A DNA stretch of 64,000 nucleotides from NCBI RefSeq assembly GCF_003003885.1, contig NZ_PVWN01000007.1:1-64000 (forward strand). Reading direction: 5' to 3'. Of the stretch, positions 1-64,000 are shown piece by piece (position 1 is the first letter of the stretch; each line of letters begins with the position of its first letter). The translations under genes were made by a program, and so were the position numbers. The DNA is from Chlorogloea sp. CCALA 695 (lineage in GTDB: Bacteria; Cyanobacteriota; Cyanobacteriia; Cyanobacteriales; Chroococcidiopsidaceae). The notes beneath the pieces are model-generated. The model worked only from the letters and a program-made list of their open reading frames with translations. It was not told where the DNA came from and did no database searches.

Positions 1-557
1 AAAAAAGACCTACGGATATCAAGAACGGGACGAGCAGCAGCGTCAGGCTTTCCGAGAACGGCTGAAAACGAAAACGGTCGAACAGCTCGTCTACGACGGG
101 TGTTGCAGGCATTGACAACCGAGATGACTATCCCTATGGCTACAGCTCCGTTGGACAACGATTTTACGCTCTCAAACCTGGCAGCCGTACTGAGCGTGTC
201 AGTTGGATTGCAGCGCTACGCCAAGGGAAAGTGTTTGCACCGATGACAAATGTTTGCTCCTGTAACCGTAACTTATTTGAGATGTGGTTAGAGCAGTGTC
301 TTATCCCTCAATTGCGACCAGGCGATGTTATCGTCATTGACAATGCAAGTTTTCATCACTCCCAGACAATTGATGAGATTGTAGCAGAGGCTGGATGTGA
401 GTTGTGGTATCTTCCCCCATATTCTCCAGATTTGAACAAGATTGAGCCTTGGTGGTTTGTCCTGAAGAATTGGATGCGACAACAATGGAGTGAATTTGAC
501 AGCTTTCGTGATTGTGTTGATGCTGCCTTTAAACACTGTCCTAACGTGTTTCCGTAG
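1..557 (+). pseudogene. IS630-family transposase remnant, frameshifted, 5' end outside window
   Basis: This is the C-terminal part of a DDE transposase of the IS630/Tc1 type. The segment from about 105 reads openly to a stop at 555-557 and contains VIDNASFHHS (second catalytic Asp) and LPPYSPDLNKIEPWW (third acidic residue, Glu), both diagnostic of IS630. Upstream, bases 2-95 are open in a different frame (KKTYGYQERDEQQ...), so the two parts are separated by a frameshift near 95-105. The shift falls where the family has its first catalytic Asp (YVDEAG), and that motif is not intact here. No functional enzyme is expected. The gene begins left of the window. A 19-bp inverted repeat starts five bases after its stop. 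Confidence 0.85.
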
Positions 558-561
558 CGCT

Positions 562-742
562 ATATCCCTCTTTTGTCACTTTCAGGAGAGTAAAATTTAG
601 AACCTGCGTTAGATAAGGCTTTGGGCAAAACGGCTACAAATCAACTCCGATATTAGAAAACAAAGGGTAAAAGATATACAGTACAAGCTTTTTCAAGTTT
701 TAGTTTGTTTTTTCTTTACTCAGAGTGACAAAAGAGGGATAT
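562..742. repeat. 181-bp segment bounded by a perfect 19-bp inverted repeat (MITE-like or IS end)
   Basis: ATATCCCTCTTTTGTCACT at 562-580 is repeated as its exact reverse complement at 724-742. TA dinucleotides adjoin both outer ends, as expected for IS630/Tc1-type insertion. The interior is AT-rich and has no ORF. The outer right end cuts into an IS110-type transposase gene, and the left end directly follows an IS630 transposase. It could be a small non-autonomous element mobilised by IS630 enzymes, or the right end of the IS630 element with an extra internal inverted copy. Confidence 0.7.
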
Positions 743-860
743 TAGTGAAAAAGCTGGGGAACTTGTAATTGTAATATAACTGTCGTGGTTCTGTCGGTGC
801 AGCATCAAGCACACAAGCAACTACAGAGTTCTTGCATACGTCGAGTCCTACAACTCGCAT
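720..860 (-). pseudogene. N-terminal fragment of an IS110-family transposase
   Basis: Reading leftward from ATG at 858-860, preceded by AGGAG at 869-873, the frame begins MRVVGLDVCKNSVVACVLD. This is the opening RuvC-like strand of DEDD transposases of the IS110 group, including the first catalytic Asp in GLDVCK. Recognisable sequence continues to YYNYKFPSFF, then runs into the 19-bp repeat at 742 and stops after 46 codons. The rest of the gene (normally about 300 or more codons) is not next to it. The IS630-related material therefore interrupted or deleted it. The start and ribosome-binding site look original. Confidence 0.8.
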
Positions 861-1172
861 TGTGTATTCTCCTATTTATTTGCGGTGAGGCCTTTTTACC
901 TAGCTATGCAAGCCTGCGAATCACCCATAGGCACGAGCGCCTAATTCACTTTTAAGGCGGGTTCCGAGCGACGAATCGCCCAGGCATAGTAGGGACTATC
1001 GCGCCTTCCACCACAAGCGCCTATGAAATCGAAAAGGCAACGAGCGCCTACTTCACCATTGAGGTCTCATAGTGGTGGAATGCTTGCTAGTACGCTTTGG
1101 TTTGGACCCAAGCCGCGACACCGGATCTCTTTGCGGTGTTTCGCCAGGGGGTCAATCTGGCTCGTCAGGCGG
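861..1172. other. Non-coding leader of the IS110 remnant, with direct repeats
   Basis: No convincing gene is seen. The stretch lies upstream of the IS110-type start codon, where IS110-group elements carry their left end and a structured non-coding RNA. A 17-base sequence (ACGAGCGCCTAATTCAC at 933-949) recurs with one change at 1040-1056. CCACCAC near 1009 and TAGTGGTGG near 1071 give partial inverted symmetry. Whether this is still a bridge-RNA locus is only an inference from position. Confidence 0.4.
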
Positions 1173-1541
1173 CTAATAATCGTCTTCCTCGTAGTAAGGC
1201 GGCAAGTCGCCCCAACGAGCATCCCAAAAATCATCCCCGTCAAGAAACTCCTTCCCTGCTAGTTGCTCTATGCTTCCAGGCATCGACACCATAAACAGAT
1301 AAGAGGCGACTTGCTGGAATGCCTCAACGCTGTTGCGCTCTAAGTTTTGCCATAGGTGGCAATTATTGATGTAAACCGTCCCACAATAAGAAAATTGCAC
1401 GAGACATTGATCGTAGTGCCAGCGCGAAGAATCGCCCCAATCTTGAGGTCTTGAAAAACCTAAAATTGGGGTTTCTACGTCGATGCCCTCAACGTCAATT
1501 TCATAAAGGGTGTAAATGTTGTGGACTTCAATTGTTTCCAT
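1173..1541 (-). CDS. Unknown acidic protein, last gene of the accessory operon
   Basis: I do not recognise this protein of about 122 residues. It is acidic and rich in Trp and Tyr. The C-terminus (DDFWDARWGDLPPYYEEDDY) is strongly acidic and aromatic. No signal peptide, membrane segment or catalytic motif is visible. ATG at 1541 was chosen over an in-frame TTG three codons earlier. It follows the gene ending at 1555 by only 13 bases on the same strand, so it is probably co-transcribed with the four upstream small genes. It is an orphan with phage- or plasmid-like context. Confidence 0.55.
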   Translation of the reverse strand: METIEVHNIYTLYEIDVEGIDVETPILGFSRPQDWGDSSRWHYDQCLVQFSYCGTVYINNCHLWQNLERNSVEAFQQVASYLFMVSMPGSIEQLAGKEFLDGDDFWDARWGDLPPYYEEDDY

Positions 1542-1554
1542 GCGTATCAAGTGC

Positions 1555-1746
1555 CTAAACTTGGGTGCGGGAATATAGCCTAAACCAGGCTTCCATCAAC
1601 TTCGTTGCATCTTTGTCTCGGTAAGTAAAGGTATCACCATTTATCCAAGTAACTTTAACTAGCGTTTTTGGGCCATATTCAACCTCAACAGAACGAATTT
1701 GAGCCAAATTGAGCCAATGGTCGCCTTGTAATTTGCAGAGGTACAT
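1555..1746 (-). CDS. Unknown 63-residue protein of the accessory operon
   Basis: This small protein starts with ATG at 1744-1746, three bases after the stop of the previous gene. The sequence (QIRSVEVEYGPKTLVKVTWINGD) looks like a small beta-rich domain with regular alternation of hydrophobic and charged residues. This resembles short cyanobacterial and phage proteins whose function is unknown. Tight spacing on both sides supports its being a real operon member. No catalytic motif is visible. Confidence 0.55.
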   Translation of the reverse strand: MYLCKLQGDHWLNLAQIRSVEVEYGPKTLVKVTWINGDTFTYRDKDATKLMEAWFRLYSRTQV

Positions 1747-1749
1747 AGG

Positions 1750-1968
1750 TTAGAAATTATCTGCGGGAACATTGTCAAATAAAGGGTTATGTTCGTCCGG
1801 GAAGGGACTGACTGGGGCATCTAATTGAAATTCGACAAAGGCTCGTAACTGCTTAACCGCCTCGATTACGCATTCGTCTTCAACAACTGTGGCAGTTGCT
1901 TCTAGGCGCTCGGATTCGTAGTTACCCAGGTTTTTGACTTTCTGGTAACTGATGGATTTAATAATCAT
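1750..1968 (-). CDS. Small protein with a KNLGNYES motif, phage-like
   Basis: This is a 72-residue protein starting at ATG 1966-1968. The N-terminal YQKVKNLGNYESERLEATATV pattern, followed by an acidic linker and a helix (EAVKQLRAFVEFQL), is one I associate with short proteins of phages and plasmids of unknown function. That association is from memory, not a search. It sits nine bases after the 261-residue gene and three bases before the next gene, consistent with a single transcript. Confidence 0.6.
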   Translation of the reverse strand: MIIKSISYQKVKNLGNYESERLEATATVVEDECVIEAVKQLRAFVEFQLDAPVSPFPDEHNPLFDNVPADNF

Positions 1969-1977
1969 GGGTTTTTA

Positions 1978-2763
1978 TTAGTAAGGAACGAGGTTATCTA
2001 GGCGCTGTTGGACGCGAAGCTTTGCGAGCGCGCTGGCGCTATCGCGCGTTTCTCCTGGAAGCGCGGCTAAAACCATCTCCCGCCAGTTTTTGGGCATGGG
2101 TACAACTTCAACATCGGGTAAATTGGCAACGGTGAATATCTTAGGGCTGTAAGCGGGGGCTTCTGGCACAAAATTCTTATACCATTCCTCTTTTAAACAC
2201 TTCAAAAGCCACCCGGTAGCGCTCTTGATTTCTTTGCCTTTAGCGATGGTTGCTTTGTAGTAACCCAAGGCGGCGCTTACTTGCTCTAGGCTAAAATCCT
2301 TCAGCGATTGAGCGATTGAGGTAGGAACGGCGATCGCGCACTTCTCAATTAGTTTGATTTTTTCATCGGTGGATGAATCCTTATCAATAACGAGGGGCGA
2401 TATTGTGGGCGCGGGCAACGAAACCACCGCCCGTTTCTTTATCGGCTCATTGATGAAAATATGCTTTATTTCCAGCCCGTTAGTAGTGACCAATTCCCAG
2501 GTGGTGGAAAGCCTTTTGAATTTGCGTCTAAGTTCTCCGCATTCGAGTATCCAGCCACCAGTCACGCGAGATAATGCCATGCCGACATCTAGCTTGAAGA
2601 CTCGGTTTGCCCTGGGGCGGACGACTGGGCTTATGTCCTTGGCACGATTGATAATTGTCTTTTTTTCCCTAAGTTCGGCTTTTAAGCGTTCGTTCTCCTC
2701 TAATAGTTGGCGGTAATGCTCTCGTAAAACTTCGGCGTTTGCTTCGGCTCTTGTTGGTTTCAT
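1978..2763 (-). CDS. Unknown protein with N-terminal coiled coil, possibly replication-related
   Basis: This protein has 261 residues. Residues about 1-45 form a charged coiled coil (EHYRQLLEENERLKAELREKK). The central part is beta-rich. Residues about 160-195 contain LGYYKATIAKGKEIKSATGW, a pattern resembling the C-terminal helices of plasmid and phage replication initiators, but this is weak evidence. Its ATG overlaps the stop of the upstream gene by one base (TAATG at 2761-2765), implying translational coupling. The C-terminal RDSASALAKLR is encoded by a dispersed GC-rich repeat (2014-2050), so the C-terminus may have been rewritten by repeat insertion. Confidence 0.55.
   Translation of the reverse strand: MKPTRAEANAEVLREHYRQLLEENERLKAELREKKTIINRAKDISPVVRPRANRVFKLDVGMALSRVTGGWILECGELRRKFKRLSTTWELVTTNGLEIKHIFINEPIKKRAVVSLPAPTISPLVIDKDSSTDEKIKLIEKCAIAVPTSIAQSLKDFSLEQVSAALGYYKATIAKGKEIKSATGWLLKCLKEEWYKNFVPEAPAYSPKIFTVANLPDVEVVPMPKNWREMVLAALPGETRDSASALAKLRVQQRLDNLVPY
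2014..2050. repeat. Dispersed GCGAAGC...GCGCTATCGC repeat, copy A
   Basis: The copy begins GCGAAGCTTTGCGAGCGCG and ends GGCGCTATCGCGCG. Related copies lie at 13759-13796, 47245-47281 and 50483-50518. This one is inside the 3' end of a coding region and remains in frame. Confidence 0.6.
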
Positions 2764-3038
2764 TAGTCCTCGCGGTGGTAAGAGTGGATGATTTCCTTAA
2801 TTACTCGCTCACTTGCACCGATGATTAGTTTTTGTTGCTTGACCTTTGCTTTTAGTAGATCGATGGTTACTGCCTGTTCATTGCATCTTGATTGCAGGCT
2901 TTTTCTATCTGCCCTGAGTTCATCAATCTCTTGTCGCAGCCATGCGATTTCTTTTCCTCGGTGGTTACATAGCATCAATATGGTTTCACCTTCACCCCCT
3001 AAACTTTCGGTGCGATCGCTCTTCTGATTGGTTTGCAC
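2763..3038 (-). CDS. Small coiled-coil protein, first gene of the accessory operon
   Basis: I choose GTG at 3036-3038, giving about 91 residues, because AGGAG (3046-3050) lies seven bases upstream. A longer frame from TTG at 3089 exists but has no such site. The C-terminal two thirds (EIAWLRQEIDELRADRKSLQ... LLKAKVKQQKLIIGASERV) is a long amphipathic helix, probably a coiled coil. The stop overlaps the start of the next gene (TAATG), so the two are translationally coupled. Function is unknown. Its promoter would lie in the shared region with the divergent XRE regulator. Confidence 0.55.
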   Translation of the reverse strand: MQTNQKSDRTESLGGEGETILMLCNHRGKEIAWLRQEIDELRADRKSLQSRCNEQAVTIDLLKAKVKQQKLIIGASERVIKEIIHSYHRED

Positions 3039-3273
3039 AAATGTTCTCCTATTAGTACAGATGTTTTCCTCTTGACCTATTACTGCCAAATGCGATCGCT
3101 ACGACTTACGGCGGCAAGTGTTGGAGTGAGAAACTGAGACAAAAGGACAGGCATCATACTTAATTCTCTTGGCGGAGGCATCCAGTAAATGCCTGTCCTT
3201 TTATGTCGTCTATCAATATGAGCTTACGCATATTTCATTAAGTTATCAATGCGTATACGCATATCAATATACA
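3039..3273. promoter_or_regulatory. Divergent control region with operator-like palindromes
   Basis: This region lies between the leftward accessory operon and the rightward XRE regulator. It contains a perfect 14-bp inverted repeat (AAAAGGACAGGCAT at 3141-3154, complement at 3189-3202). It also has a perfect 12-bp palindrome TGCGTATACGCA at 3250-3261, just 12 bases before the regulator ATG. TACGCATAT recurs at 3225-3233 and 3256-3264, spaced 31 bp (about three helical turns). This layout is typical of a phage-type repressor binding its own promoter region. Binding itself is inferred. Confidence 0.6.
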
Positions 3274-3555
3274 ATGGTTAGAAAGAAGCAAAGCGAAAAC
3301 CCAGATGATATGCCAGTACTGCGACGTTTACGGGAGGTTGCTGGTTTAACTCAATCTCAGCTTGCAGGAAAGATACCTGACAAGACCAGAACGAAAACGC
3401 TTAACCAGTCAGTTATTAGTAGATGGGAGAGTGGAGAGGATGAACCAGAACTGACTATTCCTCAGATGAGGGCTTTGTGTTCTGCTTTGGGAATTCCGTT
3501 TGAAAACTTACCCGATGACTTTGGCCCACCAAGTCGTCCAGCCCAAACCGAATAA
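3274..3555 (+). CDS. XRE-family (Cro/CI-type) transcriptional regulator
   Basis: This DNA-binding protein has about 93 residues. The start ATG at 3274 is preferred because the open frame upstream runs through the operator repeats. The helix-turn-helix spans about residues 11-70: LRRLREVAGLTQSQLAGKI, then QSVISRWESGEDEP, then MRALCSALGIPFENLP. This is the classic XRE fold. It probably autoregulates and represses the divergent operon at 3038-1173 through the palindromes just upstream. A strong hairpin follows the stop. It may be a control element of a former integrated element, since a recombinase remnant lies nearby. Confidence 0.85.
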   Translation: MVRKKQSENPDDMPVLRRLREVAGLTQSQLAGKIPDKTRTKTLNQSVISRWESGEDEPELTIPQMRALCSALGIPFENLPDDFGPPSRPAQTE

Positions 3556-3564
3556 GCAAACCAA

Positions 3565-3598
3565 AAGCCGCCCAAACTTACTACAGTTTGAGCGGCTT
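3565..3598 (+). terminator. Stem-loop after the XRE gene
   Basis: AAGCCGC-C-CAAACT (3565-3578) pairs with AGTTTG-A-GCGGCTT (3585-3598): 13 pairs, one mismatch and a 6-base loop, starting ten bases after the stop codon. There is no clear T-tract, so termination is likely but not certain. Confidence 0.6.
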
Positions 3599-3631
3599 CG
3601 GTGAAATATCTAGCGTACACCGCTTACAAGT

Positions 3632-4102
3632 ATGGCAAAAAAGCGCACCCTTTCTGACCTAATCCGAGACGAAGTAGAACAGTAATCGCTATTTAATATA
3701 GATGCCTATGAGGAGGCTGATGGCTCCGATTGGGTAATAGATAGCTGTTATGGAGCAACCTACGATTTACCAACAAAACCAAAAAAGGGTTCGTGCGTCC
3801 CCTTCATTAAACCAACGCACGAACCAAAATCCGCGCAATGGGTACAAACATACTGGGTCTCTCGTCGCGGCACAAAACATGAGTATTTTAGATTCTGCTA
3901 CTTGAAGCAAAACGGCGTAATTGGTTCGTGCGTCCGGGTGCATATCCCCGGTGGGAATACAAAAAGCGATCGCGCCTTATTGCTAAAAGAAAAAGTAGAT
4001 CGGGCGATCTCACAGGGCTTGTATCCCGCCCAAATCATTACTTTGATCCACGGCGTAAAGCTACTTGCTGTGGCAGTGGCTCCGCGTCAGACATCGCCTT
4101 AA
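3632..4102 (+). pseudogene. Unknown gene interrupted by one in-frame TAA
   Basis: From ATG 3632 the frame reads MAKKRTLSDLIRDEVEQ, hits TAA at 3683-3685, and then stays open in the same frame to 4100-4102, giving about 155 residues. The continuation (DGSDWVIDSCYGATYDLP..., QWVQTYWVSRRGTKHEYFRF, RVHIPGGNTKSDRALLLKEKV) has normal protein character. This looks like one gene killed by a single nonsense change. An alternative is a short 17-residue peptide followed by a separate frame, but no good start is visible there. I do not recognise the family. Its end overlaps the converging gene by 65 bases. Confidence 0.6.
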
Positions 4103-4526
4103 ATTTGATCAGGCATTCGTACTTGTTCTCGCCTCGTTCGTCCTTGCCAACACACCTACTAAACCAAATCGCCGCCCCAAACTTATTAGAGGAACTGCGG
4201 CGCAGATAGATATGTTTGCGCCAAAGAATCGTGCTTACCCCGTCGCTGTCGTAATCAGCCACCACAGCGCCGATAGATTCCCAATCCATTGTCGCAAATT
4301 TATCAAGAGCAAACTGATAGTTAGGAGCCGCCTGGGGAGGAATCATGTGTTCCAGGGCGATCGCAATTCGAGATAGCGATTCACTAATTAACTGCTGCAA
4401 TTGCAAGTAGGTTTGAGAGTCTTGGGGAGTCATAGCTACAAATTGAGCAATATCTTTAAATTGTCCAGAAACTAAACGGGCGACAACTAAGCCCATTTGA
4501 TAAGCCAGAGGTACAGAAATTTTCAT
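4038..4526 (-). CDS. Unknown 162-residue protein coupled to the recombinase
   Basis: Start ATG at 4524-4526 overlaps the stop of the recombinase frame (ATGA), indicating translational coupling. The N-terminal half is helical (MGLVVARLVSGQFKDIAQFV, LQQLISESLSRIAIALEHMI). The C-terminal half (DYDSDGVSTILWRKHIYLRR, GAAIWFSRCVGKDERGENKYECLIKF) looks beta-rich. No family is recognised. The tight link to a tyrosine recombinase suggests an accessory protein of a former integrating element. The last residues may be non-native because the 3' end overlaps an opposing pseudogene. Confidence 0.55.
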   Translation of the reverse strand: MKISVPLAYQMGLVVARLVSGQFKDIAQFVAMTPQDSQTYLQLQQLISESLSRIAIALEHMIPPQAAPNYQFALDKFATMDWESIGAVVADYDSDGVSTILWRKHIYLRRSSSNKFGAAIWFSRCVGKDERGENKYECLIKFKAMSDAEPLPQQVALRRGSK

Positions 4527-5109
4527 AATAGTGCTAGTGCCTTAGTAATGCGATTAGGGTCAGCCTCGATATAACGGACAAGAGCTTTAGGATCTTTGTG
4601 TCCAGTGAGTAATTGAATTGTGTGCAAATCTACCCCAGCTTCCCAGAGGCGAGTAATAAAAGTGCGCCGCGTCCAATGGGTGCTAAATCCTTTATGAGCA
4701 AGGTTGCATGACTCCACCGCACCGCGAAATAGCAAGTCCGCCGCTCTAAGCGTGATGTGAGTACCGGGACAAATGCGGCTTTCAAACAACCATCCATTAT
4801 TATTCGTGGGCTTATTCGCGCTTAACAGTTCGTGCAAAGCGGGATGAACAGGAACTTGCCGCGCGTGTGGCGCTTGCCTTTGGTATCAGCCTTGCGAATG
4901 CCCGCCGGGAAAGTAATTTCTCCTAGAGGATTGCCTACGCCATCAAAAATATCTTCTATTTTTAGTTGAACAATCGCCCCCCAACGCTCTCCCGTAAATC
5001 TGGCGATATCGAGCAGCAACTTATATTTTTTACTTCTTAAAGATTTGCGGATTTTTTGATATTCAATTTCCGAAATAATAGCAGCTTGACCGTAACGATT
5101 ATTTTTCAA
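4523..5109 (-). pseudogene. Tyrosine recombinase (phage-integrase family), frameshifted
   Basis: The catalytic domain of a site-specific tyrosine recombinase is split into two frames. The 5' frame (5109 to 4822) carries the first Arg region (FTGERWGAIVQLKIEDI) and KGKRHTR. The 3' frame (to 4523) carries STHWTRRTFIT (His-x-x-Arg), TGHKD (His) and VRYIEAD (nucleophilic Tyr). Joining at about 4860 restores KRHTR-QVPVHPALHELL, so a small indel of two extra bases or one lost base broke it. The whole is about 190 residues, short for an integrase, with no N-terminal core-binding domain. All catalytic residues are still visible across the two frames. Confidence 0.8.
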
Positions 5110-5343
5110 CTATCCGACCTTCTACTTTTAGCTAATAATTAACTTATTCTTTTGTCTAATTAATGGTTAAAAGTGGAATAAATCAGAGAATAACTATTAA
5201 TTGAAAGTAAGTCAACTACAGCCTGTAATTAGGATAGAGCGCCATCAGTAATCTTCATGATTTCCATAGAAGCCGAAGTTTACGCCATCTTTATAAAGGA
5301 ATAAGCTGGAAAGCAAATCACTAATTTATTGCTCTATAAAGTT

Positions 5344-5427
5344 ATGACTGCTCTAGTAGTTTCTACCGATATCCCCTCGAACATTAATACGCTCGAAAAA
5401 CTAGCCGCTTGGGTAGGATTAGCCTTA
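5344..5427 (+). pseudogene. 5' part of a conserved gene split by the IS5-family element
   Basis: From ATG 5344 the frame reads MTALVVSTDIPSNINTLEKL and continues to codon 28 (TTA, 5425-5427), where the insertion begins. The opening matches, from memory, a conserved cyanobacterial protein. The reading frame resumes exactly at 6340 after the duplicated TTA, so removing 5428-6339 would restore a 198-residue protein. Confidence 0.75.
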
Positions 5428-6336
5428 GAGGATGTTTTAAAAGTTATAAAGGGTAAAATTTTCTGCCAATCGTCTCACCATAATTCGGAGCATGGCAAGG
5501 TAGACAAAGGTCTCTGCCGTTTCAGGGAGTAGCTCGCACGTCTTTGTTTAACCGCCGACACCAAGTCAGCCCTGCGAAGGTTCGCTCCACCACCCAGCTA
5601 GGCAGTAAGACAAACTTCTTGCACTCTTGGGGTCGCAGGACTACCGGCACAGTCCAACGGCAAGAATCCATCACCCACCTAGTGAAAGGGTTGCCGTCAA
5701 AACCAGCATCAACCCAGATCCTATGCAGGCGCGATACGGCAGTTCCCATTTGTTTGACCTGATTGAGTACTTGTTTGCCACCATCACGCTCACCGACACT
5801 AGCTGCGGCGATCTTTGCCCGTAATCCTAAGCCCAGGGTATCCACTGTCAGGAAGCGTTTGCGTCCCCTCACTTTTTTACCCGCATCCTATCCTACCGCT
5901 TGACTTACCAACGCCGCACTTTTCACCCTTTGACTGTCTATAATCGCTTCTGATGGACTCGGTTCTCGCTCCGAGGATACTCTCATCCATGCCCTTAGCC
6001 CGTCATGCATCTTCACCCACGTTCCCTCTTGGCGCCAGTTACGGAAATAAGTGTAGACTGTCTGCCAGTTTGGGAAGTCCCCTGGTAAGGCACGCCATCC
6101 ACAGCCCTCACAAAGCACATAGAATATAGCGTTGAGAATGTCCAAAATATCGACTTCACGCTTGCGACCACCGGGTTTTTGGGGTGGTATTAACCCACTA
6201 ATCAGTTCAAATTGTTCTGGGGTTAAGTTACTAGGGTTTTCTTTACTCATAGCTCTCAATGGTGCTGTATCTAAGTATTTACAGCTTACGCCCTGAGAGC
6301 TTTTTTTACTGCTTAACCGACTTTTCAAACATCCTC
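5428..6336 (-). mobile_element. IS5-family insertion sequence, 909 bp, with 3-bp target duplication
   Basis: The ends are imperfect inverted repeats. GAGGATGTTTTAAAAGT at 5428-5444 matches the complement of 6320-6336 at 16 of 17 positions. TTA flanks both sides (5425-5427 and 6337-6339), matching the TNA-type target duplication of several IS5 subgroups. One transposase gene fills the element on the minus strand. It carries a nonsense codon and a frameshift, so the copy cannot move by its own enzyme, though its ends look usable. Confidence 0.85.
5437..6250 (-). pseudogene. IS5-family transposase with amber stop and frameshift
   Basis: ATG at 6248-6250 begins MSKENPSNLTPEQFELISGL, the usual IS5/IS427-like opening. 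GWRALPGDFPNWQTVYTYF follows, then SEAIIDSQRVKSA (first catalytic Asp). After VSQAVG a TAG (5885-5887) stands where the family normally has Tyr, and the same frame resumes as DAGKKVRGRKRFLTVDTLGL. IWVDAGFDG carries the second Asp and WVVERTFAGL the Glu. Near 5530 one extra base shifts the frame. Past it, ELLPETAETFVYLAMLRIMV and a stop at 5437-5439 complete the normal C-terminus. It is a full-length but doubly disabled gene of about 271 codons. Confidence 0.85.
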
Positions 6337-6852
6337 TTAGAAATTGTCGGTGGAGTGCCACAAATAATCGGCAACTGGGAAGCAACCACAGAACCCGGCA
6401 ACTACTATACCCGTAACCCAATGAATAGCGGGGGCGCGGCGCGAATTAAGTTCGGGCAATATACCTCGTGGCGGGTTGGACTTCACGGAAAGGATCGCCA
6501 TGAAGCTTTAGTCCAAGTGGCTCCAGTGTCGGTACACCGCGACTTTAACAAGGATTTTAAACGCACAGGCGATCGCATTACGACTGGTTTATACGGCATT
6601 AACCAGCACTGGGGCTACGATTTGCCGCTTAACAATATCAGCACTGCTTCGGCGGGTTGCCTCGTTGGTAGAAGCCACGGCGGTCATAGAGAATTTATGA
6701 ATTTGATTAAGACGGACTCACGCTACAGACAAGATCCGTCTTTCATCTTCACCACTACAATTATTCCCGGTGACGAACTAGCAAAACTATTTCCTGGGGA
6801 TTCACCATACAAAAAATCTATGACGGCAAGGCTACTTCTACAGAATACTTAA
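6337..6852 (+). pseudogene. 3' part of the IS-split conserved gene
   Basis: After the duplicated TTA (6337-6339) the frame continues as EIVGGVPQIIGNWEATTEPG and runs 170 codons to 6852. Distinctive stretches are ARIKFGQYTSWRVGLHGK, VHRDFNKDFKRTGD, TGLYGINQHWGYD and SAGCLVGRSHGGHREFM. The His, Asp and Cys-rich pattern (HRDF, SAGCLVGR, GHREF) resembles secreted peptidoglycan-active L,D-transpeptidase-like or lysozyme-like proteins, but I cannot name the family with certainty. ATG codons inside the IS (6259 onward) could give a hybrid product. The end overlaps the converging ribD-like gene by 15 bases. Confidence 0.7.
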
Positions 6853-7548
6853 ATCGCTTCCCCGTTGGCGGCGATAGTGCAAAAAAACCTCCGCAGCGAC
6901 TACTTTTGCCGATAATAATTCCAGACGCGGCGCAATTAATTCTGTAAATCCTTCTCCATCTACAGGAGTAGGGGCATTATTTCCCCCCAGTAGCAACGGA
7001 CACACCGTTAACCACAATTCATCAATCAAATCTGCCGCCAACATTGCCGCTACAATCTCACCGCCGCCTAACACTGCTAAACGCTTTAAACCCATTGCTA
7101 AGATTTTTTCTAGGGCATTAGTCAAATTAATCTTACTTTTGGTAGTTTCGCAGATAACAATTTGTTCAAACTCTGAGGAATTTTGCCAAGGTTTTGCACC
7201 CCCAGTTGTGGTTAATAAATATCGGGGTACAGGTTGGCGAAAAAAGGATAATTGGCGATCAATATTTCCACTACCAGAAACTACTATTTGAACAGGTTGC
7301 GGGGGTAACAATTGCTGGTATCTTTGTTGTATAAGTTGTGGCTCACAGATACGTATAGTCGTGCCGTAAGCTCGAAGCGTACCTGCGCCGAATAAAACAG
7401 CATCGGCGGCGGCAACTTGCTGTTCTAGGTGGTATTTGTCGGCTGGAGACGAAAACCGAGCAGGCGATCGCGCTTTTGTCGCAATTTTGCCATCGGCGCT
7501 CATTGCCAAAACAACAGTAGTATAAGGTCGATTGTCAGGTAGTATCAT
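6838..7548 (-). CDS. RibD C-terminal-type reductase (riboflavin biosynthesis family)
   Basis: This 236-residue single-domain protein has the dihydrofolate-reductase-like fold of RibD_C. It begins RPYTTVVLAMSADGKIATKA, the substrate and NADPH-binding opening. LEQQVAAADAVLFGAGTLRAYG and LKRLAVLGGGEIVAAMLAADLIDELWLTVCPLLLGG are the second hallmarks. No N-terminal deaminase domain is present, so it probably acts as the NADPH-dependent 5-amino-6-ribosylaminouracil-phosphate reductase or a paralogue. The start is ATG 7546-7548. It converges on the IS-split gene with a 15-base overlap. Confidence 0.85.
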   Translation of the reverse strand: MILPDNRPYTTVVLAMSADGKIATKARSPARFSSPADKYHLEQQVAAADAVLFGAGTLRAYGTTIRICEPQLIQQRYQQLLPPQPVQIVVSGSGNIDRQLSFFRQPVPRYLLTTTGGAKPWQNSSEFEQIVICETTKSKINLTNALEKILAMGLKRLAVLGGGEIVAAMLAADLIDELWLTVCPLLLGGNNAPTPVDGEGFTELIAPRLELLSAKVVAAEVFLHYRRQRGSDLSIL

Positions 7549-7855
7549 CGCGCAGACTTAGTTTGGAACCAAAAAGACACTTGTACATAGATAACAGCTT
7601 TTTCCCAAAGAGCAGTATATGATGACAAATGCAGATATTATTTATACCCTTTACAACCTTAAAGTAGTAAGTAGCGGCTCTCAAACCAAGATATTTTTAA
7701 AATTGGTCTGGAGAATTAAGGCGCTCAAGCTGTAGATATCAGAAATATACAAAACCTAAAGAAATGCCCCGTCGTGAGTAAGCCGAAAGAAACCAATGTC
7801 AGCACTGTTCTCTTGCATAGTTTTAGGTTTTGTTTTTCGTTGAGGACATTGTTAT
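7549..7855. other. Intergenic region between divergent ribD-like and kinase genes
   Basis: This stretch of 307 bases contains the promoters of both flanking genes. A 38-codon frame at 7619-7735 has no ribosome-binding site and was not accepted. No repeat or strong hairpin was recognised. Confidence 0.5.
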
Positions 7856-9799
7856 ATGGTTAAGCTCAATCAATCCTCTTTTCGTCGCATTCTACTGTCG
7901 AGAATATTACTTCTGAGTTTACCAGTTTTGTTAATCGGCGAAGTAGTAGCATTTCGCCAAGTCCGTTCTAGATTGCTAGAAACATCGCTTCAGCATCTTA
8001 ATGTCAGCGCCAGGGAAAAAAGTAAACAAATCAGAGCGCAAATTGCCACTATGCAAACAACAATGCTGTTAGCAAGTCAAATTACAGCGCTCAAATCGGG
8101 TTCGCCGACTTCAGTTAGACAATTTTTAGAAAAACTCCTGCTTCAACTCCCAACTCATATTAAGTGCCTTCAACTTACAAGCTTGCCAGACGATAAACTA
8201 ATTGCTAGTACCTGCAAAAGTCGCTATCGGGTCATGAAACAAGAATTGTGGTCACAGCAAGGGGATTTGCTTTACGAAGCGCAAAATATTCAGGTTCAAT
8301 CGGTATTTGCACCCTCATCGCCCACTACTGCACAAATGCAGCTAATATTATCGGCTCCTGTATACAACAGTGCGCTTCAACGGCGTTATGTCTTGACAAT
8401 GCAATCAAGTTTAAGCAGCAGTCAAAGTAATACTCGCCAGCCAGCTAATTTTATGCTGGCAGACTCTACGGTAATAATTGCCGAAAATGGCACAATTATC
8501 GCCCATCCAACAGTCGAACTTGTAGGAAAAAATATTAGTCAACAGCCAAATTCCCTGCTATGGAAAAAGATAATTAGCAATGCGATCGCGCGGCAAAATG
8601 ATGGTAACTTAAATAATTTCTCCTTTACCCAAAATGGCGACACCTTCCTAGCCAGCTACAAAGCTATCGATAGCCCAATTTCTACCGAACGGGGACACTG
8701 GATAATACTCGCTGTAACACCCCAAAGCATAGCTCTACAAGGCTTGAAAGAAATTAAATTAATTTTATTTTTACTTACTCTCAGCTTACTAGGTGCGAGC
8801 TTATTAACAGCCCTGCGTTTAGCGCGGGAATTGGCAGAACCTTTAGAACAACTAGGTAACTACGCCCTCAAGCTGCAAAATTACCATGAAGTAAAACGGA
8901 TGCCCCATAATTTTAAAATTAGGGAATTCAATCAATTAGCTTCCGCTCTCGATTTGATGGTAAAACGGTTGCAACTGTCCGCCGAAGAACTAGAAAGAGC
9001 TTGGACTGAAGCAAAGGCTGCTAACGAAAGTAAAAGCAATTTTTTAGCCACAACTTCTCACGAACTGCGAAACCCCCTCAACGCCATCATCAACTGCATT
9101 CGTTTAGTTCGAGAGGACTACTGCGACGATAAGCAAGAAGAAGCGGAGTTTTTAGAACGAGCCGAAGAAGCGGCAATTCACTTACTAGGCATCATCAACG
9201 ACTTGCTCGACATTGCCAAAATTGAATCTGGGAAGCAGTCTTTAGTAATGGAAGAACTAAACCTAGAGCAGATATTGCAGGAAGTAATTAGCTTACAGAA
9301 AATCCACATTCACCAAAAAAACTTGCAATTAATCGTCTCTAAAAGCTCTGAGCCAATTATAGTTAAAAGCGATCGCGCTAAGTTAAAGCAAATCTTAATC
9401 AATGTAATTGGCAACGCCGTTAAGTTTACGGAAATTGGCAGCATCAGCATTAAAACTCAAATCGAACCACAAACCAGTAGCAATGACTGGCGAATTAGCA
9501 TCATTGTTGAAGATACAGGGATAGGTATTGAGCCATCCCAGCAATCTAAACTATTTCGTCCTTTTGGGATGGCTGATGACACAACAACTCGAAAATTCGG
9601 CGGTACAGGGTTAGGCCTTGCCATTTCAAGAAATTTAGTTGAACTCATGGGCGGGAGTATTATGTTGTGTAGTGCAGGCATTGACCAAGGAACAACGGTA
9701 GCAATTTCTTTACCTTTAATTAAGGTTGTCGTAACCCAAGAATTGCCAGCAATCAAAACACCCTTAATTGCTACTCCCCCTGCTGGCTCAATGTCCTAA
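7856..9799 (+). CDS. Membrane sensor histidine kinase with periplasmic sensor domain
   Basis: This protein has 647 residues. A transmembrane helix near 12-30 is followed by a large extracytoplasmic region (about 35-295) of the double-Cache type, including IIAENGTIIAHPTVELVGKN. A second helix lies at about 298-320, then HAMP, then the HisKA domain with SHELRNPLN (His about 402). The ATPase domain has INVIGNAVKFT, VEDTGIGIEP and GGTGLGLAIS. It autophosphorylates and passes phosphate to an unlinked response regulator; no regulator gene adjoins it. GAGG lies about a dozen bases before the ATG. Its last 29 bases overlap the converging rnc gene. Confidence 0.9.
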   Translation: MVKLNQSSFRRILLSRILLLSLPVLLIGEVVAFRQVRSRLLETSLQHLNVSAREKSKQIRAQIATMQTTMLLASQITALKSGSPTSVRQFLEKLLLQLPTHIKCLQLTSLPDDKLIASTCKSRYRVMKQELWSQQGDLLYEAQNIQVQSVFAPSSPTTAQMQLILSAPVYNSALQRRYVLTMQSSLSSSQSNTRQPANFMLADSTVIIAENGTIIAHPTVELVGKNISQQPNSLLWKKIISNAIARQNDGNLNNFSFTQNGDTFLASYKAIDSPISTERGHWIILAVTPQSIALQGLKEIKLILFLLTLSLLGASLLTALRLARELAEPLEQLGNYALKLQNYHEVKRMPHNFKIREFNQLASALDLMVKRLQLSAEELERAWTEAKAANESKSNFLATTSHELRNPLNAIINCIRLVREDYCDDKQEEAEFLERAEEAAIHLLGIINDLLDIAKIESGKQSLVMEELNLEQILQEVISLQKIHIHQKNLQLIVSKSSEPIIVKSDRAKLKQILINVIGNAVKFTEIGSISIKTQIEPQTSSNDWRISIIVEDTGIGIEPSQQSKLFRPFGMADDTTTRKFGGTGLGLAISRNLVELMGGSIMLCSAGIDQGTTVAISLPLIKVVVTQELPAIKTPLIATPPAGSMS

Positions 9800-10490
9800 A
9801 AGCAACTCTAGCGGCGGCTTGTTCGGCGGCTTTAATTGAACGTCCTTTACCCTGCCCCAATTGCCGATCTTGCAGCCAAACTTGAGCGCTAAACCGCTCG
9901 TCTGGCACTTCAGAACGATGCCCTTGAGGAGTTTCAATTACCCGATACTCTGGTAATACTTTGAAATGTCCCTGAGTCCATTCTTGCAAGGCAGCTTTGT
10001 AATTTAGTCGCGCCGGATCGCTACGAATTTCTGTAGCTAATTGAACAAAATGCGGATCGAGCCAAGGTCTAATTAGTTCTAAAGTATGGGTACTCAGGTA
10101 CAAAGCCCCTAATACAGCCTCAAAAGCATCGGCTAACCTTGACTGCTGCCCCTCTTTGTCGCTGCTAGTTACCAGTAAGTAAGGTTCAAGCCCATAACTA
10201 ATTGCTAAAGAAGCCAAAATGCGATCGCTCACCAATACCGAACGAATTGCCGCAAATTCTCCCACTTTCCAATCTGGATAAACTTCCCACAACACCTCTG
10301 CCGCCACTAGGCGCACTACCGCATCGCCGACAAACTCTAATTGTTCGTAATTTGCCACCGCCGAGACACTAGGATGAGTCAGCGCCAAATCTAACAATTG
10401 CCACTTTACTTGAGTAATACTTGGAACTCCTAAAATTTGCAGCAAGCTTTCTAACTGCTTTTGGCGAGGCGGATAACTCAATTTCGTCAT
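9771..10490 (-). CDS. rnc: Ribonuclease III
   Basis: This is the double-strand RNA endonuclease for rRNA and mRNA processing, 239 residues. The catalytic domain carries the signature NYEQLEFVGDAVVRLV (acidic residues at about 49, 52 and 56) and ADAFEAVLGALYL (Asp about 121, Glu about 124), so the metal-binding site is complete. The C-terminal dsRNA-binding domain runs from NYKAALQEWTQG to SIKAAEQAAARVAF. Start ATG is at 10488-10490. The gene converges on the histidine kinase with a 29-base overlap. Cyanobacteria often have more than one RNase III-type gene; this one has the full two-domain form. Confidence 0.93.
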   Translation of the reverse strand: MTKLSYPPRQKQLESLLQILGVPSITQVKWQLLDLALTHPSVSAVANYEQLEFVGDAVVRLVAAEVLWEVYPDWKVGEFAAIRSVLVSDRILASLAISYGLEPYLLVTSSDKEGQQSRLADAFEAVLGALYLSTHTLELIRPWLDPHFVQLATEIRSDPARLNYKAALQEWTQGHFKVLPEYRVIETPQGHRSEVPDERFSAQVWLQDRQLGQGKGRSIKAAEQAAARVAFRTLSQQGE

Positions 10491-10594
10491 GGAAGTTGTT
10501 TAGCAGGAAATTTCCGCAAATTGTCTATATTATTGGCATAGTTTAATCGACTTCTAGAAAATTAATTAAAGACTCCGCCTTTTCTTTGCTCTCT

Positions 10595-11512
10595 ATGGAT
10601 TTACCGTTAATTTATCATCCTGACTATGTTGTCCCGTTGCCCCAAGCTCACCGTTTCCCCATGCCCAAGTTTCGGCAACTGTACGAACTATTATTAAACG
10701 ATAAAGTTGCCCAAATAGAGCAGTTTTTTATTCCCGAAACTCCATCCCAACAACTGATTGAGCTAGTTCATACTCCCCAATACGTCCAAGCTTATATACA
10801 AGGAACTTTAGATGCTAAAGCCCAGCGTCGGATTGGTTTACCTTGGAGCCCAGCTTTAGTTAAACGCACAAATATCGCCGTAGGTGGCACAATTTTAACA
10901 GCCAAACTCGCCCTAAAATATGGTTTAGCTTGCAATACGGCGGGGGGTACTCATCATGCTTTTCCAAGTTACGGATCGGGCTATTGTATTTTTAACGATT
11001 TAGCGATCGCCTCTCGCGTTATTCAGCATCTCAATCTTGCTTGCAAAATCTTAATTATTGACTTAGACGTACATCAAGGTGATGGTACGGCGTTTATTTT
11101 TCAAAATGACGACAGCGTATTTACTTTTTCGATGCACTGCGAAGTCAATTTTCCTGGTACTAAACAAGTTAGCGATTTAGATATTGCGCTCCCGGTAGCA
11201 ATGGAAGATGAGGAATATTTACAAACTTTGGCTCATTATCTAACCGATATCCTCACGGCTGTTAAGCCCGATTTGGTGTTGTATGATGCGGGGGTAGATA
11301 CTCATATAAGCGATCGCTTAGGCAAATTAGCCATGACTGATACCGGGATTTTTCGCCGAGAAATGCAAGTATTATCTACCTGTATTGCGGCTAGATACCC
11401 CATTGCCTGTGTCATTGGTGGCGGTTATGCTGACGATCTTAAGAGCTTAGTGTATCGTCACTCTTTGCTACACCGCGCCGCTAGTCAGGTTTATCGTCAA
11501 TACAGCCTTTAA
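10595..11512 (+). CDS. Histone deacetylase-family protein (acetyl-lysine or acetylpolyamine hydrolase)
   Basis: This zinc amidohydrolase has about 305 residues. Key motifs are GGTHHAFPSYGSGYCIFND (the tandem catalytic His pair), IIDLDVHQGDGTAFIF (zinc ligands Asp and His) and LYDAGVDTHISDRLG (third ligand Asp). GGGYADD near the C-terminus replaces the usual GGY loop. ATG 10595 was chosen over TTG 10586. It is divergent from rnc. The substrate is unknown; bacterial members act on acetylated proteins or small amides. A strong hairpin follows the stop and separates it from the converging LEA-like gene. Confidence 0.9.
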   Translation: MDLPLIYHPDYVVPLPQAHRFPMPKFRQLYELLLNDKVAQIEQFFIPETPSQQLIELVHTPQYVQAYIQGTLDAKAQRRIGLPWSPALVKRTNIAVGGTILTAKLALKYGLACNTAGGTHHAFPSYGSGYCIFNDLAIASRVIQHLNLACKILIIDLDVHQGDGTAFIFQNDDSVFTFSMHCEVNFPGTKQVSDLDIALPVAMEDEEYLQTLAHYLTDILTAVKPDLVLYDAGVDTHISDRLGKLAMTDTGIFRREMQVLSTCIAARYPIACVIGGGYADDLKSLVYRHSLLHRAASQVYRQYSL

Positions 11513-11525
11513 CACTATTTCTTAC

Positions 11526-11558
11526 AGCAAAGGGCATGGAATCACCATACCCTTTGCT
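11526..11558. terminator. Bidirectional terminator between HDAC-like and LEA-like genes
   Basis: AGCAAAGGG (11526-11534) pairs perfectly with CCCTTTGCT (11550-11558), and ATGG/CCAT extends the stem inside. TTT follows on the plus strand. It lies between two converging genes. Confidence 0.75.
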
Positions 11559-11584
11559 TTAACCCGATATTGAGAAACTTACCC

Positions 11585-12241
11585 CTACGGAATATTTACT
11601 TGAGGAGAATTTGTAGGTATTCCACTACTGTCAGGATTCTGCATCACATATTTATCTTTATCTACTGGCACTAAAATGTAAGCAGTCTGAGTTTCGGTCG
11701 GCTTTTGCGTACCCTCTACTGGCTGATTTTCTGCCTCTGATACTGATTGGCTGGCAGCATCTACCGTACTTCTGACATTTTGGCTCACACTTTCACTAGC
11801 ACCCTTAATTACATCGGCTGTCCCTTTAACAGTGTAATTAACGCTTTGAGCAGTATTTTTAACTACATTTACCGTGCCTTTCAAATTTTCGTTGACTTCT
11901 TCTGCTGTACCTTTAACAGTCGTACCAACATCTTTAAGAGTGTAATCTACATTTTCCGCTACATTTTTGACGGCATCGCCCACACCTTTTACTGTTTTGC
12001 CTACACCTTCGGTTGCACCTTTAACGGCATCGCCCATACCTTTTACTGTATTGTTTACGCTTTCAATCGTAATTTTACTTGCAAAGGCTGCTGCCGCCGC
12101 GCCCATCAAAGCCCCAAAAACTGCACCAATGCCGATTGTAGCTAAGTTATATCCCTTATCTGTATTTGGTTCAACCTGATCTTGAGCCGTAGCTTGATCT
12201 TGTGTAGTTACATCTTTATCTAGCAAAATGCGATCGCTCAT
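11585..12241 (-). CDS. LEA-like repeat protein with glycine-rich membrane segment (paralogue 1)
   Basis: This protein has 218 residues. A glycine/alanine-rich hydrophobic stretch (IGAVFGALMGAAAAAFA, about residues 36-54) resembles a glycine-zipper membrane segment. Residues about 60-165 are a run of degenerate 11-residue repeats (VKGMGDAVKGA, VKGVGDAVKNV, VKGTADVIKGA) typical of group-3 LEA-like amphipathic helices. The C-terminus carries TQTAYILVPVDKDKY, shared with the neighbouring paralogue. LEA-type repeats are known to protect proteins and membranes during drying; that role here is inferred. A SD-like AAGGAG lies upstream of the ATG. Confidence 0.7.
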   Translation of the reverse strand: MSDRILLDKDVTTQDQATAQDQVEPNTDKGYNLATIGIGAVFGALMGAAAAAFASKITIESVNNTVKGMGDAVKGATEGVGKTVKGVGDAVKNVAENVDYTLKDVGTTVKGTAEEVNENLKGTVNVVKNTAQSVNYTVKGTADVIKGASESVSQNVRSTVDAASQSVSEAENQPVEGTQKPTETQTAYILVPVDKDKYVMQNPDSSGIPTNSPQVNIP

Positions 12242-12541
12242 TTTAATTATCTCCTTAAGGCTAAAACTATCAAATTATTGTCAGCAGACATTTCTTAACT
12301 AAACAAGTTGCACTTTCTGTCGTTCTATTTGCTAACCTTTTCTATCTTGGCAGCAAATAAATTCTCAATTGAGCAACTGTTGATTACAATCTATTTGTAA
12401 GGCGTGGAGTTTGATTTACTTACAATTTAAAAGTAGTTTTTTATTGCTCCACGCACTTAACCCTACAAAAAATAGGTTTTTAAGTTTGAGGAAAAATCGT
12501 TATTGCTTAGGTTTAGTATCAATAACATTCGCGATCAAAAC
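12242..12541. other. Intergenic region between the two LEA-like genes
   Basis: This AT-rich leader belongs to the downstream paralogue on the minus strand. GCGTGGAG (12402-12409) pairs with CTCCACGC (12447-12454) across a 37-base loop. No gene is seen. Confidence 0.5.
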
Positions 12542-13261
12542 TTAATCATTAAAATCAGAGTTTTGCTCGTTATATTGATTTGCTTGGTCATAATCTTGAC
12601 TTGGTTGATTCAATTCTTCTGGCATAACGCTTTCTTCAGAATCTACATTTGGCGCAGATTCAACAATTATTGTGCGCTCAATAATCCGCTCTTTTTCTAC
12701 AGGAATTAAAACATAGGTCGTTTGAGGTTCAAATTCTTGGTCAGCAGGATTAACATAGTCAGCAGTTTGCTTTAACTTATCTGTAACGCTTTCTAAAGAT
12801 TTTTTAGCCCCTTCTGTGGTATCTTTAATTGCATCTACCACCGGATTTACTAAGCCTTGATTGACACCCTCAGCTACGGTTTTTGCTGCTTCTCCTACGC
12901 CTTTTGCGGCAACATTAACACCTTCACCTACGCTTTTTACCGCATCCCCAACGCCTTTAGCAGCAAGGTTAGCGCCTTGAATGGTTTTTTTATTCGACAA
13001 CGCCGCCGCTAACGTTCCTAAAGTTGCGCCCAGGAGTCCACCAAGCAAAACTTTATTTAAGTTGTTACCTTTTTGACCTTTGGATTGAAGCGGATTATCA
13101 GAACTTTTTTCTCTAGGCATGGAAGCACCTTTAATGCTTTCATTTTTAGGTAATTCAGTACTTATTTTTTTACTTACGGCTCTAATATAAAATTGACCAT
13201 CTGTAGCAGTGCTATCATTTTTATTTTGCTGGTTCATAGCTGTTTGTTCATCTAGTTTCAT
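12542..13261 (-). CDS. LEA-like repeat protein with glycine-rich membrane segment (paralogue 2)
   Basis: This 239-residue protein has the same architecture as its neighbour. A polar N-terminus precedes a Gly/Ala-rich hydrophobic segment (VLLGGLLGATLGTLAAALS, about residues 70-90). A block of repeats follows (AAKGVGDAVKSVGEGVN, AAKGVGEAAKTVAEGVN), then a conserved PQTTYVLIPVEKER motif and a long acidic, Gln/Asn-rich tail. The repeat block is shorter than in paralogue 1, and the N- and C-terminal extensions differ. The two genes are tandem on the minus strand, 300 bases apart, so they probably arose by duplication. Function is inferred only from the LEA-like pattern. Confidence 0.7.
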   Translation of the reverse strand: MKLDEQTAMNQQNKNDSTATDGQFYIRAVSKKISTELPKNESIKGASMPREKSSDNPLQSKGQKGNNLNKVLLGGLLGATLGTLAAALSNKKTIQGANLAAKGVGDAVKSVGEGVNVAAKGVGEAAKTVAEGVNQGLVNPVVDAIKDTTEGAKKSLESVTDKLKQTADYVNPADQEFEPQTTYVLIPVEKERIIERTIIVESAPNVDSEESVMPEELNQPSQDYDQANQYNEQNSDFND

Positions 13262-13974
13262 GACAATTTCTCCGTTGTTGTAAACTACTTAGATTGTTCA
13301 TTTGTGTGATTTCTGTTTGAGAAACATAAACCTACAAACTTTAGCATCTATACAATTGCAGATTTTAAGAAGGGGAAAAGCTTTGCTATTGCCTCAATAC
13401 TTGCTTCAAGAATGCTGGTTTTTTGCTTCTCTTTTGTAATCTAACAATTGCCGAACTCTAACTTCACTAGACTAAAGATGTACATTCTCCAATTCTTAGT
13501 CTTTCTTTAGTTGTAATTTATTGAATTTAATTTAAGCCACTTATTTTTGCTTGAATAAATTTTTGATATGTTTTATTGCTAATTAACCTTAAACAGTAAT
13601 TCTTAGGTTCTCTAAAAAGTAAATATTAGGCGCTCAAAGCAGCGAATGGGAAATAAACGTCCAACAACTCAATTTAATGCTAAATTTGCCTAATTATCTA
13701 GCTAAAACTACGTATTTGCGATTAATTGCTGCGTTTAGAGTTAACCAATTGCTAAAATGCGAAGCCCTGCGTGCGCGCTTGCGCGATCGCACGTCCCGCC
13801 AAAGATTATAAAAATAGATGATAAAATTGAAGCTTGTCAGCCAAGGCAAAAAGTAAGTCGAACAGTGTAGTAGTGTATTACTACTTTAGACAAAGGTTTT
13901 GTTCTAAAGACAGATGAAGCATTTTGCTAGGCTAGATACAATTTTTAAAAACAAAAAAAGCCGAGGAATAATCT
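13262..13974. other. 713-base intergenic region upstream of gshA
   Basis: No gene is seen; sequence is AT-rich. It holds a dispersed GCGAAGC repeat (13759-13796) and a small perfect hairpin GTAGTA-loop-TACTAC at 13867-13884. The gshA promoter and the promoter of paralogue 2 on the other strand should lie here. Confidence 0.5.
13759..13796. repeat. Dispersed GCGAAGC repeat, copy B
   Basis: GCGAAGCCCTGCGTGCGCGC followed by TTGCGCGATCGCACG is related to copies at 2014, 47245 and 50483. This copy is intergenic and includes a HIP1-like core. Confidence 0.6.
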
Positions 13975-15114
13975 GTGCTGCTATCAAAAGGCTTTGAAAT
14001 TGAAATGTATACGGGAACGCACCAAGGCGATATTGTTGGTCTTTCTGACCAAATAATAGCCGCCGTTGACGGTTATATGCGCGAACCCGATAGCCGCAAT
14101 GTAGAATATATCACCCCCCCCTCTACCCAATACGACACTCTATTATGTGACTTGGTGCGACCTCGGCAACAGTTGCGAAAGTTTTTACAGCGCCTAGGTA
14201 ATTACACTCTTATTCCTGGTAGTACCTTATCCTTGGGTGGTAGCGAAAATTTTTATAGATCCGACCCTCAGAACCCCTACCATACCTATATTGAGCAGAC
14301 CTACGGCACTAAAGTTGTTACCGCCAGCGTCCATATAAATATTGGCATTGACGACCCAGAGTTATTAATGCAAGCTTGTCGTCTTGTGCGGGTAGAAGCA
14401 CCTTTATATCTTGCCTTGAGCGCTTCTTCGCCCTTTTTAGACAGCCGAGTTACTGGGTATCACTCTACTCGTTGGGGTCTATTTCCACAAACTCCTACAG
14501 ATGTCCCTTTATTTACCAGCCACGCCCATCACATCGAATGGGTAGAAGCCCAAATCGCCGCCGGGACTATGCAAAATGTGCGTCACCTGTGGACTTCTGT
14601 GCGCCCCAATGGCGATCGCCGTCCTTACGATCTCAATCGTGTAGAATTGCGAATTTGCGATTTAGTCACGAGTCCTATTTCCTTACTAGCAATTACTGCC
14701 TTAATTGAAGCTCGTCTCTGGCAATTGCTCGAAAATCCGGGACTAGATCCACTTACTAACAGCATCTTCTCCCCTTCAGAGTTATTAGAAGTAACTAAAA
14801 ACAATGAAATTGCGGCGGCGACAAGTAGCCTAGATGCTCCCTTAACCCACTGGCAAGATGGTAGAAGTATTGTTGCTAGAGATTGGATTGAAGAAATTTA
14901 TGCCCAAGTATGGGATATCTCTAAGCAAAAAGGTTTTAGCTGTTTTCTCTCTCCCTTAGCAAAGCTGCTCCGCGAAGGTAATGAAGCCCAGCAGTGGTTA
15001 AGATTAAACTCTTGCGGTTTCGATCCTCGGCAAGTGCTGACTTATGCTCAAGTAGCGATGGCAGAGCAAGAATTAGAACTAGAAGATAAGTTATGTCCGT
15101 CTTTGCTTGCTTAA
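13975..15114 (+). CDS. gshA: Glutamate-cysteine ligase, cyanobacterial type
   Basis: This is the first enzyme of glutathione synthesis, joining Glu and Cys through the gamma-carboxyl with ATP. It has 379 residues, as usual for the distinct cyanobacterial family. Recognisable blocks are LSKGFEIEMYTGTHQGDIVG, SRNVEYITPPSTQYD, IPGSTLSLGGSENFYRSDP, HINIGIDDPELLM and LNRVELRICDLV. The start is GTG 13975, preceded by GAGG about eight bases upstream. It stands alone after a long AT-rich intergenic region. A CTTTTGGC/GCCAAAAG stem-loop (15130-15167) follows. Confidence 0.9.
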   Translation: MLLSKGFEIEMYTGTHQGDIVGLSDQIIAAVDGYMREPDSRNVEYITPPSTQYDTLLCDLVRPRQQLRKFLQRLGNYTLIPGSTLSLGGSENFYRSDPQNPYHTYIEQTYGTKVVTASVHINIGIDDPELLMQACRLVRVEAPLYLALSASSPFLDSRVTGYHSTRWGLFPQTPTDVPLFTSHAHHIEWVEAQIAAGTMQNVRHLWTSVRPNGDRRPYDLNRVELRICDLVTSPISLLAITALIEARLWQLLENPGLDPLTNSIFSPSELLEVTKNNEIAAATSSLDAPLTHWQDGRSIVARDWIEEIYAQVWDISKQKGFSCFLSPLAKLLREGNEAQQWLRLNSCGFDPRQVLTYAQVAMAEQELELEDKLCPSLLA

Positions 15115-15292
15115 TTTCTCTCCTATCGGCTTTTGGCTAATAAAATGTCAACTTATCTTGCCAAAAGTCAGATTAAAGCTTCGGAATACCTAATCAATCA
15201 AATAACTAAACTAAATATTAATTAAACCTATATAAAAATTATAGGTATGATGTCCATCATAATTAGTATCTCCGGTGCAATACAAGCCTTAA

Positions 15293-15754
15293 ATGCCTCA
15301 AGTTGTCTTAATTAACCCTCAAATTCCTCCCAATACGGGCAATATTGCCCGTACCTGCGCCGCAACTTGTACACAACTCCATTTAGTTGCCCCTTTAGGC
15401 TTTGAAATTAGCGATCGCTACCTCAAACGTGCTGGCTTAGACTACTGGCCCTATGTAAACCTCCACTATCACGATTCCATTGATGCTTTTCAGTTGTACC
15501 AGCAGCAAAAAGGAGGGCGCACTATTGGCTTTAGCGTCAGGGGCAAAGGTAGTTATTTAAACATTCAATTTCAAATAGACGATTGGCTGCTTTTTGGTAG
15601 TGAAACTGCTGGGTTGCCCCCAACGCTTTTAGCTTCTTGTCAAGAAACAGCCTACATTCCTATGAGCCAGCCGGGAGTAAGAAGTTTAAATCTATCGGTA
15701 AGCGTAGCTGTAGGTTTGTTTGAAGCTTGTCGTCAAGTTGGATTGCTAAAATAA
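15293..15754 (+). CDS. trmL: tRNA (cytidine/uridine-34 2'-O)-methyltransferase TrmL
   Basis: This SPOUT-fold methyltransferase modifies the wobble ribose of certain tRNAs. It has 153 residues, normal for the small TrmL/YibK group without a TRAM domain. Motifs are the N-terminal INPQIPPNTGNIARTCAAT, the AdoMet-binding FGSETAGLPP and the knot-forming IPMSQPGVRSLNLSVSVAVG. The central RAGLDYWPYVNLHYHDS is also typical. It is monocistronic between long intergenic regions. Confidence 0.93.
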   Translation: MPQVVLINPQIPPNTGNIARTCAATCTQLHLVAPLGFEISDRYLKRAGLDYWPYVNLHYHDSIDAFQLYQQQKGGRTIGFSVRGKGSYLNIQFQIDDWLLFGSETAGLPPTLLASCQETAYIPMSQPGVRSLNLSVSVAVGLFEACRQVGLLK

Positions 15755-16159
15755 CCCTAATTTTCTTCGTAAAATTACGGCTAACTTCAGGGTTTTTAAG
15801 GTTGATTAGCGCTGATTATACCTGCTTTTAAGAAATTTATTTAAGCCTTTACTCTTAACACAGTGATTAGATACTTTGCCACCCAAAGCATGATAAGAAA
15901 TTCCTATATTAATTGAGCAAGTCTGCTACTATCTAGCGTCAACTTCTGCGATTTTAATTAAACTAATTGGCAAGATAAATAATTAACCAATGTCATAGCT
16001 AGTATAGGCTTGAGCAGCTTGATATTCAAAATCGTTAATTTGTGTTGGCAAAAAATAATTTGCTCATCGCCCTTGCTTTTTAGAGAAGTTATTAGCTAAC
16101 TTTGCAGTGGTATTTTAATTAATCAAAGTACGTTGAACGTGAGGTTATGTTACAAAATT
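15755..16159. other. Intergenic region upstream of the riboswitch
   Basis: No gene is seen in these 405 AT-rich bases. The promoter of the riboswitch-led transcript should lie towards the right end. Confidence 0.45.
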
Positions 16160-16290
16160 TTGCTTAATCTTAGCGCAGGACTGCAACGATCGCCTATGCT
16201 AAATCTTTGGGTTTGGGTAAATCTGCTCCCTGGGGCGATCGCCCTAAAGAAATCTCACCCTAGTAGTTACTCAAGAGCGATGATAATTAC
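16160..16290 (+). promoter_or_regulatory. Probable c-di-AMP riboswitch (ydaO/yuaA class)
   Basis: Conserved elements of the ydaO class appear in order. GCTTAATCT is at about 16162-16170. A paired TAGC...GCTA arm encloses CGCAGGACTGCAACGATCGC. GGGTAAATC is at about 16215-16223. A GGGCGATCGCCC arm follows, then TCTCACCC, then AGTTACTC and GAGCGATGA. In the class, the TTAATCT, GGGTGAATC and AGCTAACCTCG..GCG blocks are hallmarks. The downstream gene encodes a LysM/M23 cell-wall hydrolase, a classic ydaO target. A weak hairpin with TTT (16321-16347) could serve as the switching terminator. The call rests on remembered consensus, not on a covariance search. Confidence 0.7.
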
Positions 16291-16513
16291 TTGATAGCCA
16301 GCAATTAATATTTACTTGCCAAATTTTCAAGTGTTGAAATTTTTTCAAATTGGTGTAAACTTGTGTAAATTAATTAATTATTCAAAAGATATGAAGTAAA
16401 TTATGTCGGTTGGATGATGACGAAAACAAAATAGTAGTATTGTAAAAGCGAGGCGATTGTTGATTAGATAAATCAACAGCAGTCAAGCAAAGCGTGTTTC
16501 TAGGAGGTCGTTT

Positions 16514-18886
16514 TTGAAACGAACATCGACTAAAAAAATTAAAGGTTTGCCCAGTTGCAAGATGAGTAAGAATGCACTGGAAAAACAATTACAGCCAAAG
16601 GTGCGGGTATTTCGGACATCGGCAGCCATCATTGGTTTAACAGTATCGGTAGGAACGCCAAACCTTTTACTGACACAAGCGGCACAATTGCCACAGGTAA
16701 GTAGCTCATCAACGCAGGGCGAAGTCAGCGCCCCAGAAATAGTACAAGTAGTACCGTTAGTAAGCGCATTGCCTATAGAAAGACCTCAAGTAGTGCCATC
16801 CACGCCTTACAGTACAGCCAAAAAAGCTATTGCACCGATTTACAATCATCCGGCTCCTGTGGTTGAATCCAGCGCCCCAAAAACAAAGTTTACAGTGCTA
16901 CAGCCCTCTGAGGAGTTAGTATCCCAACCTCCCGTGGCTAATAGAAGTCTTGCTCTAAGACTTCGGCAACATCAGCAGGAAAGCACTTTAGAGCGCACCC
17001 AAGCCTTATCGTCCATAACTGCAAGCAATGCACAACAAAACTTCGCGCCAATTAAGGCTACTAGAGAAGCAGAAGTTGTTCAAAATCGAGCAATAGAGAT
17101 TGTCCCCAATCAAATAGTTGTCGCTTCTAGCCCCTCAGAAGTGCGATCACCCCTTAATGTAGAAGCAAATAGTGGTTGGACAGCAAAGCAAAGGCTGCTA
17201 ATAGATGGCTTAAAAAGTAAAGAAAATTCTAGACCTTTAAACAATCCTGTAGTACAAGTACCTAATAATACTGATTTAGCGCCACCAGTAACTACCCTTA
17301 GCCAACCAGCAGTAGTTGCAGCCCCGAACCTCGAAGGGACGTTACCAAAAAACATTGGGAGTCAAGCCTTAGTAGCAGCAACTAGCGACCAAAGCCGGGA
17401 ATTTGCAGCGCCGCTACAAGCAGAAGTAATTGTATTACCGCAGACACAAAGCAATCACGACTTAGCTACTACGCCAACAGAGGTTGCCGCAGCAGCACCA
17501 GGCGATCGCACTGCAACAGAGCAGTTAGCAATATCGCGATCGCCAGGATTTGTCCCGCCAGCGTCGGTAGCCCCATCCGCAAATACTACCTCTACAGAAG
17601 TAAAAGCCGTTGACGAGCAACAAATAGCCACCCAGGCGCTACCGGAAGCAGTAGAAAATTCTTCTCCCGTTAAAGAAATAGTAACTAGCGTCAACGAACC
17701 AATTATAGTAAGTGCCACAACATCAGAGTATCAAGTAAAACCAGGAGATACGCTGATAACTATTGCTTCAGCCCATCGCCTATCTTTGCCGGAAGTGGCT
17801 AAATTTAACCATTTGTCCGATCCTGACTTGCTGCTAGTAGATCAAAAGATCAAGATCCCTAGCTTAACTAGCATGACACCTCAAGCAAACGTTGCCGTTT
17901 TACCACCAATTGAAAAAGTAGAGCCAACCGCACAGACAAACAGTTTACCTGTGGTGGCGCTGCCATCCGTCGCTAAGGTGCCGCTTGTAGCTACGGCACA
18001 AGAGGTTGTACTTACAAACCCACCCGCACCAGCTTACACTGGTGTAGGCGGGAATACTCCTGGTGAAGTAGAAGCAAAGCCACTAGAGCCAACAGCCCTA
18101 AATGACCTGCAAGTGCAGTACGCCCAGAAACTACAAAACGACGTACAGAAGCTAAAGCAAAAATACCATGCTCAAAATAGCAGCAACCCTATAGTGCTAG
18201 TACGGGCGGTAAAAGGCGAATCACAACAAGTAGTTAGACCTAGCGCGAAGTTAGATAACGAACCGATCAATCCAGACTTTCAAGTTGCTCAAACCTATCA
18301 AGACTTAAAACCTGTAACTCAAAAGCAATTAATAAATAGAGTTAATTACTCGGCTCCAGCTAGCGTTAGAGGTAGGGTAGCTACCGCTCCTGTAAGTGGA
18401 GATAATTCCAACGAATCTTTTCCTGCACGGCAAGTTATTCCAGAGTTGCCCCCCTTAGATCCGGCTATGAACTACCTGCCTCAGCCTAATGGGGGAGCTC
18501 CTTTAAACGGTTATATCTGGCCAGCACGCGGTGCATTAACATCTAACTACGGCTGGCGCTGGGGACGAATGCACCGAGGAATTGATATTGCTGCCCCTGT
18601 AGGTACGCCCATATTTGCCGCCGCACCGGGTGTAGTAATTAAGTCAGGCTGGAATAAGGGAGGCTACGGCAACTTAGTTGACATTCAGCACGCTGACGGT
18701 ACTTTGACCCGCTATGCTCACAACTATCGACTTTTGGTGCAGCCTGGTCAATTTGTAGACCAGGGGCAGCAAATTTCCCTAATGGGTAGCACGGGGCGCA
18801 GTACAGGGCCTCACCTCCACTTTGAAATACGTCCTAGTGGCAAAGGTGCAGTTAATCCTATTGCTTTGTTACCAAAGTCTAGGTAA
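16514..18886 (+). CDS. LysM-domain M23 peptidase (cell-wall hydrolase, NlpD/EnvC-like)
   Basis: This 790-residue exported protein cleaves or helps cleave peptidoglycan. The start is TTG 16514, with AGGAGG at 16502-16507. A hydrophobic segment near residues 35-55 acts as signal or anchor. A long Pro/Gln/Val-rich low-complexity region follows. LysM lies at about 405-450 (YQVKPGDTLITIASAH). The C-terminal M23 domain (about 670-785) has HRGIDIAAPVG, YAHNYRLLVQPGQFVDQGQ and GPHLHFEIRP, so the zinc and catalytic His/Asp residues are complete. The upstream leader carries a probable c-di-AMP riboswitch, linking expression to osmotic or wall state. A T-rich terminator follows. Confidence 0.9.
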   Translation: MKRTSTKKIKGLPSCKMSKNALEKQLQPKVRVFRTSAAIIGLTVSVGTPNLLLTQAAQLPQVSSSSTQGEVSAPEIVQVVPLVSALPIERPQVVPSTPYSTAKKAIAPIYNHPAPVVESSAPKTKFTVLQPSEELVSQPPVANRSLALRLRQHQQESTLERTQALSSITASNAQQNFAPIKATREAEVVQNRAIEIVPNQIVVASSPSEVRSPLNVEANSGWTAKQRLLIDGLKSKENSRPLNNPVVQVPNNTDLAPPVTTLSQPAVVAAPNLEGTLPKNIGSQALVAATSDQSREFAAPLQAEVIVLPQTQSNHDLATTPTEVAAAAPGDRTATEQLAISRSPGFVPPASVAPSANTTSTEVKAVDEQQIATQALPEAVENSSPVKEIVTSVNEPIIVSATTSEYQVKPGDTLITIASAHRLSLPEVAKFNHLSDPDLLLVDQKIKIPSLTSMTPQANVAVLPPIEKVEPTAQTNSLPVVALPSVAKVPLVATAQEVVLTNPPAPAYTGVGGNTPGEVEAKPLEPTALNDLQVQYAQKLQNDVQKLKQKYHAQNSSNPIVLVRAVKGESQQVVRPSAKLDNEPINPDFQVAQTYQDLKPVTQKQLINRVNYSAPASVRGRVATAPVSGDNSNESFPARQVIPELPPLDPAMNYLPQPNGGAPLNGYIWPARGALTSNYGWRWGRMHRGIDIAAPVGTPIFAAAPGVVIKSGWNKGGYGNLVDIQHADGTLTRYAHNYRLLVQPGQFVDQGQQISLMGSTGRSTGPHLHFEIRPSGKGAVNPIALLPKSR

Positions 18887-18904
18887 TTGGAAATGGGGAA
18901 TTGG

Positions 18905-18937
18905 GAATTGGGAAAGATTCAAATTCCCAATTCTTTT
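18905..18937. terminator. Terminator between M23 peptidase and GH116 genes
   Basis: GAATTGGGAA (18905-18914) pairs with TTCCCAATTC (18924-18933), followed by TTTTCTT. It is built from short GGGAATT repeats and separates converging genes. Confidence 0.7.
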
Positions 18938-18938
18938 C

Positions 18939-21347
18939 TTATTTAAAGTTACTTAGCATTCCGTAAACTGCCCAAATCGCCATTGGGCGCAGGTAGTGGC
19001 AAGCCCGGAATGTACTGACGGCTGTAATCGCTTCAGGGGTACGAAATTGCAGCCCATTGTTGTAAATTTGCTCTACTACGGTTTGGGTTAGCTTTAATGC
19101 TTCTTCTTTCATATCCATTTGAATCAGAAAAGCCGCTAGTCCGAAGTTAATTCCCGTCCAGACTTCTAGGGGATGAGTAGCATCGGGGTTTTCTGGGGAA
19201 CCATCAATTTTTAAGCCATTAGCAGCGCCAAAAGCTCCATTGTGGAATTTGAGAAAGCAAGCATTGTAGACAGTTTTTAAGCTAGAAAGAGTGCGAGTAC
19301 TTTCTACAATATCAGGCACGCCTAGTAATCGCGCATAAAATTGTCCGCACAACTGATCTGCCATAACTACATCAGAGCCACTTTCACTATCAAGGCGATA
19401 ATACTGCCCATTCCAGAGTTTTTCTTGATAAATTGGGCGCGATTGTTCTAGCCAAGTTTGATAAATAGCAATAGTTTCATTAATGGGCGGTTGATTTAAA
19501 GGAGACGTGAGAATTTCTCCTAATGGATGCTCCGGGGGATAACTGGTTAAAATTTTGCCAATAGCGATCGCACTTTCAAGTCCTGCTAACCACAAGCCGC
19601 CACAGTAGGCGCTAACTCCTTGCAAACGCCAATCGTCAAAGGTCTGATCGGGCGCTCCTGAGTTCTCTGGGATGCCGTCGCCATCTAAATCGAAGGTTTT
19701 GAGGTAATTTAAAGTTTGGACAATTGCATCCCAACAATCCCACAGCAATTCCCAATCTGTTGACCCTGTGAGGACAAAATCTCGGTGGACTTGCAAGACA
19801 AAATCGCTAGGTAAATCTTTCCATAAATTGCAATCTTGGTAGCTTGTATAGTTAGTTTTTTCCCAGGGATGTTCGTTTGGCGCTCCTAAATCGTGGGGAG
19901 TTGCATTGGCAACTTTTCGCATTCCTGTAGCTTGGTTGTAGCCAATTTCTCTAAGAGTGCGATCGCTTGTTGAAATTGCTCTAGCGTAAGCTCGTAAAAT
20001 AGATTTATCTAATTTTGCCCACAGCATTAATAAACCAAAAGAGCCATAAAGCCGGACATCTAAGCTTTCGTACCAACGGTAATCTAAGCATTCTAAGACG
20101 GCAAATTGTCCGACTGGATCGCGTTCATCCGCCGCACTCCACAACGTACCACCGCTAGTTAAATCGTAAAGCTCGTTAAATAGAGCCATTTTGAACCAAT
20201 CAGGCAAATCAACGCGATCAATAATTGGTTGCTGCCATGCTTGGACTTGCTTTTGCCAAGAATGGTATTGTTGTAAAGCATTAGTTACGATCGCCCAAAC
20301 ATTGTGACCGTTACGTCCAAAAAAGTCTGTATAGCGACGATAATAATTTACTCCTGGCGCAAATTCAGTTATCGGGAAATCCCAAGCTAAAACGAAAGGT
20401 ATCTCTAGACTTTCTCCCGGTTCTAGAGTAAATTTAATGGCGATCGCACTTGCTAATTGTTCGCCATCAGCAACTGGTGTTTCATCTATATAGTTAGGTA
20501 AAGTACCATCATTAGAAAAGCTTTGCCACACATCTGCGCCTGTACCTGTAGGATTCCAGCGAGTATGATGGAATATTTGGTATTTAGGATTAGTCGAAGT
20601 TGCGATCGCCCATTGTCCTATCCCTTCTTCTACAACGTCGCTGCCAACTTTATCTAAAATACAACCTAGACTATTAGCGTCTTTTACTAAAACGTTGTAA
20701 TTTCCCGCACTTTGTCCTAAACGCGGTTCATAATCATAAACTGGACTACCATCATCTCTAACTCGCACTTGTGGAGATTTAATCGAATTTGTAAACCAGC
20801 CCACCATATTTTGCCATGTCAGCATAATACTGAGCGTTAGCGGTTTATCGGTAGGATTAGCAGCTTTCCAGACAAATACTGCCACAGGATAGCTAGTTTC
20901 TTGGTAATTATCCGGCAATATAGGTGAAAATTGTTCGCATATTAGCTGAGACTGAAATACATTTTCGTAGACAAACCAGCTACGAGGATAAAGAGCATGG
21001 TATGTACCGCCATCTTTTGGATACCATTGCCAAGCTTGTAAAGTGCCGTCTTCTGGAGCTTCTGTACATAAAGCATAAGCTAAATTGCTTTGCTGTTCAA
21101 AAACGCTAAATTGACAAGCGGGAATGCTTTTAAAAGTATGCTCTCCCCCGTCAATATGCCACAAATTAAAATCGCCTTTAGAAGAACGCCCAATACAACC
21201 CGCGCCAAAGCCACCTAAAGGCATACCATGCCAAGCACCATCATCAAGGTTACTAGGATTGCGAACAGTGTAGGGTTTGTCCCATCCTAAGCCAATGGGA
21301 CGATTCCAAGTACAAGGGGGAATTTGGGGTAAGAGGTGATTTTTCAT
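18939..21347 (-). CDS. GH116 glycoside hydrolase (GBA2-type beta-glucosidase/glucosylceramidase)
   Basis: This protein has 802 residues. It opens with WHGMPLGGFGAGCIGRSSKG and FNLWHIDGGEH, the N-terminal signature of the non-lysosomal glucosylceramidase family. The catalytic domain has ALFNELYDLTSGGTLW (likely nucleophile Glu, about residue 390) and DGIPENSGAPDQTFDDW (likely acid/base Asp near 570). No signal peptide is visible, so it is probably cytoplasmic. The family cleaves beta-glucosides; the cyanobacterial substrate is unknown. It ends 53 bases after the M23 peptidase with a terminator between. Single gene. Confidence 0.88.
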   Translation of the reverse strand: MKNHLLPQIPPCTWNRPIGLGWDKPYTVRNPSNLDDGAWHGMPLGGFGAGCIGRSSKGDFNLWHIDGGEHTFKSIPACQFSVFEQQSNLAYALCTEAPEDGTLQAWQWYPKDGGTYHALYPRSWFVYENVFQSQLICEQFSPILPDNYQETSYPVAVFVWKAANPTDKPLTLSIMLTWQNMVGWFTNSIKSPQVRVRDDGSPVYDYEPRLGQSAGNYNVLVKDANSLGCILDKVGSDVVEEGIGQWAIATSTNPKYQIFHHTRWNPTGTGADVWQSFSNDGTLPNYIDETPVADGEQLASAIAIKFTLEPGESLEIPFVLAWDFPITEFAPGVNYYRRYTDFFGRNGHNVWAIVTNALQQYHSWQKQVQAWQQPIIDRVDLPDWFKMALFNELYDLTSGGTLWSAADERDPVGQFAVLECLDYRWYESLDVRLYGSFGLLMLWAKLDKSILRAYARAISTSDRTLREIGYNQATGMRKVANATPHDLGAPNEHPWEKTNYTSYQDCNLWKDLPSDFVLQVHRDFVLTGSTDWELLWDCWDAIVQTLNYLKTFDLDGDGIPENSGAPDQTFDDWRLQGVSAYCGGLWLAGLESAIAIGKILTSYPPEHPLGEILTSPLNQPPINETIAIYQTWLEQSRPIYQEKLWNGQYYRLDSESGSDVVMADQLCGQFYARLLGVPDIVESTRTLSSLKTVYNACFLKFHNGAFGAANGLKIDGSPENPDATHPLEVWTGINFGLAAFLIQMDMKEEALKLTQTVVEQIYNNGLQFRTPEAITAVSTFRACHYLRPMAIWAVYGMLSNFK

Positions 21348-21451
21348 CTCATCATCTTACGATTTTGGTAGCAATTTTGAAAATGCTTCTTTAAACCGCT
21401 TGCTAAAGTTTTAAACTCAAATGATTATGCGATCGCTCTATTAAAACTCTC

Positions 21452-21619
21452 ATGAAACAACTTCCAGATGAGAAAATTTTACTTGAACTACTATCTCTAG
21501 CTCAAGAAACTGAACAAAAAGCTGAAGAACTATGTGACTTAACCGCAGAAGTTGATGAAAAATGGCGCGATCGCCTAAAGTCACTCACAAAAAAGCTATC
21601 TATTCGCCGCAACACCTAA
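21452..21619 (+). CDS. Small charged helical protein, 55 residues
   Basis: ATG 21452 begins MKQLPDEKILLELLSLAQET and the frame ends at TAA 21617-21619. It is lysine/glutamate-rich and entirely helical in character (EQKAEELCDLTAEVDEKWRD). No ribosome-binding site stands out. Composition and the clean, isolated open frame within a 470-base gap argue for a real gene, but no family is recognised. Confidence 0.45.
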   Translation: MKQLPDEKILLELLSLAQETEQKAEELCDLTAEVDEKWRDRLKSLTKKLSIRRNT

Positions 21620-21817
21620 AAACGCTTCTTTAACAAATCTTTCTCTATCTGAAGCAATAAGATCGCCAATACTCTTAAACCGCTTTTACCTAGTAGTTTA
21701 GATTCATAGCTAATAAATATCTGTTAATTAAACAAATGAAAGGTCAATTGTAGTGAAAAGCGATCGCCTTTTCCCCTCTACCCCCACACTGACACGAACA
21801 GCTTTTTTAACGGCTAC

Positions 21818-22999
21818 TTAATTTTGAGACAACCGTTTTACTTCTTCGCCCCCTAATAGTTGATCGGCTTCAATAAGTAAAGAGGGAATGCGATCGCTAT
21901 GTGGACTCGCCGCCAAACATTGACTCAAATCTACCTTGTCTAACTTATCAGCCTTAGCACCGGGAAACCAATCGCCGCCAGAACCTAGTAAGTTGTAGCG
22001 CATCTTGGCGTACTCAATCATGTCATAAGAAATTGCCAAATCTCTCAGCGCCAAAATCACCGGAATATTCACCTCTCCTGGTGTTTCGTTGAACTTTGGT
22101 AAGCCGATATGCCCAGAATTTACCCAATCTTTCCCTAATAATGCGACTTTTTGTTGTTCTAATCTGTGCAAAATTGGCGGCAAAATTTCTTCAGCCCGAT
22201 CTAATAATTCTAGGGTTTTTAGGTGTTCGTCAAAGTCTTGCGGCTTTGCTGCACCAATGCTTAAAGTATGTACTTGCTCATGACTTAGACAAAATAAGTC
22301 ATTAAATACCATTGGGCTAAGAGGCGCACATAAATCTACTAACTTTTGGGGCGGTTTGTACAGCATTCCGCCTTTATCAGACGGGCTAATGATAAATACA
22401 CCCATATCATGACGATTAGCAGCTAGAATCGCCTCCCAGTTGATTTGATTGATGTAGTACCAATGAAGATTTATATAGTCAAATTGATTAGTGGCGATCG
22501 CCTGTAAAATAATTTCAGTCGCTCCGTGCGTCGAAAAGCCAATAAATCTAACTTTTCCTCTAGCTTGCAATGATTGAGCAACTTCTAAGCAACCCCCAGG
22601 ACGCATACTTTGGTTGAAAGTTTCTTGATTATTAATCCCGTGTATTCCTAGCAAATCCACATAATCTAGCTGCAAATTGGCTAAAGATTGCTCAAAATTG
22701 CGGAGAAATTCTTTAGAATCGGCTTTAGGCAAAACTTTAGTTTGCACAATTAGGCGATCGCGCTCTAACTTAGATAAAATTTTCCCCAACTGCAACTCTG
22801 ACGTACCATAACCCCGCGCTGTCTCTATATGGTTTATGCCAACTTCTAAGGCTCGTTTTATTGTTGCTTCTAAATTCTGCTGATTATCCGCCGGAATTTG
22901 CTCTTCTGGAACATCTTGCCATTTATACTGATACCTCATCCCACCGCAAGAAAATAGCGGCATTTGCAACTCTGTACGCCCAAATCGTCGATATTTCAT
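21818..22999 (-). CDS. Aldo/keto reductase-family oxidoreductase
   Basis: This 393-residue TIM-barrel NADPH oxidoreductase is of the long COG1453-like type. It starts MKYRRFGRTELQMPLFSCGG. The catalytic region has INHIETARGYGTSELQLGKIL (Tyr and acidic residue), IVQTKVLPK (Lys) and LDYVDLLGIHGINN (His). The C-terminal extension is ordinary for this subgroup but lacks an obvious 4Fe-4S cysteine set. Its ATG overlaps the TGA of the upstream hydrolase gene by four bases, so the two are translationally coupled. Substrate unknown. Confidence 0.85.
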   Translation of the reverse strand: MKYRRFGRTELQMPLFSCGGMRYQYKWQDVPEEQIPADNQQNLEATIKRALEVGINHIETARGYGTSELQLGKILSKLERDRLIVQTKVLPKADSKEFLRNFEQSLANLQLDYVDLLGIHGINNQETFNQSMRPGGCLEVAQSLQARGKVRFIGFSTHGATEIILQAIATNQFDYINLHWYYINQINWEAILAANRHDMGVFIISPSDKGGMLYKPPQKLVDLCAPLSPMVFNDLFCLSHEQVHTLSIGAAKPQDFDEHLKTLELLDRAEEILPPILHRLEQQKVALLGKDWVNSGHIGLPKFNETPGEVNIPVILALRDLAISYDMIEYAKMRYNLLGSGGDWFPGAKADKLDKVDLSQCLAASPHSDRIPSLLIEADQLLGGEEVKRLSQN

Positions 23000-24636
23000 G
23001 GTTGAGTGATAACTGATGGTGGTAGCTCGGTACTCAATCGTAATGGTAAATTAGGAGTAGACAGCGATTGAGCGTAAGCAGGAGTGAGAAAAGTCTGATA
23101 AATCTGCGCGTTTGGTGTCAATTGGTTGATAAATGCCAGACTTACCCCAGAAATTAGCTGACGCAGTGGTTGCGCCTCTGCCCCTCGACGTTCTTTAATT
23201 ACCCCTGTATCGGTAAGTGCTTGGCTATTAGGATTCCCTACACTTAAATGCGTCCCCCCGATGGCTGTAACTAAATACTTTTGAGCGCCAAGCTGAGTAA
23301 AAGGTCGCAATTGATGATTGAGTACGGGCGTTATTGCATCATCGGTACTCGCTAAAACTAAGACGGGAATATTAATTTTACTTAAACCATTTTCCCCAAA
23401 TAATTGCCCAACTACTGGATTAAGCGCGATCGCATTTTTTATGCGTTTATCTTGCAATTCCACTTTACTATCAATCAAAGTCGCTGCTCCACATTGCAAC
23501 CAATCGGCGGGTGCTTGCGCCAAAGGGTTTACACCTTTACACGCTTGACGCAATTGCTGTAAGTTTAATTCTCCTCCAGCCACCGCCAAAGCTGTATATC
23601 CGCCCAAAGAATGACCAATAATACTCACCTTTTCTGTATATAGTTTGCCATGTAATGCTCCTGGTTGCTGGTTTAGCTTGCTCAACTGGTCAAGCAAAAA
23701 GCTAATATCTTTAGGACGATTAACAAACTCTGTAGCTGGTAGCAACGAATTTGGACTAACAGTGCGATCGGGATGTTCTAAAGCCGCTACCGTTAACCCA
23801 TGACTCGCTAAATGACGCGCTAAGTAGCTAAAAAACTTGCGATCCGCCCTCAAACCTGGAGAAATTACAACTAAAGGAGTTGGGCGCAAAGCGGATAATA
23901 AAGAGTTTTGCTGAGGATAGTAGATATCTACAGGAAGATTGCGATCGCGTTTTCGATCTTGGAAAACTACTGTTTGCTCTATTACCTTGGCTTTCCCTAA
24001 AATAGTAGGGTCAAAACTAGGTTTAAACTCTGTACTACTGGTTACTGCTAACTTATCTGCTAAAGATGAACCTACTGCCTGACTTTGCAAATAAGAGGGA
24101 TTAAATTTTACAGCTAAAGCGATCGCCGCCGTTGCATCTATAACAATATTTTCTTGAGGATAAGCTTTAATTAAATTAACTACGCTCACTCCGTTAGCTT
24201 GCTGGGCGGCTAAACTGACGGCAGCTTGGAGTTGCGGTAAAGTTAGTTCAGGAATCGCTACCCCCAAATACTTGAGTAATTGCTTTCCATAAGGCGAACT
24301 AGATAGTTCCTTAATATATCCATCAGCACGTTTTGGATCTATTTGGAGGCGATTATTTAAAACTTTTCGGACTTGAGGAGTTAAAAAAGCCGAGTAAAGC
24401 TGCAATTGTGGGGGTAAAGTCCCAGTTTTGGCAAATTGTTCTAATTGCGAAATTGCGATCGCACTTTCAAATCCTCCCAATTTTAGCGTTACTTTTTCGG
24501 CTGCAATTACTGGAGTTGCGGCAAGTTGCATAGTAAAAGTAATCGCTAAATACCACCATTTTTCTCTAACTACCTTTTCAATCCTACCGCTACTAAATTT
24601 TTGAACGTTAGACAGTAGTGTATTTTTATTAATCAC
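22996..24636 (-). CDS. Exported alpha/beta hydrolase with N-terminal DUF1400 domain
   Basis: This protein has 546 residues. A signal-like hydrophobic segment (about 27-46, WWYLAITFTMQLAATPVIAA) leads to the DUF1400 domain (KVTLKLGGFESAIAISQLEQ, LTPQVRKVLNNRLQI), found mainly in cyanobacteria. The hydrolase domain follows, with PLVVISPGLRADRKFFSYLA (oxyanion region) and the nucleophile elbow IGHSLGGYTALAVAGG. STDDAITP and a later GGTHLS give the Asp and His of the triad. It resembles platelet-activating-factor acetylhydrolase-like lipases. It precedes the coupled aldo/keto reductase. Exported location is inferred from the N-terminus. Confidence 0.85.
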   Translation of the reverse strand: MINKNTLLSNVQKFSSGRIEKVVREKWWYLAITFTMQLAATPVIAAEKVTLKLGGFESAIAISQLEQFAKTGTLPPQLQLYSAFLTPQVRKVLNNRLQIDPKRADGYIKELSSSPYGKQLLKYLGVAIPELTLPQLQAAVSLAAQQANGVSVVNLIKAYPQENIVIDATAAIALAVKFNPSYLQSQAVGSSLADKLAVTSSTEFKPSFDPTILGKAKVIEQTVVFQDRKRDRNLPVDIYYPQQNSLLSALRPTPLVVISPGLRADRKFFSYLARHLASHGLTVAALEHPDRTVSPNSLLPATEFVNRPKDISFLLDQLSKLNQQPGALHGKLYTEKVSIIGHSLGGYTALAVAGGELNLQQLRQACKGVNPLAQAPADWLQCGAATLIDSKVELQDKRIKNAIALNPVVGQLFGENGLSKINIPVLVLASTDDAITPVLNHQLRPFTQLGAQKYLVTAIGGTHLSVGNPNSQALTDTGVIKERRGAEAQPLRQLISGVSLAFINQLTPNAQIYQTFLTPAYAQSLSTPNLPLRLSTELPPSVITQP

Positions 24637-24899
24637 AAAATTTTATTACCCATTTCGTTCTATTATGTACGCCTCTGGTTTTGACAGTGTTCAGCCAAAA
24701 TAGGGACATTAATAATTAATTACTCAGTTTTAAACCTGCTTGCTCGTGCAAAGCAGCTTGGAAAACCATAGCTCAGAGCGTTTAAACTAGCAAAAACTAA
24801 GGTAACAAAAAATACTGGACTACTTAAATAAGCAAATAAGGGAAACAAAACATAAAATAGTGAAGACTAAAAACTTAGAGAAACTATTACATCGCTATT

Positions 24900-26390
24900 A
24901 TGGTATTTATTGTATCGTCGGTAGTTACACGAACAGTTGCGGGTTTAACAACCATTTTAGCAACGGTTGCGATCGCTTATCCGTTTCCCAGCATTGCCCA
25001 GTTAAATCAACAGCAACCCGCCGCCCCTAGTTTACCAAGTCCAGCGAGGCGATCAGTACAGCCAGCGCTTGACTATACCTTGGGAGGAGGCGATCGCATT
25101 CGTCTTAATGTCTTTGAAGTACCAGAATACAGTGGTGACTACCAAATTCCCCCCGGAGGATCGCTATATTTACCTTTAATAGGTGGCATAACAGTGCTAG
25201 GACTAACCCAAGAACAAGCCGCCGAAGCGATCGCGGCTAGGTACTCTCGTTACCTGCGACGACCTTTAGTAACAGTAAGTTTAGTTTCTCCCCGTCCGAT
25301 TAACGTGGTAGTTGCTGGAGAAGTCTATCGTCCTGGCTCTTATACAGTAGGTTTGCAAGGCGGCGCTGGCGATAATCCTGGGGTGCAGTATCCGACGATT
25401 GTAGGCGCGCTGACCTTAGCCGAGGGTGTAACCTTAGCTGCCGATATTCGTCAAGTGCAGTTGCGGCGACGACAGGGATTAGGGCCAGAAGTAGTGACCA
25501 ATCTTGACTTAACCCAACTAATCCAATCAGGAATTGCCCCGCAAGATATTACCCTGCGTGATGGAGATACAATTTTTGTTCCGGTGTCGTCCCAGGTGAA
25601 CTTAGCGGAGATCCGGCAATTTTCCACCGCCAGTTTTGCTGGAGCAATCAATAGACCCCGCACAGTAACCGTAGTGGGCGAAGTAAACCGTCCTGGCTCC
25701 TACACGGTAATTGGAGGCTCTACGACGGGGATTGCGACAGAGCAAGGTGGAGGCGGCGCGGGTGGCGGACTGCCAACGGTATCGCGGGCAATACAGTTAG
25801 CTGGAGGGATAAATTCTTTAGCCGATGTGCGAGGTATTCAATTACGCAGGCCAACCAAGTCTGGAACCGAACAAACTCTTAATTTGAATTTTTGGCAACT
25901 ATTAACAGGCGATTCCTATCAAGACACCATAATTCAAGATGGAGATACAATTGTAATTCCTACGGTTTCGGAGCAAAACCCCGCCGAAAGCACAGTATTA
26001 GCTACAGCAAATTTTTCACCAGCGACTATCCAAGTTAGCGTCATTGGTGAAGTTAAGCGAGGAACTGGCGGTACTGGGGGTACAACCTTGCAACTACCAG
26101 CCAATACACCGCTCAATCAGGCGATATTGGCAGCCGGAGGATTCAACGATTCTAGAGCTAGGAGAACTACCGTCGATTTAATTCGTTTAAATCCCAATGG
26201 TTCGGTGACAAAACGCCAAGTTAGAGTTAACTTAGGACAAGGTATTAGCGAAGAAGTTAATCCCATCCTCCGCAATAACGATACTATAGTTATCAATCGT
26301 TCTTTCTTAGGTAGAGTCGGAGATACTATAGGCGCAGTGGGTAATCCTATATTTAGCCTGTTTAATTTTTTCAGATTGTTTGGGAATTAA
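24900..26390 (+). CDS. Polysaccharide export protein with SLBB domains (Wza-like)
   Basis: This protein has 496 residues. A signal peptide (about 1-33) is followed by the Poly_export domain (YTLGGGDRIRLNVFEVPEYS, GGSLYLPLIGGITVLGLTQE). At least three SLBB-type repeats come next (INVVVAGEVYRPGSYTVG, TVTVVGEVNRPGSYTVIG, IQVSVIGEVKRG), each ending in an IxDGDTI-like strand. The protein likely forms or contacts the outer-membrane channel for capsule or slime export. No lipobox Cys is evident at the signal end. It stands alone, so its partner kinase/copolymerase is elsewhere. A hairpin after the stop separates it from the converging chemotaxis operon. Confidence 0.88.
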   Translation: MVFIVSSVVTRTVAGLTTILATVAIAYPFPSIAQLNQQQPAAPSLPSPARRSVQPALDYTLGGGDRIRLNVFEVPEYSGDYQIPPGGSLYLPLIGGITVLGLTQEQAAEAIAARYSRYLRRPLVTVSLVSPRPINVVVAGEVYRPGSYTVGLQGGAGDNPGVQYPTIVGALTLAEGVTLAADIRQVQLRRRQGLGPEVVTNLDLTQLIQSGIAPQDITLRDGDTIFVPVSSQVNLAEIRQFSTASFAGAINRPRTVTVVGEVNRPGSYTVIGGSTTGIATEQGGGGAGGGLPTVSRAIQLAGGINSLADVRGIQLRRPTKSGTEQTLNLNFWQLLTGDSYQDTIIQDGDTIVIPTVSEQNPAESTVLATANFSPATIQVSVIGEVKRGTGGTGGTTLQLPANTPLNQAILAAGGFNDSRARRTTVDLIRLNPNGSVTKRQVRVNLGQGISEEVNPILRNNDTIVINRSFLGRVGDTIGAVGNPIFSLFNFFRLFGN

Positions 26391-26406
26391 TTGTTGACTT
26401 AAAAGC

Positions 26407-26434
26407 AGGGCGGCTCGGCTCCTACCGCCGCCCT
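26407..26434. terminator. Bidirectional GC-rich terminator
   Basis: AGGGCGGC (26407-26414) pairs with GCCGCCCT (26427-26434). T-rich runs follow on the minus strand (complement of AAAAGC) and A-runs on the plus strand. It ends the chemotaxis operon and the SLBB gene. Confidence 0.75.
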
Positions 26435-26446
26435 TAAAAAATCGCC

Positions 26447-29119
26447 CTACGGGGATTGATTTAACATTGATGCGATCGCCCCTAACAATTTTTCTGGGAC
26501 AAAAGGCTTAGTAAAGTAAGCATTTGCCCCCAAATCTTTAGCTTTTTTACGGTGTTGATCGTTTTCCCTTGAAGTCAGCATCGCCACAGGTAAATTTTGC
26601 CAATTTTTAGAACTGCGAATCTCTCTAAGTAGGCTAAATCCATCCATCCGAGGCATTTCAATATCTGAAATTACGGCGTTGTATAAATCCCCTGGCTGGT
26701 TCAATGCCTCTACAGCTTCTTTCCCATCTCGACATTGCACAACTTGATAGCCCGACTTGCTCAAAACTTGGTCTAGTAACCGTCTTACCGTCACTGAGTC
26801 ATCAACAATTAAAATTGTGGTCTTAGCTTGGGAAGATGACTTAAACGCCCCAGGCGAGGCTAATAAGGGCTGTTTTCGATTGATTAAGTCGCCCCAGTAG
26901 TTAGGCGATAGAACTGTAACTACTTCACCCGTACCTAGCACCGTACAGCCAGCAATATAAGGTGGCACTTTGACCGTAGCATCAAAAGGCTTAAGGACAA
27001 GTTCTTTTTCTCCTAGTAAAGAATTGACCGCAACAACTACAGGCTCACCGCCTACATCTAAAACAATGCCTAAGTGTTGGTTAAATTGCTCCGCCGCCGG
27101 GACGCTATCAGCGCGAGTGTAGGGAAGGATTTTTGTCAAACAAAATATTGGTACAGGGCGATCATGCCATGTTATTGTCTCCGTTTGGGCAGAATAACCG
27201 CCAAATTCAGCTAAGGCAATAATTTCTAAAATATTTACTGATGGAATTGCCAATGTGCGCTGCTGACAACGACAAAGTAGCAGAGGTAAAATACTAAATA
27301 TTATGGGAATCGTAATTGTAAACTTAGTTCCTTGTCCAACTTTAGTTACTACTTGAACTGTGCCGCGCAGTCGCTCTATTTGGGTGCGAACTACATCCAA
27401 CCCCACACCCCGACCAGAAAGATCGGTAACAGTCTTCGCTGTAGAAAACCCCGGCATAAATAGAAATTGCAAAATTTGCTCTGGCGTAAGCTCCGCAGTT
27501 GAGCTATATAAACCCGTCTCTATGGCTCTGTCTAGGACTTTTTGAGTATCTATACCGCGTCCATCATCAGAAATTGTAACTACTACTTGATTGGCTTGAA
27601 CATGAGACGTTAGAGTAATTTGCGCGACTTTTGACTTACCTGAACTTAGCCGTTCTTCGGGGGTTTCGATGCCATGATCGAAAGAATTGCGGACTAAATG
27701 AGTTAGGGGAGTTTGCAGTTGTTCGAGAATTACTTGGTCAATTAAAGTTTCTTTGTTTGTAATCTCAAGTTTTACAGATTTATGATAGCGATCGCACATT
27801 GTTTGCAATGGGCTAACAAACCTTTGAGCCAAAAAGTTAAACGGTACTAAGCGAGATTCGGTCAAGTCGCCCCGTAAAGAGTCAAGTTGTTGGCGCAATC
27901 GATCTAATCCAGTCTGAAAGTCACGACTAATTAGTTCAATATCAGACTTGGTTTCCTGCACTCGTACCATGACTTCCTGCAAATCTTGCAACGTTGTGTG
28001 AAAGCCCGTGTACTGGTCAAATTGCAGAGCATCAAATTCGCCGCCATCTAAATTACTTATCCCCATAGACGCTAAAGGGCTGGCTAATTGGTCGTAAAAA
28101 ACCCTGACTTGTTCGTTGATAGGATTGAGCTTATGCGACTCTTTATTGAGAGTCAAATTTGACTGATAAAGTTGGGAATTATACAAAGACAAACGCTCGT
28201 GACCGATCAGTAATTCCCCTAAAGCATTACTCATCCGGTCGAGTTTAGTAACAGGAATCCGTAAGTTTAAAGCCGGAGCAACTTGGGCGACAAGTTGACT
28301 TTCTGTCGCCCCAACGGGTTCAGGAGTCGAAGTTTGCGGAGCAGGATTAAGAACTTGACTGCGCTTTTCCCGCAATTGAGTAATTTCTTTGATGACTGTC
28401 GCTAAAAGTATCTCTACTTTGGCGCTTTGTACTTGTTCAACGTTCGAGGCTGAGGCGATTAGCCATTCTAGATTTAAAGTTTGCCCTAATAAAGTACATT
28501 CTTCTACAAAACCCGTCAACCCTTGTTTGAGCAATACTATTTGGATAGGTGCGATCAGCAATTTCTCGATTCTTTGCAGACATTCCTCTAAATCAATCTC
28601 TAAAACCGTTTTGAGGATAAAAGGATTAATCGCCACTGATTCAAAAGCTGTATCCTCTTGACGGGGAGCTAATTCTTGCAAAAACCCTTCCAGAGCGATC
28701 GCAATGGGTAAAGTAGATTCTGACCCTATTACCGCGTCGGGATTGCTAACAGCTTGGGCGACTAACTCTTTAACTTGCTCTATACCAATAAATAACAGTT
28801 CGTAAGCTGTATCTATTTGAGATTTTGCCCGACCATCGTTTAGCGCTTCTAGCAAGTCTTCTAACTTGTGAGCGAGTTTGTGTAAAACTGGAATTTCGGC
28901 AATCCCCGCGCCTCCTTTAATTGAGTGCGCCGCCCGCATCAGTACCGTATATTCTTGCTCAATTTCTTGAGGCTTTACACTAGCTGGACTACGGGCAAAA
29001 GCCACTAACTTTTGCATTCCTTGTTCTAGCATTACCAAATAATCGGGCGCATCCTCGTACAAAAAGCAAGAACGAGCTTCAAGTAAAATTGCTTTTAAAC
29101 TAGCAGTATCTAGTACCAT
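26447..29119 (-). CDS. CheA-type hybrid histidine kinase of the pilus chemotaxis operon (PilL/PixL-like)
   Basis: This protein has 890 residues. The N-terminal HPt domain has MRAAHSIKGGAGI (phospho-His about 65). The kinase region (about 380-610) has THLVRNSFDHGIETPEERL, TISDDGRGID and DLSGRGVGLDVVRTQIERL. A CheW-like domain follows, and a C-terminal receiver (about 770-888) has ILIVDDSVTVRR, AVISDIEMPRMDG and AYFTKPF. It takes signals from the MCP via CheW and phosphorylates the two regulators encoded upstream. It is the last gene of the operon, about 100 bases after the MCP gene. Confidence 0.92.
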   Translation of the reverse strand: MVLDTASLKAILLEARSCFLYEDAPDYLVMLEQGMQKLVAFARSPASVKPQEIEQEYTVLMRAAHSIKGGAGIAEIPVLHKLAHKLEDLLEALNDGRAKSQIDTAYELLFIGIEQVKELVAQAVSNPDAVIGSESTLPIAIALEGFLQELAPRQEDTAFESVAINPFILKTVLEIDLEECLQRIEKLLIAPIQIVLLKQGLTGFVEECTLLGQTLNLEWLIASASNVEQVQSAKVEILLATVIKEITQLREKRSQVLNPAPQTSTPEPVGATESQLVAQVAPALNLRIPVTKLDRMSNALGELLIGHERLSLYNSQLYQSNLTLNKESHKLNPINEQVRVFYDQLASPLASMGISNLDGGEFDALQFDQYTGFHTTLQDLQEVMVRVQETKSDIELISRDFQTGLDRLRQQLDSLRGDLTESRLVPFNFLAQRFVSPLQTMCDRYHKSVKLEITNKETLIDQVILEQLQTPLTHLVRNSFDHGIETPEERLSSGKSKVAQITLTSHVQANQVVVTISDDGRGIDTQKVLDRAIETGLYSSTAELTPEQILQFLFMPGFSTAKTVTDLSGRGVGLDVVRTQIERLRGTVQVVTKVGQGTKFTITIPIIFSILPLLLCRCQQRTLAIPSVNILEIIALAEFGGYSAQTETITWHDRPVPIFCLTKILPYTRADSVPAAEQFNQHLGIVLDVGGEPVVVAVNSLLGEKELVLKPFDATVKVPPYIAGCTVLGTGEVVTVLSPNYWGDLINRKQPLLASPGAFKSSSQAKTTILIVDDSVTVRRLLDQVLSKSGYQVVQCRDGKEAVEALNQPGDLYNAVISDIEMPRMDGFSLLREIRSSKNWQNLPVAMLTSRENDQHRKKAKDLGANAYFTKPFVPEKLLGAIASMLNQSP

Positions 29120-29189
29120 TTATTTTTCTACCTTGCTTAAAGTGTGATAATTTTTCCTTTTTGCAACTCTCCTCCTTCCTACCGCATTG

Positions 29190-29220
29190 GGAATTACCAA
29201 TTACCCATTACCCATTACCT
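29190..29220. repeat. Heptamer tandem repeat (ATTACCC type)
   Basis: ATTACCA ATTACCC ATTACCC ATTACCT lies between the MCP and CheA genes, with related arrays near 47312 and 54231. These match the short tandemly repeated repetitive sequences known from cyanobacteria. Confidence 0.7.
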
Positions 29221-31885
29221 ATTTTTCTACCTGAAAGCGAGCTACAGAGTTTTGCAGTTCTTCAGCAACGCCGACTAATTGCTTCAAGGATACCGAAACG
29301 GCTTCGGATTCCTGGGAATTATTTAGGGCAATCGCGGCGACTTCGTGCATAGTTTTATTAACACTTTGAGAAGCGATCGTCTGAGAAACGGTACTTGCAG
29401 AAATTGACTGTAATAGTTGGTCAATAGTGTTGCTAATGTTGGCTAGTCCCGCCAAGGTTTGCTTAGTTTTGCCCACCAATTGAGTCCCGGTGACAACTTG
29501 AGTTGTACTATTTTCCATTGTTTGCAATACTTCGGCGGTTTCTTGTTGAATTGTGCCAACTAATTGCTCAATTTCTTTGGTTGAATCGGTAACTCGTTCC
29601 GCCAAGCGTCTAACTTCGTCGGCTACTACGCGGAAACCTTGCCCGTGTTCTCCGGCGCGAGCGGCTTCAATAGAGGCATTAAAAGCTAATAGGTTTGTTT
29701 TTTCCGAAATTCCCGAAATAATGCTTACAACTTTAGAAATCTCTTGAGATGACTCCGCTAGGCGTTTGACTTTTTTTGAAGTTTCGGCGACGCTAGAACG
29801 AATATTTTGGATACTACCTACAGTTAAATCCATAGTCTCACCACCCTCTTTAGCAGCTTCTACAGCCTCACGAGCGATCGCGGCGGCTTTTTGAGCAGAA
29901 TCGGCTACCGATTGAATTGATTGCCCAATTTCTTCTACCGAGTTGAGGGCTTGATTAACTGCTTGTGCCTGAGTTGTGGCTTCTGTAGAGAGTTTGCCTA
30001 CTGAGGCTTCGCTACTAAAGGTTGATTGTTGTACTTGGCTGCTGGCAGCTTTTACTTGGGTAACAATTTCTCTCAAACTGCGAATTGTGGCGTTAAAAGC
30101 ATCGGCAATAGATCCCATTGCCCCTTCGTCTACTTTTGCCTTAATAGTTAAATCTCCTTGTTGAGCATCTTCAATATCTAGCAAAAAGGCAATTACTCCT
30201 TGTTGCAAACGTTCTTTTTCTTGTCGTTGAAAGTCTGCTTCGGCTTGGCGGATATCAGATTGGTCTTGTAAAGCGGCGGCGGCAGCGTTGATGCTATCAG
30301 CCATTTGGTTAAAGGTCAAAGCTAGTTTTCCTACTTCATCAGTGGCAAAAACCTCCGCTCTTACTGTGCGATTTCCTAAAGAAAATTCTTGCGCCGTCTG
30401 CTGCAATCTTTCGATTGGTTTAGGAATAGCTCGCCTTAAAATTATTGCCCAGGCTGTGATTAAAACTATTGCCAACAGGAGTACAGCTAATTCTTGCCAT
30501 AAACTTTGATTTAGTAAGTCGTTAAGGGCGTTTTCGGGTGTGCCTCTAACTAAAATTGTCACCGCCTCCCCTGGAGCGTTAGGAACCGCCACCGCCCCTT
30601 CTGCTGTCTCTCTTGTGAGGTTTGGTAAGGTTCTAGCTGCTAACGTATAGGTTTGGTTGCCCACTTGCGATCGCTTTGTGACTGATTCTCCTTTGGCAGC
30701 GATCGCATCTTCTAGTAGTTCTGTATCTGGCAATAATACCTGTGATTGAGCTTGTTCTAAATTCTTGCCAATTCCTCGATCTATTGAGGTTGCCATAGCA
30801 AATTCTCCCGTAGGTTTATGGGAGTAAATAGCACTATAGCCACCGCCAATAGCTTTTAATGTGCCTTTAACTATCGGCAATTTTCCATTTACAATATCTC
30901 CCGAAACCAAAGCCCCAATAATCTGTTTGCTTACAGGATCTTTCACCGCCGTTACTGTATAACGAATTAGAGCATCTTGATTTGTAAAACCTTTAGGTAA
31001 AATTGCCCCTTCTTTTTTTAATTCATTCCAATTGACAATCGCACTAGCTTTAATTTGCCTCTGGTCGTTAAAAACTTCTTTAACTAAGTTGTTAGGATTA
31101 AAAACTTCTCCCTGTCGATTGGTATTTGCATTAATAATAATGCGTAAATCTTTGCCAACTAAAGTAGCGTATTCAATTTTTCTTGCTTTTACTTCATTAA
31201 CAAGAATCTTTTTGACCTGGCTTTGTAATTCCGCCGATATAGGCTTGTTTTCTGCCTGAGCTTTTGCAGCATTAATAATTGCAATGTTGTCAGATTGACC
31301 GCGAAACCCAAACCCCATTTGGTTAACTTTAATGTTGTAATTAATTTCTGTAACGGCTACTTCAGATTTTGCTTGATTAAGTAGCTGGCTTCGCAGTCCA
31401 GTTTCAATAATGTATCTTACTCCTAATCCTAGAGCGATTACAGATACTAATTCTGAGGCGAGTAAGGCGATAACCTGCTTTCGGCTAATAGGCAGGTTAT
31501 AAAACCATTGCAAAGGCGATTTTTTGACACTGGATATAACTGGGAGGGGCGCTTTTTGCCCTTTGTTTTGAGGTAGCTGAAAGTTACTAACGTGGGTGGA
31601 ATGTAAATTAGGTTCGGGTTCTAAAAAGCTACTTTCAGGAAATTCTAATGCTTCCAAAGCTTTACGGGCAATAGCTCCCATCGAGCCTACGGGGTCAGCA
31701 TCCACTATTTCTTGATAAACGGCTTTTGCTTCACTGATTCTGTCTGATTGCTGTAAAACTGTTGCTAAACTAATTTTATTTACTAAATCACTGGGGTCTA
31801 GTGCAATTTCTGCTTCAAGGGATGCAATTAACGATTCAATATTTTGAGTATTTGTCTGGTACATATTATTATTTGTAGTTGTCAT
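29219..31885 (-). CDS. Methyl-accepting chemotaxis protein with extracytoplasmic sensor (PilJ-like)
   Basis: This protein has 888 residues. The N-terminal cytoplasmic part (about 15-65) resembles one TPR-like helical hairpin pair ([20 protein letters not shown]). A membrane helix near 140-165 is followed by a Cache-like outer domain with [13 protein letters not shown] second helix lies near 470-490, then HAMP ([18 protein letters not shown]), a second HAMP-like segment, and the signalling domain with [20 protein letters not shown] and [14 protein letters not shown]. No bilin-binding GAF domain is seen, so it is more PilJ-like than PixJ-like. Start overlaps the cheW stop by four bases. Confidence 0.9.
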
Positions 31886-32355
31886 ACGTTACTAGGCTCC
31901 AGGTTAAAAATATTCTGCAAAACGGCTTGAACATCAATAAGTGTGTGTTTTTCGTTATCAAGTACAATACTATTTGTCTTTAATTCTTTCCAGGCTAAGG
32001 TAGAATCAGAAATTAAAGATTGAACTGTTAAATCTACAGAAATAATCCCTTCTAAATGGGATATTACACAGCCTACCTGCTGCTCCGAATTATGATTACC
32101 GCTTAATACTAATAAAGTCAAAGTATCTGGCGATCGCCTATTTTTTTTGTCGGGTTCTATTTGCAATAAATCGCTTAGTTCTAAAACCCATAGCAATTTA
32201 CCACGCTGATTTACTACCCCAATTAAAGAAGCAGACACTCCGGGGACTGGGCAAATTTCTTCGTAGGCCAAAGAAATTACTTCTTCGGTACTTTCCAAAG
32301 GAAATAAAACCTTTACTGATTGGCGCAATTGACAGCAAAAATAATCAGTTATCAT
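31882..32355 (-). CDS. CheW-family coupling protein (PilI/PixI-like)
   Basis: This 157-residue scaffold joins the MCP to CheA. The CheW fold is recognisable in [40 protein letters not shown] and [16 protein letters not shown]. It lies third in the operon, nine bases after the CheY gene, and its stop overlaps the MCP start (ATGA), so stoichiometry is probably set by translational coupling. Confidence 0.9.
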
Positions 32356-32363
32356 AGCAATAT

Positions 32364-32729
32364 TTAATTAAGATGCTTGCAAACTATTTGAACTAAGTTG
32401 TTAGGAGCAAAAGGCTTAGTAATATAGTCATTTCCTCCTTGACGCAAAGCCCAAAACCGATCAAATTCTTGATCTTTTGAAGAACAAAAAACAATCGGTA
32501 TGTCTTTAAACTGAGCATCAGTTCTAATTTGCCTACAAAAGTCTAAGCCACTAATTCCAGGCATCACAATATCTAAAACAATTAAATCGGGCTGACCATT
32601 TTCTGTCAGCCAAACTATAGCAGATTCCGCCGAATCTGCTAAGGCAACTTTTAAGCCAGATTGTTGCAGCAACAATACTATTAAACGTTGTTCAGCGCGA
32701 GAATCTTCAACTACTAATACAGTTTTCAT
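32364..32729 (-). CDS. CheY-like response regulator (PilH/PixH-like)
   Basis: This single receiver domain has 121 residues. VLVVEDSRAEQR holds the acidic pocket, LIVLDIVMPGISG the phospho-acceptor Asp (about 52), FCSSKDQ the Thr/Ser position and DYITKPFAP the conserved Lys. There is no output domain. ATG overlaps the stop of the upstream regulator by four bases. It probably acts as phosphate sink or direct motor regulator for type IV pili. Confidence 0.92.
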   Translation of the reverse strand: MKTVLVVEDSRAEQRLIVLLLQQSGLKVALADSAESAIVWLTENGQPDLIVLDIVMPGISGLDFCRQIRTDAQFKDIPIVFCSSKDQEFDRFWALRQGGNDYITKPFAPNNLVQIVCKHLN

Positions 32730-33871
32730 TGATTTATTCCTATTGAAGATGAATTAATTAATTCGCTGACAGTATTTAGTAATTGTTCTGGCTGAAATGG
32801 TTTAGTAATATAATTTGTTGCCCCTACCATCCGAGCGCGAATTCTATCTACTAGTCCATCCCTTCCTGTCAACATTACAATGGGAACTTCTTTTAGGGCG
32901 CTCGATAAGCGCAACATTCGGCAAAGTTCATAGCCATCAATGTCGGGCATCGAAATATCCATTAATACCAAATTGGGTTTGTCGCGTACTAACATCGTAA
33001 GAACTCGTGCGGGTTCCATTAGTTCCAAAACTCGATAGCCGGCCGACTCCAAAATTAGTTTTACGTTACGCTGAACGGTTTTACTGTCATCAATGCAAGC
33101 AACTACAGGGCGAGTATCATTTTGAACGCTACGGTAAGGGTTAACGCCCATAATATCTGTCCGCATGAATGAATGTACAAAATTAGCTAATTTTAATACA
33201 TCCATTTTTAACTGCTGTGCTACTTCGTAAAAACAAAGATTTTTACCTAGGGTTTGAGTTAATAAATCGAGTTGCTGAGGTTTGCCAGTTTTTATTTGAT
33301 AAACAGCTTGAGCAAATTGTTCAAGGTCTTTTATATAAGGTCTAGAATAGGGAGAATTAATTTCTGCTTGAATTTGTTTCCATTGATTAAGTGGGTTTTG
33401 TAAAGGTGCAATAATTTGGGGTAAGGAAACAGATAATAATAAGGGATCTAACCCAATTTTTTTATTAAATCCTAGTTGGACATTGGGCAAACTAAGAGAC
33501 TGTAAAAGTGCTTCTTGAGAGCATAAAAAAAGCAATTGACGAACTTCTTTTAAAGATAGTTGACCCGATTGCCAACAATGACAGAGATATTGATAATCTG
33601 AAGAAAACTTATTCGAGTCAAAAGATTCTAATCGAGGATAGTGCTGTAATAAATAGGCAAGGCGTTCTTGTTGTCCTATGGCGCTAGTTGCAAAGTGAAT
33701 ATGCCCGCTACCTACATAAACTCGCCAAAATAACGAATCAGAATTAGGGTCGCGGATTGTCAGTTGCCCAGAAAGCTTTTTTTGTCCAATATCTTGCAAA
33801 GCTTTAGCTACAGAGATACTTCTAGTCGCAGTTGTAGTTGGCTTAGATTGCGGTTCAACGGTTTCAGCCAT
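32726..33871 (-). CDS. PatA-like response regulator, first gene of the pilus chemotaxis operon (PilG/PixG-like)
   Basis: This protein has 381 residues. The N-terminal PATAN/DUF4388-type domain (about 20-120, KLSGQLTIRDPNSDSLFWRV, YVGSGHIHFATSA) is followed by a helical middle and a C-terminal receiver. The receiver has VVACIDDSKTVQRN, LVLMDISMPDIDGYELC (acceptor Asp), IVMLTGRDG and NYITKPFQPEQL. PatA-like proteins head the tax operons of cyanobacteria and control phototactic or pilus polarity. It begins the five-gene transcript and overlaps the next gene by four bases. Confidence 0.9.
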   Translation of the reverse strand: MAETVEPQSKPTTTATRSISVAKALQDIGQKKLSGQLTIRDPNSDSLFWRVYVGSGHIHFATSAIGQQERLAYLLQHYPRLESFDSNKFSSDYQYLCHCWQSGQLSLKEVRQLLFLCSQEALLQSLSLPNVQLGFNKKIGLDPLLLSVSLPQIIAPLQNPLNQWKQIQAEINSPYSRPYIKDLEQFAQAVYQIKTGKPQQLDLLTQTLGKNLCFYEVAQQLKMDVLKLANFVHSFMRTDIMGVNPYRSVQNDTRPVVACIDDSKTVQRNVKLILESAGYRVLELMEPARVLTMLVRDKPNLVLMDISMPDIDGYELCRMLRLSSALKEVPIVMLTGRDGLVDRIRARMVGATNYITKPFQPEQLLNTVSELINSSSIGINQ

Positions 33872-34238
33872 TGGAGAACTCCTATAGCAGGATACATAAT
33901 AACAAGGCTATGTTAAATAAAAATATAGAACTCAATATTTGCGGTCAGATAATAACTTTAAAAGTCATCTACAGGCGCTATATAAATTAAGCTACTTTTA
34001 AAATTACCGCTAAGGACGCTAGGTTTGTAACCGAGATTATACGGATAACTTAGCTGATAAAAGTTTAATATCCGGGAAATTACTATAGTATTTTTTTGGA
34101 AATCTACTGATTAATTAAATTAGATAATCAGGGAAAATACTTAAAATATAAATTAGTAAGTAAGAGTTTTAATTATTTATCGCGGCTTAAGTACATTTGT
34201 TTGTGTATTGTACTTATGTGTTTTTTATTACTATAGTG
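33872..34238. other. Promoter region of the pilus chemotaxis operon
   Basis: These 367 AT-rich bases lie between the ABC gene's 3' end and the operon start. No ORF, repeat or strong hairpin stands out. The operon promoter must be here. Confidence 0.5.
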
Positions 34239-35231
34239 CTAAAAATTTTGGCGATCGCTCAGTTCTGGCATTTTAAGTTGTTGCAAAAAGAACTCCTCTA
34301 AAGAAGGGCGCGACAAATTTAAGGTAATAATACGGATATGAAGGGCGGATAAACGAGCGAGAAATTCATCAATATTTTTAGTCAAAATTTGACCGTGCCA
34401 GTATCTATCTTTTTCCCAAGTAAGATCGATTACCCATTGATTAAGTAAATCCTCATTACCGCCTTGAGCCTTAATATGATACACATTAGCTGTGCCTAAC
34501 AGTTCGTCAATAGAGCCACTACAAATCAATTGTCCTCGGTCGAGAATAGCCACGCGATCGCATATTTGCTCTACTTCCGATAAAATATGACTGTTAAAAA
34601 AAATTGTTTTGCCTTGCTGTTTGAGAGACAAAATAATACTCCGCATTTGGTAGCGTCCGAGGGGGTCGAGTCCTGACATTGGCTCGTCAAGAAATACCAA
34701 TTCAGGGTCGTTAATCAACGCTTGCGCCATACCTACACGCTGAAGCATACCTTTAGAGTATTGACGCATCTGTTTTTTACGAGCGGCGGTTTGGGGTAAT
34801 CCAACTAATTCTAGAAGTTGAGGAATCCGCGATTTTTGAACTTGAGCCGGAATTTGAAACAATCCCGCCGTCATTTGCAAACATTCCCATCCGGTCAAAT
34901 AGTCATAAAAATAGGCATTTTCTGGCAAATAGCCCAAGCGCTGCTTGACAGGGCGACTTCCCAAAGGATGATTCAATAGCAAACCGCGCCCCGAAGTTGG
35001 GCGAACAATGCCTAAGAGCAGCTTTAATAAAGTAGTTTTTCCGGCTCCATTGGGTCCTAAGAGTCCAAAGGTTTCGCCTTGAAAAACACTAATAGAGCAG
35101 CCTTTGAGGGAAGCAATTTTTTGATTTAGCCAAAAACCAGTGCGATAGACTTTACTTAAGTCAAAAGTTTGTACTACGGTTGGGCGCGATCGCATATTAG
35201 TTGGCTCGGCGGAGTCGATAATTGACTTCAT
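34239..35231 (-). CDS. ABC transporter ATP-binding protein
   Basis: This 330-residue ATPase subunit of an ABC-2-type exporter has Walker A GPNGAGKTT, Q-loop in LGYLPENAYFYDYL, signature YSKGMLQRVG, Walker B ELVFLDEP and switch NSHILSE. About 100 extra residues at the C-terminus follow the nucleotide-binding domain, common in this multidrug or polysaccharide-type subgroup. No permease gene is adjacent in the window, so its membrane partner is encoded elsewhere. The gene is divergent from a small membrane-protein gene. Confidence 0.9.
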   Translation of the reverse strand: MKSIIDSAEPTNMRSRPTVVQTFDLSKVYRTGFWLNQKIASLKGCSISVFQGETFGLLGPNGAGKTTLLKLLLGIVRPTSGRGLLLNHPLGSRPVKQRLGYLPENAYFYDYLTGWECLQMTAGLFQIPAQVQKSRIPQLLELVGLPQTAARKKQMRQYSKGMLQRVGMAQALINDPELVFLDEPMSGLDPLGRYQMRSIILSLKQQGKTIFFNSHILSEVEQICDRVAILDRGQLICSGSIDELLGTANVYHIKAQGGNEDLLNQWVIDLTWEKDRYWHGQILTKNIDEFLARLSALHIRIITLNLSRPSLEEFFLQQLKMPELSDRQNF

Positions 35232-35291
35232 TTAACTTAGGTAAAACGTCTTCTAAAATATCTAATATAGGCTCGAATCGGCAGGAAATAG

Positions 35292-35450
35292 ATGGATCGT
35301 TCAAAAATTGTTGCGGTAGTTACAGGCGCGATCGCACTGTTGCTGGGAATTGTATATTTAGTTATTGTCCAATTTTTAGATTTTCGCGGTGAAATGCTCC
35401 CCGCGCCCCAAGTACAAATGGTACAGAATATAACTTTAGCGGCTAAGTAA
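35292..35450 (+). CDS. Small single-pass membrane protein conserved in cyanobacteria
   Basis: This 52-residue protein starts at ATG 35292 (MDRSKIVAVVTGAIALLLGI). One hydrophobic helix spans about residues 6-28, followed by VQFLDFRGEMLPAPQ. The MDRSKI opening and the DFRGEM..PAP motif match, from memory, a small membrane protein of unknown function found across cyanobacteria. It is divergent from the ABC ATPase gene. The opposing frame over this position is a shadow. Confidence 0.7.
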   Translation: MDRSKIVAVVTGAIALLLGIVYLVIVQFLDFRGEMLPAPQVQMVQNITLAAK

Positions 35451-35504
35451 CAATAAAAGCGATCGCGCATATTCTGGGGGAATTGGCGATCGCCTTAATT
35501 CTTT

Positions 35505-36218
35505 CTATTCTGCGCTCAAGGGAGAAAATAGCCTAGTATCTGATGAGTAAATCCAAGAAACTCCTTCAGGATCGCGGGTTTGCGTCCAGGTGGAGAAATC
35601 GGGATCGTCTCTACGCTTGTAAATGGTGCTGGAATGAACATCAAGCCGTTTAGCAAGCTCTGATTGAATTAAACCTAGGGGCGATTCTACTGGGGAATAT
35701 TCTTCAACTTCTTTAGGAGACAGTGCAGAAACTACCGGAGTTACAGGGGCAATATTTGCCGTTTCTTCTACTTCTACTAACTGGGGTAAAGGTTCGCTTT
35801 CATCTAAAATATTGCCAATAATACTTGCAGTAATAAAATAATACACCGCGTCTTGGCGCTCATAATTGCGGCACTGAGCGCCGAATTCTTGAGCTTTTGT
35901 ATCTAGATAGCGTTTAGCTGTTACCGCGCTAAAGTTAGCTTTCATCGCTAAATCAAGCGGAGTAATCGCCCCTTGATTGAGTTGAATCAGATTGTAAAAA
36001 AGTGGGTCAACTTGTTTGCTCCATTTTTCCCACTGGTATCGCTGCCAAATATTTAACCCTACACTAAGCAAAAGTAGAAATAGGATAATTGGCCAAGTGG
36101 CAAAAAGGAAAATAATTAAAATTGCGATCGGCAAGAGGATTATCAGAAATCCACTCTCATTATTGTCATCTATTGCTTGTTCAGCCATGCCTGTTTGTGC
36201 AAATTGACTTGCTGGCAA
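35505..36218 (-). CDS. Membrane-anchored protein with C-terminal helix-turn-helix-like domain
   Basis: This protein has 237 residues; a start at Met11 (36188) is also possible. Two adjoining hydrophobic helices occupy about residues 23-55 (FLIILLPIAILIIFLFATWP, IILFLLLLSVGL). A helical domain follows (LNQGAITPLDLAMKANFSAV), then an acidic linker, then IQSELAKRLDVHSSTIYKRR, which resembles a helix-turn-helix. A membrane-tethered DNA-binding protein is possible but unproven. I do not recognise a named family. Confidence 0.7.
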   Translation of the reverse strand: MPASQFAQTGMAEQAIDDNNESGFLIILLPIAILIIFLFATWPIILFLLLLSVGLNIWQRYQWEKWSKQVDPLFYNLIQLNQGAITPLDLAMKANFSAVTAKRYLDTKAQEFGAQCRNYERQDAVYYFITASIIGNILDESEPLPQLVEVEETANIAPVTPVVSALSPKEVEEYSPVESPLGLIQSELAKRLDVHSSTIYKRRDDPDFSTWTQTRDPEGVSWIYSSDTRLFSPLSAE

Positions 36219-36255
36219 ATCAATTTAATTTTTGCTTATATTGGCATCTTTTGCT

Positions 36256-36290
36256 AATTTTTTGGCAAAACTTGTTTTTGCCAAAAAATT
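36256..36290 (-). terminator. Perfect 15-bp stem-loop at the end of holB
   Basis: AATTTTTTGGCAAAA (36256-36270) pairs exactly with TTTTGCCAAAAAATT (36276-36290), with loop CTTGT. It touches the holB stop codon, so it probably ends the tmk-holB transcript. Confidence 0.7.
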
Positions 36291-37254
36291 ACATAATGGC
36301 TGAAAACTCCATTAATGAAACTTCCCAGACTAAACGCGGCTGCACAAAACTAAGTAAATACTTGCGGGCGAGTTCTAATTTCTCTAAAGGAGGAGCGGAA
36401 ATTTTGCCCGACAAAAATTGCTGCCAATATTGCTGTTGGAGATAATCTAGCAGCCACAATTGCACTTCTAGCTCTAATAAACCTACTTGACGAGCAAGTT
36501 CTAAGGCATTACGGAGCGACGATTTGGGCAATTGCTCTAAAGATTGGATTAGCTCTGGAGGAATTGCTTGGCAAATTTCCACCGCAGCTATTGCATTTCC
36601 AGGGCTACCTTGACAGGTTGCTAAAATGGCGGGATGTGCTGACAAAATTGCTTCCTGTCCGCTCTGGCGCAATACTTGGGATAGGGCTTCAAGGTTGAGG
36701 CGATAAAAAGGAATTTTTTGACAGCGCGATACTAAAGTAGGCAATAAAGATTCGGCATTAGGGGCAATTAAAATTAGGGTGGCTTGTCCTGGTTCTTCGA
36801 GGGTTTTTAGTAAAGCATTGGCGGCAGATTCGGCCATAGTTTCGGCTTTTTCAATAACTACCACCGAACGAGGCGCGATCGCACTGCGACGGCTGAGAAA
36901 TTGAGCAATTTCCCGAATTTGCTCAGTACGAATGATTGGCGGGGCTTTGCGTTTTAGCTTTTTTTCGGCGGCTTCGGCGGCGCTGTAACGCTGTCCTTGG
37001 TAAAGATAGGTCGGTTGAACCCAAAGTACATCGGGGTGAGTGCCTTGGCGCAAGCGGGTTTGAATGGGGGGTTGTTCGACGGTGGGCAAGTGCTGGCAAA
37101 ATAATTGTTCAATAAAACATCGCGCTGCTAAACTCCGCCCAATTCCATCTACTCCAGCAAATAAGTAAGCGGGGGCAATTCGATTTTGGATAACAGCTTG
37201 GTTGAGTAATTCAACAGCCTGGGTTTGTCCGATTAAGGATGCAAAAAAATTCAT
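36289..37254 (-). CDS. holB: DNA polymerase III delta' subunit
   Basis: This 321-residue AAA+ clamp-loader subunit opens with FFASLIGQTQAVELLNQAVI. PAYLFAGVDGIGRSLAARCF holds a degenerate P-loop (the delta' subunit does not bind ATP usefully). ANALLKTLEEPGQATLILIA and LPTLVSRCQKIPF (sensor/SRC motif) are characteristic. The start ATG overlaps the tmk stop by four bases, so the pair is translationally coupled, an arrangement common in bacteria. Confidence 0.9.
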   Translation of the reverse strand: MNFFASLIGQTQAVELLNQAVIQNRIAPAYLFAGVDGIGRSLAARCFIEQLFCQHLPTVEQPPIQTRLRQGTHPDVLWVQPTYLYQGQRYSAAEAAEKKLKRKAPPIIRTEQIREIAQFLSRRSAIAPRSVVVIEKAETMAESAANALLKTLEEPGQATLILIAPNAESLLPTLVSRCQKIPFYRLNLEALSQVLRQSGQEAILSAHPAILATCQGSPGNAIAAVEICQAIPPELIQSLEQLPKSSLRNALELARQVGLLELEVQLWLLDYLQQQYWQQFLSGKISAPPLEKLELARKYLLSFVQPRLVWEVSLMEFSAIM

Positions 37255-37883
37255 TGGCTAAGGTGTTGCTGCAAAATTGCTCTAATTTGCTCTTGTACGG
37301 CTTGCTCATCTAAACTAGCATCCACTCGCTTGATCCGGTGCGGAAAAGCTTGCGCCAACTGATTGTAGCCCTCCTGGACTCTTTGATGGAAGCCTAAATC
37401 TGCTTGCTCAATGCGATCGCACTTTCCTCTAAGTCTGGTTCTGATTAAACTTACTTCTACCGCAACATCAAGCCAAATAGTTAAGTGACTTTCTAACCCA
37501 TTGGTGGCAAAAAAATTAAGCCCGTCGATCATAGAGCGTGGTAAACCCCTACCGTAGCCTTGATAGGCAATAGTTGAATCGGTGTAGCGATCGCATAAAA
37601 TGATTGTGTCTGTTGCTAGAGATGGCAGCAGCACTTCTTGGACGTGCTGGGCGCGATCGGCGGCGTATAATAATAATTCGGCGGTGGGGTAAATTGGCTG
37701 AGTGTTTTTTACTTGCAGCAATAATTGACGCAAGCCTAATCCTAGTTCTGTATCGCCTGGTTCGCGGGTTTTAACTATTTTGCGATCGCTTCCGTTTGCT
37801 TGTAGCCATAAATAAGACTTTTCCAATTGGGTAGTTTTGCCAGAACCTTCAACTCCCTCAAACACAATTAATTTACCAGCCAT
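37251..37883 (-). CDS. tmk: Thymidylate kinase
   Basis: This enzyme phosphorylates dTMP to dTDP. It has 210 residues. The P-loop is VFEGVEGSGKTTQLEKS. The DRY/TDSTIAYQGYGRGLP segment binds dTMP, and RLRGKCDRIE forms the LID region. It is coupled to holB by an ATGA overlap. Confidence 0.93.
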   Translation of the reverse strand: MAGKLIVFEGVEGSGKTTQLEKSYLWLQANGSDRKIVKTREPGDTELGLGLRQLLLQVKNTQPIYPTAELLLYAADRAQHVQEVLLPSLATDTIILCDRYTDSTIAYQGYGRGLPRSMIDGLNFFATNGLESHLTIWLDVAVEVSLIRTRLRGKCDRIEQADLGFHQRVQEGYNQLAQAFPHRIKRVDASLDEQAVQEQIRAILQQHLSQ

Positions 37884-37928
37884 GACTCAAAGGTTTTGAT
37901 TAAATTTTTATTTTCTGCAACGCCCAAA

Positions 37929-39356
37929 CTAATCTTCTTTAAAAACCTTAAATTGCTCCTCGTCAATTCTCCCAGCTTCGTAAAGTGTTTTTGTAATTTC
38001 TGAAATAGTTAACACAGAATGAGCGCAATAACCACTAGTTTTTAATTTATCTTTAACGCCTTGCTCGTGATCCATAAACACTACAATATCTTTAACTTTT
38101 AGTCCCGCAGATTCTAGTTTTTGAGCGCCTTCAATTGCACTTTTGCCACTAATTAAAATATCATCAACAACTACCACTGTTTCACCAACACAAAAATTGC
38201 CTTCAATAATTTTTCGAGTTCCGTGAGCTTTGACTTCTTTGCGCGGAAAAATCATTGGGTAACTTAGACGCATCGATAATCCTGTAGCTGTAGGCAATGA
38301 TCCGTAAGGGATTCCGGCAATGCGATCAAACTGCAAAGTTTTTAATATATCAGCGTAAGCTGTCAAAATTAGCGAGAAAACTTGCGGATTAGAAATAATT
38401 TTTCGCAAATCTACATAGTAAGGAAAAGTTGCCCCGGATGCTTGGACAAAATCACCAAACATAATACAACCAAGATCGTAAAGCTGTAAAATTAAATCAA
38501 AATAACGGTGTTGATTTAATAAACAAACATCGGGCAACCAAATAGCACAACTAGAACCTTTAGAAATAACTTGTTCTCTAATTTGGTTAACTTCTAAACG
38601 TAAAGAATTAATCTCCGTAAATTGGTTATTTGCCAAGCTATCTTGAGGTACGGGAATTAGTAAACCATCACCATTATTATTTAAACCCGCCGTTAAAATA
38701 TTGTTTAAATTGCCACCAATAGCCCAAATACTCCGCGCCAGTATAACTCGTTCTGGTGCTAAGTCTCGAATTCTAGCTAAAACCTCTGGTGAAGTTGTCC
38801 CCACCTCTAAACAAACTTGTTCTAAAGTTCCCCAAGTTTGAGCGGCTTTAACTACCTGCAAGTACAAAGGAGCATCGTTGTTAGGATACTGCTGCAAAGC
38901 TCTAGCACCCAAGTTAGAAGTACAGGCTAAAATAAATACTGCTTTACCTGGATAAACTAAAAACGGCGCAACATGGTCTTGTCCTACGTAAGGACTAAGG
39001 GTAATGGCATCTACTCCCCACTGATTAAATACCGTCCGAGCAAAAACACTGCTGGTATTGAGATCGCTATGTTTGGCATCTAGAATCACTGGAATGTGAC
39101 TGGGGATAGCCTTTAAAGTGCTTTCGAGTAATTCTATCCCGCCTGCACCCAAAGCCTCGTAAAAGCCCAAGGTGGGCTTGTAAGCACAAACCAAATCGGC
39201 AGTTTGGGCGATAATTAATTGCAAAGAATCAGACAAATTGGCAATAAGATCGCGATCGCCGCTTTCAGGCATCATTTCTAAGTTAGGATCGAGTCCCACA
39301 AATAGCAAACTTTGATTTAGGGCGATCGCAGCATTTAACTTATCAAAAAAATTCAT
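37929..39356 (-). CDS. pyrFE: Bifunctional orotidine-5'-phosphate decarboxylase / orotate phosphoribosyltransferase
   Basis: This 475-residue fusion carries out the last two steps of UMP synthesis. Domain one (about 1-270), of the Group 2 PyrF type, has LLFVGLDPNLEMMP and IPVILDAKHSDLNTS (catalytic Lys/Asp). Domain two has VVVVDDILISGKSA (PRPP loop) and the YPMIFPRKEVKAHGTRK region. The fused order is usual in cyanobacteria. It stands 46 bases upstream of tmk on the same strand and may be co-transcribed with it. Confidence 0.92.
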   Translation of the reverse strand: MNFFDKLNAAIALNQSLLFVGLDPNLEMMPESGDRDLIANLSDSLQLIIAQTADLVCAYKPTLGFYEALGAGGIELLESTLKAIPSHIPVILDAKHSDLNTSSVFARTVFNQWGVDAITLSPYVGQDHVAPFLVYPGKAVFILACTSNLGARALQQYPNNDAPLYLQVVKAAQTWGTLEQVCLEVGTTSPEVLARIRDLAPERVILARSIWAIGGNLNNILTAGLNNNGDGLLIPVPQDSLANNQFTEINSLRLEVNQIREQVISKGSSCAIWLPDVCLLNQHRYFDLILQLYDLGCIMFGDFVQASGATFPYYVDLRKIISNPQVFSLILTAYADILKTLQFDRIAGIPYGSLPTATGLSMRLSYPMIFPRKEVKAHGTRKIIEGNFCVGETVVVVDDILISGKSAIEGAQKLESAGLKVKDIVVFMDHEQGVKDKLKTSGYCAHSVLTISEITKTLYEAGRIDEEQFKVFKED

Positions 39357-39460
39357 GAGCTAATTGGCGATAAGGAAAACTGTAGATAGAAATTTTTAGC
39401 CTGTCTTTGCTCCAAGGTACAGACTTACAACTGAAGCGAACGCTAAGGAGTTGGGTGCAA

Positions 39461-39808
39461 TCACTCAGAAGTTGATGTATCAGTATTTTGAGCTTTTACT
39501 GAGGTAGAAACTATTTCCGGCCTATCCTCTACAAACCAATCATTTAATAAAGATTGCAGCTTCATCCTTTCAATGTAGGGCCAGCCTCCTTGGGATTCAA
39601 TATCTTTGAGCAAAGTATGGAATCCATGACGGCTATCAGGTAAAGACTCTTGAAAAAATCCTTCTCGGATCTCTCTATGTAAAGCTTCTAGGCATCGTAG
39701 CAACGCTAAGAGCGCTAAACTATCATTTTGACAGCTTTGGGCTAAAGTTTGCACCTCTGTAGTAATGGCTGCTAATTTTGCGTCAATGTCCATACTTGTA
39801 TTCATCAA
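39461..39808 (-). CDS. Conserved hypothetical cyanobacterial protein, 115 residues
   Basis: This mostly helical soluble protein has LLRCLEALHREIREGFFQES, followed by LLKDIESQGGWPYIERMKLQ and LLNDWF, then a Ser/Thr-rich tail. The first Met, Met2 or Met6 could be the start. No motif of known function is visible. It resembles short conserved cyanobacterial proteins. It lies upstream of pyrFE on the same strand, 104 bases apart. Confidence 0.7.
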   Translation of the reverse strand: MMNTSMDIDAKLAAITTEVQTLAQSCQNDSLALLALLRCLEALHREIREGFFQESLPDSRHGFHTLLKDIESQGGWPYIERMKLQSLLNDWFVEDRPEIVSTSVKAQNTDTSTSE

Positions 39809-40225
39809 AATTCCTAGCTCGCTCCCCCATCAAATATTTTTGCATTCCAATAAAATTTATTACTTTGAGTCTCAAAGCCACAGATTATCCGAATGCTCCC
39901 CAAAGTAAACGTAACATCCCCGTGTAAAATTCTGTATTGGGGTCTGAAATAAATCATGCTGCAAACTATCACTCTTGAGCTAAATTAATGCAGTTCAAGA
40001 GCTTATAAAAACGGTAGTTGCAGGAGATGTAGTCTAAACCACTGTTTAGTAGGTTGCTTAGAGTGCGATCGCACTTTAAGGGTGACTATAGCTAAAGGAG
40101 CGTCCTATTACTACTAAAGTAGAAAACGCACCTTGCTAACGACGCATCCGATATTAGCCCAATTTCATTCGTATTATTAGGCTATCCGGTTAAATATGGA
40201 GTTACATAAAACATTGAGGTCAACC
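39809..40225. other. psbO promoter region
   Basis: These 417 bases have no gene. They lie between a leftward hypothetical gene and psbO and contain one HIP1-like site (near 40068). GAGG at 40216-40219 is the ribosome-binding site of psbO. No other structure is compelling. Confidence 0.5.
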
Positions 40226-41062
40226 ATGAGGTATCGCGCTTTAATTATTTCCTTCTTAGCAGTCTTCTTAGGGTTAATAACTGCTTGTAGTGATGCTACT
40301 ATGGCATCAGAAAGTCGAGATGTACTTACCTACGACCAAATTAGAGGTACAGGTCTTGCTAATAAATGCCCGCAAATGGCAGAAACAACTCGCGGTTCGA
40401 TTGCCCTGGATTCAAATCAGTCTTATAAACTTACTGAACTGTGCTTAGAACCCACAACTTTCTTTGTTAAAGAAGAACCTGTTAACAAACGTCAAAAAGC
40501 CGAATTTATTGCCGGAAAATTGTTGACCCGTTATACTTCGACCCTTGACCAAGTAGAGGGCAAACTAAAATTAAATGATGATCGCAGTTTGACTTTTGTA
40601 GAAGAAGATGGGCTTGACTTCCAAGCAATCACCGTTCAACTACCTGGTGGCGAACGAGTACCGTTTTTGTTTACCATTAAAGACTTAGTTGCTCAGTCTC
40701 AGCCCGGTTTAACTAGCATCAACACATCCACAGATTTTGAAGGCAAGTTTAAGGTTCCTTCCTACCGAGGTTCGGCGTTTCTCGACCCTAAAGGTCGCGG
40801 TGTCACCGCAGGTTACGACAATGCCGTAGCTTTACCTTCTAGTGCCGATGACGAAGATCTTACCCGTGCCAATATGAAGCAAGCTGAAGTTGGTGAAGGT
40901 ACTATTTCTTTGCGAGTTGCTAAAGTAGACAACAATACTGGAGAGATTGCTGGAACTTTTGAAAGCGAACAGCCTTCAGATACCGATTTGGGAGCCGCCG
41001 AAGCTAAAGAAGTCAAAATTCGCGGTTTATTTTTCGCTCGGATTGATTCTTCCGCGCTCTAA
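40226..41062 (+). CDS. psbO: Photosystem II manganese-stabilising protein PsbO
   Basis: This extrinsic 33-kDa lumenal protein stabilises the oxygen-evolving Mn cluster. ATG 40226 (278 residues) is preferred over 40196 because GAGG sits six bases before it. A signal peptide with lipobox-like LITACSD spans about residues 1-20. Conserved parts are LTYDQIRGTGLANKCPQM, FCVKE-equivalent FFVKEEPVNKRQKAEF, and VPSYRGSAFLDPKGRG. The Cys pair (in ANKCPQ and TELCLEP) is present. The neighbouring T-rich hairpin at 41131-41156 ends the transcript. Confidence 0.95.
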   Translation: MRYRALIISFLAVFLGLITACSDATMASESRDVLTYDQIRGTGLANKCPQMAETTRGSIALDSNQSYKLTELCLEPTTFFVKEEPVNKRQKAEFIAGKLLTRYTSTLDQVEGKLKLNDDRSLTFVEEDGLDFQAITVQLPGGERVPFLFTIKDLVAQSQPGLTSINTSTDFEGKFKVPSYRGSAFLDPKGRGVTAGYDNAVALPSSADDEDLTRANMKQAEVGEGTISLRVAKVDNNTGEIAGTFESEQPSDTDLGAAEAKEVKIRGLFFARIDSSAL

Positions 41063-41130
41063 AACTCAAGCCTCCACTGCGATCGCACGATTGTTTACAG
41101 GGGAGATGAGTTAAAATCAATAATCTACCA

Positions 41131-41156
41131 AAAAGGGCTAAATGCTCTTTTTTTTT
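41131..41156 (+). terminator. Intrinsic terminator of psbO
   Basis: AAAAGGGC (41131-41138) pairs with GCTCTTTT (41144-41151, one G-T pair) around a 5-base loop, followed by a T-run. It lies about 70 bases after the stop. Confidence 0.85.
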
Positions 41157-41448
41157 GGGGATATTTTATTTTAGATTTAGCTAAAAATTGCGATCGCGTA
41201 GTTTAACTTAGCAATTCTCCTGAAATTAGCACAACTTTAGCCAAACTTCAGTGTAATTTCGGTAGCAAAACTTGCCATAAAATTAATATTCTTAGTGTTA
41301 GAGATGCATTCCTGATACTTCAGTTAATTAGAAATGCTCTTATTCTTACCGCTACTGCCTTTTAATTTAATTTTTATACATACTCCCGTAGATTTCCTGT
41401 CCGCTTTCAATATTAATAATCTCAAAACTTACGTAGCAGAGAAAAAAC

Positions 41449-42234
41449 ATGGTGTTAGCCTTCACCGGAAGCAATAGTAAAGTCAAGCAAGAGAGCGCAA
41501 CTCTGCTAAGAGAATATCAGCAGTCGCCATCGGCTAGTATCCGCAATGAAATTGTCACTCTTAACTATGGGCTAGTAAGAAAAGAAGCCTATTACTGGAC
41601 TAATCAGTGTACAGAAAGTTATGAGGACTTGCTGCAAGTCGGCTGTTTAGGTTTAATTCGTGCCATCGAAAAATTTGAATTGTCAAAAGGAATGGCTTTT
41701 AGTTCTTTTGCCATACCCTATATTCGCGGTGAGATTCAACATTATCTGCGCGACAAAGGCGTTATGGTCAGAATTCCGCGACGCTGGTTAGCATTACAAC
41801 AGCAAGCTGTAGGAATTACCCGTCAACTGCAACAAAAGCACAACCGCCAACCGACAGATATTGAAGTTGCTACCGCTTTAGACATTACTATTGCCGAATG
41901 GCAAGAAGTCAAACTTGCTTGGGTTAACCGCTCGCCTCTAAGCTTAGATACCCCAGCCCAAGATGGCGATGAAGAATCCGCCTTGTTAGGGGATACGGTT
42001 CCCGACGCACATTACAACAGTTTTCAACTAGCACAAGAAGACCAAATTCGTTTGCAAGAAGCTTTGGTTCAATTAGAACAAAAAACTCACGAAATTTTAA
42101 AATTTGTGTTTTTGTATGACTTAACGCAAAAAGAAGTAGCTGAAAAGTTGGGTATTAGTGTTATTACTGTATCTCGTCGAGTCAAGCAAGGATTAGCCTC
42201 TTTGAAAAAGGTGATGCTTGCACCGGAAGACTAG
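41449..42234 (+). CDS. sigF: Group 3 RNA polymerase sigma factor, SigF type
   Basis: This 261-residue alternative sigma factor belongs to the SigB/SigF branch. Region 2 has EDLLQVGCLGLIRAIEKFEL and FSSFAIPYIRGEIQHYLRDK. Region 3 has RIPRRWLALQQQAVG and NRQPTDIEVATALDI. Region 4 is LTQKEVAEKLGISVITVSRR, a helix-turn-helix. In Synechocystis, SigF is needed for pilus formation and motility. The next gene downstream encodes a PilP-like lipoprotein and the pilus chemotaxis operon lies 8 kb away, consistent with that role. Confidence 0.9.
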   Translation: MVLAFTGSNSKVKQESATLLREYQQSPSASIRNEIVTLNYGLVRKEAYYWTNQCTESYEDLLQVGCLGLIRAIEKFELSKGMAFSSFAIPYIRGEIQHYLRDKGVMVRIPRRWLALQQQAVGITRQLQQKHNRQPTDIEVATALDITIAEWQEVKLAWVNRSPLSLDTPAQDGDEESALLGDTVPDAHYNSFQLAQEDQIRLQEALVQLEQKTHEILKFVFLYDLTQKEVAEKLGISVITVSRRVKQGLASLKKVMLAPED

Positions 42235-42629
42235 CGCTTTAAAAGTCTTCCCCAAAAAGGCATTACTATCGACTAAGCTTGATATTCTAGTTTTACTTGC
42301 TAGCAATGCAAATAATATCAGCAAAACTAGCTTTGATAAATTTTAAAGTATTCAGATAAATAAATAGTTCTTGACTTTTGCTCCGTAATTTTACGTAGCA
42401 GAATTTTTTGTATTTATAACTTTGCTAAAACTAGCAAAATCAGCTTTATTAATTAAAGTTTAGACACTTGCAATTAAATTACAGAGCCAAGGACAAAATT
42501 AAGTTTTAGTTTACAATAATTGTGCTAGATGCAATACTCATATTGCTTGTATAAGAAATGAAAAAGTACCTATTTTAACCTAAAAACAGTTGTTTATCTG
42601 GTTATTTATTAAAACTCTTTAGTGAAGTT
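42235..42629. other. Intergenic region between sigF and the PilP-like gene
   Basis: These 395 AT-rich bases hold no gene. TACGTAGCAGA (near 42392) recurs in the sigF leader (TACGTAGCAGA near 41431), a small shared motif that could be a control site. Confidence 0.45.
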
Positions 42630-43685
42630 ATGCGCCGAATCAGAACCACAGCATTTTTAGGAATGCTCGCTATAACAATAACCGGGTGTCCTTCATCTGA
42701 TACCCAACAAAGTATTAATCCTACGCCATCGCCCTCTGTTGTCGTTCAAACACCGCCCCCAGCAAAACCGCCCTTAGTAGCTATAAACCCCAGCAGTGCT
42801 ACCTTCTTAGCTCCCGGATTAATTCAACCAACTAATGCTAATCAGCGCACCAAACAAGTAGCAAAAGGCAATCGAGATCCTTTTGCCGCATTGTTTTTAC
42901 CTGTTCCTGTTGCCCCTGTAAGCGTGGGGAATAGCCCCAATGCTCCCTCCCAAGCTCCACAAATGGCAACGCCTACAGCCTCCAATGGAACTAATAGAAC
43001 GCAAACTTCCTCTAGAAGCGTAGCTAATAGGTCGTCAAGCCCTAAGTCTGTAACTATTAATAATTCCCGGACGGCAGCAAATCCTCGGACGGCAGCAAAT
43101 TCTAGAACGGCGGCAAATTCTCGGACAGCAGCAAATTCTCGGACGGCAGCAAATTCTCGGACGGCGGCAAATCAGGACACATCAGGTAATACAGGAGCTA
43201 CATCGATTCAAAATACTCCCTTCCCACCAAATGCAACCCTGCCAAATAACAATTTAGAACCAGCTTTACCACCAGCACCAGCAGATACAACATTAGCAAA
43301 CGGTGTAACGGTTATGGGTGTAATTCAAATTGGCGAACAAACTCAAGCGATTGTCCAAGTACCTAATGAAGCTACAAGCCGATACGTTCAAGTAGGACAA
43401 AGATTGTCAAATGGGCAAGTGTTGGTAAAAAGAATTGAATTAAATGCAGGTGCAGAGCCCTTAGTTATTTTAGAGCAATACGGCGTTGAAGTTTCTAAGG
43501 CTGTAGGCGAACAACCTCCAAGCCAAGGACAGCAAGCAACTTCGCCTACGGCGGCTGTACCGTTACCATCAAGAAAAAGTAGCACAACTACTACCGAACT
43601 TCCAGCACCGCCACCAAATATTAATAGCCGATTAAATAATTTGCTATCAACACTGTCATCTAATCCCCCGGTAGCAGCTAAGTAA
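42630..43685 (+). CDS. Repeat-containing lipoprotein, PilP-like C-terminal domain
   Basis: This 351-residue protein has a lipobox at ITITGCPSS (signal peptide, lipidated Cys about 20). Low-complexity Pro/Asn/Ser regions follow, including six copies of a hexapeptide (RTAANS). The C-terminal domain (about 220-290, TVMGVIQIGEQTQAIVQVPN, YVQVGQRLSNGQVLVKRIEL) resembles the beta-rich domain of PilP/GspC-type pilus or secretion proteins. That resemblance is by pattern, not search. The following gene overlaps its stop by one base. A pilus-assembly role is inferred. Confidence 0.65.
   Translation: MRRIRTTAFLGMLAITITGCPSSDTQQSINPTPSPSVVVQTPPPAKPPLVAINPSSATFLAPGLIQPTNANQRTKQVAKGNRDPFAALFLPVPVAPVSVGNSPNAPSQAPQMATPTASNGTNRTQTSSRSVANRSSSPKSVTINNSRTAANPRTAANSRTAANSRTAANSRTAANSRTAANQDTSGNTGATSIQNTPFPPNATLPNNNLEPALPPAPADTTLANGVTVMGVIQIGEQTQAIVQVPNEATSRYVQVGQRLSNGQVLVKRIELNAGAEPLVILEQYGVEVSKAVGEQPPSQGQQATSPTAAVPLPSRKSSTTTTELPAPPPNINSRLNNLLSTLSSNPPVAAK
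43068..43175 (+). repeat. Six-copy 18-bp tandem repeat within the lipoprotein gene
   Basis: Units of the CGGACGGCAGCAAATTCT type are repeated six times, in frame, coding for RTAAN plus Pro, Ser or Gln. Differences between copies are few, so the array is recent and probably variable in length between strains. Confidence 0.85.
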
Positions 43686-43957
43686 TGATGGACAATCAAA
43701 ATAACCGAGCAAATTTAACAGTGCAGTTTTCCAATTTACCTTTGGCAGTGTATCGGGAAATTGCCGCTCATCTCTGCCAAGTAGAGGAAGTAGAAACAAA
43801 GTTGTTACAAGCTTCTACCCCTGAGTTTAATTACAATGACAGCCAAGTTGAAAGCTTACAAATTCAACTGCCTGCCGCTAATAAACAGAGTAGAGAACAA
43901 GTAGAAGAAATTTTAGCTTACTATCAAAACATTTTTGGGGCAATAGCAAGATTCTAG
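43685..43957 (+). CDS. Conserved hypothetical, coupled to the lipoprotein gene
   Basis: This 90-residue soluble protein overlaps the previous stop by one base (TAATG). It contains LTVQFSNLPLAVYREIAAHL and QVEEILAYYQNIFGAIARF. It is helical and acidic with no recognised domain. Its coupling to a pilus-like lipoprotein gene suggests a common function. Confidence 0.7.
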   Translation: MMDNQNNRANLTVQFSNLPLAVYREIAAHLCQVEEVETKLLQASTPEFNYNDSQVESLQIQLPAANKQSREQVEEILAYYQNIFGAIARF

Positions 43958-44038
43958 GTGATGAAACTTAGTCCAAAAAAGCAACAAGATATAGGAAAAA
44001 GGCTAAGGGGGTTAATCTTACTAAGCTTTGAGCAAAAA

Positions 44039-45667
44039 TTAAATTTTGCGGTTTTGGGAATCTACTCCAGCTTTTGATTTAGCTGTTAAAGGCTTAATTA
44101 CCTTAGAGATTGCTTGCTGGATAAATTCTTGCATAAATTCATCACGGCGATTAAGCTCAAACTGTCTTTGCACAACTTCAGTAATGCCACCATCTCCCCA
44201 GTCTTGATTGTGGCGAAAATACTCAATAAAACTTCTCCCCGCAATCCGCGTTAAATAAGCCGCCGTTACTCCTTGAATTGCCTTCCCAACAACAATTGTG
44301 GCGACATTAAATTGCAAGGCTGTGGACAATAGTTTAATTGCTCCTGTGACAATGCCCAAACTTGCCAGAGTTTTCGCTAAAGATAGTGCTAATTCTCGCC
44401 CCTGCTCTAGATTTAACTCGCAACCGTAAATTTTGCCGATTTCTACTACCATTTGGGCATTTACTGCCGCCGTTGCCAATAAATCGATGACAGGTATGGG
44501 AGTTACTGAAATTACCCCCGCCCCAATCCAGGCAAAACGGTCTACAACCTTCTCGGCTTGACGGCGACGTTGAGAATCAATCAGTTTGCGGGCTTCATCA
44601 CCAATTTGTTGGGATTGTAGCAAAATGTTGTCTGCAACTAAGTCCTCTCCTTCTGCTCTTAGTACCGCCGCCATGCGCCGGAGTAAGGGCAGAATTTCTG
44701 GTTCGGGGTAAAAAATTTCGCCATTTTCGCCTTCGATACTTTGGGGATTGGCAGCAATAGCTACAATGTCTGTGGGCTTGAGAAAATCACTTGTGCGATC
44801 GCGCAAATGAGTAATAATTGTTTCAGTATCGATTTGCGTGTATAAATCGATTTTATTGAGGACAATGAGCGATCGCTTACCAATTTGGGCTAAAGTCTGT
44901 AAAGGTTGGTATTCTGAGCTTCTGAGGTCATTATCTACGACAAATAATAGTAAGTCTGACCCCGTTGCTAACAAACGTGCTTTTTTTTCGCGCTCGGTTC
45001 CTGCTATCCCCGCCTCTAAAATACCTGGGGTATCGGTAATCAATATTTGCCGACTCATGCCTTTTAATTTAAGTCGGTAGGTTTCCCCAACTTCTGTTGT
45101 TCCCATAGGCGCATCGACTTTACCAATTGTTTGAGCAAGTTTTGGTTCAAGGTTGCCCAAACTTTCGGCAATGCGCCCAATTAAAGCATTTACCAAGGAA
45201 GTTTTACCCGCCGAACCTGTACCAAATACTACTACTTGTAATTCTCCCCCCGATAAAGTTGCTTCAATCTCTTGGGAACGACCTAATAAAGCCTGTTTTG
45301 CGACTTCATCTTCAATTTGGGCTACTTGTTGCCTAATGGCGCGGAGAGTTTCTTGGGCTGCTTCAGTTTTAACAACAGGAATTTGCAGATTTGGCGGACT
45401 TTTCCTGCCCAAAGCTTTCCAAGATAGGGGTTGACGGCGTTGTAGTGAAGATTTTTCACCTTTTCTAAATAGCAAAATATAGTAGACAAATACGCCAATT
45501 AGCGATGCCAGTAAAGCAATTAGCAATAGCAGCAATAAATTAGCTAAAAAAGGCGATGTAAAAGCAGTAGAGCTATACAGCCAGGACAAAGAATTAACTA
45601 GCCACAGCATTAACCCCAAAATGAGGGTTAAACCAATAATCAGCGTCAATAGGCGCGATAGGGGCAT
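44039..45667 (-). CDS. Membrane GTPase with DUF697 domain
   Basis: This protein has 542 residues. Two N-terminal hydrophobic helices lie at about 6-28 and 38-66. The GTPase domain follows, with G1 VVFGTGSAGKTSLVNALIG, G3 ITDTPGILEAG and G4 LIVLNKIDLYTQ. The C-terminal part (about 370-500, VTPIPVIDLLATAAVNAQMV, IYGCELNLEQGRELALSLAK) is a DUF697-type membrane-interacting region. Such proteins are Era/YcjF-like; their function in cyanobacteria is unknown. It is a lone gene converging on the upstream pair. Confidence 0.88.
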   Translation of the reverse strand: MPLSRLLTLIIGLTLILGLMLWLVNSLSWLYSSTAFTSPFLANLLLLLLIALLASLIGVFVYYILLFRKGEKSSLQRRQPLSWKALGRKSPPNLQIPVVKTEAAQETLRAIRQQVAQIEDEVAKQALLGRSQEIEATLSGGELQVVVFGTGSAGKTSLVNALIGRIAESLGNLEPKLAQTIGKVDAPMGTTEVGETYRLKLKGMSRQILITDTPGILEAGIAGTEREKKARLLATGSDLLLFVVDNDLRSSEYQPLQTLAQIGKRSLIVLNKIDLYTQIDTETIITHLRDRTSDFLKPTDIVAIAANPQSIEGENGEIFYPEPEILPLLRRMAAVLRAEGEDLVADNILLQSQQIGDEARKLIDSQRRRQAEKVVDRFAWIGAGVISVTPIPVIDLLATAAVNAQMVVEIGKIYGCELNLEQGRELALSLAKTLASLGIVTGAIKLLSTALQFNVATIVVGKAIQGVTAAYLTRIAGRSFIEYFRHNQDWGDGGITEVVQRQFELNRRDEFMQEFIQQAISKVIKPLTAKSKAGVDSQNRKI

Positions 45668-45900
45668 AGTTGAGAGCGCGGCGGCAACAATTAACTAACT
45701 AGATTCTAGTCTTTCTTAGAGATGGCAGTAACTAAAGGGCGATTTTATCCTCCAAAATCCCCAAGGTGGCACAAGTCAAGTTTTAAATGCTTTTTTGGAT
45801 GCCGATTGCTGACGCGATGCAGTTGGCTAGTCATCACTTTGGCAAGTAAAGAAAATTGAGGAGTGGGTAAAATATCTGTACCTATTTAGCCTCAGCAAAT

Positions 45901-46854
45901 ATGAAAGTCGTATTTTTTGGCACTCCCGACTTCGCCATTCCAACTTTAGAGCATCTGCTAGAACATCGAAATTTTGACGTTTTAGCCGTTGTCACTCAAC
46001 CTGATAAACGTCGCGAACGTGGCAGTCTAACTACGGCTTCACCTGTTAAAAGTATAGCTTTAGCGCGACAAATTCCTGTTTTTTCACCCCAGCGCCTTAA
46101 AAAAGATCCCGAAACTCTTAGTAAGCTCAACGATTTAGACGCAGATATATTTGTAGTTATTGCCTACGGACAAATTTTGTCTCAGGAAATTCTTGATATG
46201 CCGCGTTTGGGGTGTATTAACGTTCATGGTTCTATTTTGCCCAAGTATCGCGGCGCAGCCCCAATTAACTGGTGTCTTTATCATGGAGAGACTCAAACAG
46301 GCATCACCACAATGTTGATGGATGCAGGGATGGATACTGGGGCAATGTTGCTTAAAGCTACAATTCCCATTGAATTATCAGATAATGCGCAAGATTTAGC
46401 TACTAAGTTAACAAAGCTTGGAGCCGATTTATTGGTGGAGACGCTGATTAAATGGGAACAGCAAGAAATTACCCCCATCCTTCAAGATGATACTGAGGCA
46501 ACTTACGCCCCTTTAATTCAAAAGTCTGACTATGTTCTAGATTGGCATAAAAGCGCGAGCGCACTCCACAATCAAATCAGAGGTTTTTTCCCTAACTGTA
46601 CGACAACTTTTCGCACTCAACTACTCAAAATTCTTGCTGCTGTCCCCCTAGAAACGGCGGATGTAATTCAATTCCCTAATTCCAGCCCTCCCGGTACACT
46701 GGTCGGTATGATCAAAGGCATGGGGGCGGTGATTCAAACAGGCGAAGGAATATTGTTATTAAAAAAAGTGCAGTTAGCTGGCAAAAAGCCCCAGTCAGGC
46801 GGAGATTTTGTTAATGGGAATCATTTGACAGTGGGGGAAATGTTGCCGTCGTAG
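45901..46854 (+). CDS. fmt: Methionyl-tRNA formyltransferase
   Basis: This enzyme adds the formyl group to initiator Met-tRNA using 10-formyl-THF. It has 317 residues. Diagnostic blocks are [39 protein letters not shown] (catalytic Asn and His) and [16 protein letters not shown] (Asp). The C-terminal beta domain ends [18 protein letters not shown]. Its last 44 bases overlap the converging hypothetical gene. Confidence 0.94.
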
Positions 46855-47209
46855 CAAATTCTTCTTTTTCATAAAAACGACACCCGTTGCAAAGTCCTTT
46901 GGGGTTGACGGCGCAACGGAAGATTTCGGAACGAGCATTAAAGCGGCAACTAGCATCGCCAACTACCCAGCGCCCATCTACAAGGCTGCTCTCGGTCGGT
47001 CTTTGCGCCAATTGAACAAATAGGGCTATTTTATGCAATTTATAGCGCCCTGCCTTTAAATGGTAGCGGTGACGGCGTTCTAAAACTGCATAGGTTCGCT
47101 CTCCAACATCAACATAGTTACCTGGTTGGGGTGTCCAATCTAGTTGAACATTTCCTAAACATTGACGTGGGTGCGTCAATATAATCTCTGTGGGTAAATT
47201 TTGCTCCAT
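46811..47209 (-). CDS. Cysteine-containing conserved cyanobacterial protein
   Basis: This 132-residue protein resembles, from memory, a cyanobacterial family (DUF6464-like). It has [40 protein letters not shown] and [13 protein letters not shown]. The four cysteines at the C-terminus (C-x9-C-x8-C-x2-C) look like a metal or iron-sulfur ligand set. It is probably soluble. The 3' end overlaps fmt. Confidence 0.75.
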
Positions 47210-47527
47210 AAATTAGTTAATGCCTAGTACGTTTGGTTAAAAATGCGAAGCCCGTTACCGGGCGCGCTTGCGCTATCGCCCTGTCAACCGTTTTGCAATC
47301 CTGTATCCTCCCCATTACCCATTACCCATTACTAGTTTTTAAGTGTATGACTTTTTTTCCTTGAGCTTTATAACTAGCTTCCCAGCAAAGGCTAGGATCT
47401 AATTTTTTGCTTAATTGAGGTTAAACTAAGTCATGATAAAATTTGAGACGGTAGTTAAACTTGTACTGCTACGCGACAAAAGAATTATCAGTCCTTAAAC
47501 CTTAACTATTTTCTTACCATTTCTTCA
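47210..47527. other. Intergenic region with dispersed repeat and heptamer repeat
   Basis: These 318 bases hold no gene. They contain dispersed repeat copy C (47245-47281) and three CATTACC units (47312-47332). The FHA gene promoter is expected at the right end. Confidence 0.55.
47245..47281. repeat. Dispersed GCGAAGC repeat, copy C
   Basis: GCGAAGCCCGTTACCGGGCG is followed by CGCTTGCGCTATCGCCC, an internally palindromic version of the element at 2014, 13759 and 50483. Confidence 0.65.
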
Positions 47528-47950
47528 ATGGCTTCTCAAAACAGTCCGAGGCATTTACTAATTATTGAAGACGATCAAGGACGTAAGCAATTTTTACTTG
47601 ACGGTTCTGTTTATTCTATCGGTAGAGACACCCGGTGCGACATTCGTTTGTTTTCACAGTTTGTTTCGCGCCGCCATGCAACATTGGTTCAACTACCGAA
47701 AGAAGATGGTAGTTGTTATTATCGCATTGTTGACGGCGATTCTAAGGGTAAGCCTAGTGCGAATGGAATGCTAATTAACGGGCAAAAAATCTTAGCCCAC
47801 GATTTAAAAAATCGAGATGAGATTATTTTTGGGCCTCAAGTGCGGGCTATATATTATTTACTCAACCGCGAGACTATGCCATCGTTGCCAACGGACGAGT
47901 TTGATGTAACGCTAATTGGCCCTAATATGATGCCAGATTTTGATGAGTGA
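47528..47950 (+). CDS. FHA-domain protein
   Basis: This 140-residue protein is a single forkhead-associated domain that binds phosphothreonine peptides. It has YSIGRDTRCDIRLFSQFVSR followed by RHATLV, and NGMLINGQKI, the conserved G-R-x(n)-S-R-x-H and N-G blocks. A short acidic tail (EFDVTLIGPNMMPDFDE) follows the domain. A partner Ser/Thr kinase is not in the window. Confidence 0.92.
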   Translation: MASQNSPRHLLIIEDDQGRKQFLLDGSVYSIGRDTRCDIRLFSQFVSRRHATLVQLPKEDGSCYYRIVDGDSKGKPSANGMLINGQKILAHDLKNRDEIIFGPQVRAIYYLLNRETMPSLPTDEFDVTLIGPNMMPDFDE

Positions 47951-47970
47951 ACTACGGTTAATTTTTTTGC

Positions 47971-48321
47971 TCAACTAGCTAGGCTTTCTACACTTTGCCA
48001 ATTTTGATTAAGAGCAATTGTGCTATTTACTCGCTCAAACACTTGATAACAGTGATTAGCAACTTGTAAAGGTAATTCCTCATTTTTTACAACTAAGCTC
48101 ACTCGCGTTTTTGCTTCTGTAGCTGTTGTGCCATCAATCAGTACTTCTACGGATACCAGTTTGGCTAAAGATACGTTACCTGGAATTTCCCGCGCCATAA
48201 TATACTCGTTCTGATCATAAATAATGTCTAAGCTACAATTAAGCAGAATTTCCTTAATTGACTGTCTTAAATAGAGATTATTTCCAGAATTTACAGCAAA
48301 ACAACAAGTGTAACGAGCCAT
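47971..48321 (-). CDS. Conserved hypothetical, 116 residues
   Basis: This soluble protein has DIIYDQNEYIMAREIPGNVS, then VEVLIDGTTATEAKTRVSLV, in an alternating beta/alpha layout. The pattern resembles small cyanobacterial proteins of unknown function. It converges on the FHA gene with 20 bases between them. No motif is visible. Confidence 0.7.
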   Translation of the reverse strand: MARYTCCFAVNSGNNLYLRQSIKEILLNCSLDIIYDQNEYIMAREIPGNVSLAKLVSVEVLIDGTTATEAKTRVSLVVKNEELPLQVANHCYQVFERVNSTIALNQNWQSVESLAS

Positions 48322-48974
48322 TATATTTCATCCCTAAAACATTCTATTGTCCATGCCAGCTTATCGACATCCACCGTTACGATACTGGAACTGTAAGATG
48401 CCATCTGCAATAGGACTAGGACTACCGAGATTTTATTTTACATCTTATACTTTGATCAATTCTACAAAAACCGTTGGAACTTGCATGACTGCCAGATTTT
48501 AAGTTAGGCTGCGTAGTCGATTGAGAGGTACAGCCTGATTTTCTAGCTCAAATTACTAAAACTTTGCGCCAGAGGTTTTATATAGCGATCGCATTTTGAG
48601 TTATGAAATATGGATAGCCACTAGCCCCGAGAATTGGGGGCTAAGAGTCTTGTCCCCCCAAACTTGGGGAGGCAAAAAGCGGTGGAGCTTAACCTGACCG
48701 CTTTATTGCCGTCGGTTAGGGGGCGAAACCAGAGCGCTGTTCAAGGGCTGATTTGAGATTGCTATATAAGAAAGTTATCTGACTAATGGTAATAATTACG
48801 TCGAAATAGAGCATAGTTGGGTAATTTAGGCGATCATTTCTCCCTATTGCCTTAAGAATCAGGAGCGCAGGAAAGAGTCAGTTATAGGACAATTTTCAAT
48901 TGTTTTTGATACTTGCTGCCTATTTTGCTCTGTGCAAGGCACAATAAAAAGAATGGTATTAGGGTTTGGTGTAG
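48322..48974. other. Long intergenic region containing a hairpin-rich stretch
   Basis: No gene is seen in these 653 bases. The stretch 48620-48740 holds TAGCCCC/GGGGCTA (48622-48628, 48637-48643) and AAAGCGGT/ACCGCTTT (48676-48683, 48697-48704), plus C- and G-runs. It may be a structured RNA or a dispersed palindromic repeat. The promoter of the J-domain gene lies at the right end. Confidence 0.5.
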
Positions 48975-49736
48975 ATGAACGATCTAGACCGATGTTACAG
49001 ATTACTTGGGCTTGAGCCAGGAGCATCCCTCGAAGAAGTCAATCAAGCTTACAAAGACTTAGCTTTTATTTGGCATCCCGATCGCATTCCTCAAGATAAT
49101 CTACGGCTACATCAAAAAGCACAAGACAAACTTAAAGAAATTAATCACGCGCGCGATCGCCTGCGGGAAGTAAAAACGCGCGATCGCACTCCCACAGCTT
49201 ACACTTCTCAACAAAGAAAGCCGCCCCAATCGTCGCCACCAAGCTACTATCAATCTTCACCACCAAAAAAGCCGCCCCAGTCGCCGCCACCGCCACCGCC
49301 GCCCTCTAGTTACTCTCAATCCTCCCGGCATCAATCTCATTATGCGTCTTACAGTCAGCCTAAAAAGACCCATGGCGACTTAAGCGGAGTAGATTTAAGA
49401 GGCGCAAATCTCCAAGAAAAAGATTTCTCTTACCGAAACTTAAGCAAAGCTAATCTCAGCGAGGCTAACTTGAGCGATGCCTTTCTTCATAAAGTCAATT
49501 TGCAAGAAGCGGATCTATCTAGAGCAAATCTATTTAGAGCCAACTTACTGCAAGCAAATCTTAGTAATGCTAACTTGCGCGAAAGTAACTTAATTGGAGC
49601 CGATTTTAGCGGTGCAGACCTGAGTGGAGCCGATTTGAGCGGTGCTAAAGTGGGAGCAGGCGATCGCATTATGGTCAAACTAACAGGGGCAAATTTGCGG
49701 GGAACAATTATGCCTAATGGTCAAATTCATCAATAA
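48975..49736 (+). CDS. J-domain protein with pentapeptide repeats
   Basis: This protein has 253 residues. The N-terminal J-domain (about 1-65) has YRLLGLEPGASLEEVNQAYK and the HPD motif in IWHPDRIPQDN, so it can stimulate a DnaK ATPase. A Pro/Ser/Gln-rich linker (about 75-130) follows. The C-terminal part (about 135-245) is pentapeptide repeats (LSGVDLRGANLQ, LSKANLSEANLSDA, LSGADLSGADLSGA) forming a right-handed beta-helix. The fusion of a co-chaperone domain with a repeat scaffold is seen in cyanobacteria. A client or location-tethering role is inferred. Confidence 0.88.
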   Translation: MNDLDRCYRLLGLEPGASLEEVNQAYKDLAFIWHPDRIPQDNLRLHQKAQDKLKEINHARDRLREVKTRDRTPTAYTSQQRKPPQSSPPSYYQSSPPKKPPQSPPPPPPPSSYSQSSRHQSHYASYSQPKKTHGDLSGVDLRGANLQEKDFSYRNLSKANLSEANLSDAFLHKVNLQEADLSRANLFRANLLQANLSNANLRESNLIGADFSGADLSGADLSGAKVGAGDRIMVKLTGANLRGTIMPNGQIHQ

Positions 49737-49845
49737 TTATTGTGGGCGATCGCTGATACATTAGCAGCAATGAATCCTCAATATCCCCAAGCTGAAGCAG
49801 ATATCAAAGATATTAAAATACCTGACTAAAAACCCCTTACTTAGT

Positions 49846-50538
49846 CTAGGATTCTGGGTGTTTTAGCTTCCAAATAGAACTAGAAATTAGATTTATCAGG
49901 ACGTGAGCAATAATTGGGATGAGCAAATTATTTGTTACTACCGCACTGTAGCCCAAGATAAAGCCGACAATAGTAGCCCATACAACATACTGCCACTGCT
50001 TGCAACTGCTCAGGTGCAAAATCCCAAAACAAAGACTAGATACAGCAATTCCGGTTGTATCAGTGCCAAAAGCTGGCAGCATTACACCCCTAAATAATAG
50101 TTCTTCGCTGAGTCCTGGTAATAATCCTACCCAAATTAAGTCGGGTAATACCAAGGGTTTAAGGACAAACTCTAAGTAAAAATCGGCACTGTTGCGATAA
50201 GCTGCCCAAAATTGGTACATTAAAGAGCTAATAGTCGTGACGATCGCAGCTATAGCAATGGCAAAGGGTAGGGTGGCTGCATTCCAGCGCAAAGGCAATA
50301 AGGCAACATCGCCCAATTGTAACCAAAGCTTGGCAAGTAACCCCAGTAAAACGGCAGTCACACCCATAGCTATAAGTAACTGAGTGCGTGTGAGAGGTTG
50401 AAGTTGGGGATCGATTTGGGTCACAGAAAGTTTTGGGAGACGATAGACACTAAAGTAATGGCGATAGGGGATTATATGAAGTGCGAAGCTCTGCGAGCTT
50501 GTGGCTCTATCGCGCTTAATTACAATTAAACCATTCAT
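49846..50538 (-). CDS. CPBP-family intramembrane metalloprotease
   Basis: This protein has up to 230 residues. The catalytic motif is GLSEELLFRGVMLPAF (Glu-Glu...Arg), followed by SSLCFGILHLS (His) and a final IIAHVLINL. Five or more membrane helices are evident. The extreme N-terminus (RDRATSSQSFALH) is encoded by a dispersed repeat (50483-50518), so the true start may be GTG at 50424 instead of ATG 50538. Members process prenylated or other membrane substrates; the target is unknown. Confidence 0.85.
   Translation of the reverse strand: MNGLIVIKRDRATSSQSFALHIIPYRHYFSVYRLPKLSVTQIDPQLQPLTRTQLLIAMGVTAVLLGLLAKLWLQLGDVALLPLRWNAATLPFAIAIAAIVTTISSLMYQFWAAYRNSADFYLEFVLKPLVLPDLIWVGLLPGLSEELLFRGVMLPAFGTDTTGIAVSSLCFGILHLSSCKQWQYVVWATIVGFILGYSAVVTNNLLIPIIAHVLINLISSSIWKLKHPES
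50483..50518. repeat. Dispersed GCGAAGC repeat, copy D
   Basis: GCGAAGCTCTGCGAGCTTGT is followed by GGCTCTATCGCGC, related to the copies at 2014, 13759 and 47245. It overlaps the possible N-terminus of the CPBP protease gene. Confidence 0.6.
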
Positions 50539-50685
50539 ACTACTCTAAAAATCGTTAGTAGTTCATCGGCTACTAGACCAATACTTAAGAAGTTACAAGT
50601 GCAGAAATAGACTTTTACAATAGTAAATAGTGGCTTGTCAAACACGCAAAAGCGCTGTTAGTAATATTTACTCCTTATAGAATCT

Positions 50686-53600
50686 ATGCCTTTTTCCGCA
50701 ATTGTTCGGGCTTTGGGGCGATCGCCTCTTTCTACAGAATTATTATCTAAACTAGATCGACAAAAAGAATGTTATCTAAGCGGCGCGCCTCGTCTCCCTA
50801 AAGGTTTAGTTGCCTCAGCTTTAGCCCAAAATAAAGAGCAGAACTTATTTGTCATCTGCGCCACCTTAGAAGAAGCTGGACGCTGGGCGGCTCAACTAGA
50901 AGCTATGGGCTGGCAAACAGTACATTTATATCCTACTTCCGAAACCTCGCCCTACGAACCTTTTGACCCCGAAACAGAAATGATTTGGGGACAGATGCAA
51001 GTTTTAGCCGATTTAATTGTCAAGGATAACACCGATAAGCCGAAAAAAATGGCGATCGTTGCTACCCACGCCGCCTTGCAGCCGCACTTACCACCCCAAG
51101 GAGAGTTTTTACCCTTTTGTCTAACCCTCAAACGAAAGATGGAATTAGACTTAAAAACTTTTAGCACTCAACTAGCTAATTTAGGCTATGAGCGAGTTCC
51201 CCTTGTAGAAACAGAAGGGCAATGGAGTCGGCGCGGCGATATTATTGATGTGTTTCCAGTCGCTTCAGAGTTGCCTGTGCGTTTAGATTGGTTTGGCGAC
51301 GAGTTGCAAAATATTCGCGAGTTCGATCCCGCTACTCAACGCAGTACCCCCCGCAATACTAATAATGGCGCGGCTTTAGATAAAATTGAGCAGATTATCC
51401 TAACTCCAACTGATTTTGGGGGGATTATTACCGCCGCTTTGACGACCGAAGGCGCAAACACTGTTAAATCTTATTTATCTGAACTTGAACAAGAACAGTT
51501 TGATCATGGTAAATCTCCTGAAGGTAGTAGGAGATTTTTAGGCATAGCTTTCGAGCAACCCGCCTCTTTGTTAGATTATTTGCCCAAAAATACCTTAATT
51601 GTGATTGACGAAAACGATCAATGTATTGCTCATAGCGAGCGCAAGATCGAAAACGTCCAAGAGCAATGGCAGCAAGGAAATAATAAAAATCTCCCCAAGA
51701 TTCACCGCTCTTTTGCTGATTCCATTGCCACCGCCGCCGAATTTAACAAACTTTACTTAGCTGAACTTGTCGAAGAAATTGGGCTAAATTTAGCTAGTCG
51801 CCCTGTACCTTCTACCCCGCATCAATACGCCAAACTTGCCGAAACCTTACGCAACGAACGCGATCGCCGTTTTTCTACTTGGCTAATTTCTGCCCAGCCT
51901 AGTCGCTCAGTTTCCTTGCTTCAAGAACACGATTGTCCGGCGCAATTTATCCCCAATCCCCGCGACTACCTGGCAATTGACCGTTTGCAAATTCAACACA
52001 CCCCCGTAGCGCTTAAATATTCAGGACTAGCGGAGTTAGAAGGCTTTATCTTGCCTACCTTTCGCTTAGTAGTTGTAACTGACCGCGAATTTTATGGGCA
52101 GCATTCCTTAGCTTCTCCTGGTTACGTCCGCAAACGCCGCCGCGCCGCCTCTAAACAAGTAGACCCCAATAAACTCGCTCAAGGAGACTATGTAGTTCAT
52201 AGAAGTCATGGTTTAGGTCAATTTCTCAAGCTCGAAAGCCTAACTATAAACAGAGAAACCCGCGAATATTTAGTTATTCAATACGCCGATGGTTTATTGC
52301 GAGTAGCCGCCGATCAAGTAGGTTCTTTAAGTAGGTTTCGGGCTACGGGTGATGGGCTACCCGTACTTAATCGAATGTCGAGCAAGTCTTGGGCAGCTTC
52401 TAAAAGCAAAGTCCGCAAAGCAATTAAAAAGTTAGCAGTAGACTTACTAAAACTCTACGCTGCCAGATCCCAGCAAACAGGCTTTGCTTATCCCCCTGAT
52501 ATGCCTTGGCAAGAAGAAATGGAAGACTCCTTTCCTTACACTCCCACACCCGACCAATTGAAAGCTACGGCGGATGTAAAAAGAGATATGGAAAGCGATC
52601 GCCCAATGGATCGTTTGGTCTGCGGTGATGTGGGTTTTGGTAAAACAGAAGTAGCAATTCGCGCCATATTTAAAGCCGTAACTGCTGGTAAACAAGTTGC
52701 TTTGCTTGCTCCCACAACTATTTTGACCCAGCAGCATTACCATACTCTCAAAGAACGTTTTGCACCCTATCCAATTCAAGTTGGTTTACTCAACCGCTTC
52801 CGCAGCGCTCAAGAACGCCGCAACATTCAAGAAAGGTTGGCAACGGGGGAACTAGATATAGTTGTGGGTACGCACCAATTATTAGGTAAAGGTGTAATTA
52901 TCCGCGATTTAGGTTTATTGGTCATCGATGAAGAACAACGCTTTGGAGTTAATCAAAAAGAAAAAATCAAATCTTTGCGAAATAAAGTAGATGTCTTAAC
53001 TTTAAGCGCTACACCAATTCCCCGTACTTTGTATATGTCTTTGTCTGGTATTCGGGAAATGAGCTTGATTACAACTCCGCCCCCCTCAAGGCGACCAATT
53101 AAAACTCATTTATCTCCTTACGATTTAGAAACTATCCGCAGCGCCATCCGCCAAGAAATTGATCGCGGCGGACAGGTATTTTATGTAGTACCGCGCGTTG
53201 ATGGCATTGAGGAAACCTCGGCGGTGTTGCGAGATTCGCTCCCTGGTGTGAGACTTGCGATCGCTCATGGGCAAATGGATGAATCAGAACTAGAATCAAC
53301 TATGCTCACCTTTAGTAACGGTGACGCGGATATTCTTGTTTGCACCACAATCATTGAGTCTGGCTTAGATATTCCTAGAGTCAATACAATTTTGATTGAA
53401 GATGCTCACAAATTTGGTTTATCTCAGCTATACCAATTGCGCGGTAGAGTTGGTAGGGCAGGCATTCAAGCTCAGGCGTGGCTATTTTACCCCAAGCAAC
53501 AAATATTATCGGAGGCGGCAAGGCAAAGGTTAAGAGCAATTCAAGAATTTGCTACTTTGGGTTCTGGCTATCAGTTGTCTATGCGCGACATGGAAATTAG

Positions 53601-54189
53601 AGGCGTGGGCAACTTGCTAGGGGCGGAACAATCAGGGCAAATGGAAGTAATTGGCTTTGATTTGTATATGGAAATATTGCAAGAATCGATTAGAGAAATT
53701 CAAGGGGCGGAAATTCCCCAAGTTGAAGATACCCAAATTGACCTTAATCTTACCGCCTTTATTCCCGCCGATTATATCGCCGACTTAGATCAAAAAATGA
53801 GTGCGTACAGGGCAGTTGCTACAGCTAGTTCTCAAGCTGAGTTAGATGCCATTGCTGCTGAGTGGAGCGATCGCTTTGGCACTGTCCCACCCGCCGCTAA
53901 ACAGCTATTGCGAGTGATGGAACTGAAGCAATTAGCCAAATCTCTCGGCTTTAGTCGCATTAAACCAGAGGCTAAACAGCATATAGCTTTAGAAACAGCA
54001 ATGGCAGAACCCGCTTGGAAATTGATGGTTGAGAACTTACCCGACCATTTGCAGTCGCGCTATGTCTACGCCCCTGGTAAAGTAATTGTCCGCAGTCTCA
54101 ATTTGCTTAAACCTAACCAGCAGCTAGATAACTTAATTGATGCCCTAAGTAAAATGCGAGGGGCAATTCCTGAAGCTGCAATGATTTAA
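50686..54189 (+). CDS. mfd: Transcription-repair coupling factor
   Basis: This 1167-residue translocase removes RNA polymerase stalled at lesions and recruits UvrA. The UvrB-like N-terminal region (about 1-350) has [18 protein letters not shown]. The RNA-polymerase interaction domain is [20 protein letters not shown]. The RecG-like helicase core has Walker [16 protein letters not shown] (about 645), the DEEQRFG box, [20 protein letters not shown] and [16 protein letters not shown]. The TRCF C-terminal domain follows. Complete and intact. Confidence 0.95.
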
Positions 54190-54230
54190 TAAACCCCTTT
54201 GCCATCAAAACTAGGTATCGCTGAAAAGTA

Positions 54231-54262
54231 CCAATTACCAATTACCCATTACCAATTACCCA
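54231..54262. repeat. Heptamer tandem repeat (CCAATTA / CCCATTA)
   Basis: CCAATTA CCAATTA CCCATTA CCAATTA CCC lies just before the creatininase-family gene. Similar arrays are at 29190 and 47312. The position next to a start codon is incidental as far as can be seen. Confidence 0.75.
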
Positions 54263-54271
54263 AAATTAACT

Positions 54272-55015
54272 ATGCAACTGCATTTAACTACTTGGTGTGA
54301 AGTTGAGGCTTATTTAGAGCGATCGCAAGGTATCATTCTCCCGATTGGTTCTACAGAGCAACACGGACCCACAGGCTTAATTGGTACTGATGCCATTTGT
54401 GCTGAAGAAATCGCCTATGGCGTAGGGGAAGCTACTCAAGCTTTAGTTGCGCCCACTATTAATGTTGGTATGGCACTGCACCATACAGCATTTCCCGGTA
54501 CAATTAGCCTCAAACCTAGCACGATGATTTTGGTAATTCGAGATTATATTACCTGTTTAGCTAGAGCTGGATTTAATAAATTTTTCTTTATCAACGGTCA
54601 TGGGGGTAATATTGCCACTCTCAAAGCCGCCTTTGCCGAAACTTATGCCCATTTAGCCGAACTTAATATTCCTAATGCCCAAGTTCAATGTCAAGTAGGC
54701 AACTGGTTTATGTGTGGTTCAGTTTATAACTTAGCAAAACAACTATACGGCAACCAAGAAGGCGGTCACGCAACGCCGAGCGAAGTTGCTTTAACTCAGT
54801 ACATCTACCCTGAGTCCATCAAAAATGTCCTCTTGTCGCCCGAAGTTGCCAAAGGACACAAAATCTATAGCGCCGTCGATTTTCGTCATCGTTACCCCGA
54901 TGGACGGATGGGATCTAATCCCGCTTTGGCTAAACCCGAACATGGCAAGCAATTTTATGACTTAGCTGTAAAAGAACTTAGCAACAGCTACTTAGAATTT
55001 CTCAATCAGTCCTAA
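54272..55015 (+). CDS. Creatininase-family amidohydrolase
   Basis: This 247-residue metal-dependent amidohydrolase has ILPIGSTEQHGPTGLIGTDA (metal-binding Glu and His), FFINGHGGNIATLKAAF and EGGHATPSEVALTQY. The family includes creatininase and the FAPy deformylase of F420 and riboflavin pathways; the cyanobacterial substrate is unknown. It follows mfd by 82 bases and may share its transcript. A perfect hairpin follows. Confidence 0.9.
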   Translation: MQLHLTTWCEVEAYLERSQGIILPIGSTEQHGPTGLIGTDAICAEEIAYGVGEATQALVAPTINVGMALHHTAFPGTISLKPSTMILVIRDYITCLARAGFNKFFFINGHGGNIATLKAAFAETYAHLAELNIPNAQVQCQVGNWFMCGSVYNLAKQLYGNQEGGHATPSEVALTQYIYPESIKNVLLSPEVAKGHKIYSAVDFRHRYPDGRMGSNPALAKPEHGKQFYDLAVKELSNSYLEFLNQS

Positions 55016-55020
55016 AAATA

Positions 55021-55056
55021 ACTTGGGCAAAAAGCCGATCAGCTTTTTGCCCAAGT
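55021..55056. terminator. Bidirectional terminator, perfect 15-bp stem
   Basis: ACTTGGGCAAAAAGC (55021-55035) pairs exactly with GCTTTTTGCCCAAGT (55042-55056), with a six-base loop. It lies between the converging creatininase and glycosidase-like genes. Confidence 0.85.
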
Positions 55057-55067
55057 GCGGTGCATTT

Positions 55068-56546
55068 CTACTGGGGTGTAAGTTCAATAATTTTCACTGT
55101 TTCCCGCACGTCGAGACTGATTTTATTGTCAGTAATTGTCGTCCCCACTAAGTCCATATCCCCAGCATCATTAATTGTGTAAGTTAAAGCTGTACTTATA
55201 GGCGTGTTTAGGGTAATTGTCGTAGGCATAGCTGGCGAATTTATTTCTCTAGTGGGAGTAGTGCTAATATCGCCATTAGAAATTTCATGCCAGATTACTA
55301 AAAAGAACTTACCGTGACTCTTTTGTAGTAATAAACTATGTACAAACTTTGTTCTGTTGTATCCTGCTGGTGGAGTAACGGTAATTGAATAGTCTAATAC
55401 CCCTGGTACAAAATTAGCGCCGGGTTCTTTGAGGACGCTAATTAAATTTTGCAATGCTTTGTAAGCAGGTTTTGCACTTAGATCGTTACGTAGTAACCCA
55501 AAGTTAGCCTCTGCGTTGTTAGGATTATTCCACTGATTGACAAACTCGTAAGAGCAAGTGCGGGGAATACCTTTGCGAAAATATTCTAGGAATAACCGAG
55601 GCATATATTGACCATGTGCCTTTTCGGAAATACCTCTATAAAGGTTAGTCGTAGAATACCCGGTTTCCGTAGATACCATTGGTTTTGAACCAAAGGGTTG
55701 CCCGTATACATCAAAAATATACGGATTTTCGTCAATATTTAACGAAGGAAAATTACCTTGCCAGTAGTATTTAGCGATCGTCGCGTAGCTGTAGGGGTTA
55801 TTGAAGGGATTACCACCAAAGGGATAAGAGTGCATATTACCCCAATCGACCACCGTACTCAAGTCGCCCAACGGTGACTTATTGCCGTAACTATAAGTAC
55901 GCCCTAAAGAAGGGCCAATAATTTTAGTCCCGACGGTAACTGGGTCGCTTTTTAAGGCGGAATAAGTATCTTTGGTAAGACTACGCACGTAAGGTATCCA
56001 GTACAAGGGCGAACTTGGATTGTTATTTACTTTTTCTGTGTCGCCGGGATGCCAGTAAAAATTATTGTAGGTAAGATCGATTTCGTTACTTATTTCTACC
56101 GCGTCAATGGCATTTGTCCCGACTTTATTTTTTACAAAGTCATTGATATAGTAAGCCGGACTTGATACCCAGTAAGAGTTATTAGGTGCAACTCCACTAT
56201 TGGGGTTCATTATATAGGTGGTTTTAATTCCTACTGATGCCAAATCTTTCATCCGCGCGATCGCATTACCGCTACTGCCGCCATCTCGGACATGACGTAT
56301 CCCCAGTTGTAGCAGTTTTTGCTTCACTTCATCGTAATTATTCTTATAAGGAGTATTTTCATGATCCCAGTGAGTATTTACACACATACTTTCTACAAAG
56401 TCATCAGCACTTTTTGCTGGGACTGTAAGCGCGAAAGCCGAGCCAGTCATACCTTGTACAAATGGCGTTCCGGCGCTCACCAGTAAAGTGCTAGTAAATA
56501 ATGTTAGCCGTTTGATATGTTTACGTAGTCTTTGCTGTATTTTCAT
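55068..56546 (-). CDS. Secreted glycoside-hydrolase-like protein (paralogue 1)
   Basis: This protein has 492 residues with an N-terminal signal peptide (about 1-38, LTLFTSTLLVSAGTPF). The main domain looks like a clan-A (beta/alpha)8 barrel. QLGIRHVRDGGSSGN is an early strand, DAVEISNEIDLTYN carries the likely acid/base Glu after Asn, and PMVSTETGYSTT carries the likely nucleophile Glu. WGNMHSYPFGG and YEFVNQWNNPNN fit barrel strands. The C-terminal 110 residues look like a beta-sandwich. I cannot assign a GH family with certainty (GH39/GH5-like is possible). It is a close paralogue of the gene at 57093. Confidence 0.75.
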   Translation of the reverse strand: MKIQQRLRKHIKRLTLFTSTLLVSAGTPFVQGMTGSAFALTVPAKSADDFVESMCVNTHWDHENTPYKNNYDEVKQKLLQLGIRHVRDGGSSGNAIARMKDLASVGIKTTYIMNPNSGVAPNNSYWVSSPAYYINDFVKNKVGTNAIDAVEISNEIDLTYNNFYWHPGDTEKVNNNPSSPLYWIPYVRSLTKDTYSALKSDPVTVGTKIIGPSLGRTYSYGNKSPLGDLSTVVDWGNMHSYPFGGNPFNNPYSYATIAKYYWQGNFPSLNIDENPYIFDVYGQPFGSKPMVSTETGYSTTNLYRGISEKAHGQYMPRLFLEYFRKGIPRTCSYEFVNQWNNPNNAEANFGLLRNDLSAKPAYKALQNLISVLKEPGANFVPGVLDYSITVTPPAGYNRTKFVHSLLLQKSHGKFFLVIWHEISNGDISTTPTREINSPAMPTTITLNTPISTALTYTINDAGDMDLVGTTITDNKISLDVRETVKIIELTPQ

Positions 56547-57092
56547 TTTGTCGCTTTATTTTGGATCGCTAGTAAACCGCTTGCCGAAAAGCAATAAATA
56601 AAAATATTTACTGCCGCAAAAAGACAGATGCAAATAGGGCTTAGTAAGTTGTATTTCTAATATTTAGAAACACAACTTTTATCGATTTGTCCAAAAAACT
56701 AACTCTTGTTGGTTTAGTGCTAAATCAAACAAGCTAATATTTTCCCCCTTTTAAAATTAAACGGGTTCATAAATAATGTGACACACAAATAATGTTTTTT
56801 CAGTATTTATACGTAGGTTTGCTGAATCTTTATAGTTAAATAGCGATGAATTTAACAACAGTTGCTTTTACAACCTACGTGTAATGCTTTTACAGTTTAT
56901 TTTGGTTTCCGCAATTTCATGAAGAAAATATAAAGCTTACTAAGGCAACTCTCTTTTAACCTCAAAATAGAGTTAAAAATCCTACGTTCATTATTTACAA
57001 TAATTCCCGCCGAGCAAATTTATGAATAGCTCGACGGGAATATATCAATTAGCCTTTAGTCAAAACTTGCCAGCAGTATAAGGTGAGTACTT
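56547..57092. other. Intergenic region between glycosidase-like paralogues
   Basis: These 546 AT-rich bases hold no gene. They hold the promoter of the downstream paralogue on the minus strand and the terminator of the upstream one (57002-57040). CTTGTTGGTTTAG at 56704 has a partial complement at 56720-56732. Confidence 0.5.
57002..57040 (-). terminator. Terminator of glycosidase-like paralogue 2
   Basis: ATTCCCG-C-CGAGC (57002-57014) pairs with GCTCG-A-CGGGAAT (57028-57040), with one mismatch. It lies about 50 bases beyond the stop of the gene at 57093 on the minus strand. Confidence 0.7.
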
Positions 57093-58574
57093 TTAGGGTG
57101 TAAGTTTGAGGATAGTAACTTTGTCAGTGACATTAACACTGACAGTTTTATTGCTAATGGCAACAGATGATTCTGTTCTATTACCAGCATCATCCCAGGT
57201 AGAAAGCGTAGCACTACGAATGGGAGTAGTTAAAGTTACTTTGGTGGGCATGGCTGGAGGAGTGATAGTCCGGGCTGGCGTGACGGTGATATCATTATTA
57301 GAAATTTCGTGCCAAAGTACTAAGTAAAATGTACCCGTCGCTTTTTGTAGCAATGTGCTATGTACGTACTGAGTCCGGTTGTATCCTGTAGGTGGAGTCA
57401 CAGTTAGCGTATAGTCTAAAGCTGTAGGAGTAAAAGTTTTCGCGTTAGTAGCAGGATCTTTCAAGCTGCCGAGCAAGTTTTTCAAAGCAGTATAAGCTGG
57501 CTTTGGAGTCAGATCGTTACGCAACAAACCAAAATTAGCTTCAGAATTGCTAGGCTGGTTCCACTCATTGAGAAACTCATAGGAGCAAGTGCGAACAATA
57601 CCTTTGCGGAAGTACTCTAAAAATAGACGTGGCATATATTTACCGTGGACAGTTTCGGAAACTCCTCTGGCAGTGCTAGTCGTGTAGTAGCCTGTTTCTG
57701 TAGCTGCTATTGGTTTAGAACCAAAGGGCCCACCATATACATCGAAAATATAAGGGTTTTCGTCGATATTGACGGATGGAAAGTTGCCATCATAATAATA
57801 TTTGGCAAGAGTATTGTAGGCAAAAGGATTATTAAAAGGGTTGCCACCAAAAGGATAAGAGTGGACATTGCCCCAATCGACAACGCTACTCAAGTCTCCT
57901 AAAGGTGATTTGTTGCCATAATTATAAGTGCGCCCCAAGGAAGGAGCAATCACTGTAATACCTGCGGTGGCTGGATCGCTTTTTAGAGCATTCCATGTAT
58001 CTTTTGTAAGGCTACGAATGTAGGAAACCCAGTATAGAGGAGATGCGGAGTTATTGTTTAATTTGGCAGTATCGCCTTTATGCCAGTAATACTGGCCGTA
58101 ATTAAAATCGATTTCGTTTGCTATTTCTACGGCATCAACTACATTTGTCCCAATTTTATTTTTGATTAGGTCATTAATTTGGTAGTACGTTCCATTAACC
58201 CAGTAAGAAGAATCTGGTGCGACTCCTGCCGTAGGACTCATAATATAAGTAGTTTTAATTCCTGCGGCGGCTAAATCTTTGAACCTGTCAATCACATAGC
58301 TTTGTGTCCCACCATCACGAATATGACCGACCCCTAGCTCTACTAATTTTTGTTTGACAGTATTATATTGGCTGCCATAAGGAGTATCACCATAACCAAA
58401 ATGTGTATTAACACAGACGCTATCGGTAAAAGAGTCAGCACGTTTTGCTGTTACTGAAACAGCTTGAGCGGAGGGTATTGCTCCGGCAATAATTGGTAGT
58501 ATATTAGAAGCAGTTAGCGTAGTTGCGACTAAGGCTAATTTGATTAATTTGTTGAGTTTATTCTGGGATTGCAT
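57093..58574 (-). CDS. Secreted glycoside-hydrolase-like protein (paralogue 2)
   Basis: This protein has 493 residues. It has the same architecture as its neighbour: signal peptide (about 1-38, LALVATTLTASNILPIIAGA), a barrel with ELGVGHIRDGGTQSYVIDRF, DAVEIANEIDFNYG (likely acid/base Glu) and PIAATETGYYTT (likely nucleophile Glu), and a C-terminal beta-rich domain. Identity with paralogue 1 is high throughout the barrel (for example PLGDLSSVVDWGNVHSYPFG), lower at both ends. The two are tandem, 546 bases apart. An outside carbohydrate, such as the cell's own exopolysaccharide, is a plausible substrate, but that is inference. Confidence 0.75.
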   Translation of the reverse strand: MQSQNKLNKLIKLALVATTLTASNILPIIAGAIPSAQAVSVTAKRADSFTDSVCVNTHFGYGDTPYGSQYNTVKQKLVELGVGHIRDGGTQSYVIDRFKDLAAAGIKTTYIMSPTAGVAPDSSYWVNGTYYQINDLIKNKIGTNVVDAVEIANEIDFNYGQYYWHKGDTAKLNNNSASPLYWVSYIRSLTKDTWNALKSDPATAGITVIAPSLGRTYNYGNKSPLGDLSSVVDWGNVHSYPFGGNPFNNPFAYNTLAKYYYDGNFPSVNIDENPYIFDVYGGPFGSKPIAATETGYYTTSTARGVSETVHGKYMPRLFLEYFRKGIVRTCSYEFLNEWNQPSNSEANFGLLRNDLTPKPAYTALKNLLGSLKDPATNAKTFTPTALDYTLTVTPPTGYNRTQYVHSTLLQKATGTFYLVLWHEISNNDITVTPARTITPPAMPTKVTLTTPIRSATLSTWDDAGNRTESSVAISNKTVSVNVTDKVTILKLTP

Positions 58575-59755
58575 TTGCTTGTACCTGTATGTATGAAATA
58601 AATGTATTGGTCTAAATAAAAACAGCAGACTGTACGCTACGGTTGCAGATGTATTGCATCCAGTAGGAAAATTAAATTCTTGAGTTTAAGCCTCTTAACC
58701 GATTAAGTAAACAGCTTTGTTAGTATTGCGGACTAAGTAAAAGTTGCTGAAAAAGTTTAAGAGGTTTTTTATTGATTTAACTTAGTGTTAGTAAAATTAA
58801 ACTAATAATGTGTAACGGCATAAAGGCATTAATAATTCCTGTGAGGGGAACGATTAAATACTATTAAAATGTAAGTAGCTGACCAGATATTAGCTGCATG
58901 AAAGCTTTACAAAACCGACCTACTTCATAAAGATAATGCAATTATTGATACTAACAAAGCGAGATTTTACTGATTTATTTCAGATTAAAAATTGAGTTTT
59001 AGCTAGATAGCCGCATATATACTAGAAGTGAAATTACGGTGTTTATAAAAAAGTTGCTAGGCAATCAAGGTTAAAAGCTTAAATAATACGTTTCTAGCCA
59101 AGTTTGAGTGCCAGATTACCTAATATAAATCCCTAGTTTGATTTTCGAGTCTACAACGCTAAGTTGGTTGCCTTATCTAAATAAATTAGGATCTAATGCA
59201 AAAAATAAGACCAAGTTTAGAGAATAAGTCAGTACATATACTGGCGTTGAGGTTCTCAACTAATGGTTGTGAAAAAATCCTTTAAATAACCGATCGCGCG
59301 TTTGAGCCGCTAAAATTATCGCAATCGTCTCTATATACACTATTTTTCAAGTATTGAGAAGATAATTCTCTAGTCTCATTTCTACAGGTTTTTCAATTGT
59401 CACTACTTTAAGTCGGACGCGAATTATTGCCCAACACTTAGTAAAAAACTATGGCATGACTAGATTTTGTCGCAATATCCGTACTACGGATATTACAGTT
59501 TTAGAGCTAGAAATATTGTACTGTTTCTTAAACTTTGCTCTCCACACCCGTTGCTTGCTTAGAAGCAACCCAACCACCGTAATCGGAAATATCCAACCTA
59601 GTTCAAGTTAGTATTGTTCGACTAATTTTCGTGGGTAGAGCAGTGATGAACACTTATTTTTATTTCTGTATCTATTGTAACAAAAGACTTGCAACATTAT
59701 CAGTCATCAGGAAATTTAATAAAGCTAAAAGTTGCTCTACTCGACAATTTTCCTT
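58575..59755. other. Gene-poor region
   Basis: Over 1.1 kb of AT-rich sequence has no convincing gene. It contains the promoter of the glycosidase-like gene at the left end and a 21-base interrupted palindrome (AATATCCGTA-C-TACGGATATT, 59474-59494). An open frame near 59367-59611 lacks a start or recognisable product. Confidence 0.5.
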
Positions 59756-59902
59756 ATCGATACTTATACCGGAAAAATAGCAGGTGTGGGGGCGTTAGCA
59801 ACGGGATCTCACATTGATACTGTTCCTGTTACTGGTCATTATGACGGGGTGCTAAGAGTCCTTGCAGGGATTGAAATGGTACGCATGATAAGATCCCATT
59901 AG
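59756..59902 (+). pseudogene. Fragment of an M20-family amidohydrolase (carbamoylase/allantoate hydrolase type)
   Basis: Reading in frame from about 59756 gives TGKIAGVGALATGSHIDTVP, then TGHYDGVLRVLAGIEMVR, then a stop at 59900-59902. The GSHIDTV...G.YDGVLGVL motif holds the metal ligands of Zn-dependent amidohydrolases (HyuC/AmaB type), normally about 400 residues. Only this middle piece remains. There is no start codon or ribosome-binding site. Confidence 0.75.
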
Positions 59903-60015
59903 AGCATCCCATTGAAGAATATTTAGCAAAAGTTGGCGGCGATTGGTCGAAGATAGCGACGGCTAAACGTAATCCGGGAGAGCATCGAATTTATCCAACT
60001 AATCAGATTTATTAA
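59902..60015 (+). pseudogene. Coding-like fragment, unassigned
   Basis: In a different frame from the preceding fragment, 59902-60015 reads EHPIEEYLAKVGGDWSKIAT, then AKRNPGEHRIYPTNQIY and a stop. It looks like the C-terminus of a gene, but I cannot name the family. It adjoins the amidohydrolase fragment directly, consistent with a deletion that fused remnants. Confidence 0.35.
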
Positions 60016-60025
60016 TTTTGTTTTT

Positions 60026-60053
60026 GTAGAGACGCTGCAATGCAACGTCTTAC
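60026..60053. repeat. Short palindromic dispersed repeat, copy 1
   Basis: GTAGAGACGCTGCAATGCAA then CGTCTTAC forms a short hairpin, repeated on the other side of the tRNA at 60252-60280. This AGAGACG...CGTCTCT element is typical of cyanobacterial intergenic regions. Confidence 0.7.
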
Positions 60054-60059
60054 TTAAAA

Positions 60060-60133
60060 TCGGAACGTTGGGATTTGAACCCAAGACCTCCACTACCCCA
60101 AAGTGGCGCGCTACCAAGCTGCGCTACGCCCCG
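60060..60133 (-). tRNA. trnP-GGG: tRNA-Pro (anticodon GGG)
   Basis: On the minus strand, a 74-base cloverleaf reads CGGGGCGTAGCGCAGCTTGG onwards. The D-arm is GCGC...GCGC, the anticodon arm is CCACT-TTGGGGT-AGTGG with anticodon GGG, the T-arm is TTGGG-TTCAAAT-CCCAA, and the acceptor is CGGGGCG/CGTTCCG with two G-T pairs and discriminator A. CCA is not encoded. The opposing small ORF over it is not a gene. Confidence 0.93.
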
Positions 60134-60251
60134 TCTCAGAAAAATAATACTAACACAAATAGAGATTAAAAACAAATCTACTAAAAAAATTGCCCAGTGA
60201 TGTTGACCAATTTGGGATAAACATGATCAAGGCGCGATCTACAAACCAATG

Positions 60252-60280
60252 CTAGAGACGTTGCATTGCATCGTCTCTAC
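60252..60280. repeat. Short palindromic dispersed repeat, copy 2
   Basis: CTAGAGACGTTGCATTGCAT then CGTCTCTAC contains TAGAGACG/CGTCTCTA as a perfect 8-bp stem. It lies just after the DUF1818 gene's stop and may double as its terminator. Confidence 0.7.
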
Positions 60281-60286
60281 TAAAAT

Positions 60287-60649
60287 CTATACTTGCATTT
60301 GCGCCGCTTGCAATAAGCCCATAACTGCGCCTTCGTGCCAGCAACCTTCGGCGCAACGTCCAGTTAAAAGAATAAAGCGCAAACTGTAGCTATGAGCATA
60401 ACCAGAGACTTCTAGCCAAATTAAATTACTCTCAGCTTCACAAGTAATTTTTTCTTCATCCATGAGTTCGCTACTTAGCTGGCTCATAGTTTCGGCTAAT
60501 TGCACTGACAAGCGGCAAAAATCGTGCAACTCTGATTCTGTAAGTTCAATTGCCCAATCATCTGTACCTACTAACCCTTTAAACTCGACAGCTTCTTGAG
60601 GATCCCAACCAATCCGCCAACCATTTCCAGTTTTAATTACGCGCTCCAT
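60287..60649 (-). CDS. DUF1818-family protein
   Basis: This 120-residue soluble protein belongs to a family confined to cyanobacteria and chloroplast-bearing relatives. It opens MERVIKTGNGWRIGWDPQEA, then GLVGTDDWAIELTESELHDF and LTGRCAEGCWHEGAVMGLLQ. Its function is unknown. The start codon overlaps the pyruvate kinase stop by one base (TAATG), so the two are translationally coupled. Confidence 0.88.
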   Translation of the reverse strand: MERVIKTGNGWRIGWDPQEAVEFKGLVGTDDWAIELTESELHDFCRLSVQLAETMSQLSSELMDEEKITCEAESNLIWLEVSGYAHSYSLRFILLTGRCAEGCWHEGAVMGLLQAAQMQV

Positions 60650-62445
60650 TAACTATTTTTTACTGTGCCAGAGTAAATTAAACCTCTCTGCATATCTAAA
60701 GTTAAAATTGTGCCATCTCGAATTACTTGAGTTGCTTGTTTTACGCCCACAATTACCGGAACACCAAGACGCAAACCAATAATTGCCGCATGACTTGTCA
60801 TACTCTCATCTTCAGTGACGATCGCCGCCGCTTTGCGAATCGCCTCAATAAAATCTGCACTGGTGCGCGGTACTACTAATATTTCGCCATGATTGAAGTT
60901 ACCTACATCCATAGCAGTATGAGCTACTCTAGCGCGACCGTTTACCAAACCTAAACCAAGTCCAACACCTTGACCAAGTACAGAGGTTACTATTTCTACC
61001 TTAATTAAATCTGTTGAGCCTGCTACTCCTTGCAGCGCCCCCGCACTCATAACGACCAAATCGCCCTCAAATAGCAATTGTTTTTCTTGAGCTACATTAA
61101 TCGCCGCTTGAAAAGTTTGCCCCGCCGAAGGTAAATCTAATACTAATAAAGGTTTTACTCCCCAAACTAGCTGTAGTTGTCTGGCTACATCTACGTGAGG
61201 CGTTACAGCCAAAATTGGGTTGCGGGGACGAAATTTAGAAACATTACGAGCCGTAGAACCCGTTTTAGTTAAAGTCATGATTGCCGCAGCGTCTAGTTGT
61301 TCGGCAATTTGCCCTACCGCTTGACTAATAGCATTGGGAATCGATTGGCGAGTGTCTTTAAGGTTGGCATTAATAGCAGCTAAGGCGGGTTCTTGCTCAA
61401 TTCTCACGGCAATCCGTGCCATTGTGGCTACAGCTTCTACAGGGTGTTTGCCTACTGCCGTCTCGTTTGAGAGCATGACGGCATCTGTTCCATCTAAAAT
61501 CGCATTGGCTACATCAGACACTTCGGCGCGAGTTGGACGGGGGCTACTAACCATGCTATCGAGCATCTGAGTTGCAGTGATAATCGGAATACCTAGCCGA
61601 TTTGCCGTAGCAATCAGCCGCTTTTGCAAGATGGGTACATCTTCAGCAGGTAATTCTACTCCTAAGTCACCTCTTGCCACCATTACCCCATCACTGAGGG
61701 CTAAAATTGCCTCCATTTGCTCAATTGCTTCATGCTTTTCAATTTTGACAATTACGGGGACTTGCTTCCCGGCGTTAGAAATTAGTTCTTTGATTTCTAG
61801 TACGTCTTGGGGATTGCGAACAAAAGATAAAGCGATCCAATCTACACCTTGATCTAAACCAAAAATCAAATCTTCTCGGTCTTTGTCAGTTAGCGCCTTA
61901 ATTGATAAATAAACTCCTGGAAAGTTGACCCCTTTGTTGTTCGATAAGGTTCCACCAACGACAACCCGACAGTGCAAGTTTTTGTTCGGGCGATCTATTT
62001 CTTCGACCCGCATCTCTACGCGCCCATCGTCAAGCAAAATTGCCGCGCCACAAGGTACTTCATCGGCTAAAAGATTATAAGTTACACAACTAATACTTTG
62101 AGTGCCAAGTATATAATTGCTAGTTAAGGTGAATAGGTCGCCTTTATTTAGTTCTATAGAACCCTTTTCAAACTTACCTAAACGAATTTTTGGCCCTTGC
62201 AAGTCTTGCAGAATGCCTACAGGCTGATTTAATTCAAAGGCAATTTGCCGAATTAAACGCACACTCCGTTGATGATCGGCATGAGTACCGTGAGAAAAGT
62301 TAAGCCTAAGAGTAGTTGCACCTGCCTCTATGATTGCTTTTAGCACTTCTGGGCTACTGGTGGCAGGCCCGATTGTAGCGACAATTTTTGTCCGACGTTG
62401 AGAATCTCTTGGTTGCATGGAGCCTAATTTTGTAAAAAGGGACAA
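60649..62445 (-). CDS. pyk: Pyruvate kinase with C-terminal PEP-utiliser domain
   Basis: This enzyme converts PEP and ADP to pyruvate and ATP. It has 598 residues, longer than the usual 470. The core has KIVATIGPATSSPEVLKAII, TLRLNFSHGTHADHQRSVRL, IVKIEKHEAIEQMEAILALS and IITATQMLDSMVSSPRPTRA. The extra C-terminal domain has MTSHAAIIGLRLGVPVIVGV, the mobile PEP-synthase-like module seen in some bacterial kinases. The catalytic Lys, Arg and Glu positions are intact. It is followed by the coupled DUF1818 gene. Confidence 0.94.
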   Translation of the reverse strand: MSLFTKLGSMQPRDSQRRTKIVATIGPATSSPEVLKAIIEAGATTLRLNFSHGTHADHQRSVRLIRQIAFELNQPVGILQDLQGPKIRLGKFEKGSIELNKGDLFTLTSNYILGTQSISCVTYNLLADEVPCGAAILLDDGRVEMRVEEIDRPNKNLHCRVVVGGTLSNNKGVNFPGVYLSIKALTDKDREDLIFGLDQGVDWIALSFVRNPQDVLEIKELISNAGKQVPVIVKIEKHEAIEQMEAILALSDGVMVARGDLGVELPAEDVPILQKRLIATANRLGIPIITATQMLDSMVSSPRPTRAEVSDVANAILDGTDAVMLSNETAVGKHPVEAVATMARIAVRIEQEPALAAINANLKDTRQSIPNAISQAVGQIAEQLDAAAIMTLTKTGSTARNVSKFRPRNPILAVTPHVDVARQLQLVWGVKPLLVLDLPSAGQTFQAAINVAQEKQLLFEGDLVVMSAGALQGVAGSTDLIKVEIVTSVLGQGVGLGLGLVNGRARVAHTAMDVGNFNHGEILVVPRTSADFIEAIRKAAAIVTEDESMTSHAAIIGLRLGVPVIVGVKQATQVIRDGTILTLDMQRGLIYSGTVKNS

Positions 62446-62679
62446 GGGCAGATAAAAGGGCTAAGGCAAATTTTATTTAACTTTGGTTTTTCTTTACTGC
62501 CGTCAAAGCTTGCTTGCAGCCTTACTGTAATGTGTTTTGTGCCATTTTGCTCCGCAATTATATCGTCATTAGGCTACGTCTATAGAGATAACAAGGGTGA
62601 CTTGTACGAAACAAAACTTTATCATCTTAATTAGGTCTACTATTTAGTAGGTGAAAATTAATTATTCAAGGAGTCAACG

Positions 62680-63600
62680 ATGCTAATGTCGGAGGCAAAG
62701 AAGCCACTGACAACTGTTCCTAGGGAGTTTCTCAGCCCTCCAGGCGATCGCAACCCTACTTTAGCAATGTTTGTAGCGGCAATTAGCGCGATCGCACTAT
62801 CCAATTTTGGTTACTGGCTTTGGGAATGGCCTCACTGGTGTTGTTTTATAACTAATACGATTTCTCTACATATTTGCGGCACGGTAATTCATGATGCGTG
62901 TCATAAATCTGCCCACCGTAACCCGTTGGTTAATTCTATTTTGGGTCATGGTAGCGCCTTGCTACTCGCTTTTGCTTTCCCGGTATTTACGCGGGTACAT
63001 TTGCAGCATCACGCCAATGTCAACGATCCAGAAAACGATCCCGATCATTTTGTCTCTACCGCCGGGCCTTTATGGCTAATTCCCGTGCGGTTTTTGTACC
63101 ATGAAATATTTTTCTTTAAACGTCAACTTTGGCAAAAACAAGAATTATGGGAATGGTTTTTTAGTCGCGCCCTAGTGGCATTTATTTTCTACATCTCGAT
63201 TCAATACCACTTTTTGGGCTATATTCTCAATTTTTGGTTTATTCCTACGGCTATAGTAGGTTTGGCTTTGGGGTTCTTTTTTGATTATTTGCCTCATCGT
63301 CCCCATCAAGAACGCGATCGCTGGAAAAATGCCAGAGTTTACCCCGGTAAAGTTCTCAATATTTTAATCATGGGGCAGAACTACCACTTAATTCATCATT
63401 TATGGCCCTCTATTCCTTGGTACAACTATCAAAATGCTTATTATGCCACTAAGCCGCTTTTAGATGCTAAAGGTTGCTACCAAACTTCTGGGTTGCTGCA
63501 ACAAAGAGACTTTTGGAGCTTTATTTACGATATTTTTATTGGTATTCACCCCCACAAAAAAGCCGTAACCCTAGAGCAAAAAGAGGTTGCACCACAATAA
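62680..63600 (+). CDS. crtR: Beta-carotene hydroxylase CrtR
   Basis: This 306-residue membrane-bound di-iron oxygenase makes zeaxanthin from beta-carotene. AAGGAG eight bases before ATG 62680 fixes the start. His boxes are HDACHKSAH, HLQHHANVNDPENDPDHF, LPHRPHQERDRW and NYHLIHHLWPSIPWYNY, the complete set for a desaturase-like hydroxylase. Membrane helices surround residues 28-45, 84-102 and 168-215. The protein is of normal length. It stands alone between pyk and the chorismate mutase gene. Confidence 0.93.
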   Translation: MLMSEAKKPLTTVPREFLSPPGDRNPTLAMFVAAISAIALSNFGYWLWEWPHWCCFITNTISLHICGTVIHDACHKSAHRNPLVNSILGHGSALLLAFAFPVFTRVHLQHHANVNDPENDPDHFVSTAGPLWLIPVRFLYHEIFFFKRQLWQKQELWEWFFSRALVAFIFYISIQYHFLGYILNFWFIPTAIVGLALGFFFDYLPHRPHQERDRWKNARVYPGKVLNILIMGQNYHLIHHLWPSIPWYNYQNAYYATKPLLDAKGCYQTSGLLQQRDFWSFIYDIFIGIHPHKKAVTLEQKEVAPQ

Positions 63601-63604
63601 GGGA

Positions 63605-64000
63605 TTACCCGATTGGAGAGAATAGTTGAGGAGGAGACATCCAATCAGGACGTAAGTTTTGCGCCTCACGCAGGTAAGTATGGCAAACTTTATTGTGATT
63701 AGCGGAAATATTGACCAGAATCAGAAAGCGGATGCAGCGCTGCAAACTACCTTCAACGTGCATCTGCTGAACATCTAACATGGGTACATTGTCCCAGTAG
63801 GGACGGTGACGGGCGATCGCGGCGGGAAAAATTGCATCCAAATCGCGGGTAACAGAGAAAGTTACACTCACAATTTCTGTGGGATCTAGTTGATTTCTTG
63901 CTTCTGTCTCATCCAATAGTTCTGCTACCGCCTCTGTAATTGCCTCAACGGTGTTTTCTGTAGCCGTTGTTGCTCCACGAATCGCCCGAAGTCGCCACTC
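63605..64000 (-). CDS. aroH: Chorismate mutase, AroH type (5' end just outside window)
   Basis: The frame continues to the right edge and reads EWRLRAIRGATTATENTVEA, then ITEAVAELLDE, then VSVTFSVTRDLDAIFPAAIA, DNVPMLDVQQMHVEGSLQRC and IRFLILVNI. This is the monofunctional AroH fold (about 130 residues) that converts chorismate to prephenate. The active-site Arg (RAIRGA) and VEGSLQRCIR are present. The first codon is probably directly beyond 64000. It ends five bases from crtR, tail to tail. Confidence 0.92.
   Translation of the reverse strand, partial: EWRLRAIRGATTATENTVEAITEAVAELLDETEARNQLDPTEIVSVTFSVTRDLDAIFPAAIARHRPYWDNVPMLDVQQMHVEGSLQRCIRFLILVNISANHNKVCHTYLREAQNLRPDWMSPPQLFSPIG

Follow-up and report, generated by a model that had tools for sequence, protein, structure and literature searches.

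What kind of protein do two adjacent genes, here called A and B, of the cyanobacterium Chlorogloea sp. CCALA 695 encode, and what might these proteins do for the cell? The genes lie in a 64,000-nucleotide stretch of contig NZ_PVWN01000007.1, which was analyzed as a whole (the window). The original prediction was that both proteins combine a Gly/Ala-rich hydrophobic helix, runs of 11-residue LEA-type repeats and a YxLxPV block near the C-terminus, in an architecture with no name, and that they may anchor a desiccation-protective helix to membranes. The features are listed in Table 1; genomes and loci are cited by our G and L numbers, with G000 the genome of the window.

Table 1. Features of the A/B locus, in window coordinates.
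Feature	Position	Strand	Basis
Gene A, class A protein, 218 aa	11585..12241	-	ORF
Gene B, class B protein, 239 aa	12542..13261	-	ORF
A, glycine-zipper hydrophobic segment (GxxxGxxxG), residues 36-55	12077..12136	-	hydropathy, conservation
B, glycine-zipper hydrophobic segment, residues 71-89	12995..13051	-	hydropathy
A, six 18-residue amphipathic repeats, residues 62-169 (sixth degenerate)	11735..12058	-	periodicity; AlphaFold2, low confidence
B, amphipathic helix region, residues 97-168 (two clear 18-residue units, then degenerate)	12758..12973	-	periodicity
A, C-terminal block TQTAYILVPVDK, residues 184-195	11657..11692	-	conservation, dN/dS, DUF2382 profile
B, C-terminal block QTTYVLIPVEKERIIER, residues 180-196	12674..12724	-	sequence comparison, DUF2382 profile
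Promoter-like element upstream of B (CTTTAG, GTTAA-like and GTTAGATT parts), ~65 bp	13426..13490	-	conservation, EM
Presence/absence module (both genes and promoter element), ~2.4 kb	11506..13886	.	flanks joined in two same-genus genomes

A and B are paralogues under purifying selection

A lies 300 bp downstream of B on the same (minus) strand of the window, and the two proteins are related, as had been predicted: they are paralogues by BLASTP (32% over 171 columns, E 1e-13, in a single comparison). In both, a variable polar N-terminus is followed by a GxxxGxxxG hydrophobic segment, a long amphipathic region and, after a variable linker, a short block. Neither A nor B had a Pfam or NCBIfam match above the cut-off, and the best Pfam match was that of apolipophorin-III (ApoLp-III) to A, at E 2.4e-4, below the cut-off of that model. 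A sequence search of the PDB gave weak matches to viral fusion proteins, ClpA and a three-helix bundle (best E 0.008), which we judged to be chance. There were no tblastn matches of A in 72,556 plasmid records.

A scan of the contigs of the named genomes gave one locus (L031), in Chroococcus sp. CMT-3BRIN-NPC107, where an orthologous pair is found amid the same surrounding genes as in the window. Compared with these orthologues, both A and B are under purifying selection (dN/dS of 0.20 and 0.21, respectively). The values were 0.06 and 0.03 in the zipper and 0.12 and 0.08 in the helix repeats, and the block of A had no nonsynonymous changes in 26.7 sites.

A conserved glycine zipper lies in the hydrophobic segment

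The Gly/Ala-rich hydrophobic segment expected in both proteins was found, with a mean KD of 1.96 in A (approximately residues 36-55) and 1.80 in B (residues 71-89). Both have GxxxGxxxG within a hydrophobic segment, the criterion for glycine-zipper membrane proteins. Among the class A relatives, the zipper glycines G43 and G47 of A were present in 33 of 33 proteins and G39 in 32 of 33.

In general stress proteins of the YtxH family, an amphipathic helix comes after a hydrophobic segment rich in Gly. The view that the architecture has no name is softened by this comparison, as stress proteins with a zipper and a helix are a known kind. A and B scored 8.8 and 13 bits with the YtxH model (PF12732), against a curated cut-off of 37.5, and we know of no 18-residue repeats or block in YtxH proteins. 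The only true YtxH of the own genome was in a 120-aa open frame at G000:C46:3723-3896 (L230).

A and B might instead be envelope or pore proteins of the YtxH or glycine-zipper type, in which an oligomeric zipper forms or regulates a pore and the helix is a mere spacer. The conserved zipper fits this explanation, as do sub-threshold YtxH matches in relatives (3e-4, 0.031 and 0.045; 4.4e-5) and a Gly-zipper_Omp match at its cut-off in one paralogue (L165). We consider it unlikely, given that A and B miss the YtxH cut-off, that a true YtxH is encoded elsewhere in the genome, and that the conservation of the helix repeats (dN/dS above) argues against a mere spacer.

The amphipathic helix has an 18-residue period

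The repeats are not the 11-residue repeats of the original prediction. Self-identity of A was 0.40 at lag 18 and 0.23 at lag 11, compared to an expectation of 0.10 from composition, and among 33 class A relatives the best lag was 18 in 30, 36 in one and 11 in two (G561 and G588). The helical peak of A was at 99.5 degrees (P 18.3, versus a shuffle maximum of 8.1). In 22 class A proteins of the neighborhood set the peak was at 99.0-100.5 degrees, indicating an ordinary alpha helix with a straight apolar stripe of Val, Ala, Thr and Gly. B-position proteins were less regular than class A, with lag 18 best in 21 of 32, and the periodicity of the window B was weak (P 6.2, versus a shuffle 95th percentile of 5.8 and maximum of 8.0).

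The repeat consensus of class A is V-N-x-T-V-K-(D/N)-V-G-D-A-V-K-G-(T/A)-A-E-G. Around the helix, the apolar arc spans 280-80 degrees, Lys is at 120-140 degrees and mostly Asp or Glu at 160-200 degrees; only 40 of 3894 residues in the helix stretches were aromatic or Cys. AlphaFold2 predicted helices at residues 27-54 and 59-164 of A, with low confidence (mean pLDDT 55.8, from two sequences).

A and B are like the group 3 LEA proteins in their long polar amphipathic helix, few aromatics and stress setting, but they have a membrane segment and a period of 18 rather than 11 residues. The repeat period rules out identity with LEA group 3. The LEA_4 model (PF02987) was not among the Pfam matches of A and B up to E 5. 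It also had no match in the own genome, an absence that is weak evidence because the model matched none of 14 controls.

Surface-seeking amphipathic helices are also found in perilipin 4 and alpha-synuclein. A and B share such a helix with apolipoproteins and apolipophorin-III; they differ from apolipoproteins, perilipin 4 and alpha-synuclein in repeat length, membrane anchor and phylogenetic setting. Perilipin 4 coats neutral-lipid surfaces, and A and B could likewise be a coat of lipid droplets or plastoglobules, with the weakly hydrophobic Val/Thr/Ala/Gly helix on neutral lipid and the zipper segment as the droplet anchor. The composition of the helix, with few aromatics, and the sub-threshold matches to apolipoprotein and phasin profiles are consistent with such a coat. 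We nevertheless think it quite unlikely: the helix is a straight 18/5 helix, in contrast to the 11/3 repeats of perilipins and synucleins, and the promoter-like element described below is shared with genes for stress-type and carotenoid-binding proteins, not with lipid genes. In addition, the available parts of a study of alkanes and droplets in Nostoc punctiforme (PMC7660261) name no such protein.

The C-terminal block is probably a short DUF2382 form

Both window proteins end in a block of like type, QT[AT]Y[IV]L[VI]PV[DE]K, in agreement with the original prediction. Of the 33 class A proteins, 30 had Y-x-L-[VI]-P-[VILM] (all but those of G457, G561 and G588), and 27 of these 30 ended at most 10 residues past the proline of the block. 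Of 32 B-position proteins, 15 had a Y[IV]S-type block, two, both from the own genus, had an A-type block, and 15 had neither. The A-type YxLxPV blocks on own-genus B proteins are at window positions 12674-12724 and in L031:599-1357; gene conversion between the tandem copies is a possible origin. T.Y.[LF].PV had 14 DNA matches in the own genome, two of which read the pattern backwards, and the in-frame matches inside glycine-zipper proteins were those in A and B only.

We compared the block with the AvaK/YsnF domain (DUF2382, PF09557; TIGR02271), the first part of which aligns with the block of some A/B members, using a profile of six domains, four from the own genome and two from relatives. 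At the C-terminal part, 11 of 64 A/B proteins scored at least 10.3 bits, compared to one of 1300 shuffles, in a count that left out the middle gene of G430 (131 bits; see below). The 11 include both window proteins, and only four of 33 class A proteins reach this score. Among 280 neighboring proteins searched with the same profile, all those above 5 bits were A/B family members, and the best unrelated protein had 4.7 bits. The profile aligned '..ETETAxVSVPIEKERVVIER..' with 'ETQTAYILVPVDKDKYV'. Alignment of the block with DUF2382 by hhalign gave E 0.0015 and a probability of 17%, and the column-reversed control was empty. Pfam gave no matches to either window block.

A complete DUF2382 domain is absent from A and B by Pfam, and unlike AvaK/YsnF proteins they have no PRC barrels. 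There are further links to this group: a glycine-zipper protein with complete DUF2382 is encoded between B and A in G430, and AvaK-type genes bear the element in G524 and G512. We regard the block as probably, but not certainly, a short form of the AvaK/YsnF domain and not as an isolated motif. The own genome also has a cluster of four DUF2382 stretches at G000:C14:10737-15117 (L224, L225, L227 and L228), without a recognizable element.

A conserved short C-terminal block past a variable linker, together with a long predicted helix, could also belong to a tether from the membrane to peptidoglycan or the outer membrane, with the block as the binding end and stress as one condition. No signal peptide or lipobox was evident by reading and no wall-binding domain matched, making a tether decidedly improbable.

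The two genes are present or absent as a module

At E 0.001, a search with a single protein detected relatives in 17 of the 292 genomes searched in the phylum. A profile search at E 1e-5, whose matches include longer paralogues, was positive in 74 of 388 genomes of the order. B was upstream of A on the same strand in 32 of 33 class A loci, and the 33rd (G514) was at a contig end. The distance from A to the next upstream gene varied from 61 to 562 bp, and N-termini and linkers were variable among class A relatives. In 22 neighborhoods, no other gene was directly beside the pair in more than two loci, apart from third copies of the family. A kinase-like gene was in seven of the 22, in varying places, and an ABC-ATPase-like gene in four (labels by reading). 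Transposase-like fragments, also labeled by reading, were near the pair in two of the 22 (L077:6885-7193 and 10174-10494; L086).

In its own genus, the pair was in two of six searched genomes (G000 and G445); two of the other four are 65-74% complete. Two same-genus genomes have an empty site: the aligned flanks are 120 bp apart in G313 (L236) and 66 bp apart in G421 (L237), without the 2.4 kb. In G430, which belongs to another genus, the pair adjoins the same genes on the right, and it is therefore simpler to assume that G313 and G421 lost it. G430 has a three-gene form (L090:8844-11830) of B, the glycine-zipper protein with complete DUF2382, and then A. The middle gene was counted as B in the conservation and gap, EM, period, dN/dS and DUF2382-profile runs; we took the next upstream gene (306 aa) to be the true B, and the element is upstream of that gene by model R1 (below).

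The pair was also found in G284 (L004 and L047), presumed to be the brackish planktonic species Nodularia spumigena (CCY9414). Its presence there and absence from the close relatives G313 and G421 indicate that the pair is dispensable and has no strict tie to dry habitats, and a role in desiccation, as first proposed, is too narrow by itself.

A promoter-like element is conserved upstream of B

The element has three parts: CTTTAG, GTTAAGT and, about 15 bases farther along, GTTAGATT. Counts of k-mers in the upstream regions were barely above shuffles; we spotted the element by eye in the k-mer output and afterwards tested it by EM. The EM sum was 393.8, versus a maximum of 249.1 in 100 mononucleotide-shuffled runs. 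Of 21 loci, 19 had the element before B (score at least 13.9). The exceptions were L089 and L090, and for L090 the wrong gene had been taken; L088, at a contig edge, was not among the 21. None of the regions upstream of A scored above 5.9 in the same run. Three of the 21 sites (L089, L090 and L092) were left out of alignment A6.

The proteins could also be products of ordinary low-complexity drift without a selected function, as the variable N-termini and linkers and the absence of the pair from close relatives might suggest. The dN/dS values of A and B, the conserved tandem order and the conserved promoter element all argue against drift, and we consider it extremely unlikely.

We searched 388 genomes with a model of 18 sites (R1) and 12 genomes with a model of 22 sites (R2); the E-values of both are rough, owing to a shortened calibration. 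R1 had matches at E ≤ 0.02 in 115 of the 388 genomes. One strong copy (E 1.8e-6), at L148:1989-2049 (G125:C1:2604588-2604648), overlaps the end of a 79-aa ORF (L244), and no ORF of at least 60 aa starts downstream of it. This copy is perhaps the remnant of a lost module.

The element recurs upstream of putative stress genes

Comparison of R1 matches with family-profile positions placed the element upstream of 11 longer A/B-family paralogues and, in seven genomes (G345, G324, G362, G388, G404, G415 and G309), upstream of the gene for a third glycine-zipper protein that neighbors the pair. In L082, L083, L085, L081, L240, L241 and L242, this third gene adjoins the pair on the opposite strand with its own element.

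We fetched 40 weaker non-family R1 matches. Seven precede Carot_N-type genes, two SDR genes, two AvaK-type genes (PRC and DUF2382) and one another glycine-zipper protein, a share of 12 of 40 that is biased because the matches were picked by E-value and partly by recurring match range. Nine others precede other single genes (one of them GlgX), four have no downstream ORF and 15 are inside genes; 13 of the 40, other than the 15 intragenic ones, recur without a common gene. Pfam was run on two of the seven Carot_N-type proteins and on both SDR and both AvaK-type proteins. None of the weakest R1 matches inspected (L107, L108, L113, L114, L120 and L121) precedes a stress-type gene.

R2 gave a similar picture for matches that had not been used in building it. 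At E ≤ 0.03, four of five non-family matches precede SDR (G445 and G352) or Carot_N (G567 and G400) genes, and the fifth is intragenic; the G445 SDR match is only partly independent because G445 is a close relative of G000. At E 0.03-0.1, five of 15 matches were inspected, and none was before a stress-type gene.

Overall, the element precedes SDR genes in G000, G313, G445, G352 and G567 (three genera, two families), Carot_N (PF09150) genes in nine genomes (five genera, three families), and AvaK-type genes in G524 and G512 (one genus). The own genome has two clear copies, one at the B-A pair and the other at G000:C165:18780-18839 (L106:1501-1560), 136 bp before an SDR oxidoreductase gene. Past the SDR gene, on the opposite strand, is a hemerythrin gene (PF01814), an arrangement also seen in L202 and L209. 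The Carot_N and DUF2382 genes of the own genome have no convincing element (one weak half match).

The genes under the element appear to be of the general-stress kind: an SDR of the GSP39 kind, AvaK/YsnF and a helical carotenoid protein. The SigB regulon of Bacillus includes YtxH, YsnF and GSP39. The recurrence of the element before stress-type genes suggests a stress regulon. OrrA is a candidate regulator: it controls osmolyte genes, as described in the available part of PMC13131328, and reportedly also avaKa, according to the title of a paper cited there. The literature accessible to us in part gave no OrrA binding site to compare with the element. We found no paper on the A/B family in the available portions of the open-licence literature, which included PMC3610870, PMC12157317, PMC7660261 and PMC13131328.

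Discussion

The tandem module and the shared element are our strongest results. The two genes come and go as a unit and have a control sequence common to stress-type genes, and based on this we think that their products probably shield membranes during salt stress or drying. We lean toward the view that B and A are membrane-anchored stress-protective proteins within a conserved osmotic or drying stress regulon. The membrane-anchored protective helix of the original prediction is plausible and gains indirect support from the stress-type promoter element; its LEA group 3 label is lost. Given the pair in presumed N. spumigena, the relevant condition would be osmotic stress in general rather than drying alone.

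In the mechanism that we propose, a stress regulator would switch on the promoter element upstream of B during osmotic stress or drying. The glycine-zipper segment of each protein would insert in the membrane, probably oligomerizing there and possibly bringing A and B together. The helix of 18-residue repeats would rest on the membrane surface via its Val/Ala/Thr/Gly face, probably being loosely ordered when wet and becoming helical on loss of water or a rise in salt, and these helices would keep bilayers sealed and separate from one another. Docking of partner stress proteins may be the role of the short C-terminal block, which is probably a reduced piece of the AvaK/YsnF type.

There is about an even chance, in our judgment, that the element marks a general cyanobacterial stress regulon of which B-A would be the dedicated membrane-surface protectant, built by joining a glycine zipper to an 18/5 helix and a reduced AvaK/YsnF strand. 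The proposed members are octadecad-helix membrane proteins, a GSP39-like SDR, AvaK/YsnF-type proteins and helical carotenoid proteins. Such a membership would be comparable to that of the Bacillus SigB regulon, and we found this regulon described nowhere.

To our knowledge, how cyanobacterial membranes survive drying or osmotic shock is poorly resolved at the protein level. The B-A pair is a specific two-gene candidate with natural presence and absence controls inside one genus, and the element offers a testable marker for a stress regulon that would join membrane protectants, carotenoid proteins and AvaK proteins.
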